This document shows positions 1 to 64,000 of a stretch of DNA of 64,000 bases, one piece after another; position 1 is the stretch's first letter, and the number at the start of each line of letters is the position of its first letter. The position numbers and the translations under genes are program-made. The stretch comes from Nannochloropsis salina CCMP1776 (lineage: Eukaryota; Sar; Eustigmatophyceae; Eustigmatales; Monodopsidaceae). The stretch is taken from positions 1,148,848 through 1,212,847 of the forward strand of contig SDOX01000002.1 in NCBI GenBank assembly GCA_004565275.1. Direction: 5' to 3'. The notes under the pieces were generated by a model. The model searched no databases, was not told the origin of the DNA, and saw only the letters and a list, made by a program, of their open reading frames with translations.

Positions 1-258
1 CAACCAGGCGTTGTTCAATTGCGTGAAATCATCCAAAACGGGCGGCTCCGGCTGGAGAAGCTCGTGCTCTCGCGAGCTGTCGTGGTGATGACCGGGTATC
101 CCTACTCCTCCGTCTTCCCTGGCGCCTCCTGGTGGCTGCGCCCGCCCCTGACATTCAAATCCTTGTACTTGTTGCTGCTGTTGATGTCGTAATTGGAGAT
201 CCCTGTTTCCAGCTTGTTCTGGCACATGCTGTGCTGGCTGCTCTTGCTTGAGCTGTGA

Positions 259-304
<46 letters not shown>

Positions 305-2031
305 AAGTAAAGCTGTTGGAGCTGCTGCTGGTGCTGTTTGGGTCGCCCTCCCAGCGAGGCGGTGATCGAAGAGGAGGAGCCGACGGTCGACAGGAGCGGG
401 GGCAACAGTCGGGGGGTACACGCGGACTGAGGCGGCGCCAGCTGCTGTTGCGGAAGCCCCTGCAGGACCTTGCCCTCTTGGAGTAATTGCTGCTGTTGCT
501 GCTGGTGTGACGATGGCTGTCGAATTGCTGGCTGGCTGGACATAACTTGATCCATTTCCGACTCCAATAGCTCTTGCGGACCGTGGTAATTCAAGTTCTG
601 GGAGGGGGGTTGCGGCTGACGCTCCAGCGTTGGGTGGGGGTGGGGGTCAAGAAGCAGCGTGGAATGCTCCATCGCCTTGTCGGGGTGAAAATGGCCCTCG
701 TCGTTGAAAAACAGGCAGGCCAAGTCCACGTCCAGCGGATTCTGTTCTCCTTCCACCTCACGGTACTCATGGTCGTGGTGGAAACCCTCCAGATCCTGGA
801 ATTCGCAGCCCGACTGGTGCGGCTCCTCCCCGTCCCCCTTCTCCCCCTCTCCACCACTGACCACGGGAGAATGCGGGGCGGAGGAGGACGTTACGGAGGA
901 ACAGGCCGAGGAAGACGTGGCTCCGCCAGAAGAGGAGCCGGAAGAAAATGCCGAGTAGAAAGCCTCGCCTCCATCTTCACACATGGCGGCGTACGTGTTG
1001 ACGGCCCCGACAGACCCGGGCATCAAGGAGCTCGCCTCCAGCAACCTCTCTTGTGTTCCAGGAGCCTGAGATAGGGGCCCGGAGAAAGGAGCGACCGGGT
1101 GATCTTTGCCACGCTGCTTGTGGCTCCCGTGGGTCTTGGCAATGCCCGTGAGCACGGATGGCGGGAAGGAGACTTGAGGGAGAGTGACGGCTTTCAATCC
1201 CTTCTGACCACCTGCTCCCCCCTTTCCCTTGGTTGAAGACGTGATCGCCTTTCCATTCATCATAACTGTGCCTGTCAAACCCAGTTTCTTCGCCTTCTCG
1301 ATCTTGATGAGGTATTTTTGAGCATGAGTCCGGATTTGCACCACCGTGCGGGTTTTCACAATTTGGCTGATTTTCTTCCACGATTTTCCATATATCTCCA
1401 AGCCTTTCAAAAAGAGCAAATGCTCTTCCTCATTCCAACGACCGGGTGAGTCCCGTGGAGAGGAGTCGCGTTTACTGAGCGGACTAGTGCTTGGAATATC
1501 GGGAGCGGCGGCGGGGGACATGGGCGAAGGGGAAGCATTGCAGACACTGCTTGTCACGTAGTGGGACAGCTGGGAAACCGTCAGCAGGGGAAAAGGACTG
1601 TCACTTCCGCTTCCACTGCTTGTATTGCCATCCGATTCGTTCCCGCTGACGCCAGAGACGCATGGCACTTTGCGTAGTTTGTTACCCTCCACAATCTTGA
1701 AATAGAGAGAAGGACAGGGAGCAGGTTGAATTTGGATTTTAAAAACGATCGGCAAGCAGTGATATCGGTCGAGCACCAAACAACAACAATGTACAAGAAC
1801 GGTCTTAGTTAAATGAAAGGGTTTCAAGCAGAAAAGATTGAGCTCTCACGCGGTCATGCAGCAAAGAACAAGACATTCGCACCATATGTTCGAAACGTCA
1901 ATGCCCCAAAAAGCAGGCAGACACACACAAGCCAAGGGTAGAGCTGAATGACAAAGATTATTAAAGCATAAGACAAGAAGAATAGGCAGGTATTGAAAAA
2001 ACATGCTCACCTTTTTCGTCCTGCTCGGCAT
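1..2031 (-). CDS. MYB-related transcription factor, SHAQKYF class (3' end off window)
   Basis: Nuclear DNA-binding protein, probably a transcription factor of the single-repeat MYB class (CCA1/REVEILLE-like family). Exon 1 is complement(2011-2031), seven codons ending at a GTGAGC donor. Exon 2 starts at 1695 after a pyrimidine-rich CAAG acceptor and stays open to base 1, so the C-terminus is missing. The MYB repeat lies at about residues 90-140: RWNEEEHLLFLKGL, then GKSWKKISQIV and THAQKYL, the last being a variant of the plant SHAQKYF signature. After it come Ser- and Gln-rich regions with a run of 14 Gln. The frame is also open upstream to an ATG at 2235, so a longer N-terminus is possible. 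The MYB call is firm; clock or stress roles known for plant relatives are not shown here. Confidence 0.82.
262..303 (-). repeat. CAG/CTG trinucleotide run coding polyglutamine
   Basis: Fourteen perfect CTG units on the plus strand read as CAG on the coding minus strand and give 14 consecutive Gln in the MYB factor. More CAG/CAA clusters flank it. Such tracts are length-polymorphic and typical of activation or condensate-forming regions. Confidence 0.95.
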
Positions 2032-2823
2032 GATGCTTGATAGCTGTAGGAAGGTCTGACAACCGAAGACTCTCCCTTGGGCAACGTGAACGACACGATT
2101 ACGTGACGAATCAGTTACAAGTTTGCGGGACACCCAGCAGAAAGAAGTCTGCCCAAAATTTGTGTCGTTTTCAACCGACCTAGTGTTGCAAAGTGAGAGG
2201 GAAGGAGAGTCGATCATACCGTTCAAGGGTCGCATATCTCACGCAGCGGGCACGTCCAAGTACGAATTATCGATCAATATACCTTTTACATGTATCTTTC
2301 ACATGCACAACATGTGGCTTTCTTTCATGTCCTGGCATTGGTGACGGGAGAAATACAGGCAGAAGGAGAGAGCGTCGCACGCGGACACGTCTCGATCACC
2401 CCCGCAATGCTGCAGGCATCAACATCAACACTGCAGCAACAATTCCAAAAAACAGCCGCAAAACCCACGCCATACCACCCCGTCCCCCATCAAATTCGAC
2501 GACACACATGTTGATGCCCAAGAATCAGGGTCGTTTCCCGGCGGATGCCGGGAAAAAGGGCAAGCAATGTCCCGGAAAAGAGCAGGTGTCGAGGAGGCGG
2601 AGGGGGGAGGACGTGGCGTTCCCCTTCCTATCGCCCTCTCTCTCCTTCGGACCCTGACCGCAAAGAATCGACCGCATCTCCCCCAAGGAGACCTTCCGAC
2701 CAAGCCCACGACCATGCACACGACCCGGCACTTTTTGGTGCACATTTTAGTGGACACATTTGACCACGTGCGCACCGCCTCGGGTGAGGTTCCGGGAGAC
2801 TTGGCCACTTCTGAGAGGCCGGC
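2032..2823. other. Intergenic, upstream of the MYB gene
   Basis: No recognisable gene. It probably holds the 5' UTR and promoter of the MYB gene and the 3' flank of the tentative gene ending at 2824. One tiny hydrophobic ORF (2396-2509, minus) is listed separately. Confidence 0.6.
2396..2509 (-). CDS. Possible 37-residue single-pass membrane micro-ORF
   Basis: An ATG-to-TGA frame of 37 residues with one strongly hydrophobic segment (MAWVLRLFFGIVAAVLMLMP, residues 13-32). I do not recognise it. It could be a micro-protein, a signal-peptide exon of a gene whose other exons I cannot see, or chance. Confidence 0.2.
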   Translation of the reverse strand: MCVVEFDGGRGGMAWVLRLFFGIVAAVLMLMPAALRG

Positions 2824-3388
2824 CTAGCCTTTGCGGCCGTTTAAACCGCGAGCGTTTAACTCCAGACTGCCTAAGTACGTCAGCACCTGCTTGGCTTTTT
2901 CTGGGACTTGTGGCGACGAGAACTTTTTGGGGACTGCCTGGAAGGATGAGGAAATAGGGGTGTGGGATGTTGAGGGTTCGGGACTAGTTGCAGGTATGGC
3001 ATTGTGGCGTTGGCACATCCGGCTTTGAGTTGCCATATTGGTTGATTTTGGTGCACTGTTCATGATTTGGTATCTTTGTCGTGAAACCAGCATCTGGTGT
3101 GATGCAGTCGTGGAGATCTTGCTGCTCGCCAGCCACGCAAATATGATTCTCCACCCGCATCCTATTCAACTTCACTTGGTCACTAATTTTACGGAACACA
3201 GGGGAAAGCTACGATGGTTGATTTTACATTTAAGATATTGCGCAGGCTTGCTCGTCGTGGATAGCTCGCCCTTCACAACAGGTTGAAGGGGTGAAGGGGG
3301 ATGGTGGAGAAGAGGGGGGTGGACCCCAATACACTCCTTCCATCCTGCACAGAAAGCCGGCAAGTTTACTTACGTGTCGTCGTTGCAT
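2824..3388 (-). CDS. Tentative small multi-exon protein, unknown
   Basis: Best supported is the last exon, complement(2824-2937). It follows a strong pyrimidine tract and CCAG acceptor and encodes 37 residues (KFSSPQVPEKAKQVLTYLG..., ending LNGRKG). A possible first exon is complement(3374-3388): ATG plus four codons, MQRRH, before a canonical GTAAGT donor. A middle exon between about 3187 and 3285 would be in phase (ELSTTSKPAQYLKCKINH), with an acceptor after TTGTGAAG and a donor at GTAAAATT. I do not recognise the product. The gene would be divergent from mnmA, sharing a short promoter of about 65 bp. The exon chain is inference and needs transcript evidence. Confidence 0.33.
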
Positions 3389-3453
3389 CCCGCAAATAAT
3401 CACAACATTTTAAAAGTTTTCTTTAGTATTTGTGAAATACTCTGGCCAGTGCC

Positions 3454-4845
3454 ATGGCCGGCACATTCATACGTAACCGGCTTCTTCCTCGAGTGGCAGT
3501 AGGCCTCTCTGGCGGCGTCGACTCTTCAGTCGCAGCCTTGCTTCTGCTCGAACAAGGTTACGCAGTCATCGGCGTTCACATGCAAAATTGGGACACTACA
3601 GACGAGGCCGGTGCAAGCGCATGCCCTTACACAGAGGACTTGAGAGATGCCGAAGCAGTGAGCAAACAGCTGGGGATCCCATTCCACAAGGTCGATTTCT
3701 CCCGTCCGTATTGGACGCACGTGTTCACTCCGTTCTTGGAGGAGTATGAGAAGGGTCTGACCCCGAATCCAGACATACTCTGCAATCGCGAGATCAAATT
3801 TGACCGGTTCCAAGGATTTGCCCGGGACGTGGTGGGCACGCCCTGGATCGCGACGGGCCACTACGCCCGCCTTCGCCACTTCCCTTCGCGTGGCCCCTCC
3901 CTACCTGCTGGCCCACTCCCGTCCTCCACTTCAGAAGGAGGGCCGCGCAATCCACGTGCATGCAGCGGCTCGCCTTCTTCCCCTCCGGAGCTGTGCACAG
4001 GGATGGACGAGGCGAAGGACCAAAGCTACTTCCTCTCCCAGGTGCCGACCCGGGCTTTCCAACACGTCCTCTTCCCGCTGGGACACCTCCGAAAGGGGCA
4101 AGTGCGCGACATGGCGCATGCGGCGGGACTTTGCACGGCAGAGAAGAAGGAGAGCATGGGCATATGCTTCGTAGGCAAGCGACGGATGGGCGCGTTTCTG
4201 CCCGAGTATCTCCAGCCGCGGGCGGGGACCTTCGTGTCCGTGACCACGGGCGAGGTCCTGGGTACGCAAGAGGGGGCTTTGACTCTGTTGACGGTCGGAC
4301 AGGGGGCAAGGATAGGGGGGGCAGAGGAGAAGTGGTTCGTGTGTGGGAAGGACATGGAGGCAGGGAGGATATACGTGGCGCCCGGGACGGACCACCCCGC
4401 GTTGTACTGCGACTGGCTCCTGGTGGCGAAGGAGGAATTCAATTGGATCGGACAAGCTCCATGGGAGATGGGGAAGGAGTACGAGGGCAGGAACCAGCCG
4501 ACCGACCGCCTGCCTTCCACAGCATCCCCCTCCGTCGCGTTTCGGTGCGAATATCGAGCCCGATACCGGCAGCCCTTGGCAGGATGCCTGGTATCTACCT
4601 CCTCGGATCACCCCGGTATGTTGCGTGTGGACTTTGATGTGCCTCAGCGAGGGGTGGCCTTGAGCCAAACACTGGCTTTGTACGCCGGTGAACGTTGTCT
4701 GGGAGGAGGGGCAATTGTGGAGGTAGGGCCGAGCTACTACGCGCAGGGGAAGCGCCTGCCCGAGAGGAGGTTGACATGGGCCGTATCTGAAGGGAAGCGA
4801 TGCGTTGCAGAGGCGAGGGGTGGGGAGGAATCATCCAGGGCCTGA
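3454..4845 (+). CDS. mnmA: tRNA-specific 2-thiouridylase (MnmA/TrmU/MTU1)
   Basis: Organellar enzyme that puts sulfur on U34 of tRNA-Lys, -Glu and -Gln using ATP and a persulfide relay. The 463-residue frame is a single exon starting at an ATG in a good GCCATGGCC context. Visible are the PP-loop SGGVDSS (residues 19-25), NPDILCNREIKF with the first catalytic Cys (about 110), ATGHYARL, DQSYFLSQV, and MGICFVG with the second Cys (about 238). The C-terminal barrel region is also present. Both thiolation cysteines are therefore kept. Unusual is a Pro/Ser/Gly-rich insertion of about 45 residues between ATGHYARL and DQSYF (about 144-190). The N-terminus is short, with no clear signal peptide, so mitochondrial rather than plastid location is my guess. 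Confidence 0.93.
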   Translation: MAGTFIRNRLLPRVAVGLSGGVDSSVAALLLLEQGYAVIGVHMQNWDTTDEAGASACPYTEDLRDAEAVSKQLGIPFHKVDFSRPYWTHVFTPFLEEYEKGLTPNPDILCNREIKFDRFQGFARDVVGTPWIATGHYARLRHFPSRGPSLPAGPLPSSTSEGGPRNPRACSGSPSSPPELCTGMDEAKDQSYFLSQVPTRAFQHVLFPLGHLRKGQVRDMAHAAGLCTAEKKESMGICFVGKRRMGAFLPEYLQPRAGTFVSVTTGEVLGTQEGALTLLTVGQGARIGGAEEKWFVCGKDMEAGRIYVAPGTDHPALYCDWLLVAKEEFNWIGQAPWEMGKEYEGRNQPTDRLPSTASPSVAFRCEYRARYRQPLAGCLVSTSSDHPGMLRVDFDVPQRGVALSQTLALYAGERCLGGGAIVEVGPSYYAQGKRLPERRLTWAVSEGKRCVAEARGGEESSRA

Positions 4846-5713
4846 AGGGCGAGGTGCGGGCAGCGTGGAAGCTCGCAGACTCGCAGGCGGGAGGGGAGGG
4901 AGGGTGTTTGTATGGAACCCGGCCTTGAGAAGCATGAAGTAACGTCGAATTCCGTTCCCGCCCGGAAAAAGTACGGTTCAAGCTCGCAAGAAGGGCTAAA
5001 AGAGAATTGTTTCTTCTTTTGCAACGTGGCTGAGAGTTTCTAGCTGGTTCCGATGTCGTACAGAAATTGACATTCGACTCGAGGGACGGGAAGGTTTCAT
5101 GGAGCTCTTCCCCCCTAGTTTTCGCTCTGGTGCCTGAAACACCCCAATACGGTGGAATCATTGTGCACTGCACTGCGCACCGCGCCGCATCCCTCCCTCT
5201 CACCCCACACGTCCCCCTCCCCGACTCCTCCCTGAATGAAATCTGACCACGAGCGGGGGTATCAGACTTCCTTCCATCCCTTTTTTTGCCCCCTTCCAAC
5301 CACCTTATGTTCAGTTCATGCTTGCCGCGCTCCCATACTCCCCCGCCTCCTGCGGCCTGATGCCACAGATGAGGACAGCGGGCCTACCACTGCTGATTTG
5401 CTTTGGCTTCTCGCCCTTGCTATTTCCTTTCTTCCCACGTTTCTCACCTCCGGCGCTATGTATCAACAGATGAGTGGTCCATTACTCTATTGCCCCATAT
5501 TGCCCCCCTTGAATCCCGCACAAAATTAAAACAAACAAAAGTTAGAAAATTTCCCCGACGCTTTGCAAGCAGAGCGAGTCTCAACACGTGTAAAGCTTCC
5601 CACTGTCCCTGCCAATCCTCACCATCTTCTCACTCTCGTCCTTTTCACCCTATCGCTAAAAATTTGGTACAAAAAATCATGGTTCATCCTTCTCCGCTGC
5701 TTTATCCCCGACA
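4846..5713. other. Convergent 3' intergenic region
   Basis: Lies between the 3' ends of mnmA (plus) and the gene at 5714-7067 (minus). It is pyrimidine-rich on the plus strand with several open but featureless frames. No supported gene. Confidence 0.6.
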
Positions 5714-7067
5714 TCATTCCGCTGTCCTCGTCGTCTCTTCTACAGGTCCCTCCCCCCCTTCCTCGGCCGCTCCCTCCCTCTTGACCTTGCTCTTCCTCTT
5801 GTTGGTCACCACGCGCCACCCAGCGTCCGGGTCGTTGAAGGCCTCCCACTGCGGTCACAAGAAGGGGGGGAGCAAAAACGTATGAGGTGAAAAGAATCTT
5901 GCGGGTCAAGAGGACAGAGCTTCCCTGAAACCATCACTTCTTAGGCCTCCTTATCATCTCCATTCCCCCTTTCCTACCTCCTCCACCGTCCCTCGGTCGT
6001 TATTGTAGACGAAGGTCGAATTCGGCTGGCCCGCTTCCCCCTGGACTTGTCTCCCCCCCATGGACGGCTCCTTCGCCTGCGAGGATGAATTTCCACCTCC
6101 CGTCGCCCCTTCTTCCAGGGCACCCTTTTTCTTGTGCTTGTTCTTTTTCTTTTTGTTCTTCCCCACCTCCCCCCCTGGATCCGGGTGGACACCATTGCGG
6201 GCAGCTGCCATGGCGGCCGCGGGCGCCCCACTCGCTGGGGTGGGCACGCTCTGTTTTTTCGCCTTTCCTTGCACCGACTTCGTGGCCCCTGCTTTCGACG
6301 GCTGCTGTGCTTGATGTCGCGGTGGCGGCAAGGGCTTGGAGGCGCCAGCACCGTTCCCTCCCATTCCCTCCGTCTTTTTGGACTTGCCCTTCTTATGCTT
6401 GTGCCCGCCACGCTTTTTAGAGCCGTTGCTGCCTCCACAGGCATGGGAGGCCATCAACCCCAGCCCTGTATGTGGTGGATCGGGAGGAAGATTACAGGAG
6501 GGAGGTTGATCGTTGCGTCGATCTTACGCCATAATCGTAAGGACGCGGGGCCTCCCGCCTCGTCTACCTCCGAAACAAAATACCTTTAAAACCTCAATCT
6601 GTACTAAAACACGCCCAGCAACGTTTATTCCCCCCAAGAAATGTGACTCGCTCATGACATACGAGCACTGTTCACCCCAACTCACCAAGCAAGGTAGCAG
6701 CTCCTGCGCTCATCAATACCACGTTGGGGTCCACGCCTTGGGTATCACTCCATTCTTTTACCAGAGAGTAAACCGTAGACCTAAAATTTTCCATATTACT
6801 GTGCCAGACACGTTGTACAACTATGCAGTTGTGTTGTTGAACGCTTATTCCTGCAAAGAGTCGCCGTCGCGGTCACTTCGAAAGAGTGCAAGAAGGCCTC
6901 CTTTATCCCCTGAGATTGTGATACGGTGCGACGGACGTGGGGAAAAAGTAGTGCAGAGTCGTCAGTACGGCGTACTCCAAAAATGCACGATTTCATACAT
7001 CTCCTCTCCTGGTTCCAAATGCATCCGACCCCTTTATGGCGTCTGACAAAGAGGCGAGTCTTTCCAT
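5714..7067 (-). CDS. Lys-rich single-pass membrane protein, unknown family
   Basis: Four exons join in phase to 251 residues: complement(7030-7067), (6686-6780), (5978-6465) and (5714-5848). Donors are GTCGGA (weak), GTGAGT and GTAGGA. A hydrophobic segment around residues 30-53 (VVLMSAGAATLLGLGLMAS) is a probable membrane span. A very basic stretch follows (KKRGGHKHKKGKSKK), then a Pro/Ala/Gly-rich linker, a second Lys cluster (KNKKKKNKHKKK) and a C-terminal block WEAFNDPDAGWRVVTNKRK. The last block looks like the conserved core. I do not recognise the family. The layout, a short N-terminal segment, one span and a charged cytosolic tail, would fit an ER or outer-membrane RNA- or ribosome-binding protein, which is inference. 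The first exon is the least certain. Confidence 0.55.
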
Positions 7068-7607
7068 TAGTCAGATGACTTGACGCAGCTCCTGATGTCG
7101 AACAAGCCGTTTACTACCTGTCCCGTGACATTTCTAAGTTATAGCTCTTTCCCCCAGCATCTAGCACACATTTCTTCTCGACTCGTAATACTAAACCCTT
7201 GAGACGGAGGTCGCTTTCGGGGAATGTGGTCACTGGTGTGGCAGTCCACACGATTTATGGCGGGTGGGGAAGGGAGAGCTTCTCTCACGTCCCAGACGTT
7301 TCTCGCCTGCTGAAGCCCTAAGCATAAAGCACGATTGATTGCCCTCCTTCATCCTTACTTCTGGCGTGTGCCTGAGGGCCTAGGGCTGATACGGGCGTGT
7401 GTGGTCGTGCCCCGGTGACAGGATTGCCCAGGATGGCGTGTCAGTGACGGAGTATGACAACATGGGGTGTGATCATGCACGCACGCCACATGTGCCTTTA
7501 GGCGAGAACGAAAGGTAAAGGTCAAAAGCAGATGTCCTCCAGGCAGCATGGACGATGCATCGGGCTTTATTTAGTTTCATCGGTTCCTTGAATGACGTTT
7601 TGCTTCC
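7068..7607. other. Intergenic between two minus-strand genes
   Basis: Downstream flank of BCCIP and presumed promoter of the gene starting at 7067. No coding segment or RNA gene recognised. Confidence 0.6.
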
Positions 7608-9154
7608 CTATCCCACCATTTCTTTCATTTGTCGAAGACATTCCGATAGTTTCTTGGTCTCAATGAGACTAATCACCACCCCTTGACCGGCCACGCTCTC
7701 ACCACCCTCTCTCTCATTTTTCGCGCCGACCTTGCTACTTCTCTTTCTTTTTTTGAGCACTTCAACAGCCACTTTCACATCACTCTCCCCATCTTTCATC
7801 AATTCGTATTTGCCGTTTGGTTCTTTTCCTTTCTTTTTCGCCTCCTGAGGCGGTGCACGAGCGAAACAGTAATTCATTTCTGCGGCCTGCACCAATAATT
7901 CGTCTTCGAAGCGATCATATATTGCTTCATTCGGTGCATAGGGTAATGAGGACGCGTTCTTATTGTTTCCACGTCCCAGATCCACTGAGCAAGGGCTTAG
8001 GGTAATCAGGTTCTTGATAGCTGGGAACGTTGCCTGTGACAGTGTAGCGAAAAATATGAGCGGACAGACGAGAAGGAGGAGGGGGATTGGAAGACGCGCC
8101 ACGCACACCCATTTCAACGAGCAAGGAGACCTCATCCCTTCCCCGTACATCATTGGATTGTGCCCACGCCCGGTCCTCCTCGCTGGACGAGTGAAGGACG
8201 GGCACCAAGGGTAGAGGTAGGTTGACGAAGCGGGCGTGCAAGAACACAAAGGTTTCCGGGCTCCCCAAGGCATGCTCCAAGGTCTTTTTCAATGTGGGTG
8301 GACAGCGGGGACGCAACAAGTTGTCGCAGAGGCTTTGTATCCCCTCATTCTTTTGATGCGCGGCCAGGCTGAGAGTGGTGGCAAAGGCGAAGACGTCCGT
8401 CTCAGCCGTACAATGGATAATGCTTCCCAAGCCTTTCTCTTCGACTATTAGGTCTGCCAGCGCGGTTATATTCACACCCTATGTGAGGAGTGCATGATGG
8501 CGCGGAAAAATGGGAAAAGGACGCAGGAGGGGGGCAGCATGGGTCATCGCGACGATAGGATCCCATCCTTTCAAGCGTATACTCTTTTGCCCTTTTTCGG
8601 GCGTATCGAAAGGATTAATCGCCTTGTCTATCATTTACCTCCGGCTCTAGCCACTGCAACAGGGAGCGAATCCCAAAGAAGAAGTTTTCCTCTGGGTCGG
8701 AAACATCGAAGCTCACTTGTACTTCCTTGCCGTTTTCCTCCTTGATCTCATGCTCCTTTATCGACCTCTCTTTCTCTTTGTAGTTCTTAGAAATTGTAGA
8801 GCTTGCGCCACCAGTAGTGGAGTTTTTGGGGTCTTCTTCATCGCTACTACTGCTGCTGCTGCTCCCGCTACCGACCTCCCCTGTCCCGTAGAGCTTGATT
8901 TCGTCCTCCGTGTAGTCGTCGTCGGAGGAAGAAGAAGAAGAGGCCAACGAAAGCACTGTCCAAAAATGTACAATGTGAAAAAATGTGAATACTTTTAATT
9001 CTCGAAGCTTTGCGCGAATCCGCAGGGCGTTGGCTTGTGTTTTCTCATCCTTACCTGCTGCCTCCGTTCCACCTGGGGCTGGCTCCGCATCCTTGTGCGG
9101 CCGCTTTCCGTACCCTTTCGGGGTCGAAGAGGTGCTCTTCGTCTTTTTCTTCAT
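7608..9154 (-). CDS. BCCIP/Bcp1-family protein
   Basis: Nuclear protein of the BCCIP (p21-binding)/yeast Bcp1 family. Family members chaperone ribosomal protein uL14 (Rpl23) and act in ribosome export; the human protein also binds BRCA2. Four exons join in phase: complement(9055-9154), (8639-8955), (8149-8478) and (7608-8033), giving 390 residues. The N-terminus is basic, then acidic and Ser-rich (SSSSSSDDDYTEDE). Family blocks follow in order: VQVSFDVSDPEENFFFGI, NITALADLIVEEKGLGSII, HARFVNLPLPLVPVLH followed by EEDRAWA, then KNLITLSPCSVD, and a Lys-rich C-terminal region ending in an IVV-type strand. Donors are GTAAGG, GTAAAT and GTACGG. The position of the third intron's acceptor is the least certain join. 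Confidence 0.85.
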
Positions 9155-9545
9155 AGAGTCAGCTGTAAATACGTTCTCGTATGTTTAATGAGGGAGGGAC
9201 TGGAAGAGATAAGTGGCAGGACGGAGCGCTCGTAGTATGGCGAGGCACATCGCCATCGCAATCCGGAGTGTTCCAGCTGTAGAGGAAAATTGCAAACTAC
9301 ACAGCGAATGTGTCTGAAAGTGCTGCTCGAATCCTCCTTTGTAGATGATAAAAGATGTCAGCAGTGCTTGATTGTGCGTTCTTTCCAATGGAACTAATTT
9401 TATACCAACAAATTGCAACCTGTGGGTGTAGAGAGGGTTGCACGCGATATGCGACGAACGCCGGAATCAGTGCAGCCAGGAAAGTGAGACAAATCCAACA
9501 CACAATTCCGGGTTGTGGGCGTGATCACACTGCCTTTTCAAGCTC
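9155..9545. other. Divergent promoter region BCCIP / GH81
   Basis: About 390 bp separate the start codons of two divergent genes. No motif I can name with confidence. Confidence 0.55.
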
Positions 9546-12116
9546 ATGAGCAACAACGGGGCCAATCATGGGCATTCTGTGGGAGTGGGCATCAAGGACG
9601 GCGGGGGTTCCGGGGGGGGAGGCGGCATGGGGGGGATTCGGAAAGGAGGAAACAGGGCTGCGGGCAACAGCAACAATACAGGCAGCAGCAACATTGTACA
9701 GAATCTCATCAATAATAGCCGCTCGTCGGTACCTCCTCGTGACAACACCCCCCTGCTTGGCATTGGGGCCACGGAGGCCTCTCTGAAATCGGACGGGGGC
9801 GGAGGAGGACACGGGAGTGGAGAGATAGCCCGGACCAATGGGGTGGTGGGCTGGCGGGTGCATTTGAAGGGCACCGCCTGGCTCGTAGGCGTGGCGGTGG
9901 TGGTGGCCTTGGGTCTTTTTGGCGTGCTGGCCTTGCGGCGATCGCGCGGCCACGACCCTGTGCCTTTTGCCCACGTCTCCCACCCTTTGCAGCCTACGGC
10001 CCTGTGGGGTGCGGTGCGAAAACCTTATCCGACAGGGGCCTGGTGGACGAACTTGGTTTTGAACAAGGGCGACAACAACGTGGCGGTCCTCCCGTACGCG
10101 GTCAAAGCTACCGACACGGAGGGCCTCCAGGTGTCCTACTCCGCCTTCCGGCATCTGTCCACCGCTATGGTCATCGCGGATTTGTTCGCCCCGGACATGT
10201 CCCTGGCCACGGTCGAGAACGCCACGACGCACTACGTGGAATCCTACGACCCTTTGAGCGTGGGGCTGGTCTTTCCCACTGTCCTGCATTTGCAAGGGAA
10301 TCGGCCGTCGTACTATCGTACCCACTTGGTCCGAGGGTGCCCGTATGTGACCGTGGAGTACTACGGGTGCCGACCTCAGGTCAAGGCGCCGAACATGATC
10401 ACCGTCATCAACGGCTTGCTCTTCCGGGAAAACGCCACCTTCCAAGCCGCTGCTTTGACCGGCTCGGTCTTCGATATCACCGTCATCAGCGGCCAGCACT
10501 GGATGCTCTTCGCCGAGCCCCCCATCACCTTGGTCTGGACGATCGACGGCTCCCTTACCGCCGTGGAGCCCTACACCGGCTTTCTGCGCGTGGCCGTGGC
10601 GCCGGTGGAGAAGGTGAAGCCAGTCTTGGTCAAACACTGGCAGACATATCCCACAGGGGGGGAGGTTTCTTTGGAGTACCCCGGGAGGGGGGGAGTGACC
10701 GGGGGGCGGGGAAGCAGTGACAGTGACTTGATGATCACCTACCGGTGGCGACGGCGGGGGGAAGGGCAGCTCTTGATGCTGGCCTTGCCCCATCATGTGG
10801 AGATTCTGCAGGACGCGGCGTTCTTGACGAATGCCACGGATGTTTTCCAGACCTTGAAAGGCAGTATGACGGGGGTGGTGGGAGACAGATGGTACATGAA
10901 GGAAGGATTGCCACGTCCGGTGGATGCGAGCGATCCAACGAAGAAGAAGAAGAAGGCCACCCGGAGTCGTGCGGGGAGAGAACACATGTACGGCTTCCAC
11001 GCGCCGAGGGGCATCCAGGACGAGAAGGCGTTGAAGGCCGTGCAGGGGGCGGTCTCGGAGGATTTGGCCGCCATCAAGAAGGGCGGCACGGAGCGATGGA
11101 ACAAAACGGACAGGAGCGACGCGTATTGGGCGGGGAAACGCATGGCCATGTACGCGCGCTTGGCCCTGGTGGCGGAGGAGGTTGGGATGGAGAAGGAGCG
11201 GAAAGAGGCCGTCGCGCTGGCGGCCGCAGCCCTTGAACCTTGGTTGGAGGGCTCGAACAAGAACCCCCTCGTCTACGACACCACCTGGGGGGGGCTGGTG
11301 TTGCAGAGTGGGTTGAGCGACCCTTACGTGAATTTCGGGAATACCTATTATAACGACCATCACTTCCAATACGGGTACTTTTGTTACTGCGCGGCCGTGC
11401 TGGCCCGTTTCGACCCGGCGTTCGTCAAGCGTCATAAAGGGGCTTTGCGGGCCCTGGTCGCCGACATTGCCAACGACGACGACACCTCTCCTTCCTTTCC
11501 CCTTGCCCGGCACAAGGATTTCTTCGACGGGCATTCCTGGGCGAGCGGCCTCTTTGAGCAAAACAATGGCAAGTCGCAGGAATCCTCCTCGGAAGCGATC
11601 AACGCCTATTACGGTGCACATTTGTACGGTCGGGCAACGGGCGATGTGAAGCTGGAAAATTTTGCCAAGTTGCTCCTGGCCATGGAAATCCGCTCCACGC
11701 GTTGGTATTGGCACATGCAAAACAACACCAAAATCTACGACCCCATCTTTGCAGCGAATCGGATGGCGGGCGTGGTGGGGGGGCTGGACGCTACCTGCCA
11801 CACCTGGTTCGGGGCCAGCTTGGAATACGTGCATGGGATCAACATGATGCCCTTTACGCCGGTGACGGAGGCCGTGTTGGACGCCGGTTTTGTCCGAGAA
11901 GAATACCCGGTCCTGGCCAGCGTCTTGTCCCGGTCGGACGATCCCGTGGAGGAGGAATGGAAAGGCTTCATTTACATGGACCACGCTGTCATCGATCCGG
12001 CTGCCGCCTGGACGGAAGTTGAGAGTTTGAAGCGGTATGATACCGGGAACAGTAAGAGCAACACGCTGTGGTGGGTGGCGACCCGTCCGGGCGCTGGAGA
12101 TGGGGACTCCAAGTAG
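9546..12116 (+). CDS. GH81 endo-1,3-beta-glucanase, membrane-anchored
   Basis: Glycoside hydrolase family 81 enzymes cut beta-1,3-glucans (laminarin/chrysolaminarin, callose) by an inverting mechanism. The 856-residue protein is encoded by one exon. A Gly/Asn-rich N-terminal tail of about 110 residues precedes one hydrophobic segment (AWLVGVAVVVALGLFGVLAL, about 113-132), giving a type II membrane topology with the enzyme outside the cytosol. The GH81 beta-sandwich start KPYPTGAWWTNLVLNKGDNN is clear. So is the catalytic stretch FFDGHSWASGLFEQNNGKSQ followed by ESSSEAINAYYG (about 657-690), holding the family Asp and two Glu. Stramenopiles store beta-1,3-glucan, so a role in storage-glucan or wall-glucan turnover is likely but not shown. 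Lumen versus cell surface cannot be decided from sequence. Confidence 0.93.
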   Translation: MSNNGANHGHSVGVGIKDGGGSGGGGGMGGIRKGGNRAAGNSNNTGSSNIVQNLINNSRSSVPPRDNTPLLGIGATEASLKSDGGGGGHGSGEIARTNGVVGWRVHLKGTAWLVGVAVVVALGLFGVLALRRSRGHDPVPFAHVSHPLQPTALWGAVRKPYPTGAWWTNLVLNKGDNNVAVLPYAVKATDTEGLQVSYSAFRHLSTAMVIADLFAPDMSLATVENATTHYVESYDPLSVGLVFPTVLHLQGNRPSYYRTHLVRGCPYVTVEYYGCRPQVKAPNMITVINGLLFRENATFQAAALTGSVFDITVISGQHWMLFAEPPITLVWTIDGSLTAVEPYTGFLRVAVAPVEKVKPVLVKHWQTYPTGGEVSLEYPGRGGVTGGRGSSDSDLMITYRWRRRGEGQLLMLALPHHVEILQDAAFLTNATDVFQTLKGSMTGVVGDRWYMKEGLPRPVDASDPTKKKKKATRSRAGREHMYGFHAPRGIQDEKALKAVQGAVSEDLAAIKKGGTERWNKTDRSDAYWAGKRMAMYARLALVAEEVGMEKERKEAVALAAAALEPWLEGSNKNPLVYDTTWGGLVLQSGLSDPYVNFGNTYYNDHHFQYGYFCYCAAVLARFDPAFVKRHKGALRALVADIANDDDTSPSFPLARHKDFFDGHSWASGLFEQNNGKSQESSSEAINAYYGAHLYGRATGDVKLENFAKLLLAMEIRSTRWYWHMQNNTKIYDPIFAANRMAGVVGGLDATCHTWFGASLEYVHGINMMPFTPVTEAVLDAGFVREEYPVLASVLSRSDDPVEEEWKGFIYMDHAVIDPAAAWTEVESLKRYDTGNSKSNTLWWVATRPGAGDGDSK

Positions 12117-12664
12117 GGAAGGGGAAGAGCATGGGACGTTTATAAATCGTAGCTGGAAGAAAGCAGTCATGATTGAAATAGTAAAACCTGTCGCCCGCCA
12201 TTCAGTTGGACTGGGGGGGGGGGGGCAAGGGTAGGTCACAGGGGGCAATGCGAAAAGATGGAGGGAAAGCAATAGTCTACAAATGGAGTGTAGAGCAAAG
12301 ACGAAGGGGCGTCGAGCATGCGGTGGGGAAAAAGAGGAAGACCAAGGACCATCCGTTCGTGTTGGTTTCTGGATTGGGTCGTCGCGTGGGGGGAATTGAA
12401 GGGGAAAATGAGGCTGTCGAGATAGTTAGAGAGGGATTCCTTTCTCAAAATGATGCATCTGTCTTTCCCTGTAGGCCATCTCTTGGATCGAAAAAAAATG
12501 AAAAAAGGGCAACGAACACGAACAAACCAGATATTCCGCTTATAGAATCCGGTTTCTTATTAAATGCGGTGGGTTGCGGGGCTGTGCTTTTGTCAAGGCG
12601 ATATATCTGTACATGGTCCGCGAATGACCCAGAGGCCGTGGTCAAGAGCATCGACAAGGGTCCA
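12117..12664. other. Convergent 3' intergenic region
   Basis: Lies between the stops of the GH81 gene (plus) and the hydrolase (minus). Long plus-strand frames here are antisense to the hydrolase. Nothing else seen. Confidence 0.6.
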
Positions 12665-14521
12665 TCACTTTGGTGTTCCCCAGGGGACGTATGCATCGTG
12701 ACAAATCCACTCCACTGCCTGTGCGGGGGTCAAAAGCTTCATATAACACATACCCGCAAAGCGAGGCAGGGTGTCGATCGGCGTGTACAAGACCGGGGAT
12801 CGAACTGTCACCCGCATCGGATCCTCCACGCGCGCTTTCACTTCCAGAGGCGTGGCCACCCAAGCCGGACCCCCTCCTCGTTCGGCAGTGATCTCGTCAT
12901 CGGCTATAAACTCCAATTTTCGTCCGTACCGGTCGTAGCGCCTCCGGGCTTCCTCGCTCACCTTTTCCAAGGCCTTCTGGAAGGTTCGATGGTTGAGCTC
13001 GGCGGCTGTGGGCGCTTTCTTGGACGGATACCGCCTCAGGGCTTGGACGACGGCTTCTTGCCGTTTCATTTTGAAGTCCAACGCTGGAGAGATCTGTTTG
13101 GTAAAGCCGATCCGAATGGCCGCCTCTGGGACTTTCCGAACGCACACCTGCAAATACTCGCTTTCCGTGTCCAAAAAAGGCTTCGAGTAAACAAATTCCC
13201 CCTCACTTTCATAGAGCAAGGCACGCACGCTGTTCCTTCCCACGCCTTCCACGGAAGCCACCTCCGCCTGGGCCCACCGGATAAAATCGTCTTCCGCCTG
13301 AGGCGTGCTCTCGTCCAAATAAGGGCGCACCATCCTCCCCGTCGCCTCGAAAGCTTGGCGGAGGACACTGGCGCCCGCCACACGGGCCCGTCCGTTCAAA
13401 GGGAAGAGGTGGTAGGCCAGAAATGAGGCGACGATCTTGCCCGTCATCCTGTGGGCTTCTTGGAGAGAGACGTAGGGCGGCAGGTCCCGCCGGCCAGACA
13501 TGCGCGCGGCTTTGGACTGAGAGCCGTCGCCAAATTGTTGGTGGGAGACACCGGGGAGAAGGACGACGGGTTTGTCGAGGAGGGCGTCTTCGAATCCTTT
13601 CTTGGCCATCAAAGATTCCACCTCCGCGTACTCCAAGGCCCCTCCGGTGAAACGAATGTAGCCGTCCATCTCCCCCAGCAGTTGGAGGATGGGTTTGGGG
13701 AAAGCAAGCACACTCCTGGGTTTCCATGGTAGAACGCCCCGACTGTTTAATGTGGACCCCAAGTGCACGAAAGCTTGGGATCGTGTAAGCGCGGCATCGT
13801 ACGCAAGAAAAGCCCCCGCACTGTGCCCTGCGACGGCCACAGGGGCCCGGGCCGAAACCCCTCGCAAGCTCACTTCCGTCAGAATGGACGCTAGACGGCG
13901 TTCAGGTTCTTGAGGCAGGTAGCCGAGGTTGTTGAAGAATTTGGCCACAACCACGTAGGCCTTCACGTCATAATTTGCAGCCAGAGCATCCTGGATGGCC
14001 AGCGCGGTCTCCCGGTAAGCAGCGGGACCCATGCCAATGCCGGGAAATAAAACAAGCACCATGTCTGCCTCAACAGAAGTTGGAGGCTGGGAAGAGGTGT
14101 CCTCCTGAGGGCTCGATGTTCCGCTGCTCCGGCTACCCGGGGGAAGAAAGAGACTTTTCTTGACATAAATCGCATCCCCACCATCCATTATTTTGCGGCC
14201 AACAAACCGGGGTACCGCCGTCAAAATCCTTCCAATACTTGGTAGTGCCATGGTCTGCTGTCTTGTGCGACCCGCTTCTTGTGATACAGGCCGCACGAGA
14301 AAATTAGCGAGGGGAGAGGCTAACTGGGAGGAGGTCGGGCCACAGAGGAAAGTGGATGAGATTTTGCCCAGGGCGCTGGCCTGGAATGATGAGCCACAGG
14401 AAGAAGCAGCTGGCAGAATGAATGATTCCAACGCCTTGGCACTTGCCGCAGGCTGTGCAAACAAAAGCAGGAAAAGCAAGCACATGGGTGCTGGTGTGGC
14501 CCGTCCCCTCTGATGAAGCAT
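12665..14521 (-). CDS. Alpha/beta hydrolase, probably plastid- or ER-targeted
   Basis: Single exon, 618 residues from the ATG at 14521; the frame upstream to 14587 has only a GTG. The N-terminus has a hydrophobic signal (MCLLFLLLFAQPAASA) followed by residues resembling a heterokont plastid transit region. The alpha/beta-hydrolase core runs from VLVLFPGIGMGPAAYRETA (an oxyanion-type loop). It has nucleophile elbow GHSAG (Ser about 234), an Asp in LLGEMDGYIR and a His in LLPGVSHQQFGDGS, so a complete Ser-Asp-His triad is likely. A C-terminal region of about 250 residues (from EAHRMTGKIVASFLAYHLF) is unlike a simple lipase tail and unknown to me. Substrate is unknown; acyl lipids are only a guess from the fold. 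Transcribed towards the GH81 gene. Confidence 0.8.
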   Translation of the reverse strand: MLHQRGRATPAPMCLLFLLLFAQPAASAKALESFILPAASSCGSSFQASALGKISSTFLCGPTSSQLASPLANFLVRPVSQEAGRTRQQTMALPSIGRILTAVPRFVGRKIMDGGDAIYVKKSLFLPPGSRSSGTSSPQEDTSSQPPTSVEADMVLVLFPGIGMGPAAYRETALAIQDALAANYDVKAYVVVAKFFNNLGYLPQEPERRLASILTEVSLRGVSARAPVAVAGHSAGAFLAYDAALTRSQAFVHLGSTLNSRGVLPWKPRSVLAFPKPILQLLGEMDGYIRFTGGALEYAEVESLMAKKGFEDALLDKPVVLLPGVSHQQFGDGSQSKAARMSGRRDLPPYVSLQEAHRMTGKIVASFLAYHLFPLNGRARVAGASVLRQAFEATGRMVRPYLDESTPQAEDDFIRWAQAEVASVEGVGRNSVRALLYESEGEFVYSKPFLDTESEYLQVCVRKVPEAAIRIGFTKQISPALDFKMKRQEAVVQALRRYPSKKAPTAAELNHRTFQKALEKVSEEARRRYDRYGRKLEFIADDEITAERGGGPAWVATPLEVKARVEDPMRVTVRSPVLYTPIDTLPRFAGMCYMKLLTPAQAVEWICHDAYVPWGTPK

Positions 14522-15173
14522 GATATAATGCCCCTGTTCTTGTACGGAAAACAACGAAAATATGAGGTTCCCAATCCCTGATCTCACCGGAAACTTTATT
14601 GAATGCGCTTTTGTGCCTCTTCCTTTCCCTATCTGGCAGGATCAAAGCCATGAAGGCTTCTGTGATCTCATCGTCGTCATCTTCGTCATCACAATTTGAT
14701 GAGAAAAAAAGTGCGCGAATTATGGACTGGATTTACGAGGTTTTCCTGTGGTCATTGCCGAAAAGCTGATTATTGCGCTTAACTTTCTTCTCACTCTCCA
14801 CCAATATTACTCATTAGTCATTTATCATTCATTTCATGCCCCATGGATGTCGCGCAGGCTTCCATACTATTTGTTTCCCGTGCTATTCCCTTTCATATAC
14901 TTTTGGCGCGAAAGTTCTGTGACGATGTCCAAACCCGTCACTGCTTTCCCCCCCGTGTGGCAAACCTGTATGTGATTATTGCATTCCCTCGCATTTCGAT
15001 GCATCTGCCGGGATTTGAGGCCTAGCTTTCCTCATTTACATTTTAGCAGTCTTGTTCATTTTTACTCTATCCCACTTTGCTGCTTCCCAGGACTCCGACT
15101 ACACGCACAAGCTCCCGGCTCCGTTATCGTCTTCAACACCACGTGCATCTTAGCTAAGCAACTCAGCATCACG
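14522..15173. other. Divergent promoter region hydrolase / cyclophilin
   Basis: 650 bp between two genes for probably plastid-targeted proteins transcribed away from each other. No coding segment recognised. Confidence 0.55.
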
Positions 15174-16777
15174 ATGAAACGCGACTGTTGCATCGTACTA
15201 GTTCTTGTTTCGATTCTGAGCCTTATCCCTGCAGATGCTTTTCTGGTGCCTGCGTCTCCGTTACGGACGCAAGCTTCTAGTCTACTGACCATGGAAGCGA
15301 AAAAGGTAACGAAGCTATATGATTTTCCATTGCGTGCACCTACTTCACAGTTCGGGGCATCCATTTTTGCATCTCGAGACTTCATCATAAATGATAACTT
15401 GGCGAAGAATGTCGATGTAAAACAAACATTTCAACGCTGCGTTGTCCTTGGTATGCCGTAGTCGGTCGTTCTTCGTCTTACTGTCGTCATTTCCCGGGTT
15501 CTAATCCATCACAGGACCCTCAAACCCCCGGTAGCCCGTGGATCAACCTCCCTCGGAAAATCCTTGCTCCTGCTACTTTGGCCTTCGCAACCTGGCAGTC
15601 GACCTTTTCCTTCCAACCGGGCTTCCTGGGGGCTTCCTCTTCCGTCTTCCCCGGCGTGGAAACAGTCCAATCGGCGCACGCGGCCCGGCCTTCCAACGCG
15701 CCCTCGTCAGCAGGCAGTCGGGTGAACAAGGACGCGGAGTCCCTCCTCAGGTATGGCCTGCCCATAAACAGCAAGGAGGCCCGTGAGCTGCAAGAAGCCG
15801 TTGAAGGTGTCAAGGAGAACATCCGGGGAAAGCGTCTGAACGAAGGGAAAAAAGACGTGCAGCGGGCCAAGTCCATCCTGGCGTCCAAGAGGGAGAAGCT
15901 CCTCAAATCCGTCCGATCGGACGGAAAAGAACGGGCACAAGAACTGTTGAAAGAACTGGAAGGGAATCTTGACGAGCTGACCGCGACTTTTGCGGAGGAC
16001 GCCGGGAGGGGTTCAGAGCAGGAACGTGCGAAGCTGGACTTGGCCTACAAACAGCAATTGGATGCCTCTCGAGCTGTCACCGAGGTGGAGGAGTTGATGG
16101 TCCCAGCGGGGTACACTGTTTCGGTGCCTGAAGAATTTAGCAACCTTCCTCAGTTGCAAGGACGGGCGGAAGTAGACATGATGTTGAAGAAAGGAGAGGC
16201 GGGGGAGAAATTTGAAATCAAAGGGAAGCTCTATGATTCCATCCAGGTGAAAATGGTCATCGATGGATTCAATGCCCCTGTGACGGCGGGAAATTTTGTA
16301 GACCTGGTGCAGAAAGGTTTCTACAACAATAGGCCTATCACGCGAAGCGATGGATTCGTGGTTCAATACGGTGATCCGGAGCCTCAGGGGGAGGTGCATG
16401 GTTATGTTCCCTTCGGGTCTAAGGACGTTCGTACCATCCCACTGGAAATTTTTGTGGCACAAGACGAGTCGCCCATGTACGGTATGACGACGGAGGACGA
16501 TGGACGCGGCTACAGTGCCACCCGTTTGCCGTTCCAGGCATACGGGGCGATTGGCATGGCCCGCGAGGAATATGTGGCAGATTCCGCGAGCAGCCAGGTT
16601 TTTTGGTTGCTGTTTGAGAGCGACTTGACTCCCGCAGGCAAAAATTTGCTGGACGGTCGTTACACTTGCTTTGGCTATACCACGGAAAATGCCGATTTGC
16701 TTGCTGGCGTGAAGGAGGGCGACGTGATTGTATCGGCCAAGGTGGTAAAAGGAGGGGAGAATCTCGTGAAAAAATAG
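15174..16777 (+). CDS. Thylakoid-lumen cyclophilin, CYP38/TLP40 type
   Basis: Lumenal multidomain immunophilin; plant CYP38 is needed for photosystem II assembly. Exon 1 (15174-15305) encodes MKRDCCIVLVLVSILSLIPA plus DAFLVP, a signal peptide with the heterokont Ala-Phe cleavage context, and ends at a GTAACG donor. Exon 2 (15515-16777) follows a CTAAT branch-like motif and ACAG. Together 464 residues. After a second hydrophobic, lumen-targeting-like segment (ILAPATLAFATWQ) comes a charged helical region of about 150 residues. The cyclophilin-like barrel begins near FEIKGKLYDSIQVKMVIDG, with APVTAGNFVDLVQKGFYNN and DGFVVQYGDP. As in CYP38 the classical PPIase residues are not all conserved, so isomerase activity is doubtful. 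A later donor at 15408 would also be in phase. Confidence 0.85.
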
Positions 16778-17211
16778 ACAAAGGAGAGACGTGAGGAAGG
16801 GGAGCAGATAGGATTTGAGGGTGGTAGGAGGCAGGACAGGAAAGTTGATGATTGACTGACTTGCTTTTAGCTGTCTGTGGGGCGCTTTATTTGCTGTGAG
16901 CAGCGTCACAGGCTACACAGAAACAGTGTTTGCTTTCGCAAAGAGATAATTGAAACCAATGCAAATGCTTGAGGATTTTCCAAAACAACATGAAAGAAAA
17001 GAGAAGAAAGCATTCGTACCTGCATCGGCGGGAACGCCCGCAAAGAAAGAGGTTTCAGGACGTTTTTTACGGTGTTATAACCCCCTAAATTACTGCCACA
17101 CACGGTAACCACCATTGCACGCATGTCACCTTGTTATGTACTCTTACATTTTTCGCCACTTTGTGACCCTGATCTCTTTTTCCCGTCTTCTGCGTACGCC
17201 CTCTCTCCCTT
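16778..17211. other. Convergent 3' intergenic region
   Basis: Between the stops of the cyclophilin and the PTER-like gene. An AATAAA-like site reads on the minus strand near 16890. A minus-strand frame at 16906-17124 has an ATG and a GTACGA donor, but I cannot support it as a gene. Confidence 0.5.
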
Positions 17212-18570
17212 TCAGCCTGGCGGCTTGCGCTCCGAGTCATCCAATGCCTTCCAGCCCGTATCTCCATGGGCGGACAAACACCGACTGGTGCAATACACGT
17301 ATGAAAATTTGCTGAAATACGCATTTTCCCGGACCTCGAAGGCGGCTTTGCACCAGGAACACGTTCCAATCTCCACCGGCTTCTCAACTGGGGGAGGGGC
17401 GCGCCACCATGCCAACAGGCGTCGCATGTTCCCACCGCCAACTCCCGCGAGGTCTGAAGGAGACACGCCAAGACGAACAAGACGGGGAAGAATGTGCTGG
17501 GGAAGGTGCGTGTATCCGAACCCTCCGTATTTTTTGAGTTTCAGACGGCAAGTGATGGTGTGGGAGAGGAGAATCCGGGAGGCGAAGCCCTCCTCGCACA
17601 GGAGGCTTACAAGCCGGGCGCCTTCCTCGTCCGGGGCAACCTCGGAGACCAGCGCGGCGGTGGGAGACGCATAGAAAGCATTACCATGGAAGGAGAAGGA
17701 GAGATGGACTTGATCGTCATACTTCAAAATAGCCGCGTAGGACCGGAGAAGATGCACGTGACACGGGCAACGGCAAAAGACTATGGGGGCGTGCTTGGCG
17801 CCACCCGCGTGCACACCGTCAATAATGCTTCGCGCCCTGCTTTCCGAAAAACCTTTCTGCCCCCAGACGTCGTGGATGGTCAGGAAGATCGGAACGCCCT
17901 GACAGAGGCGGGAGGCCATGCCCATGGCCTTGAGGAGGACACCCTCTAGACTCTGGCCCTCTTCTTCCGAGATTCCTTCTCCTAAGGCAGGCAAATCTAC
18001 CAGACCCAAGAACCCGACCCCGATCCGCTCCATTTTCAAAGGAACGAGGGTGCTCGTCGACCCTGGCAACTCAGGTAAGGTCCCGCTGGTTGGCCCGGGG
18101 GATGAGACTTCGACGCCAAATTTGAGCTTATGAACCAGGTCCGTGGCCATAGTTTCGGGAGTGGAGGAGCCTTGGCAGTCGGATGGCAGGACACCTGTCA
18201 CAACCATAATATTCTTTTTTTCAAGCCTGGCGGCCAGCCGACTTAAGGGCTCACGGTCGCGAGAGGTAGGGCAGGAGGAGTGTATGACCACCTTGCAAGA
18301 AGTGCTGGATGAGAGAGACTCGGGTAGTTCCAAGACAGCCTCGAGTTCGCGCAGCATTTCATCTGCTGAGGGAAGACGTAGGTTCCATAGGTACTGTCCA
18401 GGATTACTTCGAATGGCTCCCAGATTTGAGAGGCAGATTTCTTCCTGGTTGAAGGCGCTTGAAGACATACTCGGGGCAGAGGTCAGCGACTCATCTAAAA
18501 CAAGACCATCCGAACCCAAGCAAAGAACGGACAATGAAGTTTCCAAAGAAGTCGTGACCGTCCTAATCAT
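17212..18570 (-). CDS. Phosphotriesterase-related protein (PTER-like) lacking metal ligands
   Basis: 452 residues from the ATG at 18570, single exon. Relationship to the amidohydrolase-fold PTER family is seen in NLGAIRSNPGQYLWNL, in the TSRDREPLSRLAARLEKKN block, in VPIFLTIHDVWG, and in LKKYGGFGYTHLPQHILPRL near the C-terminus. The residues that bind the two metals in active members appear lost. The N-terminal His-x-His is replaced (GLVLDESLTS), the bridging Lys/Glu position reads GFLGLVD, and the catalytic Asp position reads LLSHTIT. A C-terminal extension not usual in PTER carries CSWCKAAF, then YCTSRCLSAH, a four-Cys zinc-finger-like unit. Likely a non-catalytic or re-purposed protein. 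Partner and location unknown. Divergent from the MEKHLA gene. Confidence 0.72.
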   Translation of the reverse strand: MIRTVTTSLETSLSVLCLGSDGLVLDESLTSAPSMSSSAFNQEEICLSNLGAIRSNPGQYLWNLRLPSADEMLRELEAVLELPESLSSSTSCKVVIHSSCPTSRDREPLSRLAARLEKKNIMVVTGVLPSDCQGSSTPETMATDLVHKLKFGVEVSSPGPTSGTLPELPGSTSTLVPLKMERIGVGFLGLVDLPALGEGISEEEGQSLEGVLLKAMGMASRLCQGVPIFLTIHDVWGQKGFSESRARSIIDGVHAGGAKHAPIVFCRCPCHVHLLRSYAAILKYDDQVHLSFSFHGNAFYASPTAALVSEVAPDEEGARLVSLLCEEGFASRILLSHTITCRLKLKKYGGFGYTHLPQHILPRLVRLGVSPSDLAGVGGGNMRRLLAWWRAPPPVEKPVEIGTCSWCKAAFEVRENAYFSKFSYVYCTSRCLSAHGDTGWKALDDSERKPPG

Positions 18571-19138
18571 GACGATTCTGTTGTCGATACCGTACGCTAT
18601 TCTATTATTCACGTTAAATTATTGGCATGAGTTGCGGTAGGCAATCGTCGACACCTGCAATATATATGACGAGATATGAAGAAATAGGGCCTGAGATACA
18701 CAAGCGTCGCACCCAATGTGTCAACACTTGTCCAGAGCAGCTGTACCAATAAATGGTTAGTTCATTGAGCGTATGGAGGGTATGGATGGGGGGGTATCGT
18801 CTTTTTCTAGCTACTAGTTGAAATTCTTGGCGATGCCACAACGTTGGATGTCCGAAAAAGGCAGCTGAAGAAACGCATACATTTCTTACTCTTCGGAAGC
18901 GAGCATGCAATGATGCCCTCGGTCTATTAATACTCTTTTGCTCAATAATTGTGACTGTTTTTAATCAACAGGCCACAATGAGGGTCAGAGGCCTCGAGCC
19001 GGGTAACTTTTTCCAAGGACTCGTCCTTCTCAGTGCCGCGAGTCAGACAGGCAGACCTTTTGCCCGATCACCAATCTGCCCTCTATCCCGAGAAAAATCA
19101 CATTTTCCTGCCTTTTGCTCACCTTACACGTCGCAGTC
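18571..19138. other. Divergent promoter region PTER-like / MEKHLA gene
   Basis: About 570 bp between two start codons facing away from each other. No gene or RNA recognised. Confidence 0.55.
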
Positions 19139-19805
19139 ATGTCCGTGGATCATTACTCAGGTATCAAGGTGTCAACTTTTGTACAAAATGTTCTTTATCA
19201 GCCGACTCTAATCCAGTTTTTGCCACATCCAGCGAGATGGCGCCGTCAACCATGATAACGATACAAGAGAGGGATTGCTCCTGCCAACACCTGCATTTAA
19301 GGCAGCTGAAGAGACTTGGAAGACTCCGCAGGGAGTGCAGTGGACGCAACTCCTTCTCGATTCTTTCGAGAAAACCACTGGTTCATTCCTCCTTTCCAAC
19401 CGCGACACGCTAGACGCAGCAGAGCAAGCGAGAGCGCTTTTCTTCTCCTCCCGGGTCATTGTTTCGCATCAGACACAACTCGATCCAGTGTTGTGCTACG
19501 GTAATGAGAAAGCACTGGCGTTGTGGGAGATGGATTTGGAGACCTTGACCTCCTCTCCATCACGATACACGGCGGAGCCAGTTGCGCGAGAAGAACGGCA
19601 GCGTCTGCTCGATGAAGTTAGGTCAAAAGGATACATAGACGACTATCGTGGTGTGCGAATCTCATCCACGGGAAGCCGTTTCGAAATAGTGAAGGCGATA
19701 GTTTGGGAAGTGTATGATACACGGGGAGTAAGGAGGGGTCAAGCAGCGACTTTTTCTGAATGGAGGACGTTGTCAGGACAGGCCACTGAGAACTCATTTA
19801 AATGA
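19139..19805 (+). CDS. MEKHLA-domain protein (PAS-like)
   Basis: Small protein of the MEKHLA family, a PAS-like sensory fold also found at the C-terminus of plant class III HD-ZIP factors and as stand-alone proteins in bacteria. Exon 1 (19139-19168) encodes MSVDHYSGIK and ends at GTGTCA. A 64-bp intron with CTCTAAT upstream of CATCCAG leads to exon 2 (19233-19805), giving 200 residues. The domain is very clear: LLLDSFEKTTG, LDPVLCYGNEKALALWEMDL, then SRYTAEPVAREERQRLL, GYIDDYRGVRISSTGSRF and GQAATFSEW. The start exon is inferred from phase only. Ligand and role are unknown; stand-alone eukaryotic copies are little studied. Confidence 0.78.
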
Positions 19806-20118
19806 AACAAAGCCACTTTTAATGATCAATGTCAAATTGTCTTTTTTTTTTGGGGTTCGTGGCCGATTCGTCATTGACTCCTGCGCAGCCAAGATCACTT
19901 CTCTGTAGCACTCTCTGGCAAAGGGGGAGGCCAGAAGGAGACGGGGGGAGGTTAAACTATATCGAGACTTGACGCTCACACTTTTCTTGCCCTCTCTCGG
20001 GCGTGGCGATTGCTCAAACAGTTTTGTAATCGTATGATTTACAGGAAGTCTCTTAAAGGGCGGTTTGAGCGACAACAAGTAAACTTGCTCGGGGAAGCTC
20101 TTGCTAGCCACGATAGCG
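19806..20118. other. Intergenic, upstream of URB2
   Basis: Short spacer between two plus-strand genes; presumed terminator of the first and promoter of the second. Confidence 0.5.
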
Positions 20119-23100
20119 ATGGCCACTCCAACGTCGACACGTACGGTTTTAGAAGCAGTCCGTAAACTAGCCGGAAGCCTCCGCATACATTCCAGCCTTG
20201 CAACTGCAGCTCATACGAGTGCCTGCTTGGACGCAGCGGAGTTCTTAATGCTTGCCGTGGGGTCACATGGTGATGAACATGCAGCAGGACTCGTCCTACA
20301 GTGGGCTGTTGCCATGTTGACGGGAAGAAATCGGCAGAAAAGATCACTCGCACCGCAGTCCCAAACCCCAGATTCCCCAACAGGGATTGAAAGCGATGAA
20401 AGAGTGTGGCGCCTGTGTGCGAATGCCGTGTCTCTCCCTGTGTCGAAGTCCATCACCACTACGCTTTCGCAACACGCATCGCTGGGATTGTTGCAAGCCG
20501 CTGTTACCACAGTCTTTCGTCCTTCTACCCCAAGCTCTGCGGCCGTCGCGGCCGTCTCTTTAATCAGTGCATTGCTTGGACAAGGATTGCCCCAGGTGCC
20601 CGCAGACAAGGTGCTGGAATTGGCGGCGGACATAGTTGAAAACTTATGCTTAATTTATCAACGGCAGCAACTCCAGCATCACGCGCAAGACAACAAGAGC
20701 AGGCTTGAGCAATTTTCTGTTGCCAACGACCTCATGTCAGCAAGGAACGCGTTGTGCGTCGTGGTCTTGCAGTACCTGGTGGCGGTGCAAAGGCAGCAAG
20801 CCAGCCAAAGGAAAGCTTTTCAGATCCTAGTAGGTCGGATGGTGCAGCCGTTACTCACCCTTCATTCCCGCTTACGAGGTGCTTCCCGCGGAGGCATCAG
20901 AAAGAGCGAAGACAAGGGTCAGAATGACGTGCGAAAGGGGGGATTTTCACTCCGCCAGGCCATCGACGCGGTGCTGGGTGAACTCTTGTTCCATCGCGAG
21001 CATGTGGAGGCCCTCAGGGTACTGCTTGGCTCCAGAATTACAACCAAGGCCGGTGCTAACACCGCCGGCGGGAGCAAGAAACGACAGCGTGGATCGTCTC
21101 CGGCAAGTGCAGGTGGGGAAGAGGGGGGAAATGAAGAAACAAGCGCCTGGATGTGCCAAGGAGCCGCGGCGGCAGGATCATGGACCGCGTATCAGGGGAT
21201 ATTCCTGCAAGCACTGCATCGATGGGCCAACGAGGAGGAAGACGAAAGCCTGAAGAAGAGCATTGTCCATTCGTTCGAGCACTTGTTCCGTCTTTTTGTC
21301 TGGCGCCTGGTGGCCGTCAATGCGCTCTCTGCGACGGCAGCGACCCAGCTCAGCGAGGCAGACGGAGGAGCAGGAACGGATGGAGGGACGGAAACGAAGG
21401 GCATGAACGCTGTCGCCTCCATTTTGGGGTCAAAACGGAAAGAACAAGTGGTGGCTTCTGCTGCTACTTCCTCCCCTCTGGTTTCACGCCCGTCCTTCAT
21501 GTTTGGCGTAAAATTGTGGCTTGTTCTAGTACCTATGGCTTCCCCCACGACCTCCGAGCTCCCACATGCAACTTCAATCCGCGAGGCAGGGCGATCAGAG
21601 GAAGCGCTGTCTCCAGAAACACGTTGCTACCGACTTGTAGCCGGGAGGCGGGTTTTAGAAGCGATGCTCGCGTTGAATGTGTATCACTACGAGGCAGATT
21701 GCTCGCCCGATGGTCAGTTTCAGATACTCAAATCCATGTTTTCAGCCCTGCTAGGGCTAGGGGAGGGACACGGGGAGTCCAAGGATCGCAAAGTGGAAAG
21801 CGCGGGCAACGGAGTGATGGTCAACATGCTTGTGGAAAATTTGCGGTGTTTGGCGACGATGCTCCGGATCGATCACCGTCTGGCGGAGGGTCAATTATCG
21901 GAGCTCGTCAGCTTGCTCACGCGGCTTTATGCGGTTGCTTCCACGTCTGCAGTCTCCGTCGATCGTCGAAAGATGTCCGACGAGGTGATGGGGGGGAGCG
22001 AGGCCGACGAGCATGGATCCTTGCCTGTGGAGGGGAGGATGGTGGGGGAAGCGGAGCAGGGCACAGTCTCGGCAAGGAATGCCCTCCGCCAGGTCTGTGT
22101 ACGCGTCATCATCGAGACGATTGGGACGTACACCCGACTTCGAAATGTCGACTTGCTAGTGCAAGCCGTTTTTTCGATGGAAGTAGCCCAGGACATGGCT
22201 GTGACGGCCCTAATCAGTTGTCCTGAAGTAGCAAGTGCGGTAGGAAGCGCGTTGCGGGAGAGCCCCCCCCCCCAGTTGATCCCTCTCTGGGATTTGATAT
22301 CGGAAAGATCTGCCCCTTTTCCTGCCTCCGTCTTGAACTATGACTCCGAATTGGAGCGGAAGACAGCTGCCGCGGGGGAAGGAAAAGCGGCGCCGGAGAT
22401 CGCCGTGTCCCTTCGTCTGGGACGGCCCGGGGTCCGCTCTAAGTTATTGGGCCTATTGCTGGAGAACATGCAGGTGTCGGCGGCGAATGCTTTCGCTCTA
22501 AAGGGTCGCATAAATGGAATACTGGCCCATTTGAGGAGATTGGTCCTTGACGAGCTGCGGGAGGCGACGCCGGGGGAGACGTCGCCTGGGACACTGAGGG
22601 GAAAAGGGCGGAGAGGGCCTCGGGATTCGGACGAGATCCCAAGTCCGTCTACGGTGAGGGTAGCTTTAACATTGTACACCCATCTCATGGAGCTGGATCT
22701 TTCGTGCGATTTTTGGGTCGAAAGCTCTGACGACACAAGTCGCAGCAGCAGCAGTGACCGGGATACGGAGCCGTCGTCCAGGACATTCTCCACCCATGGA
22801 TCTTTTGTGAAAGCGGTCGTGAAGCATATTTCCTCCCTTGTTGGCTGCAGGAGAGCGGTGGACACGCTGGTTTTGAGCAGGCTTTACCAGCTCTTGGTAG
22901 AGAAGGGGGGGCCGCCCAATGGTTGGGGCAGGGAGAGCGCCTTACCCCTTGGGGAGCACGTGGAGGACAAGGAGGAGCGGGACCTTGTTGCATGTCTCTT
23001 CCAAGCCCAGCCAGGAAAGGGGGATCAAACAATAGGAGATGACGGCAACGCCGGGAACAGGGACGGTTGGCAGTGCAACTTGGCGATTCTGGGCCCCAGC

Positions 23101-25551
23101 TTGCCGTTGTGGGCGTGGTATTGCGGAAAGGAGCATTTAGACACCTTCTGGCACAGCATTTTCTCCGACTCGTACATTGCTACCCGGAATTTAACGTCGT
23201 GTCACAGCCGTCCTTCCATCCGCTTGTTGACAGATGCCGGCTTCTACGAGATTTCTCCGCTGGCTTGTCGGTGCATCCCCGCGTGGTCTTTTAATGTGTG
23301 GGAGTCACTTGCATCCATGCGATCGGGATCAACACCAAAAAAAGGCCTGCAGCAATTGAAAGGGTGGATGGAGCGGGGGGACGTCGCGTCTCTGGCGATG
23401 GCAACCGAGTACGCGTGTTTTTTGTCAGCGCCGACTTCAGTAGGGAAGACAAAGCGTGCAACGAGGCCTATGGAGAAGGAGAGGAATCCTTTCGTCAATG
23501 AATGGGTAAAATATACGCAAGACGATTCTAATGAATCCCTTGCTAGAGCTCTGCACCTTTGTCGGCTTCTAAACAGCTTGCCGTCCGAATACCTGCCCTC
23601 TGAGCAGGCCCCGTTGCGCTTTCTCTTCTCTCTGTTTATTTCCTGCGGGATCACGCGCAATCCCACAAGTGCTGGCAGGCACATTTTGGCCTTAGCACTC
23701 GCCACCTCCGCCACCCAAGCCCTGCAATCATCCGCTCAGCAGATTTTTTCCTTGATTAACAACTCCACGCACATTTTTGAGCAGTGGTTCCTGCCTGTTG
23801 TCCTCTCAAGGTCTGCACCATCCTTGTCATCTTCCTCCGTTCCCTCCTCGGCCGGCGACGGGGTCGGTCTAAGCCTTTTGACGAACTACATCGCTTCTCT
23901 TCTTCTGAGGCCAAGCAACGTTCCAAAAGAAGGAGGAATGCATGTAAACGGGGCAAAGGGGCAGGGGCAAGAGAAAGCTATGACCCGGCTAGTGAGCTGC
24001 CTTCTCAAGGATAAGCTGTTGCCTTTATTGGAGAAGCATCCCGGCTCAAATAGGAGTGATGATGACAGCGACTTAGCACACGTTTTGCGTCTGGTCCAAG
24101 CGCTCCTTGCTCCCTATCTTAGCAAGGAGGGGATGGACGCATCGATGGAGGGAATGGATGGTCGGGAAGACATATTGAACCTGGCGGCGAGCCGGCTTGG
24201 TCCTGCCGCGGCACGGCATTTGCCTTTTCCCGGATCTTCCGAGGCCTTTTTAGTCCTGGCGGACCTCATGAAATTGGTAGGGCAAAATACCTCCGAGGGC
24301 GATGCGTTGACTCCCGCCGGGGCGAGACGACAGGGGTCCTTCAAGTTACCTTCTCACACAGTACTCCAGGTACTCAAACCGGGCAAAACGGGGAATGCGT
24401 GTACTCGAGCCTCGAGCCTCAAATTCGTCGCGGCGTACTTACAATACGGCATGCGAGAAGAGGATTTTGCCCAAGAAGGGGCCATATTGGAGGCGATGGT
24501 CGATTTCGCCATGCATGTGCCCTCTGCCTCCAAGACCCCGGCCACGGCTTTTGAGGCCCGGCAAGCCCACTTTCTGGCAATAGCCATCGAAAATGCCCGT
24601 GGAGGCTCCTCCGTGCAGGGACAGGCATTGCATCGGCTCATTGATTGCATGTATGCAGCCCAGGAGGTATTCTTGAGTCGACCAGCGGGCAGGTCTAGGG
24701 CAGCGGCCACGGACACGTTAAGGCGCGCCTGTTGCTTTTTTGAGCGTCTGGTTGAAGCTGTGGATTCAAGAGAGAGCCCCGCAGCAGAGGAAATACGTCT
24801 CGTTGCCCAAGACTTTCTGGGGCTTGTGTCGTCGCTCGTAACGGTATTGATGACCCGCCTCCTCGACCGTGAAGCGCCTCCGGCCTCTAACCTACTCTCA
24901 CAGAGCGAGCTCGATGCCTGTCTCTCCAAGGTCCTGGGTGTCTTGCGGCTCTTCGTGCGGAAACGCTGGCTCTTCCCCTCGGGGTCAGGCATGCGTGTCG
25001 AGGACGTCGGTCGCATCCTCGCACCGGTGTCGGCCCTCATCCCAGTCATGCACCGCGTCGGGGGAAAGACGAGGGAGCCGCTCGACGAGGCGCCGCCTGC
25101 TGAGGGCCCTTTCGCAGGTATTTGCAGCCTTCTTTCAACACTGCTCAAACTGCATCCTCGGCTTGTGAGCCAGAGTGCTCCTCCTTTCTTCCTGGTCGCA
25201 CGCGCTCTGTTCCGTCTGCTCGTCGTCAAAAAGACGCCTGGAAATGGTCCATATGGAGAGCTAGGGGCCGTCAAAGCATGGGTGCGGCTCATCGAGCACA
25301 TAGCAGGCCAAGCTACGCTTTTGCGGAAGCATCTGATGATGTTGCTGGTGGATTATTTGTCGGTCTACCCGTACCTAGGGGTGGAGGCCAAGGAAGTTTT
25401 GCAGACCGGGGCATTCGCCCTGATTGATGCGCTCAACTCGTCTGAGGTGCAGCACATGAATGCTGCTCTTTTGGACCCTGCAGGACAGGCCTTGCTGAAA
25501 AAGCTGTACAGTGAGTACCAACAGCAGTATAAGTTTCGGGGGAAGGTATAG
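20119..25551 (+). CDS. URB2: Urb2/Npa2-family ribosome biogenesis protein
   Basis: Very large nucleolar protein of 1810 residues in a single uninterrupted exon starting at ATG 20119. Yeast Urb2 (Npa2) is part of the early pre-60S complex with Npa1, Rsa3, Dbp6 and Nop8. The diagnostic part is the C-terminal Urb2 domain: WVRLIEHIAGQATLLRKHL, then LVDYLSVYP, LQTGAFALIDALNSSE, and QHMNAALLDPAGQALLKKLY followed by SEYQQQYKF. The rest is helical-repeat-like, with long low-complexity loops and few other conserved blocks, as usual in this fast-evolving family. No intron is apparent over 5.4 kb, in contrast to the small genes around it. Confidence 0.85.
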   Translation: MATPTSTRTVLEAVRKLAGSLRIHSSLATAAHTSACLDAAEFLMLAVGSHGDEHAAGLVLQWAVAMLTGRNRQKRSLAPQSQTPDSPTGIESDERVWRLCANAVSLPVSKSITTTLSQHASLGLLQAAVTTVFRPSTPSSAAVAAVSLISALLGQGLPQVPADKVLELAADIVENLCLIYQRQQLQHHAQDNKSRLEQFSVANDLMSARNALCVVVLQYLVAVQRQQASQRKAFQILVGRMVQPLLTLHSRLRGASRGGIRKSEDKGQNDVRKGGFSLRQAIDAVLGELLFHREHVEALRVLLGSRITTKAGANTAGGSKKRQRGSSPASAGGEEGGNEETSAWMCQGAAAAGSWTAYQGIFLQALHRWANEEEDESLKKSIVHSFEHLFRLFVWRLVAVNALSATAATQLSEADGGAGTDGGTETKGMNAVASILGSKRKEQVVASAATSSPLVSRPSFMFGVKLWLVLVPMASPTTSELPHATSIREAGRSEEALSPETRCYRLVAGRRVLEAMLALNVYHYEADCSPDGQFQILKSMFSALLGLGEGHGESKDRKVESAGNGVMVNMLVENLRCLATMLRIDHRLAEGQLSELVSLLTRLYAVASTSAVSVDRRKMSDEVMGGSEADEHGSLPVEGRMVGEAEQGTVSARNALRQVCVRVIIETIGTYTRLRNVDLLVQAVFSMEVAQDMAVTALISCPEVASAVGSALRESPPPQLIPLWDLISERSAPFPASVLNYDSELERKTAAAGEGKAAPEIAVSLRLGRPGVRSKLLGLLLENMQVSAANAFALKGRINGILAHLRRLVLDELREATPGETSPGTLRGKGRRGPRDSDEIPSPSTVRVALTLYTHLMELDLSCDFWVESSDDTSRSSSSDRDTEPSSRTFSTHGSFVKAVVKHISSLVGCRRAVDTLVLSRLYQLLVEKGGPPNGWGRESALPLGEHVEDKEERDLVACLFQAQPGKGDQTIGDDGNAGNRDGWQCNLAILGPSLPLWAWYCGKEHLDTFWHSIFSDSYIATRNLTSCHSRPSIRLLTDAGFYEISPLACRCIPAWSFNVWESLASMRSGSTPKKGLQQLKGWMERGDVASLAMATEYACFLSAPTSVGKTKRATRPMEKERNPFVNEWVKYTQDDSNESLARALHLCRLLNSLPSEYLPSEQAPLRFLFSLFISCGITRNPTSAGRHILALALATSATQALQSSAQQIFSLINNSTHIFEQWFLPVVLSRSAPSLSSSSVPSSAGDGVGLSLLTNYIASLLLRPSNVPKEGGMHVNGAKGQGQEKAMTRLVSCLLKDKLLPLLEKHPGSNRSDDDSDLAHVLRLVQALLAPYLSKEGMDASMEGMDGREDILNLAASRLGPAAARHLPFPGSSEAFLVLADLMKLVGQNTSEGDALTPAGARRQGSFKLPSHTVLQVLKPGKTGNACTRASSLKFVAAYLQYGMREEDFAQEGAILEAMVDFAMHVPSASKTPATAFEARQAHFLAIAIENARGGSSVQGQALHRLIDCMYAAQEVFLSRPAGRSRAAATDTLRRACCFFERLVEAVDSRESPAAEEIRLVAQDFLGLVSSLVTVLMTRLLDREAPPASNLLSQSELDACLSKVLGVLRLFVRKRWLFPSGSGMRVEDVGRILAPVSALIPVMHRVGGKTREPLDEAPPAEGPFAGICSLLSTLLKLHPRLVSQSAPPFFLVARALFRLLVVKKTPGNGPYGELGAVKAWVRLIEHIAGQATLLRKHLMMLLVDYLSVYPYLGVEAKEVLQTGAFALIDALNSSEVQHMNAALLDPAGQALLKKLYSEYQQQYKFRGKV

Positions 25552-26650
25552 CTATAGTCGTGTACAAGACAGGATGAAAGCAAGTATTGCGTCTTTTCTT
25601 TTCTTACGGCTTTTATTAGACGACTCTTTTAAAATGCGAGTTTCGAGTCATATGTTCTATAATGGTAGCAAAACAGCTTACTCAGAAAAAGAATAGTTCA
25701 CAGTTGCCTTTCTTGTCGACAATATAGGAGGCAAGTTTTAACCCCGATGAATGTCCCTGCAACGTTTGAATGGTTTTTATTTTCTTCATGACTTTTGTGT
25801 ATGTCGAAAAAAACGTTTTGTTTTCGTTTCGAGAGGCACAAGTATAAAAGAACTTGGAAAAGACAAATTGCTTTGTCGCGTGACGTTACGACGGAGAAAT
25901 CGGATCTTACGCCTTCGCTCCTCGGGCGCCTTTAAAATGAACATGGAACGCACAAATCACCACGATGGGGACAAAAATACATGTAAAAGCGGCCATTTTA
26001 TATGTCGATAGTACCACAGAGCGACATCTTGGATCTGTGGTAAGACGTTTGGGGCCCAACGACCAAAAAAAGGGGGTGAAAGCTGGCTTCAAGAAGACTG
26101 CACCGTGCTGACGCGGGAAAGGGGTTTTAGAGCTTTGAAGTAAGCTTTGGCAGCCACGCCACCTTTTTCCATTTTCGTGCGTGCGTCCTCAATTTTCCCG
26201 TGCGCGTGTTTTTTGGGGGGGGGATAGGTTATCTTCGTGGTAAAGTCTACTGTCAATGTGTTGGGCATGGGATTGATGGTGTCTCCCCTCTCGAAAACGC
26301 TGACGTGGCCCTTTCCCGGGCTTAATGCAATCCATCGCTACGCACTCGGAGCTGGAACACACGACCGACACGCACTGAAAGAACATCACCCACGTTGCTT
26401 CTTGATCCATTTGGGGGCCTGCGTAGGCACATGCAGGCTTGTCGTTTCAACAAGGGCGCTTTTCACAGACAGTAAACCTATTGGTTGCATCAATGCGTTC
26501 ATCACTCATGTTGTGTTCCCTCATGTCCTCAGGCCACATTTTGACAGCCCGTGCAAATTCAGAGTTTGTTCCTGCTCGAAGATCGCCGTTGCTCCAAGGC
26601 CCCACGTACTCACGCCCACACTGTGACCCTCGGCCATCTGCAAAATTTGC
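25552..26650. other. Intergenic, upstream of aureochrome
   Basis: 1.1 kb with lower GC than the flanking genes. It holds the 3' flank of URB2 and presumably the aureochrome promoter and 5' UTR. One 29-residue minus-strand ORF (25907-25996) is listed separately; nothing else supported. Confidence 0.55.
25907..25996 (-). CDS. Possible 29-residue membrane micro-ORF
   Basis: ATG-to-TAA frame with one hydrophobic core (MAAFTCIFVPIVVICAFHVH) and a basic tail. The size and pattern resemble tiny organellar or ER membrane subunits, but I recognise no family and chance is not excluded. Confidence 0.2.
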   Translation of the reverse strand: MAAFTCIFVPIVVICAFHVHFKGARGAKA

Positions 26651-28417
26651 ATGTCTACGACCACCATGCAACCGCAGGCGCCAACCATGGCAGCAATACA
26701 ACAGCCGACGAGCTGGGGCATTCTGTCGCGTAACAATAGCAGCACGGACTTGGCAGGAGAGGCGGGAGGATTAGAAGCACCAGATCAAATCAAGCAAGAG
26801 GCTGCTGCACCGCTTTGGACCGCTCCTTTGTATGCTTCAGCCAACAACTCAAATTCCATGGCCGATACGGTGGATTTGGACGAAATTTTTGCCGGTACGT
26901 GGTTAGAGTGAGCCAGCATCACACCCTTGCGATGCGTGAAGCTGTTTCCGTTCTTTCTGCGTGCTTTCCCCTCGTTCCATGGAAAGTTTTCGTGCTAGGA
27001 AGAGGAAGTGTTTCAAAGTCATGTGTAAGGGTGCCTTACTATGGTCTCGATTTTCGAATTCTTCCTCAGACGACTTCCTCCTACCCGGCATGGGCATGGT
27101 GCCCTTTGGAACCGAGGGAGACATGGGGCCGGAGGACATGTTTCCCGGCGGTCTGAGCTGCGATACCTCCGTTGCTACCAACGATAACGATGACTCAGCT
27201 GTGGCGTCGGGCATGCACGGCAAAGGTAAAGGCGCTCAATTTGCGAATGCCGCGCCCCAGGGGAAAACTGACGACAAAACCAACGTGCGGGCGGCGGCGG
27301 TGGTCCGGTCCGCCGCTTCTCGGACACGGAGTGGGATTACCACTCGGCTGGGTTTAAACAAGGGGCAGGGGCGAGCAGTGACAGGAGCATCTTCCATGCT
27401 TCCCTCCGCGGTTCCGTCCCGGGCGCGGGCGCCCACTCGAAAAGGGTCGTTGCCCGTGGAGGAAGAGGAAGACGTGGAGGAAGAGGAGGAGGAATACGAG
27501 ACAGGGAGCGAAGAGGAAGGGGAAGGTGGGGACGGGCGCGGGGCGCGGCGGCGGAAGAAGGCAAAGTTGACGCTGAAACCTTTGACGGAAGCGCAACGGG
27601 TGGAACGCCGGGAACGCAACCGGGAGCATGCCAAGCGCTCTCGGATGCGCAAGAAGTTCATGCTCGAGTCCCTTCAGGCGCAAATGCTTGCCCTGCGCAA
27701 GGAGAATTTGAGGCTCCGGCAGCTAGTCGCCACCAAACTCCCTGACAAAGCGGATACAATCCTACGGGGGTGCTCCTCCATCAAGACCCAAAACCTCCTC
27801 TCCTCTGTCGAACTGGGGCACCACCGGGCGCTGGCCGACCACGATGGCAGGCTCGTCTCCGCCCTCCAGTTTGCCCAGCAGAATTTCACTGTCTCGGATC
27901 CGTCCCTCCCCGATAACCGTACGTTTCCCGTGGCCAGTCCCTCATTCCCCTCTTGGTCGCTCCCTCCTCCCCTCTCTCTCTTAGTCCCACACGCGCGCCA
28001 CCTCGACCCCTGTTAGTGCGGTTCACGCCGACTTGGTCTCACTCACCGCTTTACTCCTTGTTTTCCCACTTCACAGCGATCATATATGCCTCGCAAGGAT
28101 TTCTGGACCTGACGGGCTACACCTCCGATCAGATCGTGGGCCGTAACTGTCGGTTTCTGCAGGGCCCGGGGACGGATCCTGCGGCCGTGGACATCATTCG
28201 GCGTGGCGTGGCATTGGGAGAGGACACCAGCGTATGTTTGTTGAATTATAGGGCGGATGGAACCCCTTTCTGGAATCAATTTTTTGTGGCAGCACTGAGG
28301 GACATGGAGGGCAACATTGTGAACTACGTGGGCGTGCAATGTAAGGTAGAAGAGGCGCCAATGGAAGAGGAATTGAAGGAGCGAGTCAAAACTATCAACT
28401 TTGATGAAGAAGAATAA
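26651..28417 (+). CDS. Aureochrome (bZIP-LOV blue-light transcription factor)
   Basis: Blue-light receptor that is itself a DNA-binding factor. Three exons (26651-26894, 27070-27918, 28077-28417) join in phase to 477 residues, with donors GTACGT and GTACGT and acceptors CCTCAG and TCACAG. A disordered acidic N-terminus and a Glu-rich run precede the bZIP (basic part RRERNREHAKRSRMRKKF, then the leucine zipper, about 255-305). The LOV core follows from ASQGFLDLTGYTSDQIVGRN to YVGVQCKV. It contains GRNCRFLQ with the photoactive Cys that forms the flavin adduct, and NYRADGTPFWNQFF. Exon joins restore LPDNPIIYASQGF, the expected family sequence. Known aureochromes bind TGACG elements as light-stabilised dimers and control branching, cell cycle and photo-acclimation genes. 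Confidence 0.96.
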
Positions 28418-29171
28418 GAGGATAGGGGTGACGGCATAGAGTGGTGGAAATCGTCATGTGTAAAAGGAGATACGAAAGCTACGAAATGTGCACGATCTAC
28501 GTGTGTCCGCCCGGAAAGAATGAAACCTGTATGCGATAAAAATACAGCAGAGGGTGGAAAACTGGGCAATTGCATGAGACTACGCCACAGTATGAGAACT
28601 ACGGAACACGGTGGCAAGAAAGAGGCCATCGGAACGCCGCAAGAGGGATGGGTGGATTTTCATGTTGCTGCGGACGTACATGATATAATACCGCGCGAGT
28701 GTTGTAATCCAAGAGAAAGAGAGGTGGGATGAGAAGAATAGATGAATCAGGTCTGCTTCTAGAAAAGAGGATCTACGCTCCTGGAGATAAAAAATGGCAT
28801 TGAGACTTAAAATATTCCGAATTACCGATTTCGGCGTGTCACATAAGGACCCGATCCATTCAGGATAAAGACGGGAATATGGAGGAAACATAACAAGAGA
28901 CCCTCTAAGGCAGGCGTTTACACATTTCTGCAACCGCAGAGCCACACAGTAAATATTTTCTTTCGGGCATCGGACCATACCCAGCTCGGGAATCGGGGGG
29001 GGTAGGAGGTTAAAACCTTGATCCTCCTCGGGGGATTAAATCCGTGATACATTTATTAATTGAAAGCCTTCTGGCACCTATTCAATTGTCTCCAAACCCA
29101 TTTCAGATAGGTACACCGCATATGCCTTCGCCCATGCTTCTGGTGTCCATTTTACGGACTCAATCTCCAGA
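28418..29171. other. Intergenic between aureochrome and methyltransferase
   Basis: AT-richer spacer between two plus-strand genes. A 132-codon minus-strand frame (28580-28978) is open but has no recognisable feature. Confidence 0.5.
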
Positions 29172-30893
29172 ATGAAAATCTCTCCACCCCCAACCTGTAA
29201 AATGGCCAACCCCTCGAACGCCGACATCGCAGGCATTCGGCTTATTTTATTAGCTGTGATATTTGTATTTCTCTCCAAGCTCTTTCTCACAAGTAAGTTT
29301 AGGCTTCCATGGCAGTGCCATTACCCTCAGAAGGATGGAGACCTCCCAAAGCAACCGCAGCGGCCATTTTATCGCGACGAGGGGTCTCTATTGCCCAAGC
29401 CCCCTCTATTTTACACGTCAGGAATCACGGTAGAGGCACAGAAAGCGGCTCATTCTACTTTAAAAAGTGTTGTGGAAAATTATCGGGTGGAATTGGGCCT
29501 TCGCATGAAAGCACTACACGACATGGTGTACAAACACTTGCCGGGGTGGGAGGATGACAACCAAGAGGAAGAGTGTGCGCATGGCATGTGCATGAACAAA
29601 GATCGCCCACCAAAAATTCTCGCAGATGTGACAGAGGACTTGCAAGCGCGGATGTGGGAACACTTTCTTAAAATTCCTCCATGTTGGCAAGATAACGAAG
29701 ATTTGCTGGAAGAACTGCTTCGTCTTCCCACTCCAATATATGCCTTGCCCTCCCACGAGCAAGTCCCGTGGTCGTACCGTACACCCTGCTCAAGCATTAA
29801 TCATCTCAACACATCTTTCTCAAGCTCTCCTCCGCTTTATTCTGCACGTGTCAACGAAACACACTCCCGGTCCCCGTCCGGTGCTTACACGGATGCCATG
29901 CAGATTTTCACACATCTCTATCGCGATTGGACCCAGGACGGGCAGGATGTGCGTCGCAAAACGTATTTTCCCATCCTTGAAACGGTCAACCGCCTTTTCT
30001 CCGCGGATCAAAGGCTCAGAGACCCGTCTCAGGGAGAAATTCACATACTAGTTCCGGGGGCGGGGCTGGGGCGGTTGGCATTTGACCTTGCCTATGGCGA
30101 GCATGAGCCGAAAAATCAAGCCAGGCATGTGACAGCAATGGACATGAGCCCGGCAATGGTGGCGGCGACCTGGGCTGTTCTTGGAGTGGTGCTGGATGCC
30201 GCCGTGGGTGAGCAAATGGGCACGAGCGACACCAGACGGGGCGAGTCAGAGAGGCGAGAGAAGGGTGAGGTAGGGGGGCGTGTCTTCCATCCTTTCCTGC
30301 ACGACCCGCTCTTGAACCAAAGGACGCATGTCCGTCGGTTTTATGCCGCCTCTTTTCCCGACAAGGAGGCCATACAGCTACTCGTTTGCTGCCTTAGGCG
30401 TCGCTCTCCCCTCCTGGAAAGGATGCCCGGATCCACCCTTTTCCATCCATGTTCCTCCTTAGCCTTGGAGCTCGGAGATTTCCTCCAGCTTGCCCATGTC
30501 CCCGCTTGGCGAACCAGTCAGGACGCCGTCGTCACCTGCTTCTTCCTCGACACGGCGCCCAACCCGCTGGCCTACCTCCGGGTAGTCGATCGTCTACTTC
30601 GACCGGGCGGGTACTGGATCAACCTGGGACCTCTCAACTACCACCACACGCTGCCACAGGGGGCTTTGCAGTTGACGTTGGAGGAGCTGGAAAGCGTAGC
30701 GGAGGCCTTGGGCCTGCGGAAACAGGCTTCGACAAGCGGGCCGTTGGAGCGCTGTGCCTACCGCCCTCATCCCCCTCTGACTCCTGAGGGGTTTGCCTGC
30801 GCGGAGCAGGAGGCGTTCTTGCGTGTGGACATGTACCAACCAGAATTGAGCGTATTTCAAAAAGTGTCAGCCCGAGATGAAGAAAGTGGATGA
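29172..30893 (+). CDS. Carnosine N-methyltransferase-like (N2227 family), membrane-anchored
   Basis: SAM-dependent methyltransferase of the N2227/CARNMT1 family, which in animals makes anserine from carnosine and methylates protein His. One exon, 573 residues. An N-terminal hydrophobic segment (IRLILLAVIFVFLSKLFLTS, about 22-41) suggests a membrane anchor, unusual for CARNMT1; a second ATG lies at residue 11. Conserved blocks: RDWTQDGQDVRRKTYFPIL, the SAM loop LVPGAGLGRLAFDLA (about 292-306), AMDMSP, DAVVTCF followed by FLDTAPN, and GGYWINLGPLNYH. Inserts rich in charged residues interrupt the core after the SAM site. Substrate in algae is unknown; the call rests on the family, not on carnosine being present. 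Confidence 0.88.
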   Translation: MKISPPPTCKMANPSNADIAGIRLILLAVIFVFLSKLFLTSKFRLPWQCHYPQKDGDLPKQPQRPFYRDEGSLLPKPPLFYTSGITVEAQKAAHSTLKSVVENYRVELGLRMKALHDMVYKHLPGWEDDNQEEECAHGMCMNKDRPPKILADVTEDLQARMWEHFLKIPPCWQDNEDLLEELLRLPTPIYALPSHEQVPWSYRTPCSSINHLNTSFSSSPPLYSARVNETHSRSPSGAYTDAMQIFTHLYRDWTQDGQDVRRKTYFPILETVNRLFSADQRLRDPSQGEIHILVPGAGLGRLAFDLAYGEHEPKNQARHVTAMDMSPAMVAATWAVLGVVLDAAVGEQMGTSDTRRGESERREKGEVGGRVFHPFLHDPLLNQRTHVRRFYAASFPDKEAIQLLVCCLRRRSPLLERMPGSTLFHPCSSLALELGDFLQLAHVPAWRTSQDAVVTCFFLDTAPNPLAYLRVVDRLLRPGGYWINLGPLNYHHTLPQGALQLTLEELESVAEALGLRKQASTSGPLERCAYRPHPPLTPEGFACAEQEAFLRVDMYQPELSVFQKVSARDEESG

Positions 30894-31084
30894 AAGCATT
30901 GTCCATCCCCCAGGCCCTTTCGCCACAGCAACTCGTGCATGCTTCTGCCTTCAGTTCTTTTGGACTCACGTTCTCTTTTGGAAAAAAGTATCTATGTATA
31001 GACGCAGCGGGAAAGCAAACTTCTTTCTCTTCTCCCCCCCACTCGTCTCTCTCTCCAACTCCCTCGTCTTTTCCCCCATATTCT

Positions 31085-33148
31085 TCAATAAGCCCGAGCG
31101 AAAAGGGCGATGTGGGTGGCCGGTTCGCCGCTGTAAAAGCATTTCCGTGCCTGGACCCTGTCAGGGTCCGCGTTCAAGTCCAAGGGGTAGCAGCGAATCG
31201 TAGCTCGGCAATCTTCTTTGATGGCTGCCTCGTTCACAGCGTCATCTTTCCATGGGGCCAGGAAGAACCCAATGTCCTCCCGCCCTCCCTCTGCAAGCCG
31301 TTCTTTCATTTCCACGTACGCGTCTAACCGGTACGTGTGCGAGGCCACCCGTTTCTCAGCTTCTTCCAACAGGTAAGACTGGCAAGCTTCCAGCTCGTTT
31401 TGAATCACGTGCCCAAAGGTGTTCCCCGCCGGGATGGTCTCTTTGGCCCCCCCCGTGCGACGCGCCAAGGTCACGACCCCTGCCGCCGCGTCCCTAGGGC
31501 CTATTTCCAAGCGTATCGGCACCCCCTTCCGTTCCCACTCGAAATATTTGGCACCGGGCCGCATATTTGCGCGGTTGTCGACATGCACCCGTACGTTCTG
31601 GGTCCGCAGGGCCGATGCGACCGTGTTCATGAAAGCCGTGGTCCGGTCATCCTCCTCGCTCCCCGCCCCCTTTAAAATCGGGACGACCACCACCTGCACT
31701 GGCGCGACCGAGGGGGGCAGGACCAGGCCCTTGTCGTCGGAATGCGTCATCACCAAAGCACCGATCAGGCGCGTACTCACCCCCCAGGAGGTGGCCCATA
31801 CCAACTCCCGCGTCCCCTCCGCCGTCTGGAAATCCACGTCGAAGGCTCGGGCAAAGTTTTGCCCCAAGAAATGACTGGTACCGCTCTGCAACGCCCATCC
31901 GTTTTGCATCAAGGCTTCAATCGTGAAGGTCTCCTCCGCGCCCGCGAAACGCTCGCTGGCGCTTTTCACCCCCTTGACGACGGGCAGGGCCAGCATGTCC
32001 CTACACACGTTCCCATATAAATCCAACTGATCACGGGCGTACCCCACGGCCTCCTCCCGCGACGCGTGCGCGGTGTGTCCTTCCTGCCATAAGAACTCGG
32101 AGGACCGGAGGAAGGGCCGTGTCCGCAGCTCCCACCGGACCACGTTGGCCCATTGGTTGATCTTGAGGGGCAGGTCCCGATGGGACGTAATCCACTTGCC
32201 AAACATGTTCCAAATCATCGTCTCCGACGTCGGTCGCACGATCAGGGGTTCTTCGAGCTGGGCACTTGGGTCTGGGACAAGGCCAGGGCCGCCCGCTGGG
32301 TCCACACAAAGACGGTGGTGGGTGACGACCGCGCATTCTTTGGCAAAGCCTTCCACGTGCTCGGCTTCCTTGCTCAAGAAAGAGCGTGGGATAAAGAGGG
32401 GAAAGTAGGCGTTTTGAGCGCCGTTCGCTTTGATTCGTTTGTCAAGCTCGTCGCGCAAGGCGTCCCAGAGGGCCATGCCGTACGGCTTGATGACCATGCA
32501 CCCTTTCACCGGACTTTGGTCCACCAAATCCGCAGCGGCGATCACGTCCAGGTACCACTGCGAATAATTCTCGTCGCGCGGAGTAATGACCAGGGAGCTT
32601 CGATCCGCATGCTGCTTCATCACACCTTCCTCCTCGTCGGCGTCGCCTGCTGCGAGCTTTGTCTTCTGTTTGCCTCCATTCTTTGCGCCGTGTTTTTTCC
32701 CCCCGCCAGCCTTGGGTGGGTCGTAGGGCACGCCCGCTACGTCTTCAAACTGGGCTTTCAGGTCCAACAACTCGCTTATTAAGGGTTGAAGAGCTGTTTT
32801 GTCGGCTCCACCAGATTTCAAGCCTCGAATCTCGTCCCCTTTGCGCCCAATAGCTGCGCGGAGGGTTTCCAAGGCAGGGCTAGAGACCCCCGGGGTACTG
32901 CTGCTAAAGAGTCGGCTTCGGGCATGGCCTTTGATTCTTCTTCTGTCAGGGCGTGTAGAGGCAGAGAAAGGTGCACGCGAGTACGAGGAGAGGGAAGCAA
33001 AGGCTTGTGGAAGATAGTTCCGTAGGGCAGGAGAAGGACGCGGGGCGACCCAAGCCGCGAGGGGGGCCAGACGTCCTGTCAACAAAAGAATCATGCCAGC
33101 ACTGCCAAAGAGGAGACGGCGGCCACGCAGCAATGGCTGGGGCAGCAT
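31085..33148 (-). CDS. Prolyl-tRNA synthetase, organellar, with WHEP domain
   Basis: Class II aminoacyl-tRNA synthetase charging tRNA-Pro. Single exon, 687 residues. The N-terminus has a hydrophobic signal-like segment (GMILLLTGRLAPLAAWVAP) and a Ser/Arg-rich stretch, fitting plastid (possibly dual) targeting. A WHEP helix-hairpin (about 88-135, ETLRAAIGRKGDEIRGLKSG) follows. Such domains are common on eukaryotic cytosolic synthetases and odd on an organellar form. The catalytic core holds IVRPTSETMIWNMFGKWI, motif 2 NVVRWELRTRPFLRSSEFLW with EGHTAHA, and motif 3 in SWGVSTRLIGALVMTH. The C-terminal domain ends KCFYSGEPATHIALFARAY as in eukaryote/archaea-type ProRS. Whether the same gene also serves the cytosol cannot be told from this window. 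Confidence 0.93.
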   Translation of the reverse strand: MLPQPLLRGRRLLFGSAGMILLLTGRLAPLAAWVAPRPSPALRNYLPQAFASLSSYSRAPFSASTRPDRRRIKGHARSRLFSSSTPGVSSPALETLRAAIGRKGDEIRGLKSGGADKTALQPLISELLDLKAQFEDVAGVPYDPPKAGGGKKHGAKNGGKQKTKLAAGDADEEEGVMKQHADRSSLVITPRDENYSQWYLDVIAAADLVDQSPVKGCMVIKPYGMALWDALRDELDKRIKANGAQNAYFPLFIPRSFLSKEAEHVEGFAKECAVVTHHRLCVDPAGGPGLVPDPSAQLEEPLIVRPTSETMIWNMFGKWITSHRDLPLKINQWANVVRWELRTRPFLRSSEFLWQEGHTAHASREEAVGYARDQLDLYGNVCRDMLALPVVKGVKSASERFAGAEETFTIEALMQNGWALQSGTSHFLGQNFARAFDVDFQTAEGTRELVWATSWGVSTRLIGALVMTHSDDKGLVLPPSVAPVQVVVVPILKGAGSEEDDRTTAFMNTVASALRTQNVRVHVDNRANMRPGAKYFEWERKGVPIRLEIGPRDAAAGVVTLARRTGGAKETIPAGNTFGHVIQNELEACQSYLLEEAEKRVASHTYRLDAYVEMKERLAEGGREDIGFFLAPWKDDAVNEAAIKEDCRATIRCYPLDLNADPDRVQARKCFYSGEPATHIALFARAY

Positions 33149-33271
33149 GCGTGGGTGGATGCACGCGGAAAAGGTAGTCCCTGTGAAAAGGAACAGGTTG
33201 TCACCCCAAGAGAAGCAAGGACGGACACAAGCGTGAGCGCTAGGAAAACTCGGTCATGCACGAGGGCTAGC

Positions 33272-33496
33272 ATGACTGACGGAGGCGAAGTAGCCCCTAT
33301 GAGAGACAATGTCAAATCAGCTGGTATTACAATATGCTTCTTCTATCTTTTAGTGCATTCATCCCTGCGATTTCTCCTGCGTTGTATTTCGTGGTGGAAG
33401 AATCGACTGAAGGGCTCTGACAGGGAGATATTCCATTTCATAGCTCGATTTGCCGCGGGCCGCACAATTACGCCATTTTCATCCAATGCAGTGTAA
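33272..33496 (+). CDS. Small hypothetical membrane ORF
   Basis: 74-residue ATG frame divergent from the ProRS gene. Residues 18-40 are hydrophobic (GITICFFYLLVHSSLRFLL), followed by a Trp/Lys-rich turn and FHFIARFAAGRT. No family recognised. It ends only 11 bp before the next candidate gene, so the two may belong to one transcript. Confidence 0.3.
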   Translation: MTDGGEVAPMRDNVKSAGITICFFYLLVHSSLRFLLRCISWWKNRLKGSDREIFHFIARFAAGRTITPFSSNAV

Positions 33497-33507
33497 AAAA
33501 TTATAGC

Positions 33508-33809
33508 ATGTCATCCATTGAAGTTGGTCAAAAAGCCCATCAGCATGCCCAGCTAGTTTGTAGTTGGGAGGTTAGGAGGGTCATGAAGCTCACGACTACC
33601 GCTTTCCCGCGACACTTATCCTTCATTCAGCATCTGATTCGCCTATTGCACGATAGAACTAAGGCATGTTTATTCAAAATGGATGCGAAACGACGCCTAA
33701 GGCACCGGAAAGCCGGTATGTCTTGCTAAAGGTGTCGTTCATTTCCCCCCCTCCCGTGAACGCTGACGCCACGGTTTCAGTGCTCGTTCGCGCCGGAATC
33801 CTTCAGTGA
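33508..33809 (+). CDS. Tentative two-exon small basic protein
   Basis: Exon 1 (33508-33715) ends in phase 1 at a GTATGT donor. After a 65-bp intron with a pyrimidine tract and GGTTTCAG, exon 2 (33781-33809) adds nine residues and a stop, for 78 residues in all. The product is basic and helical (FPRHLSFIQHLIRLLHDR, MDAKRRLRHRKA). Not recognised. Support is the matching phase, the good splice sites and an intron size like those inferred elsewhere in the window. Confidence 0.35.
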
Positions 33810-34349
33810 CTGAACTTACGCATTGTTTAGACCAATTTGTTTTTAATACCGCAATATCTTTTGCCTTAAAACTTCACATGCTACTTTTGAACAACGTTCC
33901 GCATCATGCTGGATTTTTTGGAAGCTGTTGGAAGGTCTGTGCGCGTAAATGGTATCCAACGTGTCTTCATGACTCTGAGTCGGATGGGCCGTCCGTGACC
34001 TGGGTGCTGACGGCTCTGGTGATTGGAATAAAGAGTTCAGCTGATGACAAAATGCTTAAACACTTTCTACAGCCTATCTCGAAGCCATTGGCCATTCCGC
34101 ACTCTTCTCCAGTGTGTGTTTCAGCAAGTGGAAACTTTGCTCGCAAACAATGGGCCACTTCCTTTCTTTTTTTTGTTTTGATGTCTACCCTCTCCTCCTT
34201 CCGTTTCCACGTGGGTGGATGCCACCACTCTTCATTACAAGGTTGCCAAAATGGTTTGAAGGTGCAAAAAGGATATTGTTGCAAGCACTGGGGGAAGGTC
34301 ATGCGTCGAGTAACACCCCTCACGTGCGAGGTGCCTCGGTTGCACCGCA
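33810..34349. other. Intergenic, no gene recognised
   Basis: A long plus-strand frame (to 34399) crosses the tRNA relic and has no ATG near its start, so I treat it as chance. Confidence 0.5.
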
Positions 34350-34417
34350 TTTCGAACCCAGGATGTGAGACACAATTGAGCTTAAGTCAATCCCCTTAAC
34401 CACTCGGGCATGCTTGC
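34350..34417 (-). pseudogene. tRNA-Leu(TAA) relic lacking its 3' end
   Basis: Reading the minus strand from 34417: A-box TGCCCGAGTGG, a D-stem CCC/GGG, and an anticodon stem ATTGA/TCAAT around loop CTTAAGC (anticodon TAA). A long variable arm TGTG-TCT-CACA, as in type II tRNAs, then CTGGG and TTCGAA of the T-arm follow. The T-stem 3' strand and acceptor 3' strand are absent: the sequence changes right after TTCGAA, and GCAAGCA at the 5' end finds no partner. A 3'-truncated copy or a tRNA-derived element; not a working tRNA as it stands. Confidence 0.6.
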
Positions 34418-35518
34418 AGCTTCAACTCAATGAGTCGTACCTATGCATTTATCAAATCGTCTATCGATTAGTACGACGTTTTGTGCCAGAAGCTGTCTTG
34501 TGAGCCACTTCTGCACTTGTAAGACAGGTCGTAGAGGTTGATGATGCGCGAGGCGCACAAACAGTATAAGTATCTCTCGTACAGCGTACGAAATCGGGCT
34601 TTCCACATTTTTTGCTGGTTTAGAGCTTGTGCTTGCTTCTCTTAAAATTTCCTATCCATCTCCCTCGACGAATCCCACTCTTCACTTTTCTCAGGGCTAC
34701 TAAGTCTCATTAAATTACATTTTAGGGGTTGGAATCATTTTATAAAAAAAGAAAAAATCACAATCGTAATAGTATGCTTAGCGAAGTCCCGCGCATAGAA
34801 GATGCTTGATTACAACAGGCCTATGGATGCTCAGGTTGTGATTTTGAAATAAGCGTCCAAAAACATATTAAAAAAATAGAATCCATCTTCCTGGTCCAAA
34901 ACTATATTGGAATCCAATATAACATGTGTTCCAAAAAATGCTACAGTTTGAAATCTTTGAGAAAACATGGATAACAGCTTCTTTTCTTTGAAAAATTGTA
35001 CGTTCTACCATTTTGTATGAAATGAAGCGAGGAAGGAATGTTTGGCTTCAGCTGTATTTACATTAACACCGAAGGAGAGGAAGCTACTCGACCGACTTCT
35101 GCGTGGCCGTAGCCAACAACACGATATATTGCAGTAAAGTATTAGTGGACGATTCACCAACAACAGAAAGCGGTCGAAGATAAGACTGAAAGTTTCAGAG
35201 AAATAAGCTAAGATTTCTTACTTCGTCCTCAGCCTGTTCGTGCGTCAGCACTCTATCCCTCAGCTTGCTTTATTGTAATAATATTTTCAAGAAAAGAGGA
35301 ACAATTTGTCTTACGAATGGACATGTACCTTAATTTGTAACCTCGTACAACTTTTCCACGCGTAGGTCTTTACTCTTTCCATCCTATCGGACCGTAGACT
35401 CGACAGGACACAGGAGCACCCATGACTGTCCATCACAAGTAGCATATCCGTCCCAATAAACATAAAAACCACGCGCACACACAACACTCAAACATCTCCA
35501 TTGACAGATTGCCTCCTT
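34418..35518. other. AT-rich gene-poor block
   Basis: About 1.1 kb clearly richer in A/T than anywhere else in the window, with no ORF of note on either strand and no RNA gene I recognise. Confidence 0.7.
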
Positions 35519-36295
35519 CTATCTGGAAAGGGGGGGAAAGCAGCTGCCGGTTCCCCCCAAAAAGGCGAGGGCCTTTTTTTTTGTTCTTGCTTGCGGTGCG
35601 TCCACGTCATTCTTTCTCCAAAAGCACCTGCTGCCACGTTTTAAGATCTTGCCGGGATCGAGGCCATTTCGGCCGTGCGCCTCCTTTTCCGTCCCATGCG
35701 GGTGCACCCTTCCTTTCTTTTCTGCTAAAGTAAGGCGTACGAGACCGTGTGGAGGCAGGGTGCGACACGATCCGGCGTGTTTTTGCGTTGGCGGCGTCGA
35801 GGCCCCCGGAAGCTCTTTGCGAGTGCGTGGTCCTTTTCCCCGCCGCCTGCTGATCTTCCCAGAACGGAATAAAATTGCACCGCGTTCTTTTGGGATCGAG
35901 AATGCGATTTTATGTCGACGTGAAAACATCACTACATTTTTGCCCCTTCTCTGTGCAGAGCATGACCATTGTTTCGGTGCATAGTGCGCTTTGTACTTTC
36001 CGCCCGTCGTGCAGATGGCCTTGACGCGAGGACAAGCTTGCAAGTTGTTGGTTGCCTTTGTGGCTCGGATGTAGGGTTGTTCGAGACCTTTGCGAGGCAT
36101 GCCTTCTCGTTCGCATTCGATTAAGAGTGACCATGTCAGTCGAAGGCCCACTAGTAACTCATCGGCCTCTCCTGTCTCCCGCTCTTGGGCACGTGCTGCT
36201 TGCGTACATAAACGAGAAGGCGAGCGTACCCACGCACAGGGACTTCTCTCGCGGGCCACGCCTAGTACTCGGTGCTTACACCCGTCACCTATCAT
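35519..36295 (-). CDS. Hypothetical basic ORF, unsupported by homology
   Basis: 258-residue ATG frame, rich in Arg/Lys/Gly, with no domain I recognise. It is long for chance, yet frames on the other strand over the same bases are also open (35649-35984, 36090-36473), which argues for stop-poor composition. Listed so it is not lost. Confidence 0.22.
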   Translation of the reverse strand: MIGDGCKHRVLGVARERSPCAWVRSPSRLCTQAARAQERETGEADELLVGLRLTWSLLIECEREGMPRKGLEQPYIRATKATNNLQACPRVKAICTTGGKYKAHYAPKQWSCSAQRRGKNVVMFSRRHKIAFSIPKERGAILFRSGKISRRRGKGPRTRKELPGASTPPTQKHAGSCRTLPPHGLVRLTLAEKKGRVHPHGTEKEAHGRNGLDPGKILKRGSRCFWRKNDVDAPQARTKKKALAFLGGTGSCFPPLSR

Positions 36296-36688
36296 CTTTT
36301 ACTTGGTTGTCAACTGTGTGCATGCGCGTGCACCCCCTGCCTCTGCTCTTCCTTATTGCCTTGGGTGTTATAAGCAGGTGTGCCGTCTCGTACTCCTTTG
36401 TGTCGTAACACTCCCGTCGAGCCCCTCACGCGTTTACACCGTTGCGTGGGACTTTGTTGTCCGTGAACCATGACCATTCTCACAAGTCCTGATCACACCA
36501 AAGCGCCCTGTGCCCGTGGTCCTGTCAGTGCGCCCTACACCCGGCGCTTGCCCTCTCTCGTCTGCCTATATGGAAAGTCTCTACAGATGCACTGACCCTT
36601 CTTTTCCCTCCCCCGCACCTTCCCTCACAGCACGCAAGCCTCCACGCTTTCTTCCTTTACCTCTTCCACCGTCGCGTCCTCGAGTAGC
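36296..36688. other. Upstream region of GAPN
   Basis: Pyrimidine-rich leader-like sequence ahead of the GAPN start codon; presumed promoter and 5' UTR. Confidence 0.5.
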
Positions 36689-38305
36689 ATGGCCGCCGTT
36701 CCTGCTGCCAACCAAGCTGGGCTTCTGCTCAAGGTCCAGGAGGCTATCAAAGCCGGGCTTCCGGACAAAGCCCTTGCCGACACGGTCAAATCCGAAGTTT
36801 CCCACGCGATGGGCGCCGATTCCGAGCCAGATTCCCTCAAGGAAATGCACGACGGGATCGTCTACAAATTCTTGGTGAACGGGGAGTGGAGGAAGTCCAC
36901 CTCGGGTCGCACCATCTCCAACTTGACGCCCTACGACGAGACCATCTGCTATGAGGTCCAAGCCTGTACGCGGGAGGAGATCGACGAGGCCTACGCCACT
37001 GCCCATGCCGCCCAACGTGTCTGGGCGAAAACCCCCATTTGGAAACGGGCCGAGCTCCTGCACAAGGCGGCCACAGTCCTGCGTCAGTACGCGGCGTTGA
37101 TTGCCACGCCTGTCCTTCGGGAGGTGGGGAAAAACCGAAAATCCGCCTACGACGAGGTGGTGCGCACCGCGGAATTGTTGGATTTCGCCGCGGAGGAAGG
37201 GGTCCGAATCAATGGGGAGGTCATGTCCTCGGACGCCTGGGTAGGGCAAAAACGCAACAAGCTCGCCATTGTGGAACGCGTCCCTGTGGGCGTCGTCCTG
37301 TGCATTCCCCCTTTCAACTACCCCATCAACCTTTGCGGCTCCAAGATCGGCCCGGCGCTGATTGCTGGTAACGCGGTAGTGGTCAAGACCCCGACTCAGG
37401 GGGCTGTCTCCACCTTGCATTTAGGTGCGGCCTTCAAGATCGCGGGTGCCCCCCCTGGACTGGTGAACGTGGTGACGGGAAAAGGCTCCGAGATCGGAGA
37501 CTACCTGGTGCAGCACCCGGGAGCCAACCTCATCTCTTTCACGGGCGGGGCCACGGGCATTGACGTGTCCAAAAAAGCGGGCATGGTGCCCTTACAGATG
37601 GAATTGGGGGGGAAGGACGCTTGCATTGTCTTGCCCGATGCGGACTTGGAATTGGCCTCGACGGCCATCGTCAAGGGCGGATTTTCCTATTCGGGCCAGC
37701 GGTGCACGGCCGTGAAGATTGTCTTTGCGACGGCGGAGATTGCGGACGCCTTGTTGGAGAAAGTGTTGGCCAAATTGGCGAAATTGACCATTGGGCATCC
37801 CGAGGAGAATGCGGACATCACGGCGGTCATCAACAAGAAGAGCGCCGACTACATCGAAAGCCTGGTCATGGACGCCGAGAGCAAAGGCGCCACGTTGACT
37901 ACGCCGTACAAGCGCGTCGGGAACCTGATCCATCCCTTGATCATCGACCACGTAAAGGAGAACATGAAGCTCCACTGGGAAGAACCTTTTGGCCCCGTCC
38001 TCCCCTTTGTCCGCGTGGGCGACGCGGCTGAGGCGGTGACCTTGGCGAACAAGTCCTCCATGGGCCTGCAAGGCTGCGTTTTCACCCAGGACATCAATCG
38101 TGCCATCCTCGTAGCCAACGAGCTGGCGGCCGGAACGATTCAAATCAACGGTCCTCCCGCCCGCGGGCCTGACCACTTCCCCTTCACGGGCTTCAAGGAC
38201 TCTGGCATCGGGGCGCAAGGGATCAAGTACAGCATTGAGAGCATGAGCAAAGTGAAAAGTTTCGTCATCAACCTGCCCGAAGCGGCCCATCCTCAAGGCC
38301 ATTAA
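36689..38305 (+). CDS. GAPN: Non-phosphorylating NADP-glyceraldehyde-3-phosphate dehydrogenase
   Basis: Cytosolic ALDH-family enzyme that oxidises glyceraldehyde-3-phosphate straight to 3-phosphoglycerate, making NADPH and skipping an ATP step. One exon, 538 residues. About 45 extra residues sit at the N-terminus before the usual start of homology, near FLVNGEWRKSTSGRTISN. Diagnostic features: IPPFNYPINLCGSKIGPALI, QMELGGKDACIVLPDA with the general-base Glu (about 305), GQRCTAVK with the catalytic Cys (about 338), and the GAPN-specific end NGPPARGPDHFPF followed by GIKYSIESM. No organelle presequence is evident. Start ATG sits after a pyrimidine-rich leader. Confidence 0.95.
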   Translation: MAAVPAANQAGLLLKVQEAIKAGLPDKALADTVKSEVSHAMGADSEPDSLKEMHDGIVYKFLVNGEWRKSTSGRTISNLTPYDETICYEVQACTREEIDEAYATAHAAQRVWAKTPIWKRAELLHKAATVLRQYAALIATPVLREVGKNRKSAYDEVVRTAELLDFAAEEGVRINGEVMSSDAWVGQKRNKLAIVERVPVGVVLCIPPFNYPINLCGSKIGPALIAGNAVVVKTPTQGAVSTLHLGAAFKIAGAPPGLVNVVTGKGSEIGDYLVQHPGANLISFTGGATGIDVSKKAGMVPLQMELGGKDACIVLPDADLELASTAIVKGGFSYSGQRCTAVKIVFATAEIADALLEKVLAKLAKLTIGHPEENADITAVINKKSADYIESLVMDAESKGATLTTPYKRVGNLIHPLIIDHVKENMKLHWEEPFGPVLPFVRVGDAAEAVTLANKSSMGLQGCVFTQDINRAILVANELAAGTIQINGPPARGPDHFPFTGFKDSGIGAQGIKYSIESMSKVKSFVINLPEAAHPQGH

Positions 38306-39415
38306 TTCAACTGAAATTGTAGGGAAATGCATGCGCCCTGTAGGTATTAGTCCTCTTGTCAGATCGAAGGAGGGACAGATGTACGATTTGAAACTGATTT
38401 ATTTGCGTCTGCGTGCAAGTAGGGGAAGGGATGGGAGTGACCCGGCTTAGGAGAGAAACGTCGTGGCTGTGGTCTTACGGACACCTTCTCAAGCGGCAGG
38501 TGCACACGGGTTTGAAGTGGAGGAATTGGGCAACAGCGGACAATGTGGGTTGCAAATGTGGAGCTTTGACGTGACGGAGGAAGGCACACTTTAGTAGAAA
38601 GGAAGGGTGAAAGAATACAAACATATATACATAAATAAGGAGGGCATAGATGGAGGCTAATATATTATGTGTCGCACTCTGCGCTCGGTGTACTCAGTGC
38701 ATTTCGGGAAAGCCTCCTTCATCCTCAGAATCACATGGGGAGGAGTAGCATAGGAGGAGGACTCGTGATGCCTGGCGGCAGGAATAGCGGGAGGAATGAT
38801 ACCCGACAAAACACACCTTTCACGAAAAAAATTAAAAATTGACGAAGGCCAACGCAATAACGAAGGCCAACGCAATACGTTTTGGACGAATTTGAACTGT
38901 ATTTATCTTCCATTCGCGCGACTGAACCGTTTTGTCACTGAGTATGAGATTTGCCCGCTGGCACTGCCCATCTCCATACTCGGGCGCGACATCCAGGACC
39001 CAGTCAATTCCCTCATTTCCATGGCACCAAAGCGTGTGCCAATGCATGTGACTCCGCGGTTACTTTCCTCTCAGTCCTTCCACATACATGCCTGACCTTT
39101 CTACCCTCCGACCTGACCAGGCGGTTTCTCGGGCGTACCCACCGGATACAGACCCTGGCCAGGGCAGATTCTCCTCAACGATACTTTGCCCGCCTGGCAT
39201 CCTTGCCGATTTCCTACCCTTCTCACAATTCTGAAAAGGATGCCCCCAGTTCCCATGACCGCTAACAAAAAGCCTTTTCCGTGGCGTCTCCGGTCCACAT
39301 TTCTCTTCACATTTTCGCCCATGTACACCACATTTTCACACCCACATGCCGAACCATCCTCGCTATCACCTGCATATCGCCCTTTCTTCTATCTAGCTTC
39401 TGTCCCTATAAACCT
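38306..39415. other. Convergent 3' intergenic region
   Basis: 1.1 kb between the stops of GAPN and the kinase. Only short featureless frames and one small tandem repeat (38842-38877) seen. Confidence 0.6.
38842..38877. repeat. 18-bp direct tandem duplication
   Basis: Two adjacent copies of ACGAAGGCCAACGCAATA, perfect. Confidence 0.9.
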
Positions 39416-42400
39416 TTATGCTTCCGCTCCCACAACCACCTCCCCTGATCGCTTCTCGCCCACGTTTTCCTTCCCACTTCCCTTCCCTGCCGCGCCTCTC
39501 CCGGTGGAGGACGGGCCAGAGGAAGGCAGCCCTGGCGTCGGACCCCACTCTGGCACTGTCTGCAGCCATCGGTGCCCCAATGCCTCCCGAGCAGTCGCTC
39601 GCTTGTTCTGATCCGGCGTCAGCAGGCGGGCAATGAAATGCTGAGCGTCCTTACTGATCCCTTCCCACGCACGACCTTGGAACCGTACGGGTTGATCCAA
39701 GCATTTCGTCGGGGGAATAAAGGGCAAGGTCCCCGCGAGTATCCGGTAGCAAATCACGCCCACGGCCCACATATCAGTGGGTTTTCCAAACGGTTGTTTT
39801 CGAATGATCTCCGGGGGAATGAAGCCCCCTGTGCCACAAATGCGGGAGAACGGGACGCGGTAGATGTCTCCAGTTTGTTTGAAAAACCGCACGTCGGGTA
39901 CTTTCCGGGAGAGGCCAAAGTCACAGACCTGTGCAGGGAGGAGGAAAGAGGCACGGGCGGGGGGGGGGGGGGGGGGGATGGAGGGAGAAAGGGAAGGGGG
40001 GGGTAAGAGATTGAAATAAAAGAGGACGTGGCGTGGGAAAACGACGGCACGGGGAGGGGTGAAAGACACGAGAGGAGGCTTCAGGAGGCGTGGGAAAGGG
40101 GGTTATGGTTTGAGTTGCCCTTCGTTACAGGTGACGACCACTCCCCCCACACAAGCAATCCCCCCCCCCGCAGTCAGTCTAGAAACCCCAGGCCCGCAGA
40201 TAAGCTTTGTACTCGTACCCTGAGAATCATTCCCAATGGAGAGGTATACATCCAGGTGCGCCGAAGCTGGGAAGCCTGCTGGTTGCCCTTGGAAAGCGCG
40301 GCCAAGGCAATGCCGTCGTCAAAGTCCGAGAACAGAAGATTCTGGGGCTTCAAGTCACAATGCAGCACCCCCGACCGGTGCAACAGGTCCACGGCATCCA
40401 GTATCTGTTTCACAACCCACATGGTCTCCAACTCCGTGAGTTTCCGACGAATTTGGAGCATTTGCTCCAAATTTCCATGGGTGGACCGGTCCATGACGAG
40501 GTAAACGTGCTCCACGGTCTCAAAGCACTCCCGCAGCCTAATCACGTTTCGATGGGGCGGGATGCGCCGCATGTTTTCAATTTCGTTCCGAACGCTCGCC
40601 TTCTCCTCCTCTGTGAACAAGTACCGCCGCTTGATCGCCTTCACCGCCACCTGATCTTGGCTGGCCCGGTGGACGCCTCCATAGACAGCCGCGTAGCTCC
40701 CCTCGCCCAGGACCTGGTTCTGATCCACGTCGTAGTCATCCCCTACTTTTCGTGGGCGCTCTCGCTCGTGGCCTGTTTTTCCTGCCCTCCCTTGCTTGCC
40801 TCCTCCCTCTTCTTCCCCTGCCGTGCCGTGCAACAAATGGGCCGAAATGAGGGTCGCCGTTTGACTGCGCCGGTACTCCGGACGATCCCCTCGCGTCCCG
40901 CCGTGATGCTCCTGCGTCCCGGAGAAACCAGGGGCCGACATGCCCTCCTTGGCACACGGGGAGCGGGAATGGTGGTAGTCGTGCCCCATCGCGTAGTCCT
41001 CCCCTCCCCCCGCCCGGCCCAGGCCCTCTGGGATCAGATGCTGCAACCGCGGAGGGGAACGGCCTTTCCTTCCCCCGCCCTCGTCCACGCTTGCGGTGGG
41101 CACCGCCATGTGCCCGGAGGAAAGCGCACGTTTCGACGGCAAGGTTGTGGACCGCGACAGGCCAACGGTCCCCTGTCGTTGCCCTCCCCCCCCATTCCCC
41201 CCTCCACGGCCCCACCACAGCCCCGTGAGAGCCACTGAGCTCGCCCGCCTCCAGTTTTTTGAGGCCCGCCGGTGAGTTGCTTGCTGCTCATCCTCTCCGT
41301 TGCTGCCCAGCAGCATCGATCCCATGCTCCCGCGTCGTCTCCACATGCCCGGGCCCTGCCGTCGCATTTTGTGCACGTAGTACACGCGGAAGCCGTTCCA
41401 CCGGTATAATATGTCTCGGTAGAGGGAGGGGCCGCGCCAGGTGGTCCTCAGGCCCGTCACGCAACAGTCGTCCAGGGAATTGCCAAACTTCCGGGAGATG
41501 TCCACGGCCCCGCCGTAGCGTTGTCGGGGCAATCCGTTCGTCATGGTCAACTCGGCGTACCAGGCTTGGCCGCTCTTGGTTTTGTGGGGGTACAACGACC
41601 GGCGCCGGGACTGTTGGTATTGCTCCGCTGAGAGGGCCAGGGCCCCTTTGAGGAACTTGTCCGACATGCTCTTCTTGTCCGCGGATTCGATGGACTGCGA
41701 CACGGCGCGGGCGGACAACGCGGCCAGGCGGTTCAATTCATCAAAGGACGCCGTCATCAAACCAGCGTGGGCCTGCTGACGGTGCCGCTCACGAAAGCGC
41801 TGCAAGCCATGCAAACTCGAGTAGCGCCCGGGCAAGAAGTGGAAAGTGCCAGTGAAGGGATTGGTCTTGATCCGCTTCCGGCGTTCGTGTTCTTCCTCGG
41901 TCAAGAGCAGGTTGTCAAAAAACGTTGCCCGGGCCCGGTTTCCCGCCCCCGGGGCATGCTGGAAGACACCCACAAAGGGACTGAATTTAGGCAAGCGCCC
42001 GTAAACATGCCGCGGACGACGCGAGGGTCGGCCACCCCCTCCTTCCCCCCGCTCCACGACCCCACCCTGCCCGTTGCGGCTCGGCCCGTGGACAGGGGGC
42101 CTGGGGCCACTTTGGTCGCCTTCGAGGGCCTTGCCCGCACCACGCTCATTCCCGCCCAGGGATGGGTGAGCGTTTCGACCAGCAGGAACCACGCTCGAGC
42201 CGTCTGAGTGCCCCGTGTGGTTGTCGTCACCGACGCCGACCTCTTGCATGGCAATTGTGTGGTTATTGCCTGTCAACGGGACCGTGCGGTGCGGGGTGGG
42301 GGGGGCATTTGTTTCCCCCGGGTTTGATGTCTTTCCCTCGCGCACGGGGTGCTCGGCTCCCTCCGTGAGAGAACACGAATCCCCACTTCCGGACATGGAG

Positions 42401-42624
42401 GGGGCCAAGGAAGCGCAGGATGTGGTCGACGAGCCTGGGCTGGTAGACAGGGTTGCTTCTTCTCCCGAGATCGATTCTGCCGTACACCCTCCGGGAGAGG
42501 AAGGGGGTGCCACCAAGGCGGGTCGCGTGGACTTACCCTGCATTGCGTGAGTCGCAAGTTGTGTGGGCAATGCAGCCTCCGCATCGGAGCTGCTTGCAGA
42601 ATAGGACTTTTCGGAGAAGGGCAT
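39416..42624 (-). CDS. Large Ser/Thr protein kinase, non-RD
   Basis: Two exons, complement(40219-42624) and (39416-39928), give 972 residues. Donor GTACGAG and acceptor TGCACAG, both phase 0, join ILR to VCDFGLS. The long N-terminal half is Gly/Ser/Arg-rich with a few ordered blocks (FSPFVGVFQHAPGAGNRA, NPFTGTFHFLPGRYSSLHGL). The kinase domain starts near residue 630 with LGEGSYAAVYGG and VAVKAIK, has GVLHCDLKPQNLLF (HCD instead of HRD, so a non-RD kinase), DFG, and GTGGFIPPEI. The GTLPF/LGHRW features of CAMK-like kinases follow. The catalytic Asp and Lys are present, so activity is likely. No calcium-binding or other accessory domain recognised. An upstream exon before ATG 42624 is possible. 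Confidence 0.85.
39959..39977. repeat. 19-bp G homopolymer (C run in kinase intron)
   Basis: Nineteen consecutive G on the plus strand. On the kinase's coding strand this is a C19 run about 30 bp upstream of the 3' splice site at 39929, serving as pyrimidine tract. Confidence 0.95.
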
Positions 42625-43120
42625 GCTGAACCGGAGGGAAGAGGTCAAATGATAGTCTCCCGATCTGCAATGCTTCTTGTCCTGATTGCCTTTGCTCCTG
42701 CTCTCGCCACCCTCTTAAACAATGTGGCTTGTGCTGTGCGCGTCAAAGAAGGCTAGCGGCTGGTGGGACGTTGGACATACCCCGTGTGCGACGCAGTGCT
42801 GGGAAAGATCAACGTGCTTGGACGGCAGACCTGCGTAGCGACAGAGAGTAAAGCCGCTCAGCTCCGGCTTTCGCGAAATCCTCGTGGAAACTAGCGTATC
42901 TGTATCCTTGTTTGACAAGAAGTAAAAGGAAAACGGCATTGCGGGGGCCGGGCGGGGGTTTAGACAAATCCATTTTCTTGGGAGCAGAAGACACCTCTCC
43001 GCGTTGCCTCAACCATCTCTTCAAGCAGAGCACTATGGCATCTATCAGACATGCAAACACACCGACATGCCAGTAGGACGGGGACACACCACGCAGCACA
43101 AGCATCCTGGATATTCTCCT
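42625..43120. other. Upstream region of the kinase
   Basis: Presumed promoter of the minus-strand kinase. A 98-codon minus frame (42809-43105) starts with ATG but has no recognisable content. Confidence 0.5.
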
Positions 43121-43444
43121 TTAAAACAAGTCCAGTGAATGGGCAATTTCCAAGCCATGTGGTGGGGAGTTAGCTCTGCACAGGAGTTCTGATGGGATTA
43201 GAATTTTTCGACTGCTGCCAATGGCGTGGCAACACCTCTTCTTGAAGTCCGTCCTACAAGTGGAACAAGTCACCAAACACCGCACGATGCGCCCTCCGTA
43301 GTCATGTGCACGTTTGGGAGCATGTCCACAGGCGGTCCATGGGTTAAGGCGAGGGGTGCCACGTGCTTTGAGGCTCAGGATTTTTCTTTTCAAAAGCTTT
43401 GTCCTGCCCGACCGGCGCGGAAGGGGAAGTAATTGCACAGTCAT
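43121..43444 (-). CDS. Possible small Cys-rich (zinc-ribbon-like) protein
   Basis: 107 residues from ATG 43444. The frame stays open upstream to 43534, adding a hydrophobic stretch without an ATG. The middle is basic (RRSGRTKLLKRKILSLK) followed by Cys at TACGHAPKR and a CxxC in RIVRCLVTCSTCRTDFKK. This pattern recalls RNase P Rpr2-type or similar zinc ribbons, but the first CxxC is not complete and I would not name it. Divergent from the acyl-CoA dehydrogenase gene. Confidence 0.33.
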   Translation of the reverse strand: MTVQLLPLPRRSGRTKLLKRKILSLKARGTPRLNPWTACGHAPKRAHDYGGRIVRCLVTCSTCRTDFKKRCCHAIGSSRKILIPSELLCRANSPPHGLEIAHSLDLF

Positions 43445-43555
43445 TATGCCGGCGAGACCCAAACCGATAAAACACGCGGTGGGAAAGAAAGAGGACACAG
43501 GCGCATCACGCGATCCCTCACGATCTTTATACACATTGTCCCCTAGGCTGCGAGC

Positions 43556-44959
43556 ATGCTCATTGGCTTTAATTTTAGTCGTCGCGCGGGCAGGGCCAGA
43601 TTTTTTCCCCCGTTGCCATGTCCTTCCTTTGGTGCTGCGACACCACCTCCTTTAAACGCGCAACGGTCAGCCCTTCTATGCATCACCACCACCGCAACCA
43701 AGCATTCTCGTCCATTTGTCAACCAAACACCTCCTCACCGTTTCTCCTCGGAACCTGTTCCGTCTCCACCCGTGCAATTCGACCCTTTCAATCCGACCGA
43801 AGAACACACCCACCTCCGTACAACCGTGCGAGCTTTTGTGGAGAAGGAGGTTGATCCCCAGGCATTGGCCTTTAACCGCCGCGAAGAGTTCAACTTGCCC
43901 CTCTTTCGAAAGCTTGGAGAGCTAGGCCTGTTGGGTTTGAGCGTCCCGGCGGAATACGGTGGGTCTGGTATGGACGCTACCGCGGTGGCCATAGCGCACG
44001 AGGAACTCTCGGCCGCCGATCCTGCCTTTTGCTTGGCCTACCTGGCGCATTCGTTGCTTTTTGTAAACAACCTGGCACAGAACGGCTCGCACGCGCAAAA
44101 ATCCAAATATTTGCCCGCTGCGTGCGCCGGTACTGCCGTGGGGGGTATGTGTATGAGTGAGCCGGGGGCAGGCACAGACGTATTGGGAATGGGCACCGCC
44201 GCCACAAAAGCAAGCGATGGATCGCACTACATATTGAACGGGGCGAAGATGTGGATCACAAACGGAACCGTGGACGGGCAGAGCACCGGGGATGTGTACT
44301 TAGTGTACGCCAAGACGGGCCAGGCGGCCAAGGACGTGAGCATGTTTCTGGTGGAGAAGGGATCCCCGGGCTTTCGTTTGGGCCAAAAATTGGAGGACAA
44401 GCTGGGAATGCGGGCGTCCATGACCGCCGAGCTGGTGTTCGACGACTGTCGGGTTCCGGTGGAGAATCTGGTGGGGAAGGAAGACGGGGCGGCGGCCTGC
44501 ATGATGCGGAATTTGGAAATTGAACGGGTGGGCCTGGCTGCCATGTCTGTAGGGCTGGCGCGTCGTTGTGTCGAGATCATGAACGCTTACGCAAAGGAGC
44601 GGAAAGCCTTTGGGCAACCTTTGAATGCTTTTGGTCAAGTGCAACGGCATGTGGCAGAGTCCTACGCCGAATATATGGCCGGGCGCGCCTATTTGTACTA
44701 CGTAGCAAATCAACTGGACTTGTCCTCGTCGGGGAACGGTCTGGACGCAGACGGGGTTAAATTGTACTGCGCGAAAATGGGCAAGGAGGTGGCGGACAGG
44801 GCGATTCAGGTCCTGGGCGGGTACGGTTACGTGGGAGAGTATCAGGTGGAGAGGTTGTGGCGAGATGCCAAGCTCTTGGAGATAGGGGGAGGAACGAACG
44901 AGGCTCACCATAAAAACATGGTCAGGGATTTGAGAAAGCATCATGAGAGGCTGTTGTAG
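43556..44959 (+). CDS. Isovaleryl-CoA dehydrogenase-like acyl-CoA dehydrogenase
   Basis: Mitochondrial flavoenzyme of leucine catabolism passing electrons to ETF. One exon, 467 residues. The first 60 or so residues are Arg/Ser/Pro-rich and lack acidic residues, fitting a mitochondrial presequence. Conserved blocks: LGLSVPAEYGGSGMDATAVA, MCMSEPGAGTDVLGMGT, YILNGAKMWITNG, LEDKLGMRAS, and QVLGGYGYVGEYQVERLWRD. The Glu near residue 322 in NLEIERVGLAAM is where isovaleryl-CoA dehydrogenase has its base. The C-terminal position used by other family members reads EIGGGTNEAHH with Gly instead of Glu, supporting the isovaleryl-type assignment. Substrate remains an inference from these two positions. 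Confidence 0.88.
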   Translation: MLIGFNFSRRAGRARFFPPLPCPSFGAATPPPLNAQRSALLCITTTATKHSRPFVNQTPPHRFSSEPVPSPPVQFDPFNPTEEHTHLRTTVRAFVEKEVDPQALAFNRREEFNLPLFRKLGELGLLGLSVPAEYGGSGMDATAVAIAHEELSAADPAFCLAYLAHSLLFVNNLAQNGSHAQKSKYLPAACAGTAVGGMCMSEPGAGTDVLGMGTAATKASDGSHYILNGAKMWITNGTVDGQSTGDVYLVYAKTGQAAKDVSMFLVEKGSPGFRLGQKLEDKLGMRASMTAELVFDDCRVPVENLVGKEDGAAACMMRNLEIERVGLAAMSVGLARRCVEIMNAYAKERKAFGQPLNAFGQVQRHVAESYAEYMAGRAYLYYVANQLDLSSSGNGLDADGVKLYCAKMGKEVADRAIQVLGGYGYVGEYQVERLWRDAKLLEIGGGTNEAHHKNMVRDLRKHHERLL

Positions 44960-45422
44960 ATTCCAAGGCAGAGGAAGTTGCGGGAAGGAAGGATGGATGT
45001 GCAATGGGTGGGGCGATGTACTTGTGTAAAGCGCCACGGATGCCAAGGGTTAGCAAGAGATGATTGTAGCTGCGTTGTGGTATGTAATGATCATAGCTTG
45101 CTTTGTACAAAATAACGTCAAAAAACAAAGAAAGAGATGTAAAAAGTCGCCCTGTAAGAATTTGGATGAAGCACCTCATGGTGTAATTGTTTTTTACACC
45201 GAAGCACGCGAACACGCCAATGTCTTCCAACTCGTACAGCAAAAATGCCCTTTAATGCACGCCATATCTGCTCCTGCAAGCCTGATAGTTACAAATGCAA
45301 CCTCCGGACTAGCTCTCATTCAGACTGTCTGACGGGTGGAGAACTTGTTTCCACAATCATTCTTAAACGTTTGCTTGTTGCGTTCGATGTCGCTAAGCAT
45401 TGCATTGTCCGTAATGCCTTTC
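44960..45422. other. Convergent 3' intergenic region
   Basis: Between the dehydrogenase stop and the stop of the tentative gene at 45423-45745. Nothing recognised. Confidence 0.5.
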
Positions 45423-45745
45423 CTAGCTCTGCTTGACTTTTAAAAAGGACATCCACTTGTTTTGGGGCCCGAGCTCAAATTTGTGAGCAATTGCATTCCT
45501 TTCCTCTTTGATTCCACTTTCACTCCCATCACTTACGATCGCGTTGGGCACAGTATTATCTACGTCTTTCCCTTTTCCTCCCCCAAGATCCTCGAAAAGA
45601 AATTGTGAAACAAGGTGGATGCTCAAATCAGGAGTGGAGAAATGAAAACTACAGCCACAATTTGCAAGGGTTGAATAGGAACAAACAATCGAAGCGGATT
45701 TCCTGTTTCGTCCTTTTGGGGGTTTTGGCGACTGCGTGATATCAT
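45423..45745 (-). CDS. Tentative two-exon small protein
   Basis: Exon 1, complement(45653-45745), encodes 31 residues (ISRSRQNPQKDETGNPLRLF, ending PIQPLQIVA) up to a GTAGTT donor. A 62-bp pyrimidine-rich intron ends TTTTCGAG. Exon 2, complement(45423-45590), gives 55 more residues (GGGKGKDVDNTVPNAIVSD, ending NKWMSFLKVKQS). Both joins are phase 0, for 86 residues in all. Unknown family. Divergent from the plastid-protein gene at 45950, 205 bp away. Confidence 0.4.
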
Positions 45746-45949
45746 GGAGCTATGACATCAACGTGGAGATTGATTCCTATTCTTGGTCCGGGTGCACGAT
45801 ATAATGTGCGCGTATCATGACGAACTGCATTCTCACACTCATTTCTTGATAACCGCGTGGATCTCAGGCCCTGTTATTCATGCTGTGCTGACCGGGACCA
45901 CCGTCCCGTGCAGGGAGACTGCGGGGGTGGGAGGGATACATAGGACGCG

Positions 45950-48064
45950 ATGGCTTGGAAAACTTGTCCTGCTAGCAAGTGCTTGGGCATAATTGTTTTC
46001 CTGACGGTGCTCGTGGTATCTCATGCTTTCCAGTCGTCAGCACCTTGGGGTTCACGTATTGGTACAGCCAGACGGGAGTTGGTCGCGTCGGAGCCATGCA
46101 GGAAAAGCCCTACCCATCCCCCGTTGTGGGCCGCTCCCGCGACCGAGCCTGCACCGCCCGTGGCACAAGACGTAGAAGACGAGGCCAAAGGAGCCCAAGT
46201 CTCGGAAAGCGATGTTGGAGGGACCTTGTGGGGTTTTAGGGGACGGGAAGAGGAAGGGTCAGTACGCGGGACGGGACCAACCCCTGAGAATCCGGAAGCA
46301 AATTTGGGTTGGACTGAAGATTTTTTAAGCAATATTGGCCTCTCCGGTGATACCTTGCTCGATAACTTGCGGAGAAGCGCCGACCAGGATGTGTCCAGCA
46401 ACACTTTGAAAGCCATTCTCGCGGCTCAGGAGGAATCTCGCTCCTTACTGGCCAAATTACAAGCTGAATTGCTCTCTACAAGTGCTTATGCAGCGTCGAA
46501 GGCCTTGGCGGACAGCAAACTCTTAATTAGCATGGGCATCGTCGTGGCATCGGAGCTTGCTCAAGTTCTGGCGCGGCCATTGCTTCCAGCCCCGTCTGAT
46601 TCCACACCCCAAGGCACTCCCTTCCCTCCCTCAAGCCCAGCCAAGGGGGGGCCTTCGACCCCAACCCCCTCCCACGACCAACCGCTAGACTTTTCCGGGA
46701 CTGGCAACACCCTCCCACCAGGCCCAGCGTCCACCCCTCTCTTCAGCCTGGCCGAGAAAGTCGCGCTCGTCCAACGCGGCATCTACCCCTACGATTGGTC
46801 CGGCTATCTGTCAGGCACACCTTCCACATTCATCCTCCCTTCCTTTTCCTCCGCCGGAGATCCCGACGCACTCTTTCAAGACATGTACCGCAAAACGGCG
46901 AAACCAAAACTGCTGCCATCCCTTCCCTTCCTGCCCCGCCTCCCCCAGGCCCTGGTCCTCCCCCTCGACCTCCTGGCCGCCCTCCCTGCGATCCCCAGCC
47001 AAGCCTTCCGCACCGTGGACGCCGCCCGCCGCCTCAACAAACAGGCCGCCAGCAGGCAGCCGTCTAGGCGGCTGTGGGCGCAGAGTCTGGCCATGGCCTC
47101 CACCATCGCCCGTCCCCTCCTCGAGCAACCGACCGGGTTCCGGCAACGGCTGCCGTTACCGGACGAGAAACGGTTACCGTTACGAGGAGAAAATCGGTCC
47201 CCGCGGTCGCAACGTCCGGCAGGGCCTCAACAAGTGGAAAAGCTGATGCGACAAGGACGGTCGCGTAGGTCCAGGGAGGGGAATGCGGATGGTCGGGAAG
47301 GACCTCGGGCCTATGCCAAGGAAGAAGAGGAGGACGAGCCGAGCAGGGCACCGCGGTCGAGAACGCGATCCCGATGGTGGGATGGCATACGGCCAAGGCG
47401 GGCCAGCGACGTGGTTGCATCCCCTCCCTCCGCCTCGCCCTCCCTCCCGTCCTCGCCCCCTGTCCTCGATGCACGTGTCGAAGCCTCGGGGACAATTCCG
47501 CGAACGGAGGCGACAAGTCTGGGCCTGGATCCGGGTAAATTTCCATCGCTGTCTTCCTTGATGGAGGACTGGGAGGAAGAGGAGGGGGGGGCAGGGATGG
47601 AGGAAGTGATGAGCGTCTCTCGCATGGGCCGGGCGCGAGGAGGCGCAAGGGCAGGAGGTGCGACGGTGATGGATGGGAGGGAAACGGCATGGGAGGGAGG
47701 GAGCGAGGGAGGGAGGGTAGAGGTACTGTATGCGACCGAGTTGGAAGGGGGCGAGGTGCGCCGTTTGGGCGGGGGAGAGGAGGAAGTGATCGAGCTTCGG
47801 GTGGAGGAGGTGGAGGAGGAAGGGTGGGAGGCAAGGGATTGGTCATCCGTGTTGGGCAAGGTGGGCCTGCGTATGCTGGACGTGGCCCTGCTCGGCTTGG
47901 AGTATGTAACGGTGGAAGGTCTCCCACGGGTCCAAAAACGGCTGGTAACGGCCGGGAAACGGTTGCAACAGGCCGCCTGGGGGGAAAGAGGGAAGCCTGG
48001 GTGGGACCTGATGCCGGCGTTCGAGAAGCCCATGGACGCCAAGACCATGTCCACGCGCCGATAG
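45950..48064 (+). CDS. Unknown plastid-targeted protein
   Basis: 704 residues in one exon. The N-terminus has a clear signal peptide (CLGIIVFLTVLVVSHAFQSS) whose His-Ala-Phe cleavage context and following Ser/Arg-rich stretch match heterokont plastid presequences. Residues about 125-205 are helical and acidic (NIGLSGDTLLDNLRRSADQD, KAILAAQEESRSLLAKLQAE), then a hydrophobic span-like SKLLISMGIVVASELAQVL type segment and Pro/Ser-rich linkers. Next come EKVALVQRGIYPYDWSGYLS, a long Arg/Gly/Glu low-complexity half, and a C-terminal helix (VGLRMLDVALLGLEYVTVEG). I recognise no domain. The helical blocks look like conserved cores inside disordered spacers. Confidence 0.7.
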   Translation: MAWKTCPASKCLGIIVFLTVLVVSHAFQSSAPWGSRIGTARRELVASEPCRKSPTHPPLWAAPATEPAPPVAQDVEDEAKGAQVSESDVGGTLWGFRGREEEGSVRGTGPTPENPEANLGWTEDFLSNIGLSGDTLLDNLRRSADQDVSSNTLKAILAAQEESRSLLAKLQAELLSTSAYAASKALADSKLLISMGIVVASELAQVLARPLLPAPSDSTPQGTPFPPSSPAKGGPSTPTPSHDQPLDFSGTGNTLPPGPASTPLFSLAEKVALVQRGIYPYDWSGYLSGTPSTFILPSFSSAGDPDALFQDMYRKTAKPKLLPSLPFLPRLPQALVLPLDLLAALPAIPSQAFRTVDAARRLNKQAASRQPSRRLWAQSLAMASTIARPLLEQPTGFRQRLPLPDEKRLPLRGENRSPRSQRPAGPQQVEKLMRQGRSRRSREGNADGREGPRAYAKEEEEDEPSRAPRSRTRSRWWDGIRPRRASDVVASPPSASPSLPSSPPVLDARVEASGTIPRTEATSLGLDPGKFPSLSSLMEDWEEEEGGAGMEEVMSVSRMGRARGGARAGGATVMDGRETAWEGGSEGGRVEVLYATELEGGEVRRLGGGEEEVIELRVEEVEEEGWEARDWSSVLGKVGLRMLDVALLGLEYVTVEGLPRVQKRLVTAGKRLQQAAWGERGKPGWDLMPAFEKPMDAKTMSTRR

Positions 48065-48535
48065 TCCCTTCCTTCCCTTCCTTTCTTCCGCCCTCCATCC
48101 TTCCCGCCTTGCCTTCCTTCCTCCCTTCCGTCGGCCCCTACTTCCCTCCTACCCTGTGGACTGTGCAATGATTTGTGCACGTTTTTCTTCCCTACAATAA
48201 CACTTCAAGAAAGCAAAATGAACAATAACTTTTCTTTGTACGAACGCAATCGTCCTCGCATTGGTTTTTCTTTCTCGCCTCCTTCCTTCCTAGGACCCCC
48301 GCCCTCCCGCCCTCCCTTCCCCCTCGTCCCGCTACCTTCTCCGCGTCACCCCAACCGGCCTAACGTCTGAGACCCCATCCCCCTCCCACCTAGACCAGGA
48401 TATCACTGCAGGTGCAGTCATGGCCTACCCCCTTCCTTGGAGCCGCCGCCTCATACCGCTGGCGTCGACGTGAATTTGTACTGTGACGAGGTGCGGGTGA
48501 GAGTAATTGATAGATTGAGCTCGTGTCTACATGCG
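48065..48535. other. Convergent 3' intergenic region
   Basis: Low-complexity (CCTT)n-like sequence between two stop codons. No gene seen. Confidence 0.6.
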
Positions 48536-49646
<1,111 letters not shown>

Positions 49647-50167
49647 CTACTTCCTCATGTTCTTTTCGAGCGCTAGGCTAGCTCGGCATCTGTACGCCGT
49701 GGTGGGGTTTCCCTCCAGTATATGATAGTTTTGAGCGCTTTGAATGGCATGCAATACGAGCGCGCGGAACCCAGACCTCCCGCTTCCCCTGCTTTTCTTC
49801 TCGACTCGATTCGATAACACGTCCGGGCCCTCGCGTCTTTTCCTGCATGTAACTTGTTCCTTGCCATTGGACACAGTCACGAGAATTTTTAAAATTTGTT
49901 GATTCCATGTCAACCTCTTTGCTCGGCGGGAAGAGCTTCGGAAAGGTATTAATAGTTGGTGTTGTTCGAGCACAAATCGAGACAAAAATATCTCGAAGCC
50001 ATACAACGTCACGGTTTGCTGCGGTACAATAGCTTCGAGAGGAGAGAAACTCTAGCTGTCTTATTATTTGTTTACATCACTGGAGAGAAATTCTCAAGAG
50101 AAATAGAGAAGGGAGAGTTACGGAGTTCCCAATGGGGCATGCTACCCAAAAGTCTAACTGGAATCAT
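49647..50167 (-). CDS. Tentative two-exon protein, unknown
   Basis: Exon 1, complement(50081-50167), encodes 29 residues (MIPVRLLGSMPHWELRN...). A 62-bp intron runs from GTGATG to ACCGCAG. Exon 2, complement(49647-50018), gives 123 residues, among them KRLTWNQQILKILVTVSNGK, LVLHAIQSAQNYHILEGNPT and ALEKNMRK at the end. Both joins are phase 0, 152 residues in total. The region is AT-richer than the recognised genes, and I know no family. Confidence 0.35.
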
Positions 50168-51433
50168 TTTATAAAATCAACGATTGATGTGGCGATTATC
50201 TTCTTTTTTTTTTTAACTAAGCGAAGGATTTGGTGCAAAAGAGCACACATTTTATGGGCAAGTGTTACAATGAACAGGGACGAGCAACATAACGAGCTAA
50301 TAAATGTTGGAAAACTCGAGAAACGGTAAGTTTATCACGTAGCCAGCAGTACACTCCTTCCAACGAGTCCCACTAACGTGATTTATATCAGACGCTATGA
50401 CACCCTAGCAATTCTTCGGTGTGACCGTCATAGCAACTCTGTAGCAGCCGCTTTTCTCGATCTTGCTGTCTACGCTTATTAAACCGATCGGTACTGTCCG
50501 GTGCGACGCACTTACTAGACCGGCCATCGCGGGTAGACATGTCTTATGACGTGCTGATAATTGTAGAAACGCATCTGAGGCCCTTCGACACGTCTGTTGA
50601 GGCACGCAGCAGTTCTCGAAACGAAAACAAATGTGGTGCTTGAGATTGTCCTTTGCTTCCTTCGAGGCATGATTTAGAATTTCAACAGCAAGCATATGTA
50701 TAGCTCTTGCCCTACCGGTGCAATGAAAATTACTATATTCTTAATGTTGTACCCATTCTCTGTCCTTTTTTTGCCCCTTCCAATTGCTTATTTTGCACTA
50801 CATCCACTGAATGGGTCACATCTACTGGTACGTACGAGATGGCAGGTTGATGCCAACTAGACCTGCTCTTAATTTTGCACATCATTTTTCATGTCGAACG
50901 TATTGCAATACGCCCTCAATTCGAAGCAAAGGGGTTGATTTTTACATAGGGCATCCTCTAAGATAACTCCGAAGAAAAAGCCGATACGGCAAACAAAAGG
51001 GGGGTGCGTGGATTGTGACGGCAGGAGCACCATTTTCACGTCTGTACCCCTCTCAGCGATCTTCCGGTATATGTACCCTCCGATACTTCCACGATGCATG
51101 CTCAGTTCTTTACTTAGGCCTTTGCATTGAGTAACTGGGTATACATGGCAAATATGGACTGTGCAAGGCATGTACGGATACTAAATCTTGGAGCACGTCC
51201 CACGGGACTGGTCCTCGCTAATCCGTCAACAACTGACCATAGGAACCCCAATTAACAGGTGACCGTGTCTGGATAAAAGGTTAAAGGCCGACCAACTTCC
51301 TGCACAGTCTCAAATCTGTAGTCGAGCATCGACTGTCCCCCTCAAAGGAATTAGCCGTACCCAAGGGCCCAAATAAAAGCGGAATAGCAGCGCTCTTGGT
51401 AGCGGTGGAAATAGTCAAGCAACGTTCAAATAT
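50168..51433. other. AT-richer spacer with two orphan ORFs
   Basis: Upstream of the inositol synthase fusion. It holds two minus-strand ATG frames of 96 and 100 residues (50405-50695 and 50869-51171), both intronless, without recognisable features. They could be exons of one gene, relics, or chance. The final stretch presumably holds the fusion gene's promoter. Confidence 0.45.
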
Positions 51434-54001
51434 ATGTCAGAGACGTCTTCCTTTGGCATTCTCATCGTAGGCCTAGGGGGAAATAACGGAGTGACCTTGC
51501 TGGCTGGTCTCCGGGCCAATCAGCTCGGTTTGGAATGGGAAGCGCCGACTGGAAAGGTTAAGGCGAATTACTTAGGATGTATTACGCAACTGCCAAAAAA
51601 AGGTGGAAAGGGAGGATACAAGGAGGCATACGAGCTGGCCGATGCAAATCGGGCCGCAGTGGGAGGATGGGACATTCGCTCGACCCCACTCGGCGACGCC
51701 CTGTATGCCAGCCACGTCTTGGACTATGACCTCGTGCGGCAAGTGCGCACGTCCCTGAACCAAGTGGAAATTTGGAAAGGTGTCTGGGATCCGTCGTTCA
51801 TTGGTGAAAGCCAGCATGCTACGGCCACGAACGCAGTGGATTTGAGCACTACCACCCACGCCCAAGCGCTGGCCCTCCTGCGAGCAGACATCCGACGTTT
51901 TCGGCGCCTGCACAACATCCCTTTGGCCGGGCATATCACCGTGATCTGGTCCGCAAGTGTGGAACGTCCAAGCCTGGGCGACTATCCTACTGCCACCGCC
52001 TTGTTGGCTGGCATCGAGGCTAACGACCCTGAAGTCTCCCCATCCTTGCTCTATGCGGCAGCGGCCTGTCTGGAAGGCTGCTCTTTCGTGAACGGAGGGT
52101 CCCAAAATACCCTGTGCCCTGGCTTGACCGAGCTGGCCGCCTCGCGTGCCCAGCTACACACGCCCAACGGGCCCGTGAAAGCTCGGTGCTACGTCCTTGG
52201 CACGGATTTCAAGGCCGGTCAAACCAAGTTCAAAACGGCCGCAGTGGAGTACCTGCGGGCCTTGGGCCTGGCCCCGACGGTGATAGCCTCCTCCAACCAC
52301 CTGGGAAACAACGACATGCTGAATTTGACGAGCAAGAAAACGCTGGACGCGAAAATGCGGGTGAAAAGCGACATCTTTGCAGGGTGGGAGGAAGCGATCG
52401 ACCATCAGGTCCGGGTCATGTACACCCCTTTCATGGGGGACGAGAAACGGGACGTGGTCGAGTACACCAGCTTCGGGTTCCTGGGCGCGCCGCACACGAT
52501 GCTGACCTATACCCGCTGCATGGACTCAATACTCTGCGTCCCCCTCATGCTGGACGTGGCGGTGTGGTGCGATTATTTTGCGCGAAAGAATGTGCTCCCC
52601 CGACGGGTGGCTTTGGCGACCGCCTACCTGTTCAAGGTCCCGGAGGGGGCGGCCAAGGGCACCGACCCTGGCTTCTTCCATCAGATGGCCGCCTTGGAGG
52701 ACGTTCTAGCCGAAACCAAGGAGGGAGGGCGGGATGGAGGAGTCGGTCGCGGGTTGACAAGGAAGGGGTTGGTCAAGGACGTCGAGGGAGGGGGGGGCAC
52801 GACAGAGCCCTGGGTGGGAGGGGTGCTATGCGTGGGGCTGAGCTGCTTGGATTTGATGCTGGTGGGCGCGTCTGGAAATGGGGAGACCTTTGGGGCCATA
52901 AACACCTTTCAAACGCAGGTGTTTTGCCCGGGCGGCGCGGCGCCACAGGCCTCTGTGGCCTTGGCGGACATGCTGGGGATGGGAGGGAGGGAGGGAGGGA
53001 GGGAATGCGGCTTTACTACGTCCATCGTCCGCGTCTTGACCAAGGTGGGTCGGGACGTGCACGGAGACGAGCTGCTGCGGCAGTTGGAACAGGCGGGGAC
53101 CGACACCTCCCTGGTCATCCGAGACGCTCAGCATTGCACCAGTTTGGCGGTGCTGCCCATTTTGGCCTCTTCAGGAGCCCGGGGCTGCTTTGTGAACCTG
53201 CAGGCGAACGATTCCTTCACCCCGGGGGAGGCCTTGGCTGCCCTGAGGGAGGGAGTGCAAGCAGGCGAGGTCCAGGGCGTGGCCGCGTTTCACTTTGGGT
53301 ACCCCCACCTGATGATCAATTTCCAAGGTCCAGCCTTGTGTAATTTTTTCCAAGCAGCGGCAGAAATTCTAGATGGGGCCAATGGGGGGGAGAAGGAGGT
53401 GGGAAGGCGCCCCGCGAGGAGAAGACTGTTGATAAGCATGGACTTGAACGGAGTAACGACGCGAAATAGCGACCCGGATGTCCTGGCGGAGGCGTGGGCG
53501 ATGACGGACGTGCTGCATTTGAATCAGGAGGAGGCTGGCTTGCTCTTGGACTGGGAGGCGACGGGCCTGGGTGCCTTCGATGAGGTCCTCTCCCTTCCCT
53601 CCCTGCGGGCGGCAGGGGATGCTTTGCTGCAAAATGGCCTGGGCGTCGTGGCCCTGACGCTGGGGGAGCAGGGGGCGTACGTCAAGGTCACAAATGATGA
53701 AAAACGCTTGCAGGCGTCCGCAACCTTGGCGTGGCAGGCTGCCAAGTGGGTCGGTCAGGAGGCCTTTCTACCTCCCTTCCCCGTGCAAGCGGGCGCAGAG
53801 GTGAATACGAATGGGGCCGGCGACGCCTTCATTGCAGGGTTATTGGCGGCGATGCTCTGTAAGACTGAGTCGTTGAGTCTGAAGCAAGCCACTTGCTTCG
53901 CTTTGCTGACAGCCCGGGAGCGGGTTGACTCTTTACGACGGGCCAGCACGTCCAAGGCTTCGTACAACGAACTTTTGGCGGAGGCGATGAAGTTCAGATG
54001 A
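51434..54001 (+). CDS. Fused myo-inositol-3-phosphate synthase / PfkB sugar kinase
   Basis: One 855-residue open frame in a single exon. Residues 1 to about 430 are an inositol-phosphate synthase that converts glucose-6-phosphate to inositol-3-phosphate. They show [14 protein letters not shown] (NAD site), [50 protein letters not shown], and the Lys of [18 protein letters not shown] and AYLFKVP where the yeast enzyme has catalytic lysines. The usual 50-60 residue N-terminal arm is missing. A Gly-rich linker leads to a PfkB/ribokinase-fold kinase (about 459-855): [45 protein letters not shown], and the anion-hole/base motif [16 protein letters not shown] (Asp about 796). No frameshift or stop lies between the halves. 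Kinase substrate is unknown; inositol is the obvious candidate, since plant myo-inositol kinase is PfkB-type. Confidence 0.93.
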
Positions 54002-54743
54002 GGAGAATGAAGACTTAGTTGAAAGAGGGATAGTACAACCTTGTGGATGATAAACGAGAATTCTTTTTTTCCATCGAAAACTTTATATATTTTCCACACA
54101 CAAAAAAACATGAAGCAAAGCTCGCTATTGCACGAACGTTCGATTTCCCCAAAATGCAGTCCATCAAATTTCTTGTTTCTTTAACAGTCACTGTAAAGTC
54201 CTGTGGCATTTAAATCATGGTGGTATACATAAATCTCCCCCGCTTATTTTATTTTTGGGATCTCAAAATACGAAGCTTGAATTAAAAAGAGACGACGATT
54301 GAAGATCGGCTCTGGAAGGACGTTGAAGACAGTGGCCCTTCTCAGGTGCCATCAAAGAGGGCATTTCCAATCCCTTCATTGGGCGGAACATTTATTACAC
54401 GCCCTCCTTCCACGGTGACAATATTGTCAGGGCACTAAACCTTGCCCGATAGGTACTGCGGGGCTGGATCGTGTGTATATTGGAGTGAGACCGGCCGCAG
54501 CCGGAAAGGAAGGAGGGTGGCGGCGATCCATGAGCTAGTCTTGGTGTCGTGTCGCGCTGATTGTTCTTATTTTGGGTTTTGCACTCGTGTGGGGCGTGGT
54601 ACCAATTTAGGGGTATGATACATTCATTGTAGCATGGTTTTCGTCACCGTTGATCCTTTTCATTGACCCACAGGTATTTGTGAACACGCACTGACCGCTC
54701 CACTCGCAGCTTGAAAGGAAACCGCGCGCTTAGGCTTCAGAGG
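54002..54743. other. Intergenic between the fusion gene and PGI
   Basis: Terminator of the inositol synthase fusion and promoter of glucose-6-phosphate isomerase. No gene recognised. Confidence 0.5.
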
Positions 54744-57257
54744 ATGAGGCGGCGACGACCGTCATGGCTCTACAGAGGCATTTCCGCCTTTTCGACGGTG
54801 ATGCTTTGCGTGAATGTGGTGCATGCCACACCATCAAGAGGGTTCACGAGGCATGATTTGCCTTCCCACAGCAGGTAGGTCGGAACGAGAAAGACGTGTC
54901 ACTTAAAGCAACTTGCCCTCAAGCAAGATTCTCCAGAGCCGGGATGGCCTCTTTTATGGGGACATGCCCCGTCTGTACACACTACGTTCGCGCTTGTCCG
55001 TTCTTCTAAGATGCATCCCTGTCTGTCCCTCTGTCTGAACTTGTTTCGCACCCCATTGCCCATCATGCACAGCGCGTTCATCCCCCGCCTCCCCGTCTCA
55101 AGGGCATGCCAAGGACCCGATCGAGGCCCCGCCAATGACAAAAACACCAGAAGGAGCAGCATTCGTAAGATGGCCATGTCAATCAACCATCGGAAACCGC
55201 CAAGAAAATACCGTGGGCCCATCCAGGGTTACCGCGACGAACCCCTCCACCACATCCCCCCACCTCAAAGCGCCCCACGTCCCATACCCACGCCCTCCTC
55301 CTCTTCCCCCTCTCCACCCTCCTCCGCACGAGCACCTCGCATTGCGGCCAGTATTCCCCTCTCGAAAGCAGCCAGTGCTGCCGCAGCCTCTCCGTTTGAG
55401 CCGTTGCACCCGAGCCTTTCCCACTTCCCCCCGTCCTCCCCCTCCACCTCGCCCTCCGCCGCCGGCGCGGCCACCCAGGGGTCTCATCCCACGTACAAAC
55501 TCCCTTCCCAGACCGTAGAATGGCAGCGACTGGTCCGCCACGCGGCAGAAATCAAGGCCTTACACTTGCGGCATTTGGTCCAAGATCCGGTGCGTTCGGA
55601 TGCTTTGTGCGTGGATTATGACGGTGTGTACATGGACTACAGCCGGCAACAGATGACAATGGAGACGCGGACGCTCTTGATCGAGCTGGCCAAGCGGACG
55701 CAGGTTGGGGAGAAAGTGGCGGCCATGGCTCGAGGCGAGAAGATCAACCACACGGAAGGCCGGGCCGTCCTGCACATGGCCACGCGGGCGGGCCGGGAGG
55801 AAAGCGTGATAGTCGACGGGGTAGACGTGGTCCGCCAAGTCCACAGGGTGCTGGACAAGGTCAAGGCTTTTTCAGAGGGGGTCCGCCAGGGCACGATTCG
55901 GGGGGCGACGGGCAAGCGGATCCGGAATATTGTGGCCGTGGGCATTGGGGGCAGCTACCTAGGGCCCGCCTGCATCCACGAGGTGTTCAAGACGGAGGAG
56001 GAAGGCTCGCAGTCCTGCCGGGACTTTCGGCTCCGTTTCCTCTCGAACGTGGACCCGGTAGACGTGGCACGGGCCCAGGAGAAACTCGACCCGGAGGAGA
56101 CCTTGGTGGTGGTGGTCAGCAAGTCCTTCGCCACCGCCGAGACCATGCTGAACGCGCGGACGATGCGGCAATGGCTGTGGGACGGTATGGGCACCCACCC
56201 GGATGTATGTGCCAAACACATGGCGGCCTGTGCTTCCGCCTCGGCCACGCAGTTGGTGGAGGCGTTCGGAATTCCCAGCGAACGTCTTTTTGAATTTTGG
56301 GACTGGGTGGGCGGCCGTTACAGCGTCTGCGCCTCCCCCGGGGCCTTGCCCATCTCGCTGAAATTCGGCTTCTCGGTCTTCGAAAAATTCTTGGCGGGGG
56401 CTCGGAGCATGGACCGTCACTTCCTCACAGCCCCTTTCGAGAAGAATTTGCCCGTCCTGATGGGTCTATTGGGGGTGTGGAACATGTCTTTCCTGGGCTA
56501 CCGTTGTCGGACGATCATCCCTTACGCGGAGGCGATGATGAAATTCCCCGCGCACATCCAGCAGGTGGACATGGAGAGCAACGGCAAGCATGTGACGGTG
56601 GACGGGGAGGAGATCAACTACGACATTGGCGAGATCGATTTCGGCGAGCCGGGCACCAACGGCCAGCATTCTTTCTTCCAGCTCTTGCACATGGGCCAGG
56701 TGGTCCCCGTGGATTTCATTGGCTTCGCCGAGTCCCAAAAAGCCTTGCACGTGGCGGGGGAAGAATTGTCCTCCCACGATGAGCTCATGTGCAATTTCTT
56801 TGCCCAACCGGATGCCCTGGCCGTTGGGAAAACGGGGGCCGAGTTGCTGGCCGAAGGGATCCCGCCTGACCACGTCCCACACCGGACCTTCAAGGGCAAC
56901 CGCCCTTCCCTCTCCTTGTTGCTCCCCCGCCTGAACGCGTATTCCATGGGGCAGCTCTTGGCCCTCTACGAGCATCGAACCGCCGTCCAGGGCTTTGTCT
57001 GGCACGTGAATTCCTTCGACCAGTGGGGGGTGGAGCTGGGGAAGCAGCTGGCAAAGTCGGTCCGGGAGGAGATGAAATTGGCGCGGACAGGGCAGGCTCC
57101 GAATTTGCATGCATTGGTGCCCGCAACGGCACGCATCTTGCAGCGGTATTGGAGGGGTGGGGGGGGAGAAGGGGGGCAAGGAAAGGAGGCTGGGGGCGAG
57201 GAGGGTTTGGGGGAAAGCCAGGAGGGACAGGAGGGGCTCGGGCATGTGAATAATTGA
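54744..57257 (+). CDS. PGI: Glucose-6-phosphate isomerase with presequence exon
   Basis: Interconverts glucose-6- and fructose-6-phosphate. The main exon (55073-57257) holds the enzyme: AVGIGGSYLGPACIHEVF, VVVVSKSFATAETMLNART, WDWVGGRYSVCASPGALPIS, GEPGTNGQHSFFQLLHMGQV, DFIGFAESQ and SFDQWGVELGKQLAKSV. I infer a first exon, 54744-54874, joined in phase 2 (GTAGGT donor, ATGCACAG acceptor). It adds MRRRRPSWLYRGISAFSTVM, then LCVNVVHATPSRGF, a signal peptide followed by a transit-like stretch. The alternative start at 55011 lies inside this proposed intron. A Pro/Ser-rich spacer of about 100 residues precedes the enzyme, and the C-terminus has a Gly/Glu low-complexity tail. With the first exon the protein (771 residues) would enter the secretory/plastid route. 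Confidence 0.9.
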
Positions 57258-57794
57258 TGGATGGCTCTATCTTGGGAGCCAGAGGTGTCAGGGTAGGAGA
57301 ATGAGTGGCTGGCCTAAGGTATTCTACTTTTGGTTTTGGCGGGAGAATGGAGGTTGGCGACCAAGGAGGGGAGGAAGGGGGGTGGGAGGAAGGGAGGGAG
57401 GCAGGGATTCAGGGGAGATGGCCTGGTGCCCACACCGGAGAATCCGTGTGCAGCCACGAGGGCAGGCATTTTGCTTTTTTTTTAAAGAACGTTTGAATCG
57501 AACAGTGAGGAGGAAACTGGGGGGCGACGCGTTAGAGCTGAGGTGTGGCGTCCATGCGGAGGGAGGTTTTGGTCAGAGAGTGACGAGGCGGAAGGGGAGG
57601 ACAGTACGATTGATCGCAGTAGCAAAGAAAGAAGGGGTGCCAGGTTCTATTTGATAGGTGCACGTTGCACAGATGACGCGAGGGGTGGACGCTGGACTGG
57701 GTGACTAGAGGGAGGTCTGTATGCATGCGTGCGTGGGGGGGGCAGGCCGTCGGGGAAAAAACACGAAAAACCGTAGGTACACTTTAATTTAATT
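57258..57794. other. Intergenic with low-complexity purine tracts
   Basis: 3' flank of PGI. Minus-strand ATTAAA copies near 57780-57800 could be the poly(A) signal of the gene ending at 57795. Confidence 0.5.
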
Positions 57795-58308
57795 TCATTC
57801 TGATTGAATGGGTAGAAAAGACTTAAGACAGTGCAGAGCGTTAGCAGCCGCAAGAATGAAAGTGGCGGTCGGGCGAGTAAAGGGGAGGGCGGGGCAGCGA
57901 GAAAAGCGACAAAGCATTTCTTCTTTTCTTGCATCGGTAATGCGTAAGACTAGGAATGCACCAGTATCGGCAAGGCCGGCAACAACCACAGCAGGAGAAG
58001 CGCCTGCAATGGCGACGTGGATATCAACGACTTGGTAAGCTTTAACATCGCTGCGGACTGTGTCGGGCGGGCGTTCGTAAAATCATGCCTGAAGAAAAAT
58101 GCGTGCAGCCTGTGCCATATTTGACCGTGATGTATGCTTCGGGAGGGAGGCAGGGAGGAGGGGAGGGTGGTTCTCTAGACGGAGAGAAACAGCTTGCGGC
58201 AATTGTCGGTGACGTTGTAACGGTAACGCAAACCAAATCCCGACGAATATTTCCGACGTAACCGCCCATAGTCGCCTAAAGGCTACTTTGGAGGTTTCTT
58301 GCCACCAT
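57795..58308 (-). CDS. Possible gene with one convincing terminal exon
   Basis: The last exon, about complement(57795-58057), is open for 87 codons and protein-like (SDVKAYQVVDIHVAIAGASP, VVVAGLADTGAFLVLRITDA), with ATTAAA motifs right after its stop. A first exon complement(58287-58308), MVARNLQ plus one base, would join in phase through a 229-bp intron, but the donor (GTAGCC) is weak. No family recognised. Confidence 0.3.
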
Positions 58309-58690
58309 TGGAAAGGTTTTTTTGCCTTCCCGTCCTTTAGTTCGCGTCATCCCATGCTCCGACGCTTCGGTACCCTCATCTTCCTTCCCTGCGATCCCGC
58401 CCCCCATTCATACACCCACCCATCCCTTTCCCCCCTCCACCTCCAAAATTGCCGAAAACTTCCACTTCGCTTCCTCGGTATCTCCTTTCTCCCTCCATCG
58501 TCTTGTGCACTCTTGTGCACGCCCCTCCCACCTCCCCCACTCCCTCCCCGAGGCTTCCCATTCCATCACCTCGCCCCTCCTTCCTAGATATACCCCCCCC
58601 TTTCCCCTTGTGTGTCATTCTCAGGTGGATAACGCGCTCCTCATTCCTTCAAGACAGTCAGAAATTTCCTCCAAGGCTGTCAGACATTTC
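58309..58690. other. 3' flank of SDHB
   Basis: Pyrimidine-rich on the plus strand; no supported gene. Confidence 0.5.
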
Positions 58691-60570
58691 CTAGTGGGTG
58701 GCCGCCAGGCGTTTCTTGATGTGGGCGATGGCACGGCCTGGATTCAGGTGCTTCGGGCATACTTTAGTGCAGTTCATGATAGTGTGGCAACGGTAGAGCT
58801 TAGGGGGGGGAGGGAGGGAGGGAGGAAGCCGACGAATAAAATGGTTAGAAACAGGTGCAAGGTGGGGAGGGAGGGAGGGAGGGAGAGAGGCAAGGGGCAC
58901 AGGATGCGGGCACGACGTGCTAGGTACGCCTGGCTGGTGTAGTGACTAAAGGGCAGGCACGGAGGTTCGATGGGGCAAGAGGAGAGAGAAAAAGAGCCGG
59001 ACAAGTGGAACGAGGAAAGCGAGGGCGGGACTTCCGTGAATGGCGGCGAGTGGGGACGGGAAACCCTCCACAGCCCCTGCCTCCACAGAGGAAACGACAC
59101 ACGGGGCTACGTCGCTCGAAAGATGGGAGGGAAGACAGGGCTTGGAGACTAGGGAAGGCGGGAAGGAGGGCGGGAAGGAGGGCGGGCAATCCTCCTCCTC
59201 ACCTTGAAAGAATCGTCCAAAGCCTCCAGCCTCTCCTTGGTATACTCGTCTCGCGAATCCTCAATCCACCGGTACGCCTGCATCAGGACCGCGGGCCCCA
59301 AGTACTTGTCCGCAGACCACCAATAAGAGGGACAGGCGGTCGAGCAGCAGGCGCAGAGGATGCACTCGTACATCCCATCCAACTTCTTGCGGTCCTCCTT
59401 AGATTGCAAGTGCTCCTTGTTTGGGTCCTTCGCCTCCACCGCCTTGGTCTGCAGCCACGGTTCGATGCTCTGGAACATCGAGAGGGAAAGGAGAAAAATT
59501 GCCCACGTGAGTCACCGGCTCCAGGCATGTCTTTTTACGACATGCGCGCCACGCTAACCCACCCTCCTTCCTTCCCTCCCTCTTTCATTCCTTCCCTCCT
59601 TCCCTCCCTACCTTGTACTGGTCATAAAAATTCGTCATGTCGGGAACCAAATCCTTCAACACATACATATGGGGCAGCGGATAGATTTTCGTGGGCTCTG
59701 GGCCCTTGTTGATGTAAGACAAGCAGGCCAAGGTGTTGGTGCCGTCGATGTTCATAGCACACGAACCGCAAATCCCCTCCCTACAGGACCGTCGGAAGGT
59801 CAATGTCGGGTCCTGCTCGTTCTTGATCTTGAAAAGCGCGTCCAGGACCATGGGGCCGCAGCTGTGGCGCGCGCGGGCAGGGAAGGGAGAGGGGGCGGGA
59901 AGGGGGCAGGAGAGGAAGAAGTGAGGGAGGAGGGAGGGAGGGAGGGAGGGAGGGAGGAAGGGAGGAAGGAACGGTGCTCCTCGAGCTTGGCGTGTGTGGA
60001 GACAGTCTACACGGTGGCACATTCCCCAGAGAAAAGAAGGGTCAAGCCAGGTCGCATTCAAGGGAGAAAGAAAAGGTCGAAGGGGGAGTCTTCCTTACTC
60101 GTCAAGGTCCACCGGGTAGGTGGAGAGGTAAGGTTTCTGGTTCTGCTCGGGATCCCACCGGTACACCTTGAAGAATTTGATGTTCTGTCCGCACGCATCA
60201 GGCAAGGTGAAATGAGACTGGCGTGAGCTGCGTCCTGTAATTTCTTGCGTTCTCCTACGTGACACCCAACTATGCTCATTGCTCTCCGTAGTCCGACAGC
60301 CAACAATGGAGATGCAGTTTCACCATAAAGTACGCCAATCCATTCCAATCACCGACCCGAACCTCTCTTCGCATTTCTCTCTGTCTCACCAATCCCGGGA
60401 CCGTACTTCCCCCTCGGTCCTTCTTCACTCACCCCTTTAGCGCTACTCTTGAGCTTCAAGTCCTGCTGAGGGGCCGGGGTAGTCGCTGAGGACGACACCG
60501 CACGAAATGCTGGACTGTCCACGACCGCCGCCGCAATCCGGCGCCCGGCATGTTGCTGTAGCCGTAGCAT
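58691..60570 (-). CDS. SDHB: Succinate dehydrogenase iron-sulfur subunit
   Basis: Complex II subunit of the inner mitochondrial membrane, passing electrons from FAD through three Fe-S clusters to quinone. Five exons join in phase to 282 residues: complement(60433-60570), (60099-60184), (59612-59861), (59203-59469) and (58691-58798). Exon 1 is a Arg/Ala/Ser-rich presequence ([20 protein letters not shown]). Then [37 protein letters not shown], the 2Fe-2S ligands in [19 protein letters not shown], the 4Fe-4S set in [16 protein letters not shown], and the 3Fe-4S set in [13 protein letters not shown]. All cluster Cys are present. Introns are built largely of CCCT-type repeats on the coding strand, doubling as pyrimidine tracts. 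Start and length agree with the family. Confidence 0.96.
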
Positions 60571-61185
60571 GGTCTGATTACCTGTGGTACCGTTCAAAAG
60601 AGTATGATTCGTCGAATGAGAAAGCAAAATACCAGCGACTGTCGACGTAGGGGCGCCCACTCCAAGGGAATCTCCTCCCTCATCGAGGAAAAGCCAGAAA
60701 GCACTGCCCGTGTGGCCAAACACGCAATAGCACGCTGTGCAGAGACAAAAACTCACTCGATCGCTGCCCTTCGGAGGTGCATGGGTGTCAATCAAGCCTA
60801 AAAAATGGGAACGGGAACATGCACACCGCCCCACGTCAGTTGAGGTTACCCTTTGGGTGAGGGCTTGGAGGGCAAAGGGCCCGACCACATCCATCCCAGA
60901 CCAAAACCCCAACACAATCAAAGAATGACCGTGTCCCACGCAAATGACCGTGTGGCAACGGCGACAGGCGCGGAGTACATGTCGGTGCCTTGCATGTTCG
61001 CCGTGGTGGTGATGGCGGTGATTCATACATACGACTAGGGTCCCTTGCTTTTTTCCTGTCGCTGAAGAAACTTGAAAGGGCCCCACCATCAGCGAGGCTT
61101 CTCTGCCCTGGAATATATTATCATCCTACCCGTGACACGACCCACATCCGCAGCGACAGGGAACTCAAAGGAGCAAATTGAAGCG
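60571..61185. other. Divergent promoter region SDHB / MinE
   Basis: 615 bp between two start codons. A short signal-peptide-like frame (MSVPCMFAVVVMAVIH, from about 60979) ends at a stop. I could not join it to MinE by any good splice site, though it would matter for where MinE goes. Confidence 0.5.
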
Positions 61186-61841
61186 ATGAGAGATCTAGCG
61201 CTGCGTTTTGCGCGGGCATTCGAAGGTTTTGGACTTAGCACGAGTCTCCAATCGCCTCGGTGGGTCGAAGAGGGAAAGTGGGTGGTCATTCACTACAGAC
61301 CTTGTTCTGAGTTCTCGCCCGTACAACACTCACATTCCGCTCACACAACACTCCATTTCATCTGAAGCAATGTGGCGAAGGAGAGGTTGTCCATTATTCT
61401 CGCCCATCAACGCCTCTCTGACGTGAACATTCAGCAGCTTCAGGTGGGTGCGCGCCTAGTCTACCCTCATTTTGCCACTTAGCAGAAGAAGGGGGGACCG
61501 GGCTGGCAAACTGCATGGATTTGTGGAATCAAATGTTCAGACATGCAATCCTATCCCTGTGACAGGCGGATGTCCTTGCTTGTGTGCAAAAATATGTCAA
61601 AGTGAGACCTGAAGAAGCTGTCTCCATAAAAGGTGAGGCAGGCAGGATTGATTGAGCATCCATGATGGCGAATGCAGGCAGGATTAATCGAGCATCTATG
61701 ATGGCGAATGCAGGCAGGATTAATCGAGCATCCATGATGGCGAATGCGAAAACATGAATATTGCCATGCACTTTTCTAGTCTCAGTGGACAAAATTAAAG
61801 TCTTGCTCACTGGCATTGTGGCCAGAATCGCATACATGTGA
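61186..61841 (+). CDS. minE: MinE, division-site topological specificity factor
   Basis: Small protein that makes the MinD ATPase oscillate and so places the FtsZ ring. Four short exons join in phase to 96 residues (E. coli MinE has 88): 61186-61277, 61368-61443, 61566-61632, 61786-61841. The core is unmistakable: NVAKERLSIILAHQRLSDVN then IQQLQ, ADVLACVQKYVKVRPEEAVS, then IKVDKIKVLL at the end. Splice sites are GTGGGT/TGAAG, GTGGGT/GACAG and GTGAGG/CTCAG. The N-terminal exon (MRDLALRFARAFEGFG) could form a basic amphipathic helix like a mitochondrial presequence; no signal peptide is joined. Plastid MinE is widespread, and some stramenopiles and other protists keep mitochondrial Min proteins, so location is open. 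The first exon is less certain than exons 2-4. Confidence 0.82.
61638..61745. repeat. Three tandem copies of a 36-bp unit, inside a MinE intron
   Basis: Units start at 61638, 61674 and 61710 (GCAGGCAGGATTAATCGAGC..., 36 bp) with only a few differences. They lie within the last MinE intron (61633-61785). On the minus strand they read as a 12-residue repeat in an open frame, which I take as a by-product. Confidence 0.9.
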
Positions 61842-62233
61842 AAATTGATGCTCTCCCGTCGTCCTCTCATTTTTATCGCGTGCGCTTGCTCACATGTCCT
61901 CGTTGCACCAAAACTCGCAGTGAAACAAGACGGGGGAATCGACGTGTTCGAAATGCAAATTGCCTTGGCCGGGGCTGCTGCTAATTTATCGGCGGGAAAG
62001 CAGTAAAGCTGAGGCTGGATGGGGGGAGATTACACACGTGTGACTGTGCGGGTCAGGTTGGATGAGAAACGGACGGATCGATTCTTATTTACGGGTCGGA
62101 GGAGCTTAGCTTCTTGCTCTCTCAATTCCATGTTGTCACGTACTGAGACCGGGCTTTCGAGGTCACCGGGACTGACTCTGTGATGGAGGTATACAGGAAG
62201 GAATTCGAGCCCATTTTTATGAAAGAAAGCAGA
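61842..62233. other. 3' flank of MinE
   Basis: No gene or RNA recognised. Confidence 0.5.
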
Positions 62234-62584
62234 CTAAGGCATCAATTTCTCTCCAACATAATATACGAAGCTGCGCTCCTCGTCGCCTCCCCATGTTATT
62301 TCAAGGGCACCCAACGAAAATATAAGAACGTTGTACTTTGCTCCCAGGTGGTGGTCTGCCATCTCATGTGGTTTCCATTGCTTTGATGTAGGTCCTATGA
62401 CACTTACATGTATTATCTTGTACGATAAATAGCCAACCACAGACGTAAATTCCATACTTTTCCCCACTCTGCTACATCTTGTGCCTTCTGACAATCCGGT
62501 TTCTTCCTCACTGTAGACCCTAAACTGCGCGTAAAATCGATCTTTTTTTAGATAGGGATCGCGGCGCTGCTCTGCTGATAACAT
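62234..62584 (-). CDS. Hypothetical 116-residue protein
   Basis: ATG frame on the minus strand with protein-like composition (MLSAEQRRDPYLKKDRFYAQ, then GYLSYKIIHVSVIGPTSKQW and VLIFSLGALEITWGGDEE). No family recognised, no introns needed. A shorter plus-strand frame overlaps and looks like its shadow. It would lie tail-to-tail with MinE and head-to-head with the ammonia-lyase-like gene. Confidence 0.33.
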   Translation of the reverse strand: MLSAEQRRDPYLKKDRFYAQFRVYSEEETGLSEGTRCSRVGKSMEFTSVVGYLSYKIIHVSVIGPTSKQWKPHEMADHHLGAKYNVLIFSLGALEITWGGDEERSFVYYVGEKLMP

Positions 62585-63111
62585 TTCACATTTAAAAATA
62601 TCTTCAAATTCTTTGCTTTCCGATTTGTTGGCCAGGCAGTTGGTCGCGAGTCTGGGGGGGAGGAGGTTATATGGTGTACGGCGGATCGATACGGAGCTTC
62701 ATCGGCAGTCGTGGAAACTGATAAAGACAAACACAGTGCTGTCAAATGCCGACGGGGTATTTGGCGGACTAGATATGTATCTATCAGACAAGTATCTGGT
62801 CCTGTGTGAAGTGGTGCAGTTACATTCTGGTTGCTGGAAGGCATTCTGACCACACCCCGCCCACGAGCTTTTTCACCCTGTCTGTGCACCATTCCTTGCA
62901 CTTTTAATGCTTTGCATTACATTCTGGTTGCTGGGAGGCATTCTGACCACACCCCGCCCACGAGCTTTTTCCCCCTGTCTGTGCACCATTCCTTGCACTT
63001 TTAATGCTTTGCTTCCCTCCCTTTCCTTCGAACACGTTTTTGCCATGACAAACACGGATACTCACGAACCCGCCAATGCACAGGTGGAAGTGGCTTTGTT
63101 GGATTGACACG
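62585..63111. other. Upstream region of the ammonia-lyase-like gene
   Basis: Contains the 97-bp duplication at 62820-63013. No coding segment recognised. Confidence 0.5.
62820..63013. repeat. 97-bp tandem duplication upstream of the ammonia-lyase-like gene
   Basis: Copies 62820-62916 and 62917-63013 differ at only two positions, so the duplication is recent. It ends about 100 bp before the start codon at 63112 and may duplicate promoter elements. Confidence 0.95.
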
Positions 63112-64000
63112 ATGGCGGACGCAATTAAGGAGGGGAACGGACTGGGGCCTGCACGTATACCCCTTCTATCCCTCGGGCCCTCCCGCCGCTTCACGCTCGC
63201 AGACCTCACTGCGGTTGCAACAGGCACTGCCCACCTGGAGTTGGAAGCCTCGGCCTTGGAATCGCTCCCGGTCGCCTCCTTCTTTGCGACGTCTGTCCCC
63301 GCCACTCTCACCGACTCGGCCTCTTCATCGCTTCCTGCCACACCTCTCACGTGCTCCGCAAACTTTTGGACGGTAGCCGAAACTCGGGCCATTTTGGTAG
63401 CTCGCCTCGCCTCCCTGATACAAGGCCGTGCCTACGTGCGCCGCGAAATCCTCGAACGTATGCTCGTCCTCCTCAATGATGCCTCAACTTTTCCCCCCTT
63501 CCGCAAGGGTCACGAAGTCGAGGATCTCCAGGCGCTCCTCCAACAACCTCACCCGGAGCCGTTGCAGCCCCCGTTAAGCCACACCGAAGCCATCGCCTTG
63601 CGCACCGGCACATATGCCAGCACGGGTCCCGCAGCCCTGCACGCTTATGCCGTTCACAACCTGGTGTCGGCCGCGGATATGGCGGCGGCGGTGGCCTGCG
63701 AAGTGACGCATGCCTCCCTGGAGCCCTTCCAGGCCGTGCATTTTGACATGCACAGGCCGCACCGTGGTCAGATGGCGACCGCGATGAATCTTCGCTTGCT
63801 GTTGGAAGGGTCAGCGGTGGTGCGGCCGGCAGTAGGGGCCAAGGGAGGGAGGGGCGGAGGGGGAGGAGGAGGAGGAGGAGGGAGGGGGAGGGGAGGGCGA
63901 AGGGGACTATGAGGTCTTACGATGCGTACCGCAGGTAGGAGTACAGGGAGGGGGCGAGGTTGAGGAGGAGGGAAGGAGGGAGGGAAGGAGGGAAGACGCC
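63112..64000 (+). CDS. Histidine/phenylalanine ammonia-lyase-like protein, 5' part, MIO site missing
   Basis: Two exons seen: 63112-63831 and 63896-63934, both phase 0, ending at a GTAGGA donor; the rest is off the right edge. Relationship to the aromatic amino acid lyase family is seen in RRFTLADLTAVATGTAHLEL, in SLIQGRAYVRREILERMLVL before LN, in GTYASTGPAALHAYAVHNLV with SAADMAAAV, in FDMHRPHRGQMATAMNLRLL, and in EVLRCVPQ before the donor. Between the LLN block and ALRTGTYAS only about 45 residues are left. The stretch that normally carries GSVGASGDLAPLAH, source of the MIO electrophile, is absent, and so is the YGVNTG region near the start. If this exon is complete the product cannot be a normal lyase. 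A 64-bp purine-rich intron separates the two exons. Confidence 0.75.

Follow-up and report, generated by a model that had tools for sequence, protein, structure and literature searches.

A natural fusion of a MIPS-like cyclase and a PfkB-type kinase in Nannochloropsis salina and other photosynthetic stramenopiles

In the window studied here (the whole stretch of Nannochloropsis salina DNA that was analysed, 64,000 nucleotides), one gene seems to join two enzymes. One half resembles 1L-myo-inositol-1-phosphate synthase, which is the same enzyme as inositol-3-phosphate synthase (MIPS), and the other is a kinase of the PfkB family. The locus raises the question of whether this is one protein and, if it is, what a cyclase and a kinase would do together in an alga.

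A single frame for two enzymes

The natural fusion coding for one protein is real. A single frame of 855 codons (51434-54001, + strand) encodes both the MIPS-like half and the PfkB kinase half, and re-deriving the open reading frame returned it uninterrupted at the coordinates of the original prediction. The stop-free stretch opens at 51377 and first reaches an ATG at 51434; from base composition alone, a stop-free frame of such length has a probability of about 1e-13. The parts of the protein are placed as follows.

51434..52729, + strand: residues 1-432, the MIPS-like half, with a Rossmann part that binds NAD and a catalytic alpha/beta part
52730..52813, + strand: Gly/Lys-rich interdomain linker, residues 433-460, with low pLDDT, no splice donor and no GC break
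52814..53998, + strand: PfkB / ribokinase-fold kinase half, residues 461-855

Both halves had been predicted to be complete, and Pfam, conserved catalytic residues and structure models agree. NAD_binding_5 (PF07994) covers residues 8-425 with 192 bits (curated cut-off 25) and Inos-1-P_synth (PF01658) residues 262-365 with 85 bits (cut-off 27), and PfkB (PF00294) reaches 67 bits in two stretches (cut-off 25.8). The structure models of the halves are good and match solved structures of the MIPS fold and the ribokinase fold, respectively. The linker is predicted to be disordered (pLDDT <50 at residues 433-456), and the model is unsure about how the two domains lie relative to each other (pTM 0.61), so channelling between the halves is putative.

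That two adjacent genes were merged by assembly or ORF calling is hardly credible, and we found no point in favour of it. An intron or sequence error at the junction, which the original prediction named as a sign of two separate genes, was not seen: there is one frame, a scan of the linker region (52600-52850) contained no GTRAG donor, and the linker has no drop in GC; GC goes down to 48% on both flanks of the fusion gene. The recurrence in relatives also speaks against an artefact. In the homologue set (the best 120 of 277 matches at E <=0.001, from 8000 candidates scored) 70 of the 120 proteins listed contain both halves and 50 are MIPS-like alone; the 70 were drawn from several data sources, transcriptomes among them. 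A search in other stramenopiles had been proposed as a check on the fusion, and these 70 include brown algae and diatoms. The named sources of fused proteins include Ectocarpus siliculosus, Chrysoparadoxa australica, Phaeothamnion confervicola, Seminavis robusta, Fistulifera solaris, Nitzschia inconspicua, Epithemia clementina and Mayamaea pseudoterrestris. Three fused proteins (P0029, P0043 and P0048) are labelled as complete ORFs of MMETSP transcripts with both halves, so a single mRNA spans both halves in those species. Judging from the sequences, the fusion is common to diatoms, brown algae and their kin, where it accompanies the usual MIPS.

The original prediction knew of no described enzyme built in this way, and among the papers listed by searches of an open-access full-text library none pointed to a MIPS-PfkB architecture; in a study of oomycete domain fusions (PMC2705460) a term search of the main text found neither inositol nor PfkB. 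The two families are known; their combination in one protein and the distribution of that protein among photosynthetic stramenopiles are apparently undescribed.

The MIPS-like half and the canonical enzyme

Residues of the MIPS-like half were mapped through an alignment with yeast MIPS (1jkf) and the canonical paralogue of the same genome, and column conservation in the fused proteins was taken from an alignment of 71 rows (A1). Yeast Lys369, Lys373, Lys412 and Lys489 correspond to K307, K311, K338 and K401, and yeast Asp320, Asp438 and Asn354-Asp356 to D258, D364 and N292-D294. All of these columns (K307, K311, K338, K401, D258, N292, N293, D294 and D364) are invariant in A1. The main positions are these.

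52205..52207, + strand: Asp258, equal to yeast MIPS Asp320 (1jkf alignment; invariant in A1); close by, T257 and A261 replace a canonical Asp and Ser
52352..52366, + strand: Lys307 and Lys311, equal to yeast Lys369/Lys373, in the active-site capping helix (1jkf alignment; invariant in A1)
52445..52447, + strand: Lys338, equal to yeast Lys412 (1jkf alignment; invariant in A1)
52634..52636, + strand: Lys401, equal to yeast Lys489 (via the canonical paralogue; invariant in A1)

In yeast numbering, Asp320, Asp438 and the NND motif are catalytic residues of MIPS. The role of the MIPS lysines and of the capping helix is described in PMC11348189.

When 121 canonical rows were compared with 121 MIPS-like rows, 41 positions were fixed differently and 80 were fixed alike (at >=93%). 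Canonical D303 and S307 have become T257 and A261, beside D258 and K260, and G341 has become M295, just after NND. The residues around the two capping-helix lysines have changed from S352/I355/S356 to A306/R309/V310, those after Lys338 from A396/D398 to D340/V342, and canonical T417 is R361 near D364. Since several of the 41 fixed differences lie beside the active site, the MIPS-like half appears to be a diverged paralogue and its role is probably altered. Such a paralogue would have kept the chemistry and changed its specificity or control.

Compared with eukaryotic MIPS (yeast INO1 1jkf, C. elegans 1vko and rice 9m53), the fold and the catalytic lysines and aspartates are the same, but the algal half lacks the N-terminal arm, has a shortened loop after Lys311, carries the 41 fixed substitutions and is fused to a kinase. 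The missing arm had been predicted and is confirmed, as residue 5 aligns with yeast residue 64. About the tetramer, for which it was said to matter, the absence of the arm alone says little, however: archaeal MIPS (392 aa) is also armless and aligns from its residue 1.

A genome search with PF07994 gave two places, the fusion gene and a second one on the same contig at 367318. The second locus (L003, 363000-372900) encodes a canonical MIPS of 536 aa, obtained after removal of two inferred introns, with the N-terminal arm present. Identity to the MIPS-like half is 32-39% for canonical MIPS (median 35%, 120/120 rows compared), 53-82% for fused relatives (70/70 among the matches listed) and 61-66% for stand-alone MIPS-like proteins (50/50 among the matches listed). 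In a tree of 60 rows, canonical and MIPS-like proteins are split with an SH-aLRT of 100. Both a fusion (P0044) and a canonical MIPS (P0249) are present in Seminavis robusta, and oomycete canonical MIPS was found among the canonical rows. The Nannochloropsis genome also has inositol-monophosphatase-family genes (8 matches, 6 above the cut-off), and because canonical MIPS and several of these genes are present, the fusion need not be the source of free inositol. Two Saccharina INO1 contigs are reported to share a single Ectocarpus homologue (PMC6742357), and one Ectocarpus MIPS gene is listed (PMC4108028). Scans for relatives of the MIPS-like half by pattern and tblastn found none in prokaryotic genomes (31 pattern matches) or viral contigs (65 pattern matches), so these methods do not point to an origin in bacteria or viruses.

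The kinase half and the history of the fusion

The invariant A1 columns of the kinase half include G500, G501 and G622-H625, and D473, N697, E700 and D797 are kept in >=90% of the rows. Three motifs stand out.

52931..52936, + strand: Gly500-Gly501, the PfkB substrate-side GG motif (invariant in A1)
53297..53308, + strand: G-Y-P-H motif, residues 622-625, a signature of the kinase subfamily that the free-standing kinases aligned with it carry too
53804..53830, + strand: NTNGAGDAF with Asp797, the expected catalytic base (A1; motif type in 63/70 fused relatives)

The motifs of PfkB kinases are GG, the substrate Asp, N-xx-E and GAGD with the catalytic Asp. The NTNGAGDAF signature is as first described, with its Asp at 797 instead of about 796. 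A motif of the GAGD type is missing from P0003, P0017, P0053, P0060, P0062, P0067 and P0120 among the 70 fused relatives listed, and P0003 ends before the position. Loss of the ATP and sugar residues in relatives had been named as a sign against a working kinase; in the 71-row alignment they are conserved, and the catalytic motifs are kept across the family.

Two side observations are added here. A GGGA tandem repeat in the kinase coding sequence (52975-53005) encodes a GREGGRE insert, similar in P0001, at a site of possibly variable length. An HMG box (PF00505), odd for a metabolic enzyme, is present in 11 of the 70 fused rows listed (P0018, P0022, P0030 and P0044 included), and where two such rows were aligned, the box forms a long insertion that follows the GAGD helix of the kinase half.

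What the kinase acts on was approached through its closest relatives. The NCBIfam scan placed ribokinase first (TIGR02152, 53.6 bits), well below the equivalog cut-off of 299.65, and among solved structures the closest ones listed belong to ribokinases and to other kinases of sugars or nucleosides. Identity to ribokinase/PfkB sugar kinases (1rkd, 3in1, ketohexokinase 3nbv and sulfofructose kinase 7ag6) is 15-24%; the algal kinase differs from them in its own G-Y-P-H and D-[LI]-N-G signatures. The two inositol kinases described in PMC5931981 belong to the ribokinase family and contact inositol by a Gln-xxx-Arg pair, the acceptor contacts being an Asp and this pair, plus the catalytic Asp. In the algal kinase Asp473 and Asp797, the putative counterparts of the two Asp, are conserved in A1, and no Q-xxx-R pair is among the conserved columns of the 71 aligned rows. 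The myo-inositol 3-kinase MI3K_TK (4XF7) and the PPi-dependent TM0415 have the ribokinase family in common with the algal kinase, and their product is the one proposed in the original prediction; judged by the conserved columns, the Q-xxx-R pair is theirs and not that of the alga. The Thermococcus structure (4XF7, T. kodakarensis) was not in the 60 of 114 profile matches listed nor in the 50 structural rows, which does not count against kinship. The identification of this half as a myo-inositol kinase is therefore not supported as it was written, given closest structures that are sugar or nucleoside kinases and no conserved Q-xxx-R.

The closest prokaryote-type relatives are of a bacterial PfkB family at 24-31% identity (eight were used in alignment A5, from Paenibacillus, Cohnella, Chloroflexota, Planctomycetota and others); F-G-Y-P is in common, but the bacterial members are stand-alone and distant. 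At least 587 bacterial stretches encode a relative of the kinase half, and in the best 80 retained (L015-L094) the neighbours include a DeoC/LacD aldolase (33 loci), a Gfo/Idh/MocA dehydrogenase (33) and a DeoR-type regulator (25). As 32, 32 and 23 of these, respectively, fall in Paenibacillaceae, which make up 39 of the loci, and most of the remaining 41 are without them, the cluster says little about the algal kinase. The bacterial context hints only weakly at an ancestral sugar kinase. The Paenibacillaceae cluster also contains DUF4432 and resembles a sugar-catabolism pathway.

The kinase half, used as query, had 61 matches, including fragments of fused proteins. Free-standing kinases of centric diatoms form a clade with Phaeomonas parva inside it, and deeper free-standing kinases are found in Rhodosorus marinus and others, so the kinase may be independent of MIPS. 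Three named Thalassiosira have a stand-alone MIPS-like protein (P0081, P0101 and P0115); T. profunda (P0101 and P0144) and T. exigua (P0115 and P0158) have separate MIPS-like and kinase proteins, and for the third (P0081) no named kinase match was among the 61. The MIPS tree was built from 33 fused, 14 stand-alone and 13 canonical rows (out of 71, 50 and 121) and the kinase tree from 23 fused, 13 stand-alone and 5 outgroup rows. Left out of the latter were the fused-protein fragments P0121-P0123, P0125-P0127 and P0160, as well as P0020, the distant P0171-P0176 and P0178-P0180, and a few others that stand alone. In both trees the stand-alone forms are placed among the fused ones, which favours a later fission of a fused ancestor. 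A topology with all fused rows in a single clade was not rejected, however (p-AU 0.488 for MIPS and 0.154 for the kinase), so the stand-alone forms may instead be the state before fusion. In a kinase tree with the fragments included the fused and stand-alone labels were mixed, with 10 changes. A protein from a MAG labelled 'Myxococcota bacterium' (P0095) lies inside the stand-alone MIPS-like clade, beside diatom rows, and is most likely algal DNA in a bacterial bin.

Possible function of the fused protein

We consider it rather likely that the protein is a bifunctional cyclitol-phosphate enzyme, in which a MIPS-type cyclase is coupled to a ribokinase-family kinase. The N-terminal half would be an NAD-dependent aldol cyclase of the MIPS type, turning a hexose 6-phosphate into a cyclitol phosphate, the C-terminal half would be an ATP-dependent kinase whose substrate lies close by in that pathway, and their coupling would keep the intermediate local. 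Ribokinase-family enzymes near the algal kinase mostly phosphorylate a primary hydroxyl, and cyclitols only have secondary ones. Together with the lack of a conserved Q-xxx-R, this favours hexose-phosphate supply or phosphorylation of the product over inositol salvage. Among the kinase roles we lean first, and tentatively, to a feeding one, in which the kinase would add a phosphate to a free hexose or ketose at its primary hydroxyl and so provide the substrate of the cyclase. Further phosphorylation of the cyclitol phosphate is doubtful, and to the same degree so are inositol salvage and some other role, a regulatory one included. We infer that both halves are active, the cyclase with a specialised substrate, product or regulation and the kinase coupled to it.

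Two other genes in the window are recorded here. Next downstream on the same strand lies a phosphoglucose isomerase gene (55011-57257, +; PF00342, 601 bits), one of two in the genome. The enzyme handles the hexose phosphates used by MIPS; the adjacency, noticed after the fact, may mark a functional neighbour or be a coincidence. A ubiquitin-ribosomal protein S27a fusion gene is at 48536-49192 on the minus strand.

The original prediction saw in the kinase a possible myo-inositol kinase, with which the fusion could run both the de novo and the salvage route to inositol 3-phosphate (Ins3P). From general knowledge both chemistries can yield Ins3P, and Asp473 and Asp797 are conserved; known inositol kinases are of the ribokinase family (PMC5931981). 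Yet no Q-xxx-R pair is seen in the conserved columns of the 71 rows, NCBIfam ranks ribokinase first, though far under its cut-off, and the cyclase half is diverged from canonical MIPS. The two-route enzyme is thus possible and not favoured, and on the whole unlikely. The kinase half could also have little catalytic power and serve as a regulatory or sensing domain, adjusting the activity of a second MIPS that is under regulation; MIPS is called a rate-limiting, regulated step in PMC11348189, and the HMG box of the 11 fused rows, in the kinase half of the two aligned, could also point to regulation. As the family as a whole, aligned free-standing kinases included, has kept the kinase's catalytic motifs, we regard this as improbable.

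There is a reasonable possibility, though short of an expectation, that the MIPS half yields a product other than Ins3P, such as another inositol isomer or a deoxy- or five-membered cyclitol, and that the kinase phosphorylates this product or its precursor; this overlaps with the bifunctional enzyme that we prefer and sharpens it. The 41 fixed changes, with T257, A261, M295, A306/R309/V310 and R361 among them, are in favour, and canonical MIPS already covers Ins3P. The product of the MIPS orthologue Ari2 is reportedly a five-membered ring. Isochrysis galbana, which comes in below, is not a stramenopile. Ari2 acts in aristeromycin biosynthesis, as cited in PMC11348189, and PMC5334607 reports the non-inositol cyclitol osmolyte cyclohexanetetrol in marine diatoms, with a cited title on Nitzschia ovalis. 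However, all the catalytic residues remain, which fits ordinary Ins3P synthesis, and the link between the fusion and any cyclitol is hypothetical; cyclohexanetetrol is putatively present in I. galbana too (PMC7998644), and the papers listed on cyclohexanetetrol deal mostly with plant extracts.

Of the original prediction, then, the fusion and its complete halves stand, and the fusion recurs in other stramenopile algae; the myo-inositol kinase is not supported as it was written, and the MIPS half is, with 41 fixed differences, not a plain MIPS. Tentatively, photosynthetic stramenopiles might share an undescribed cyclitol pathway with a second cyclase of altered active site and its own sugar or cyclitol kinase, leading to a phosphorylated cyclitol beyond canonical MIPS. 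Among the matches listed, named records of the fused proteins are called inositol-3-phosphate or myo-inositol-1-phosphate synthase, 'hypothetical' or 'unnamed', and the kinase is in no name, so pathway maps and expression studies may pool the fusion with ordinary MIPS, which the same cells can have as well. Diatoms, kelps and Nannochloropsis-like algae matter for ocean carbon and biotechnology, and a two-headed sugar/inositol enzyme that is conserved there seems to lack an assignment. If the pathway is true, its product could possibly lead on to a cyclitol osmolyte, for example diatom cyclohexanetetrol, or else to a compound used in the wall or in signalling.
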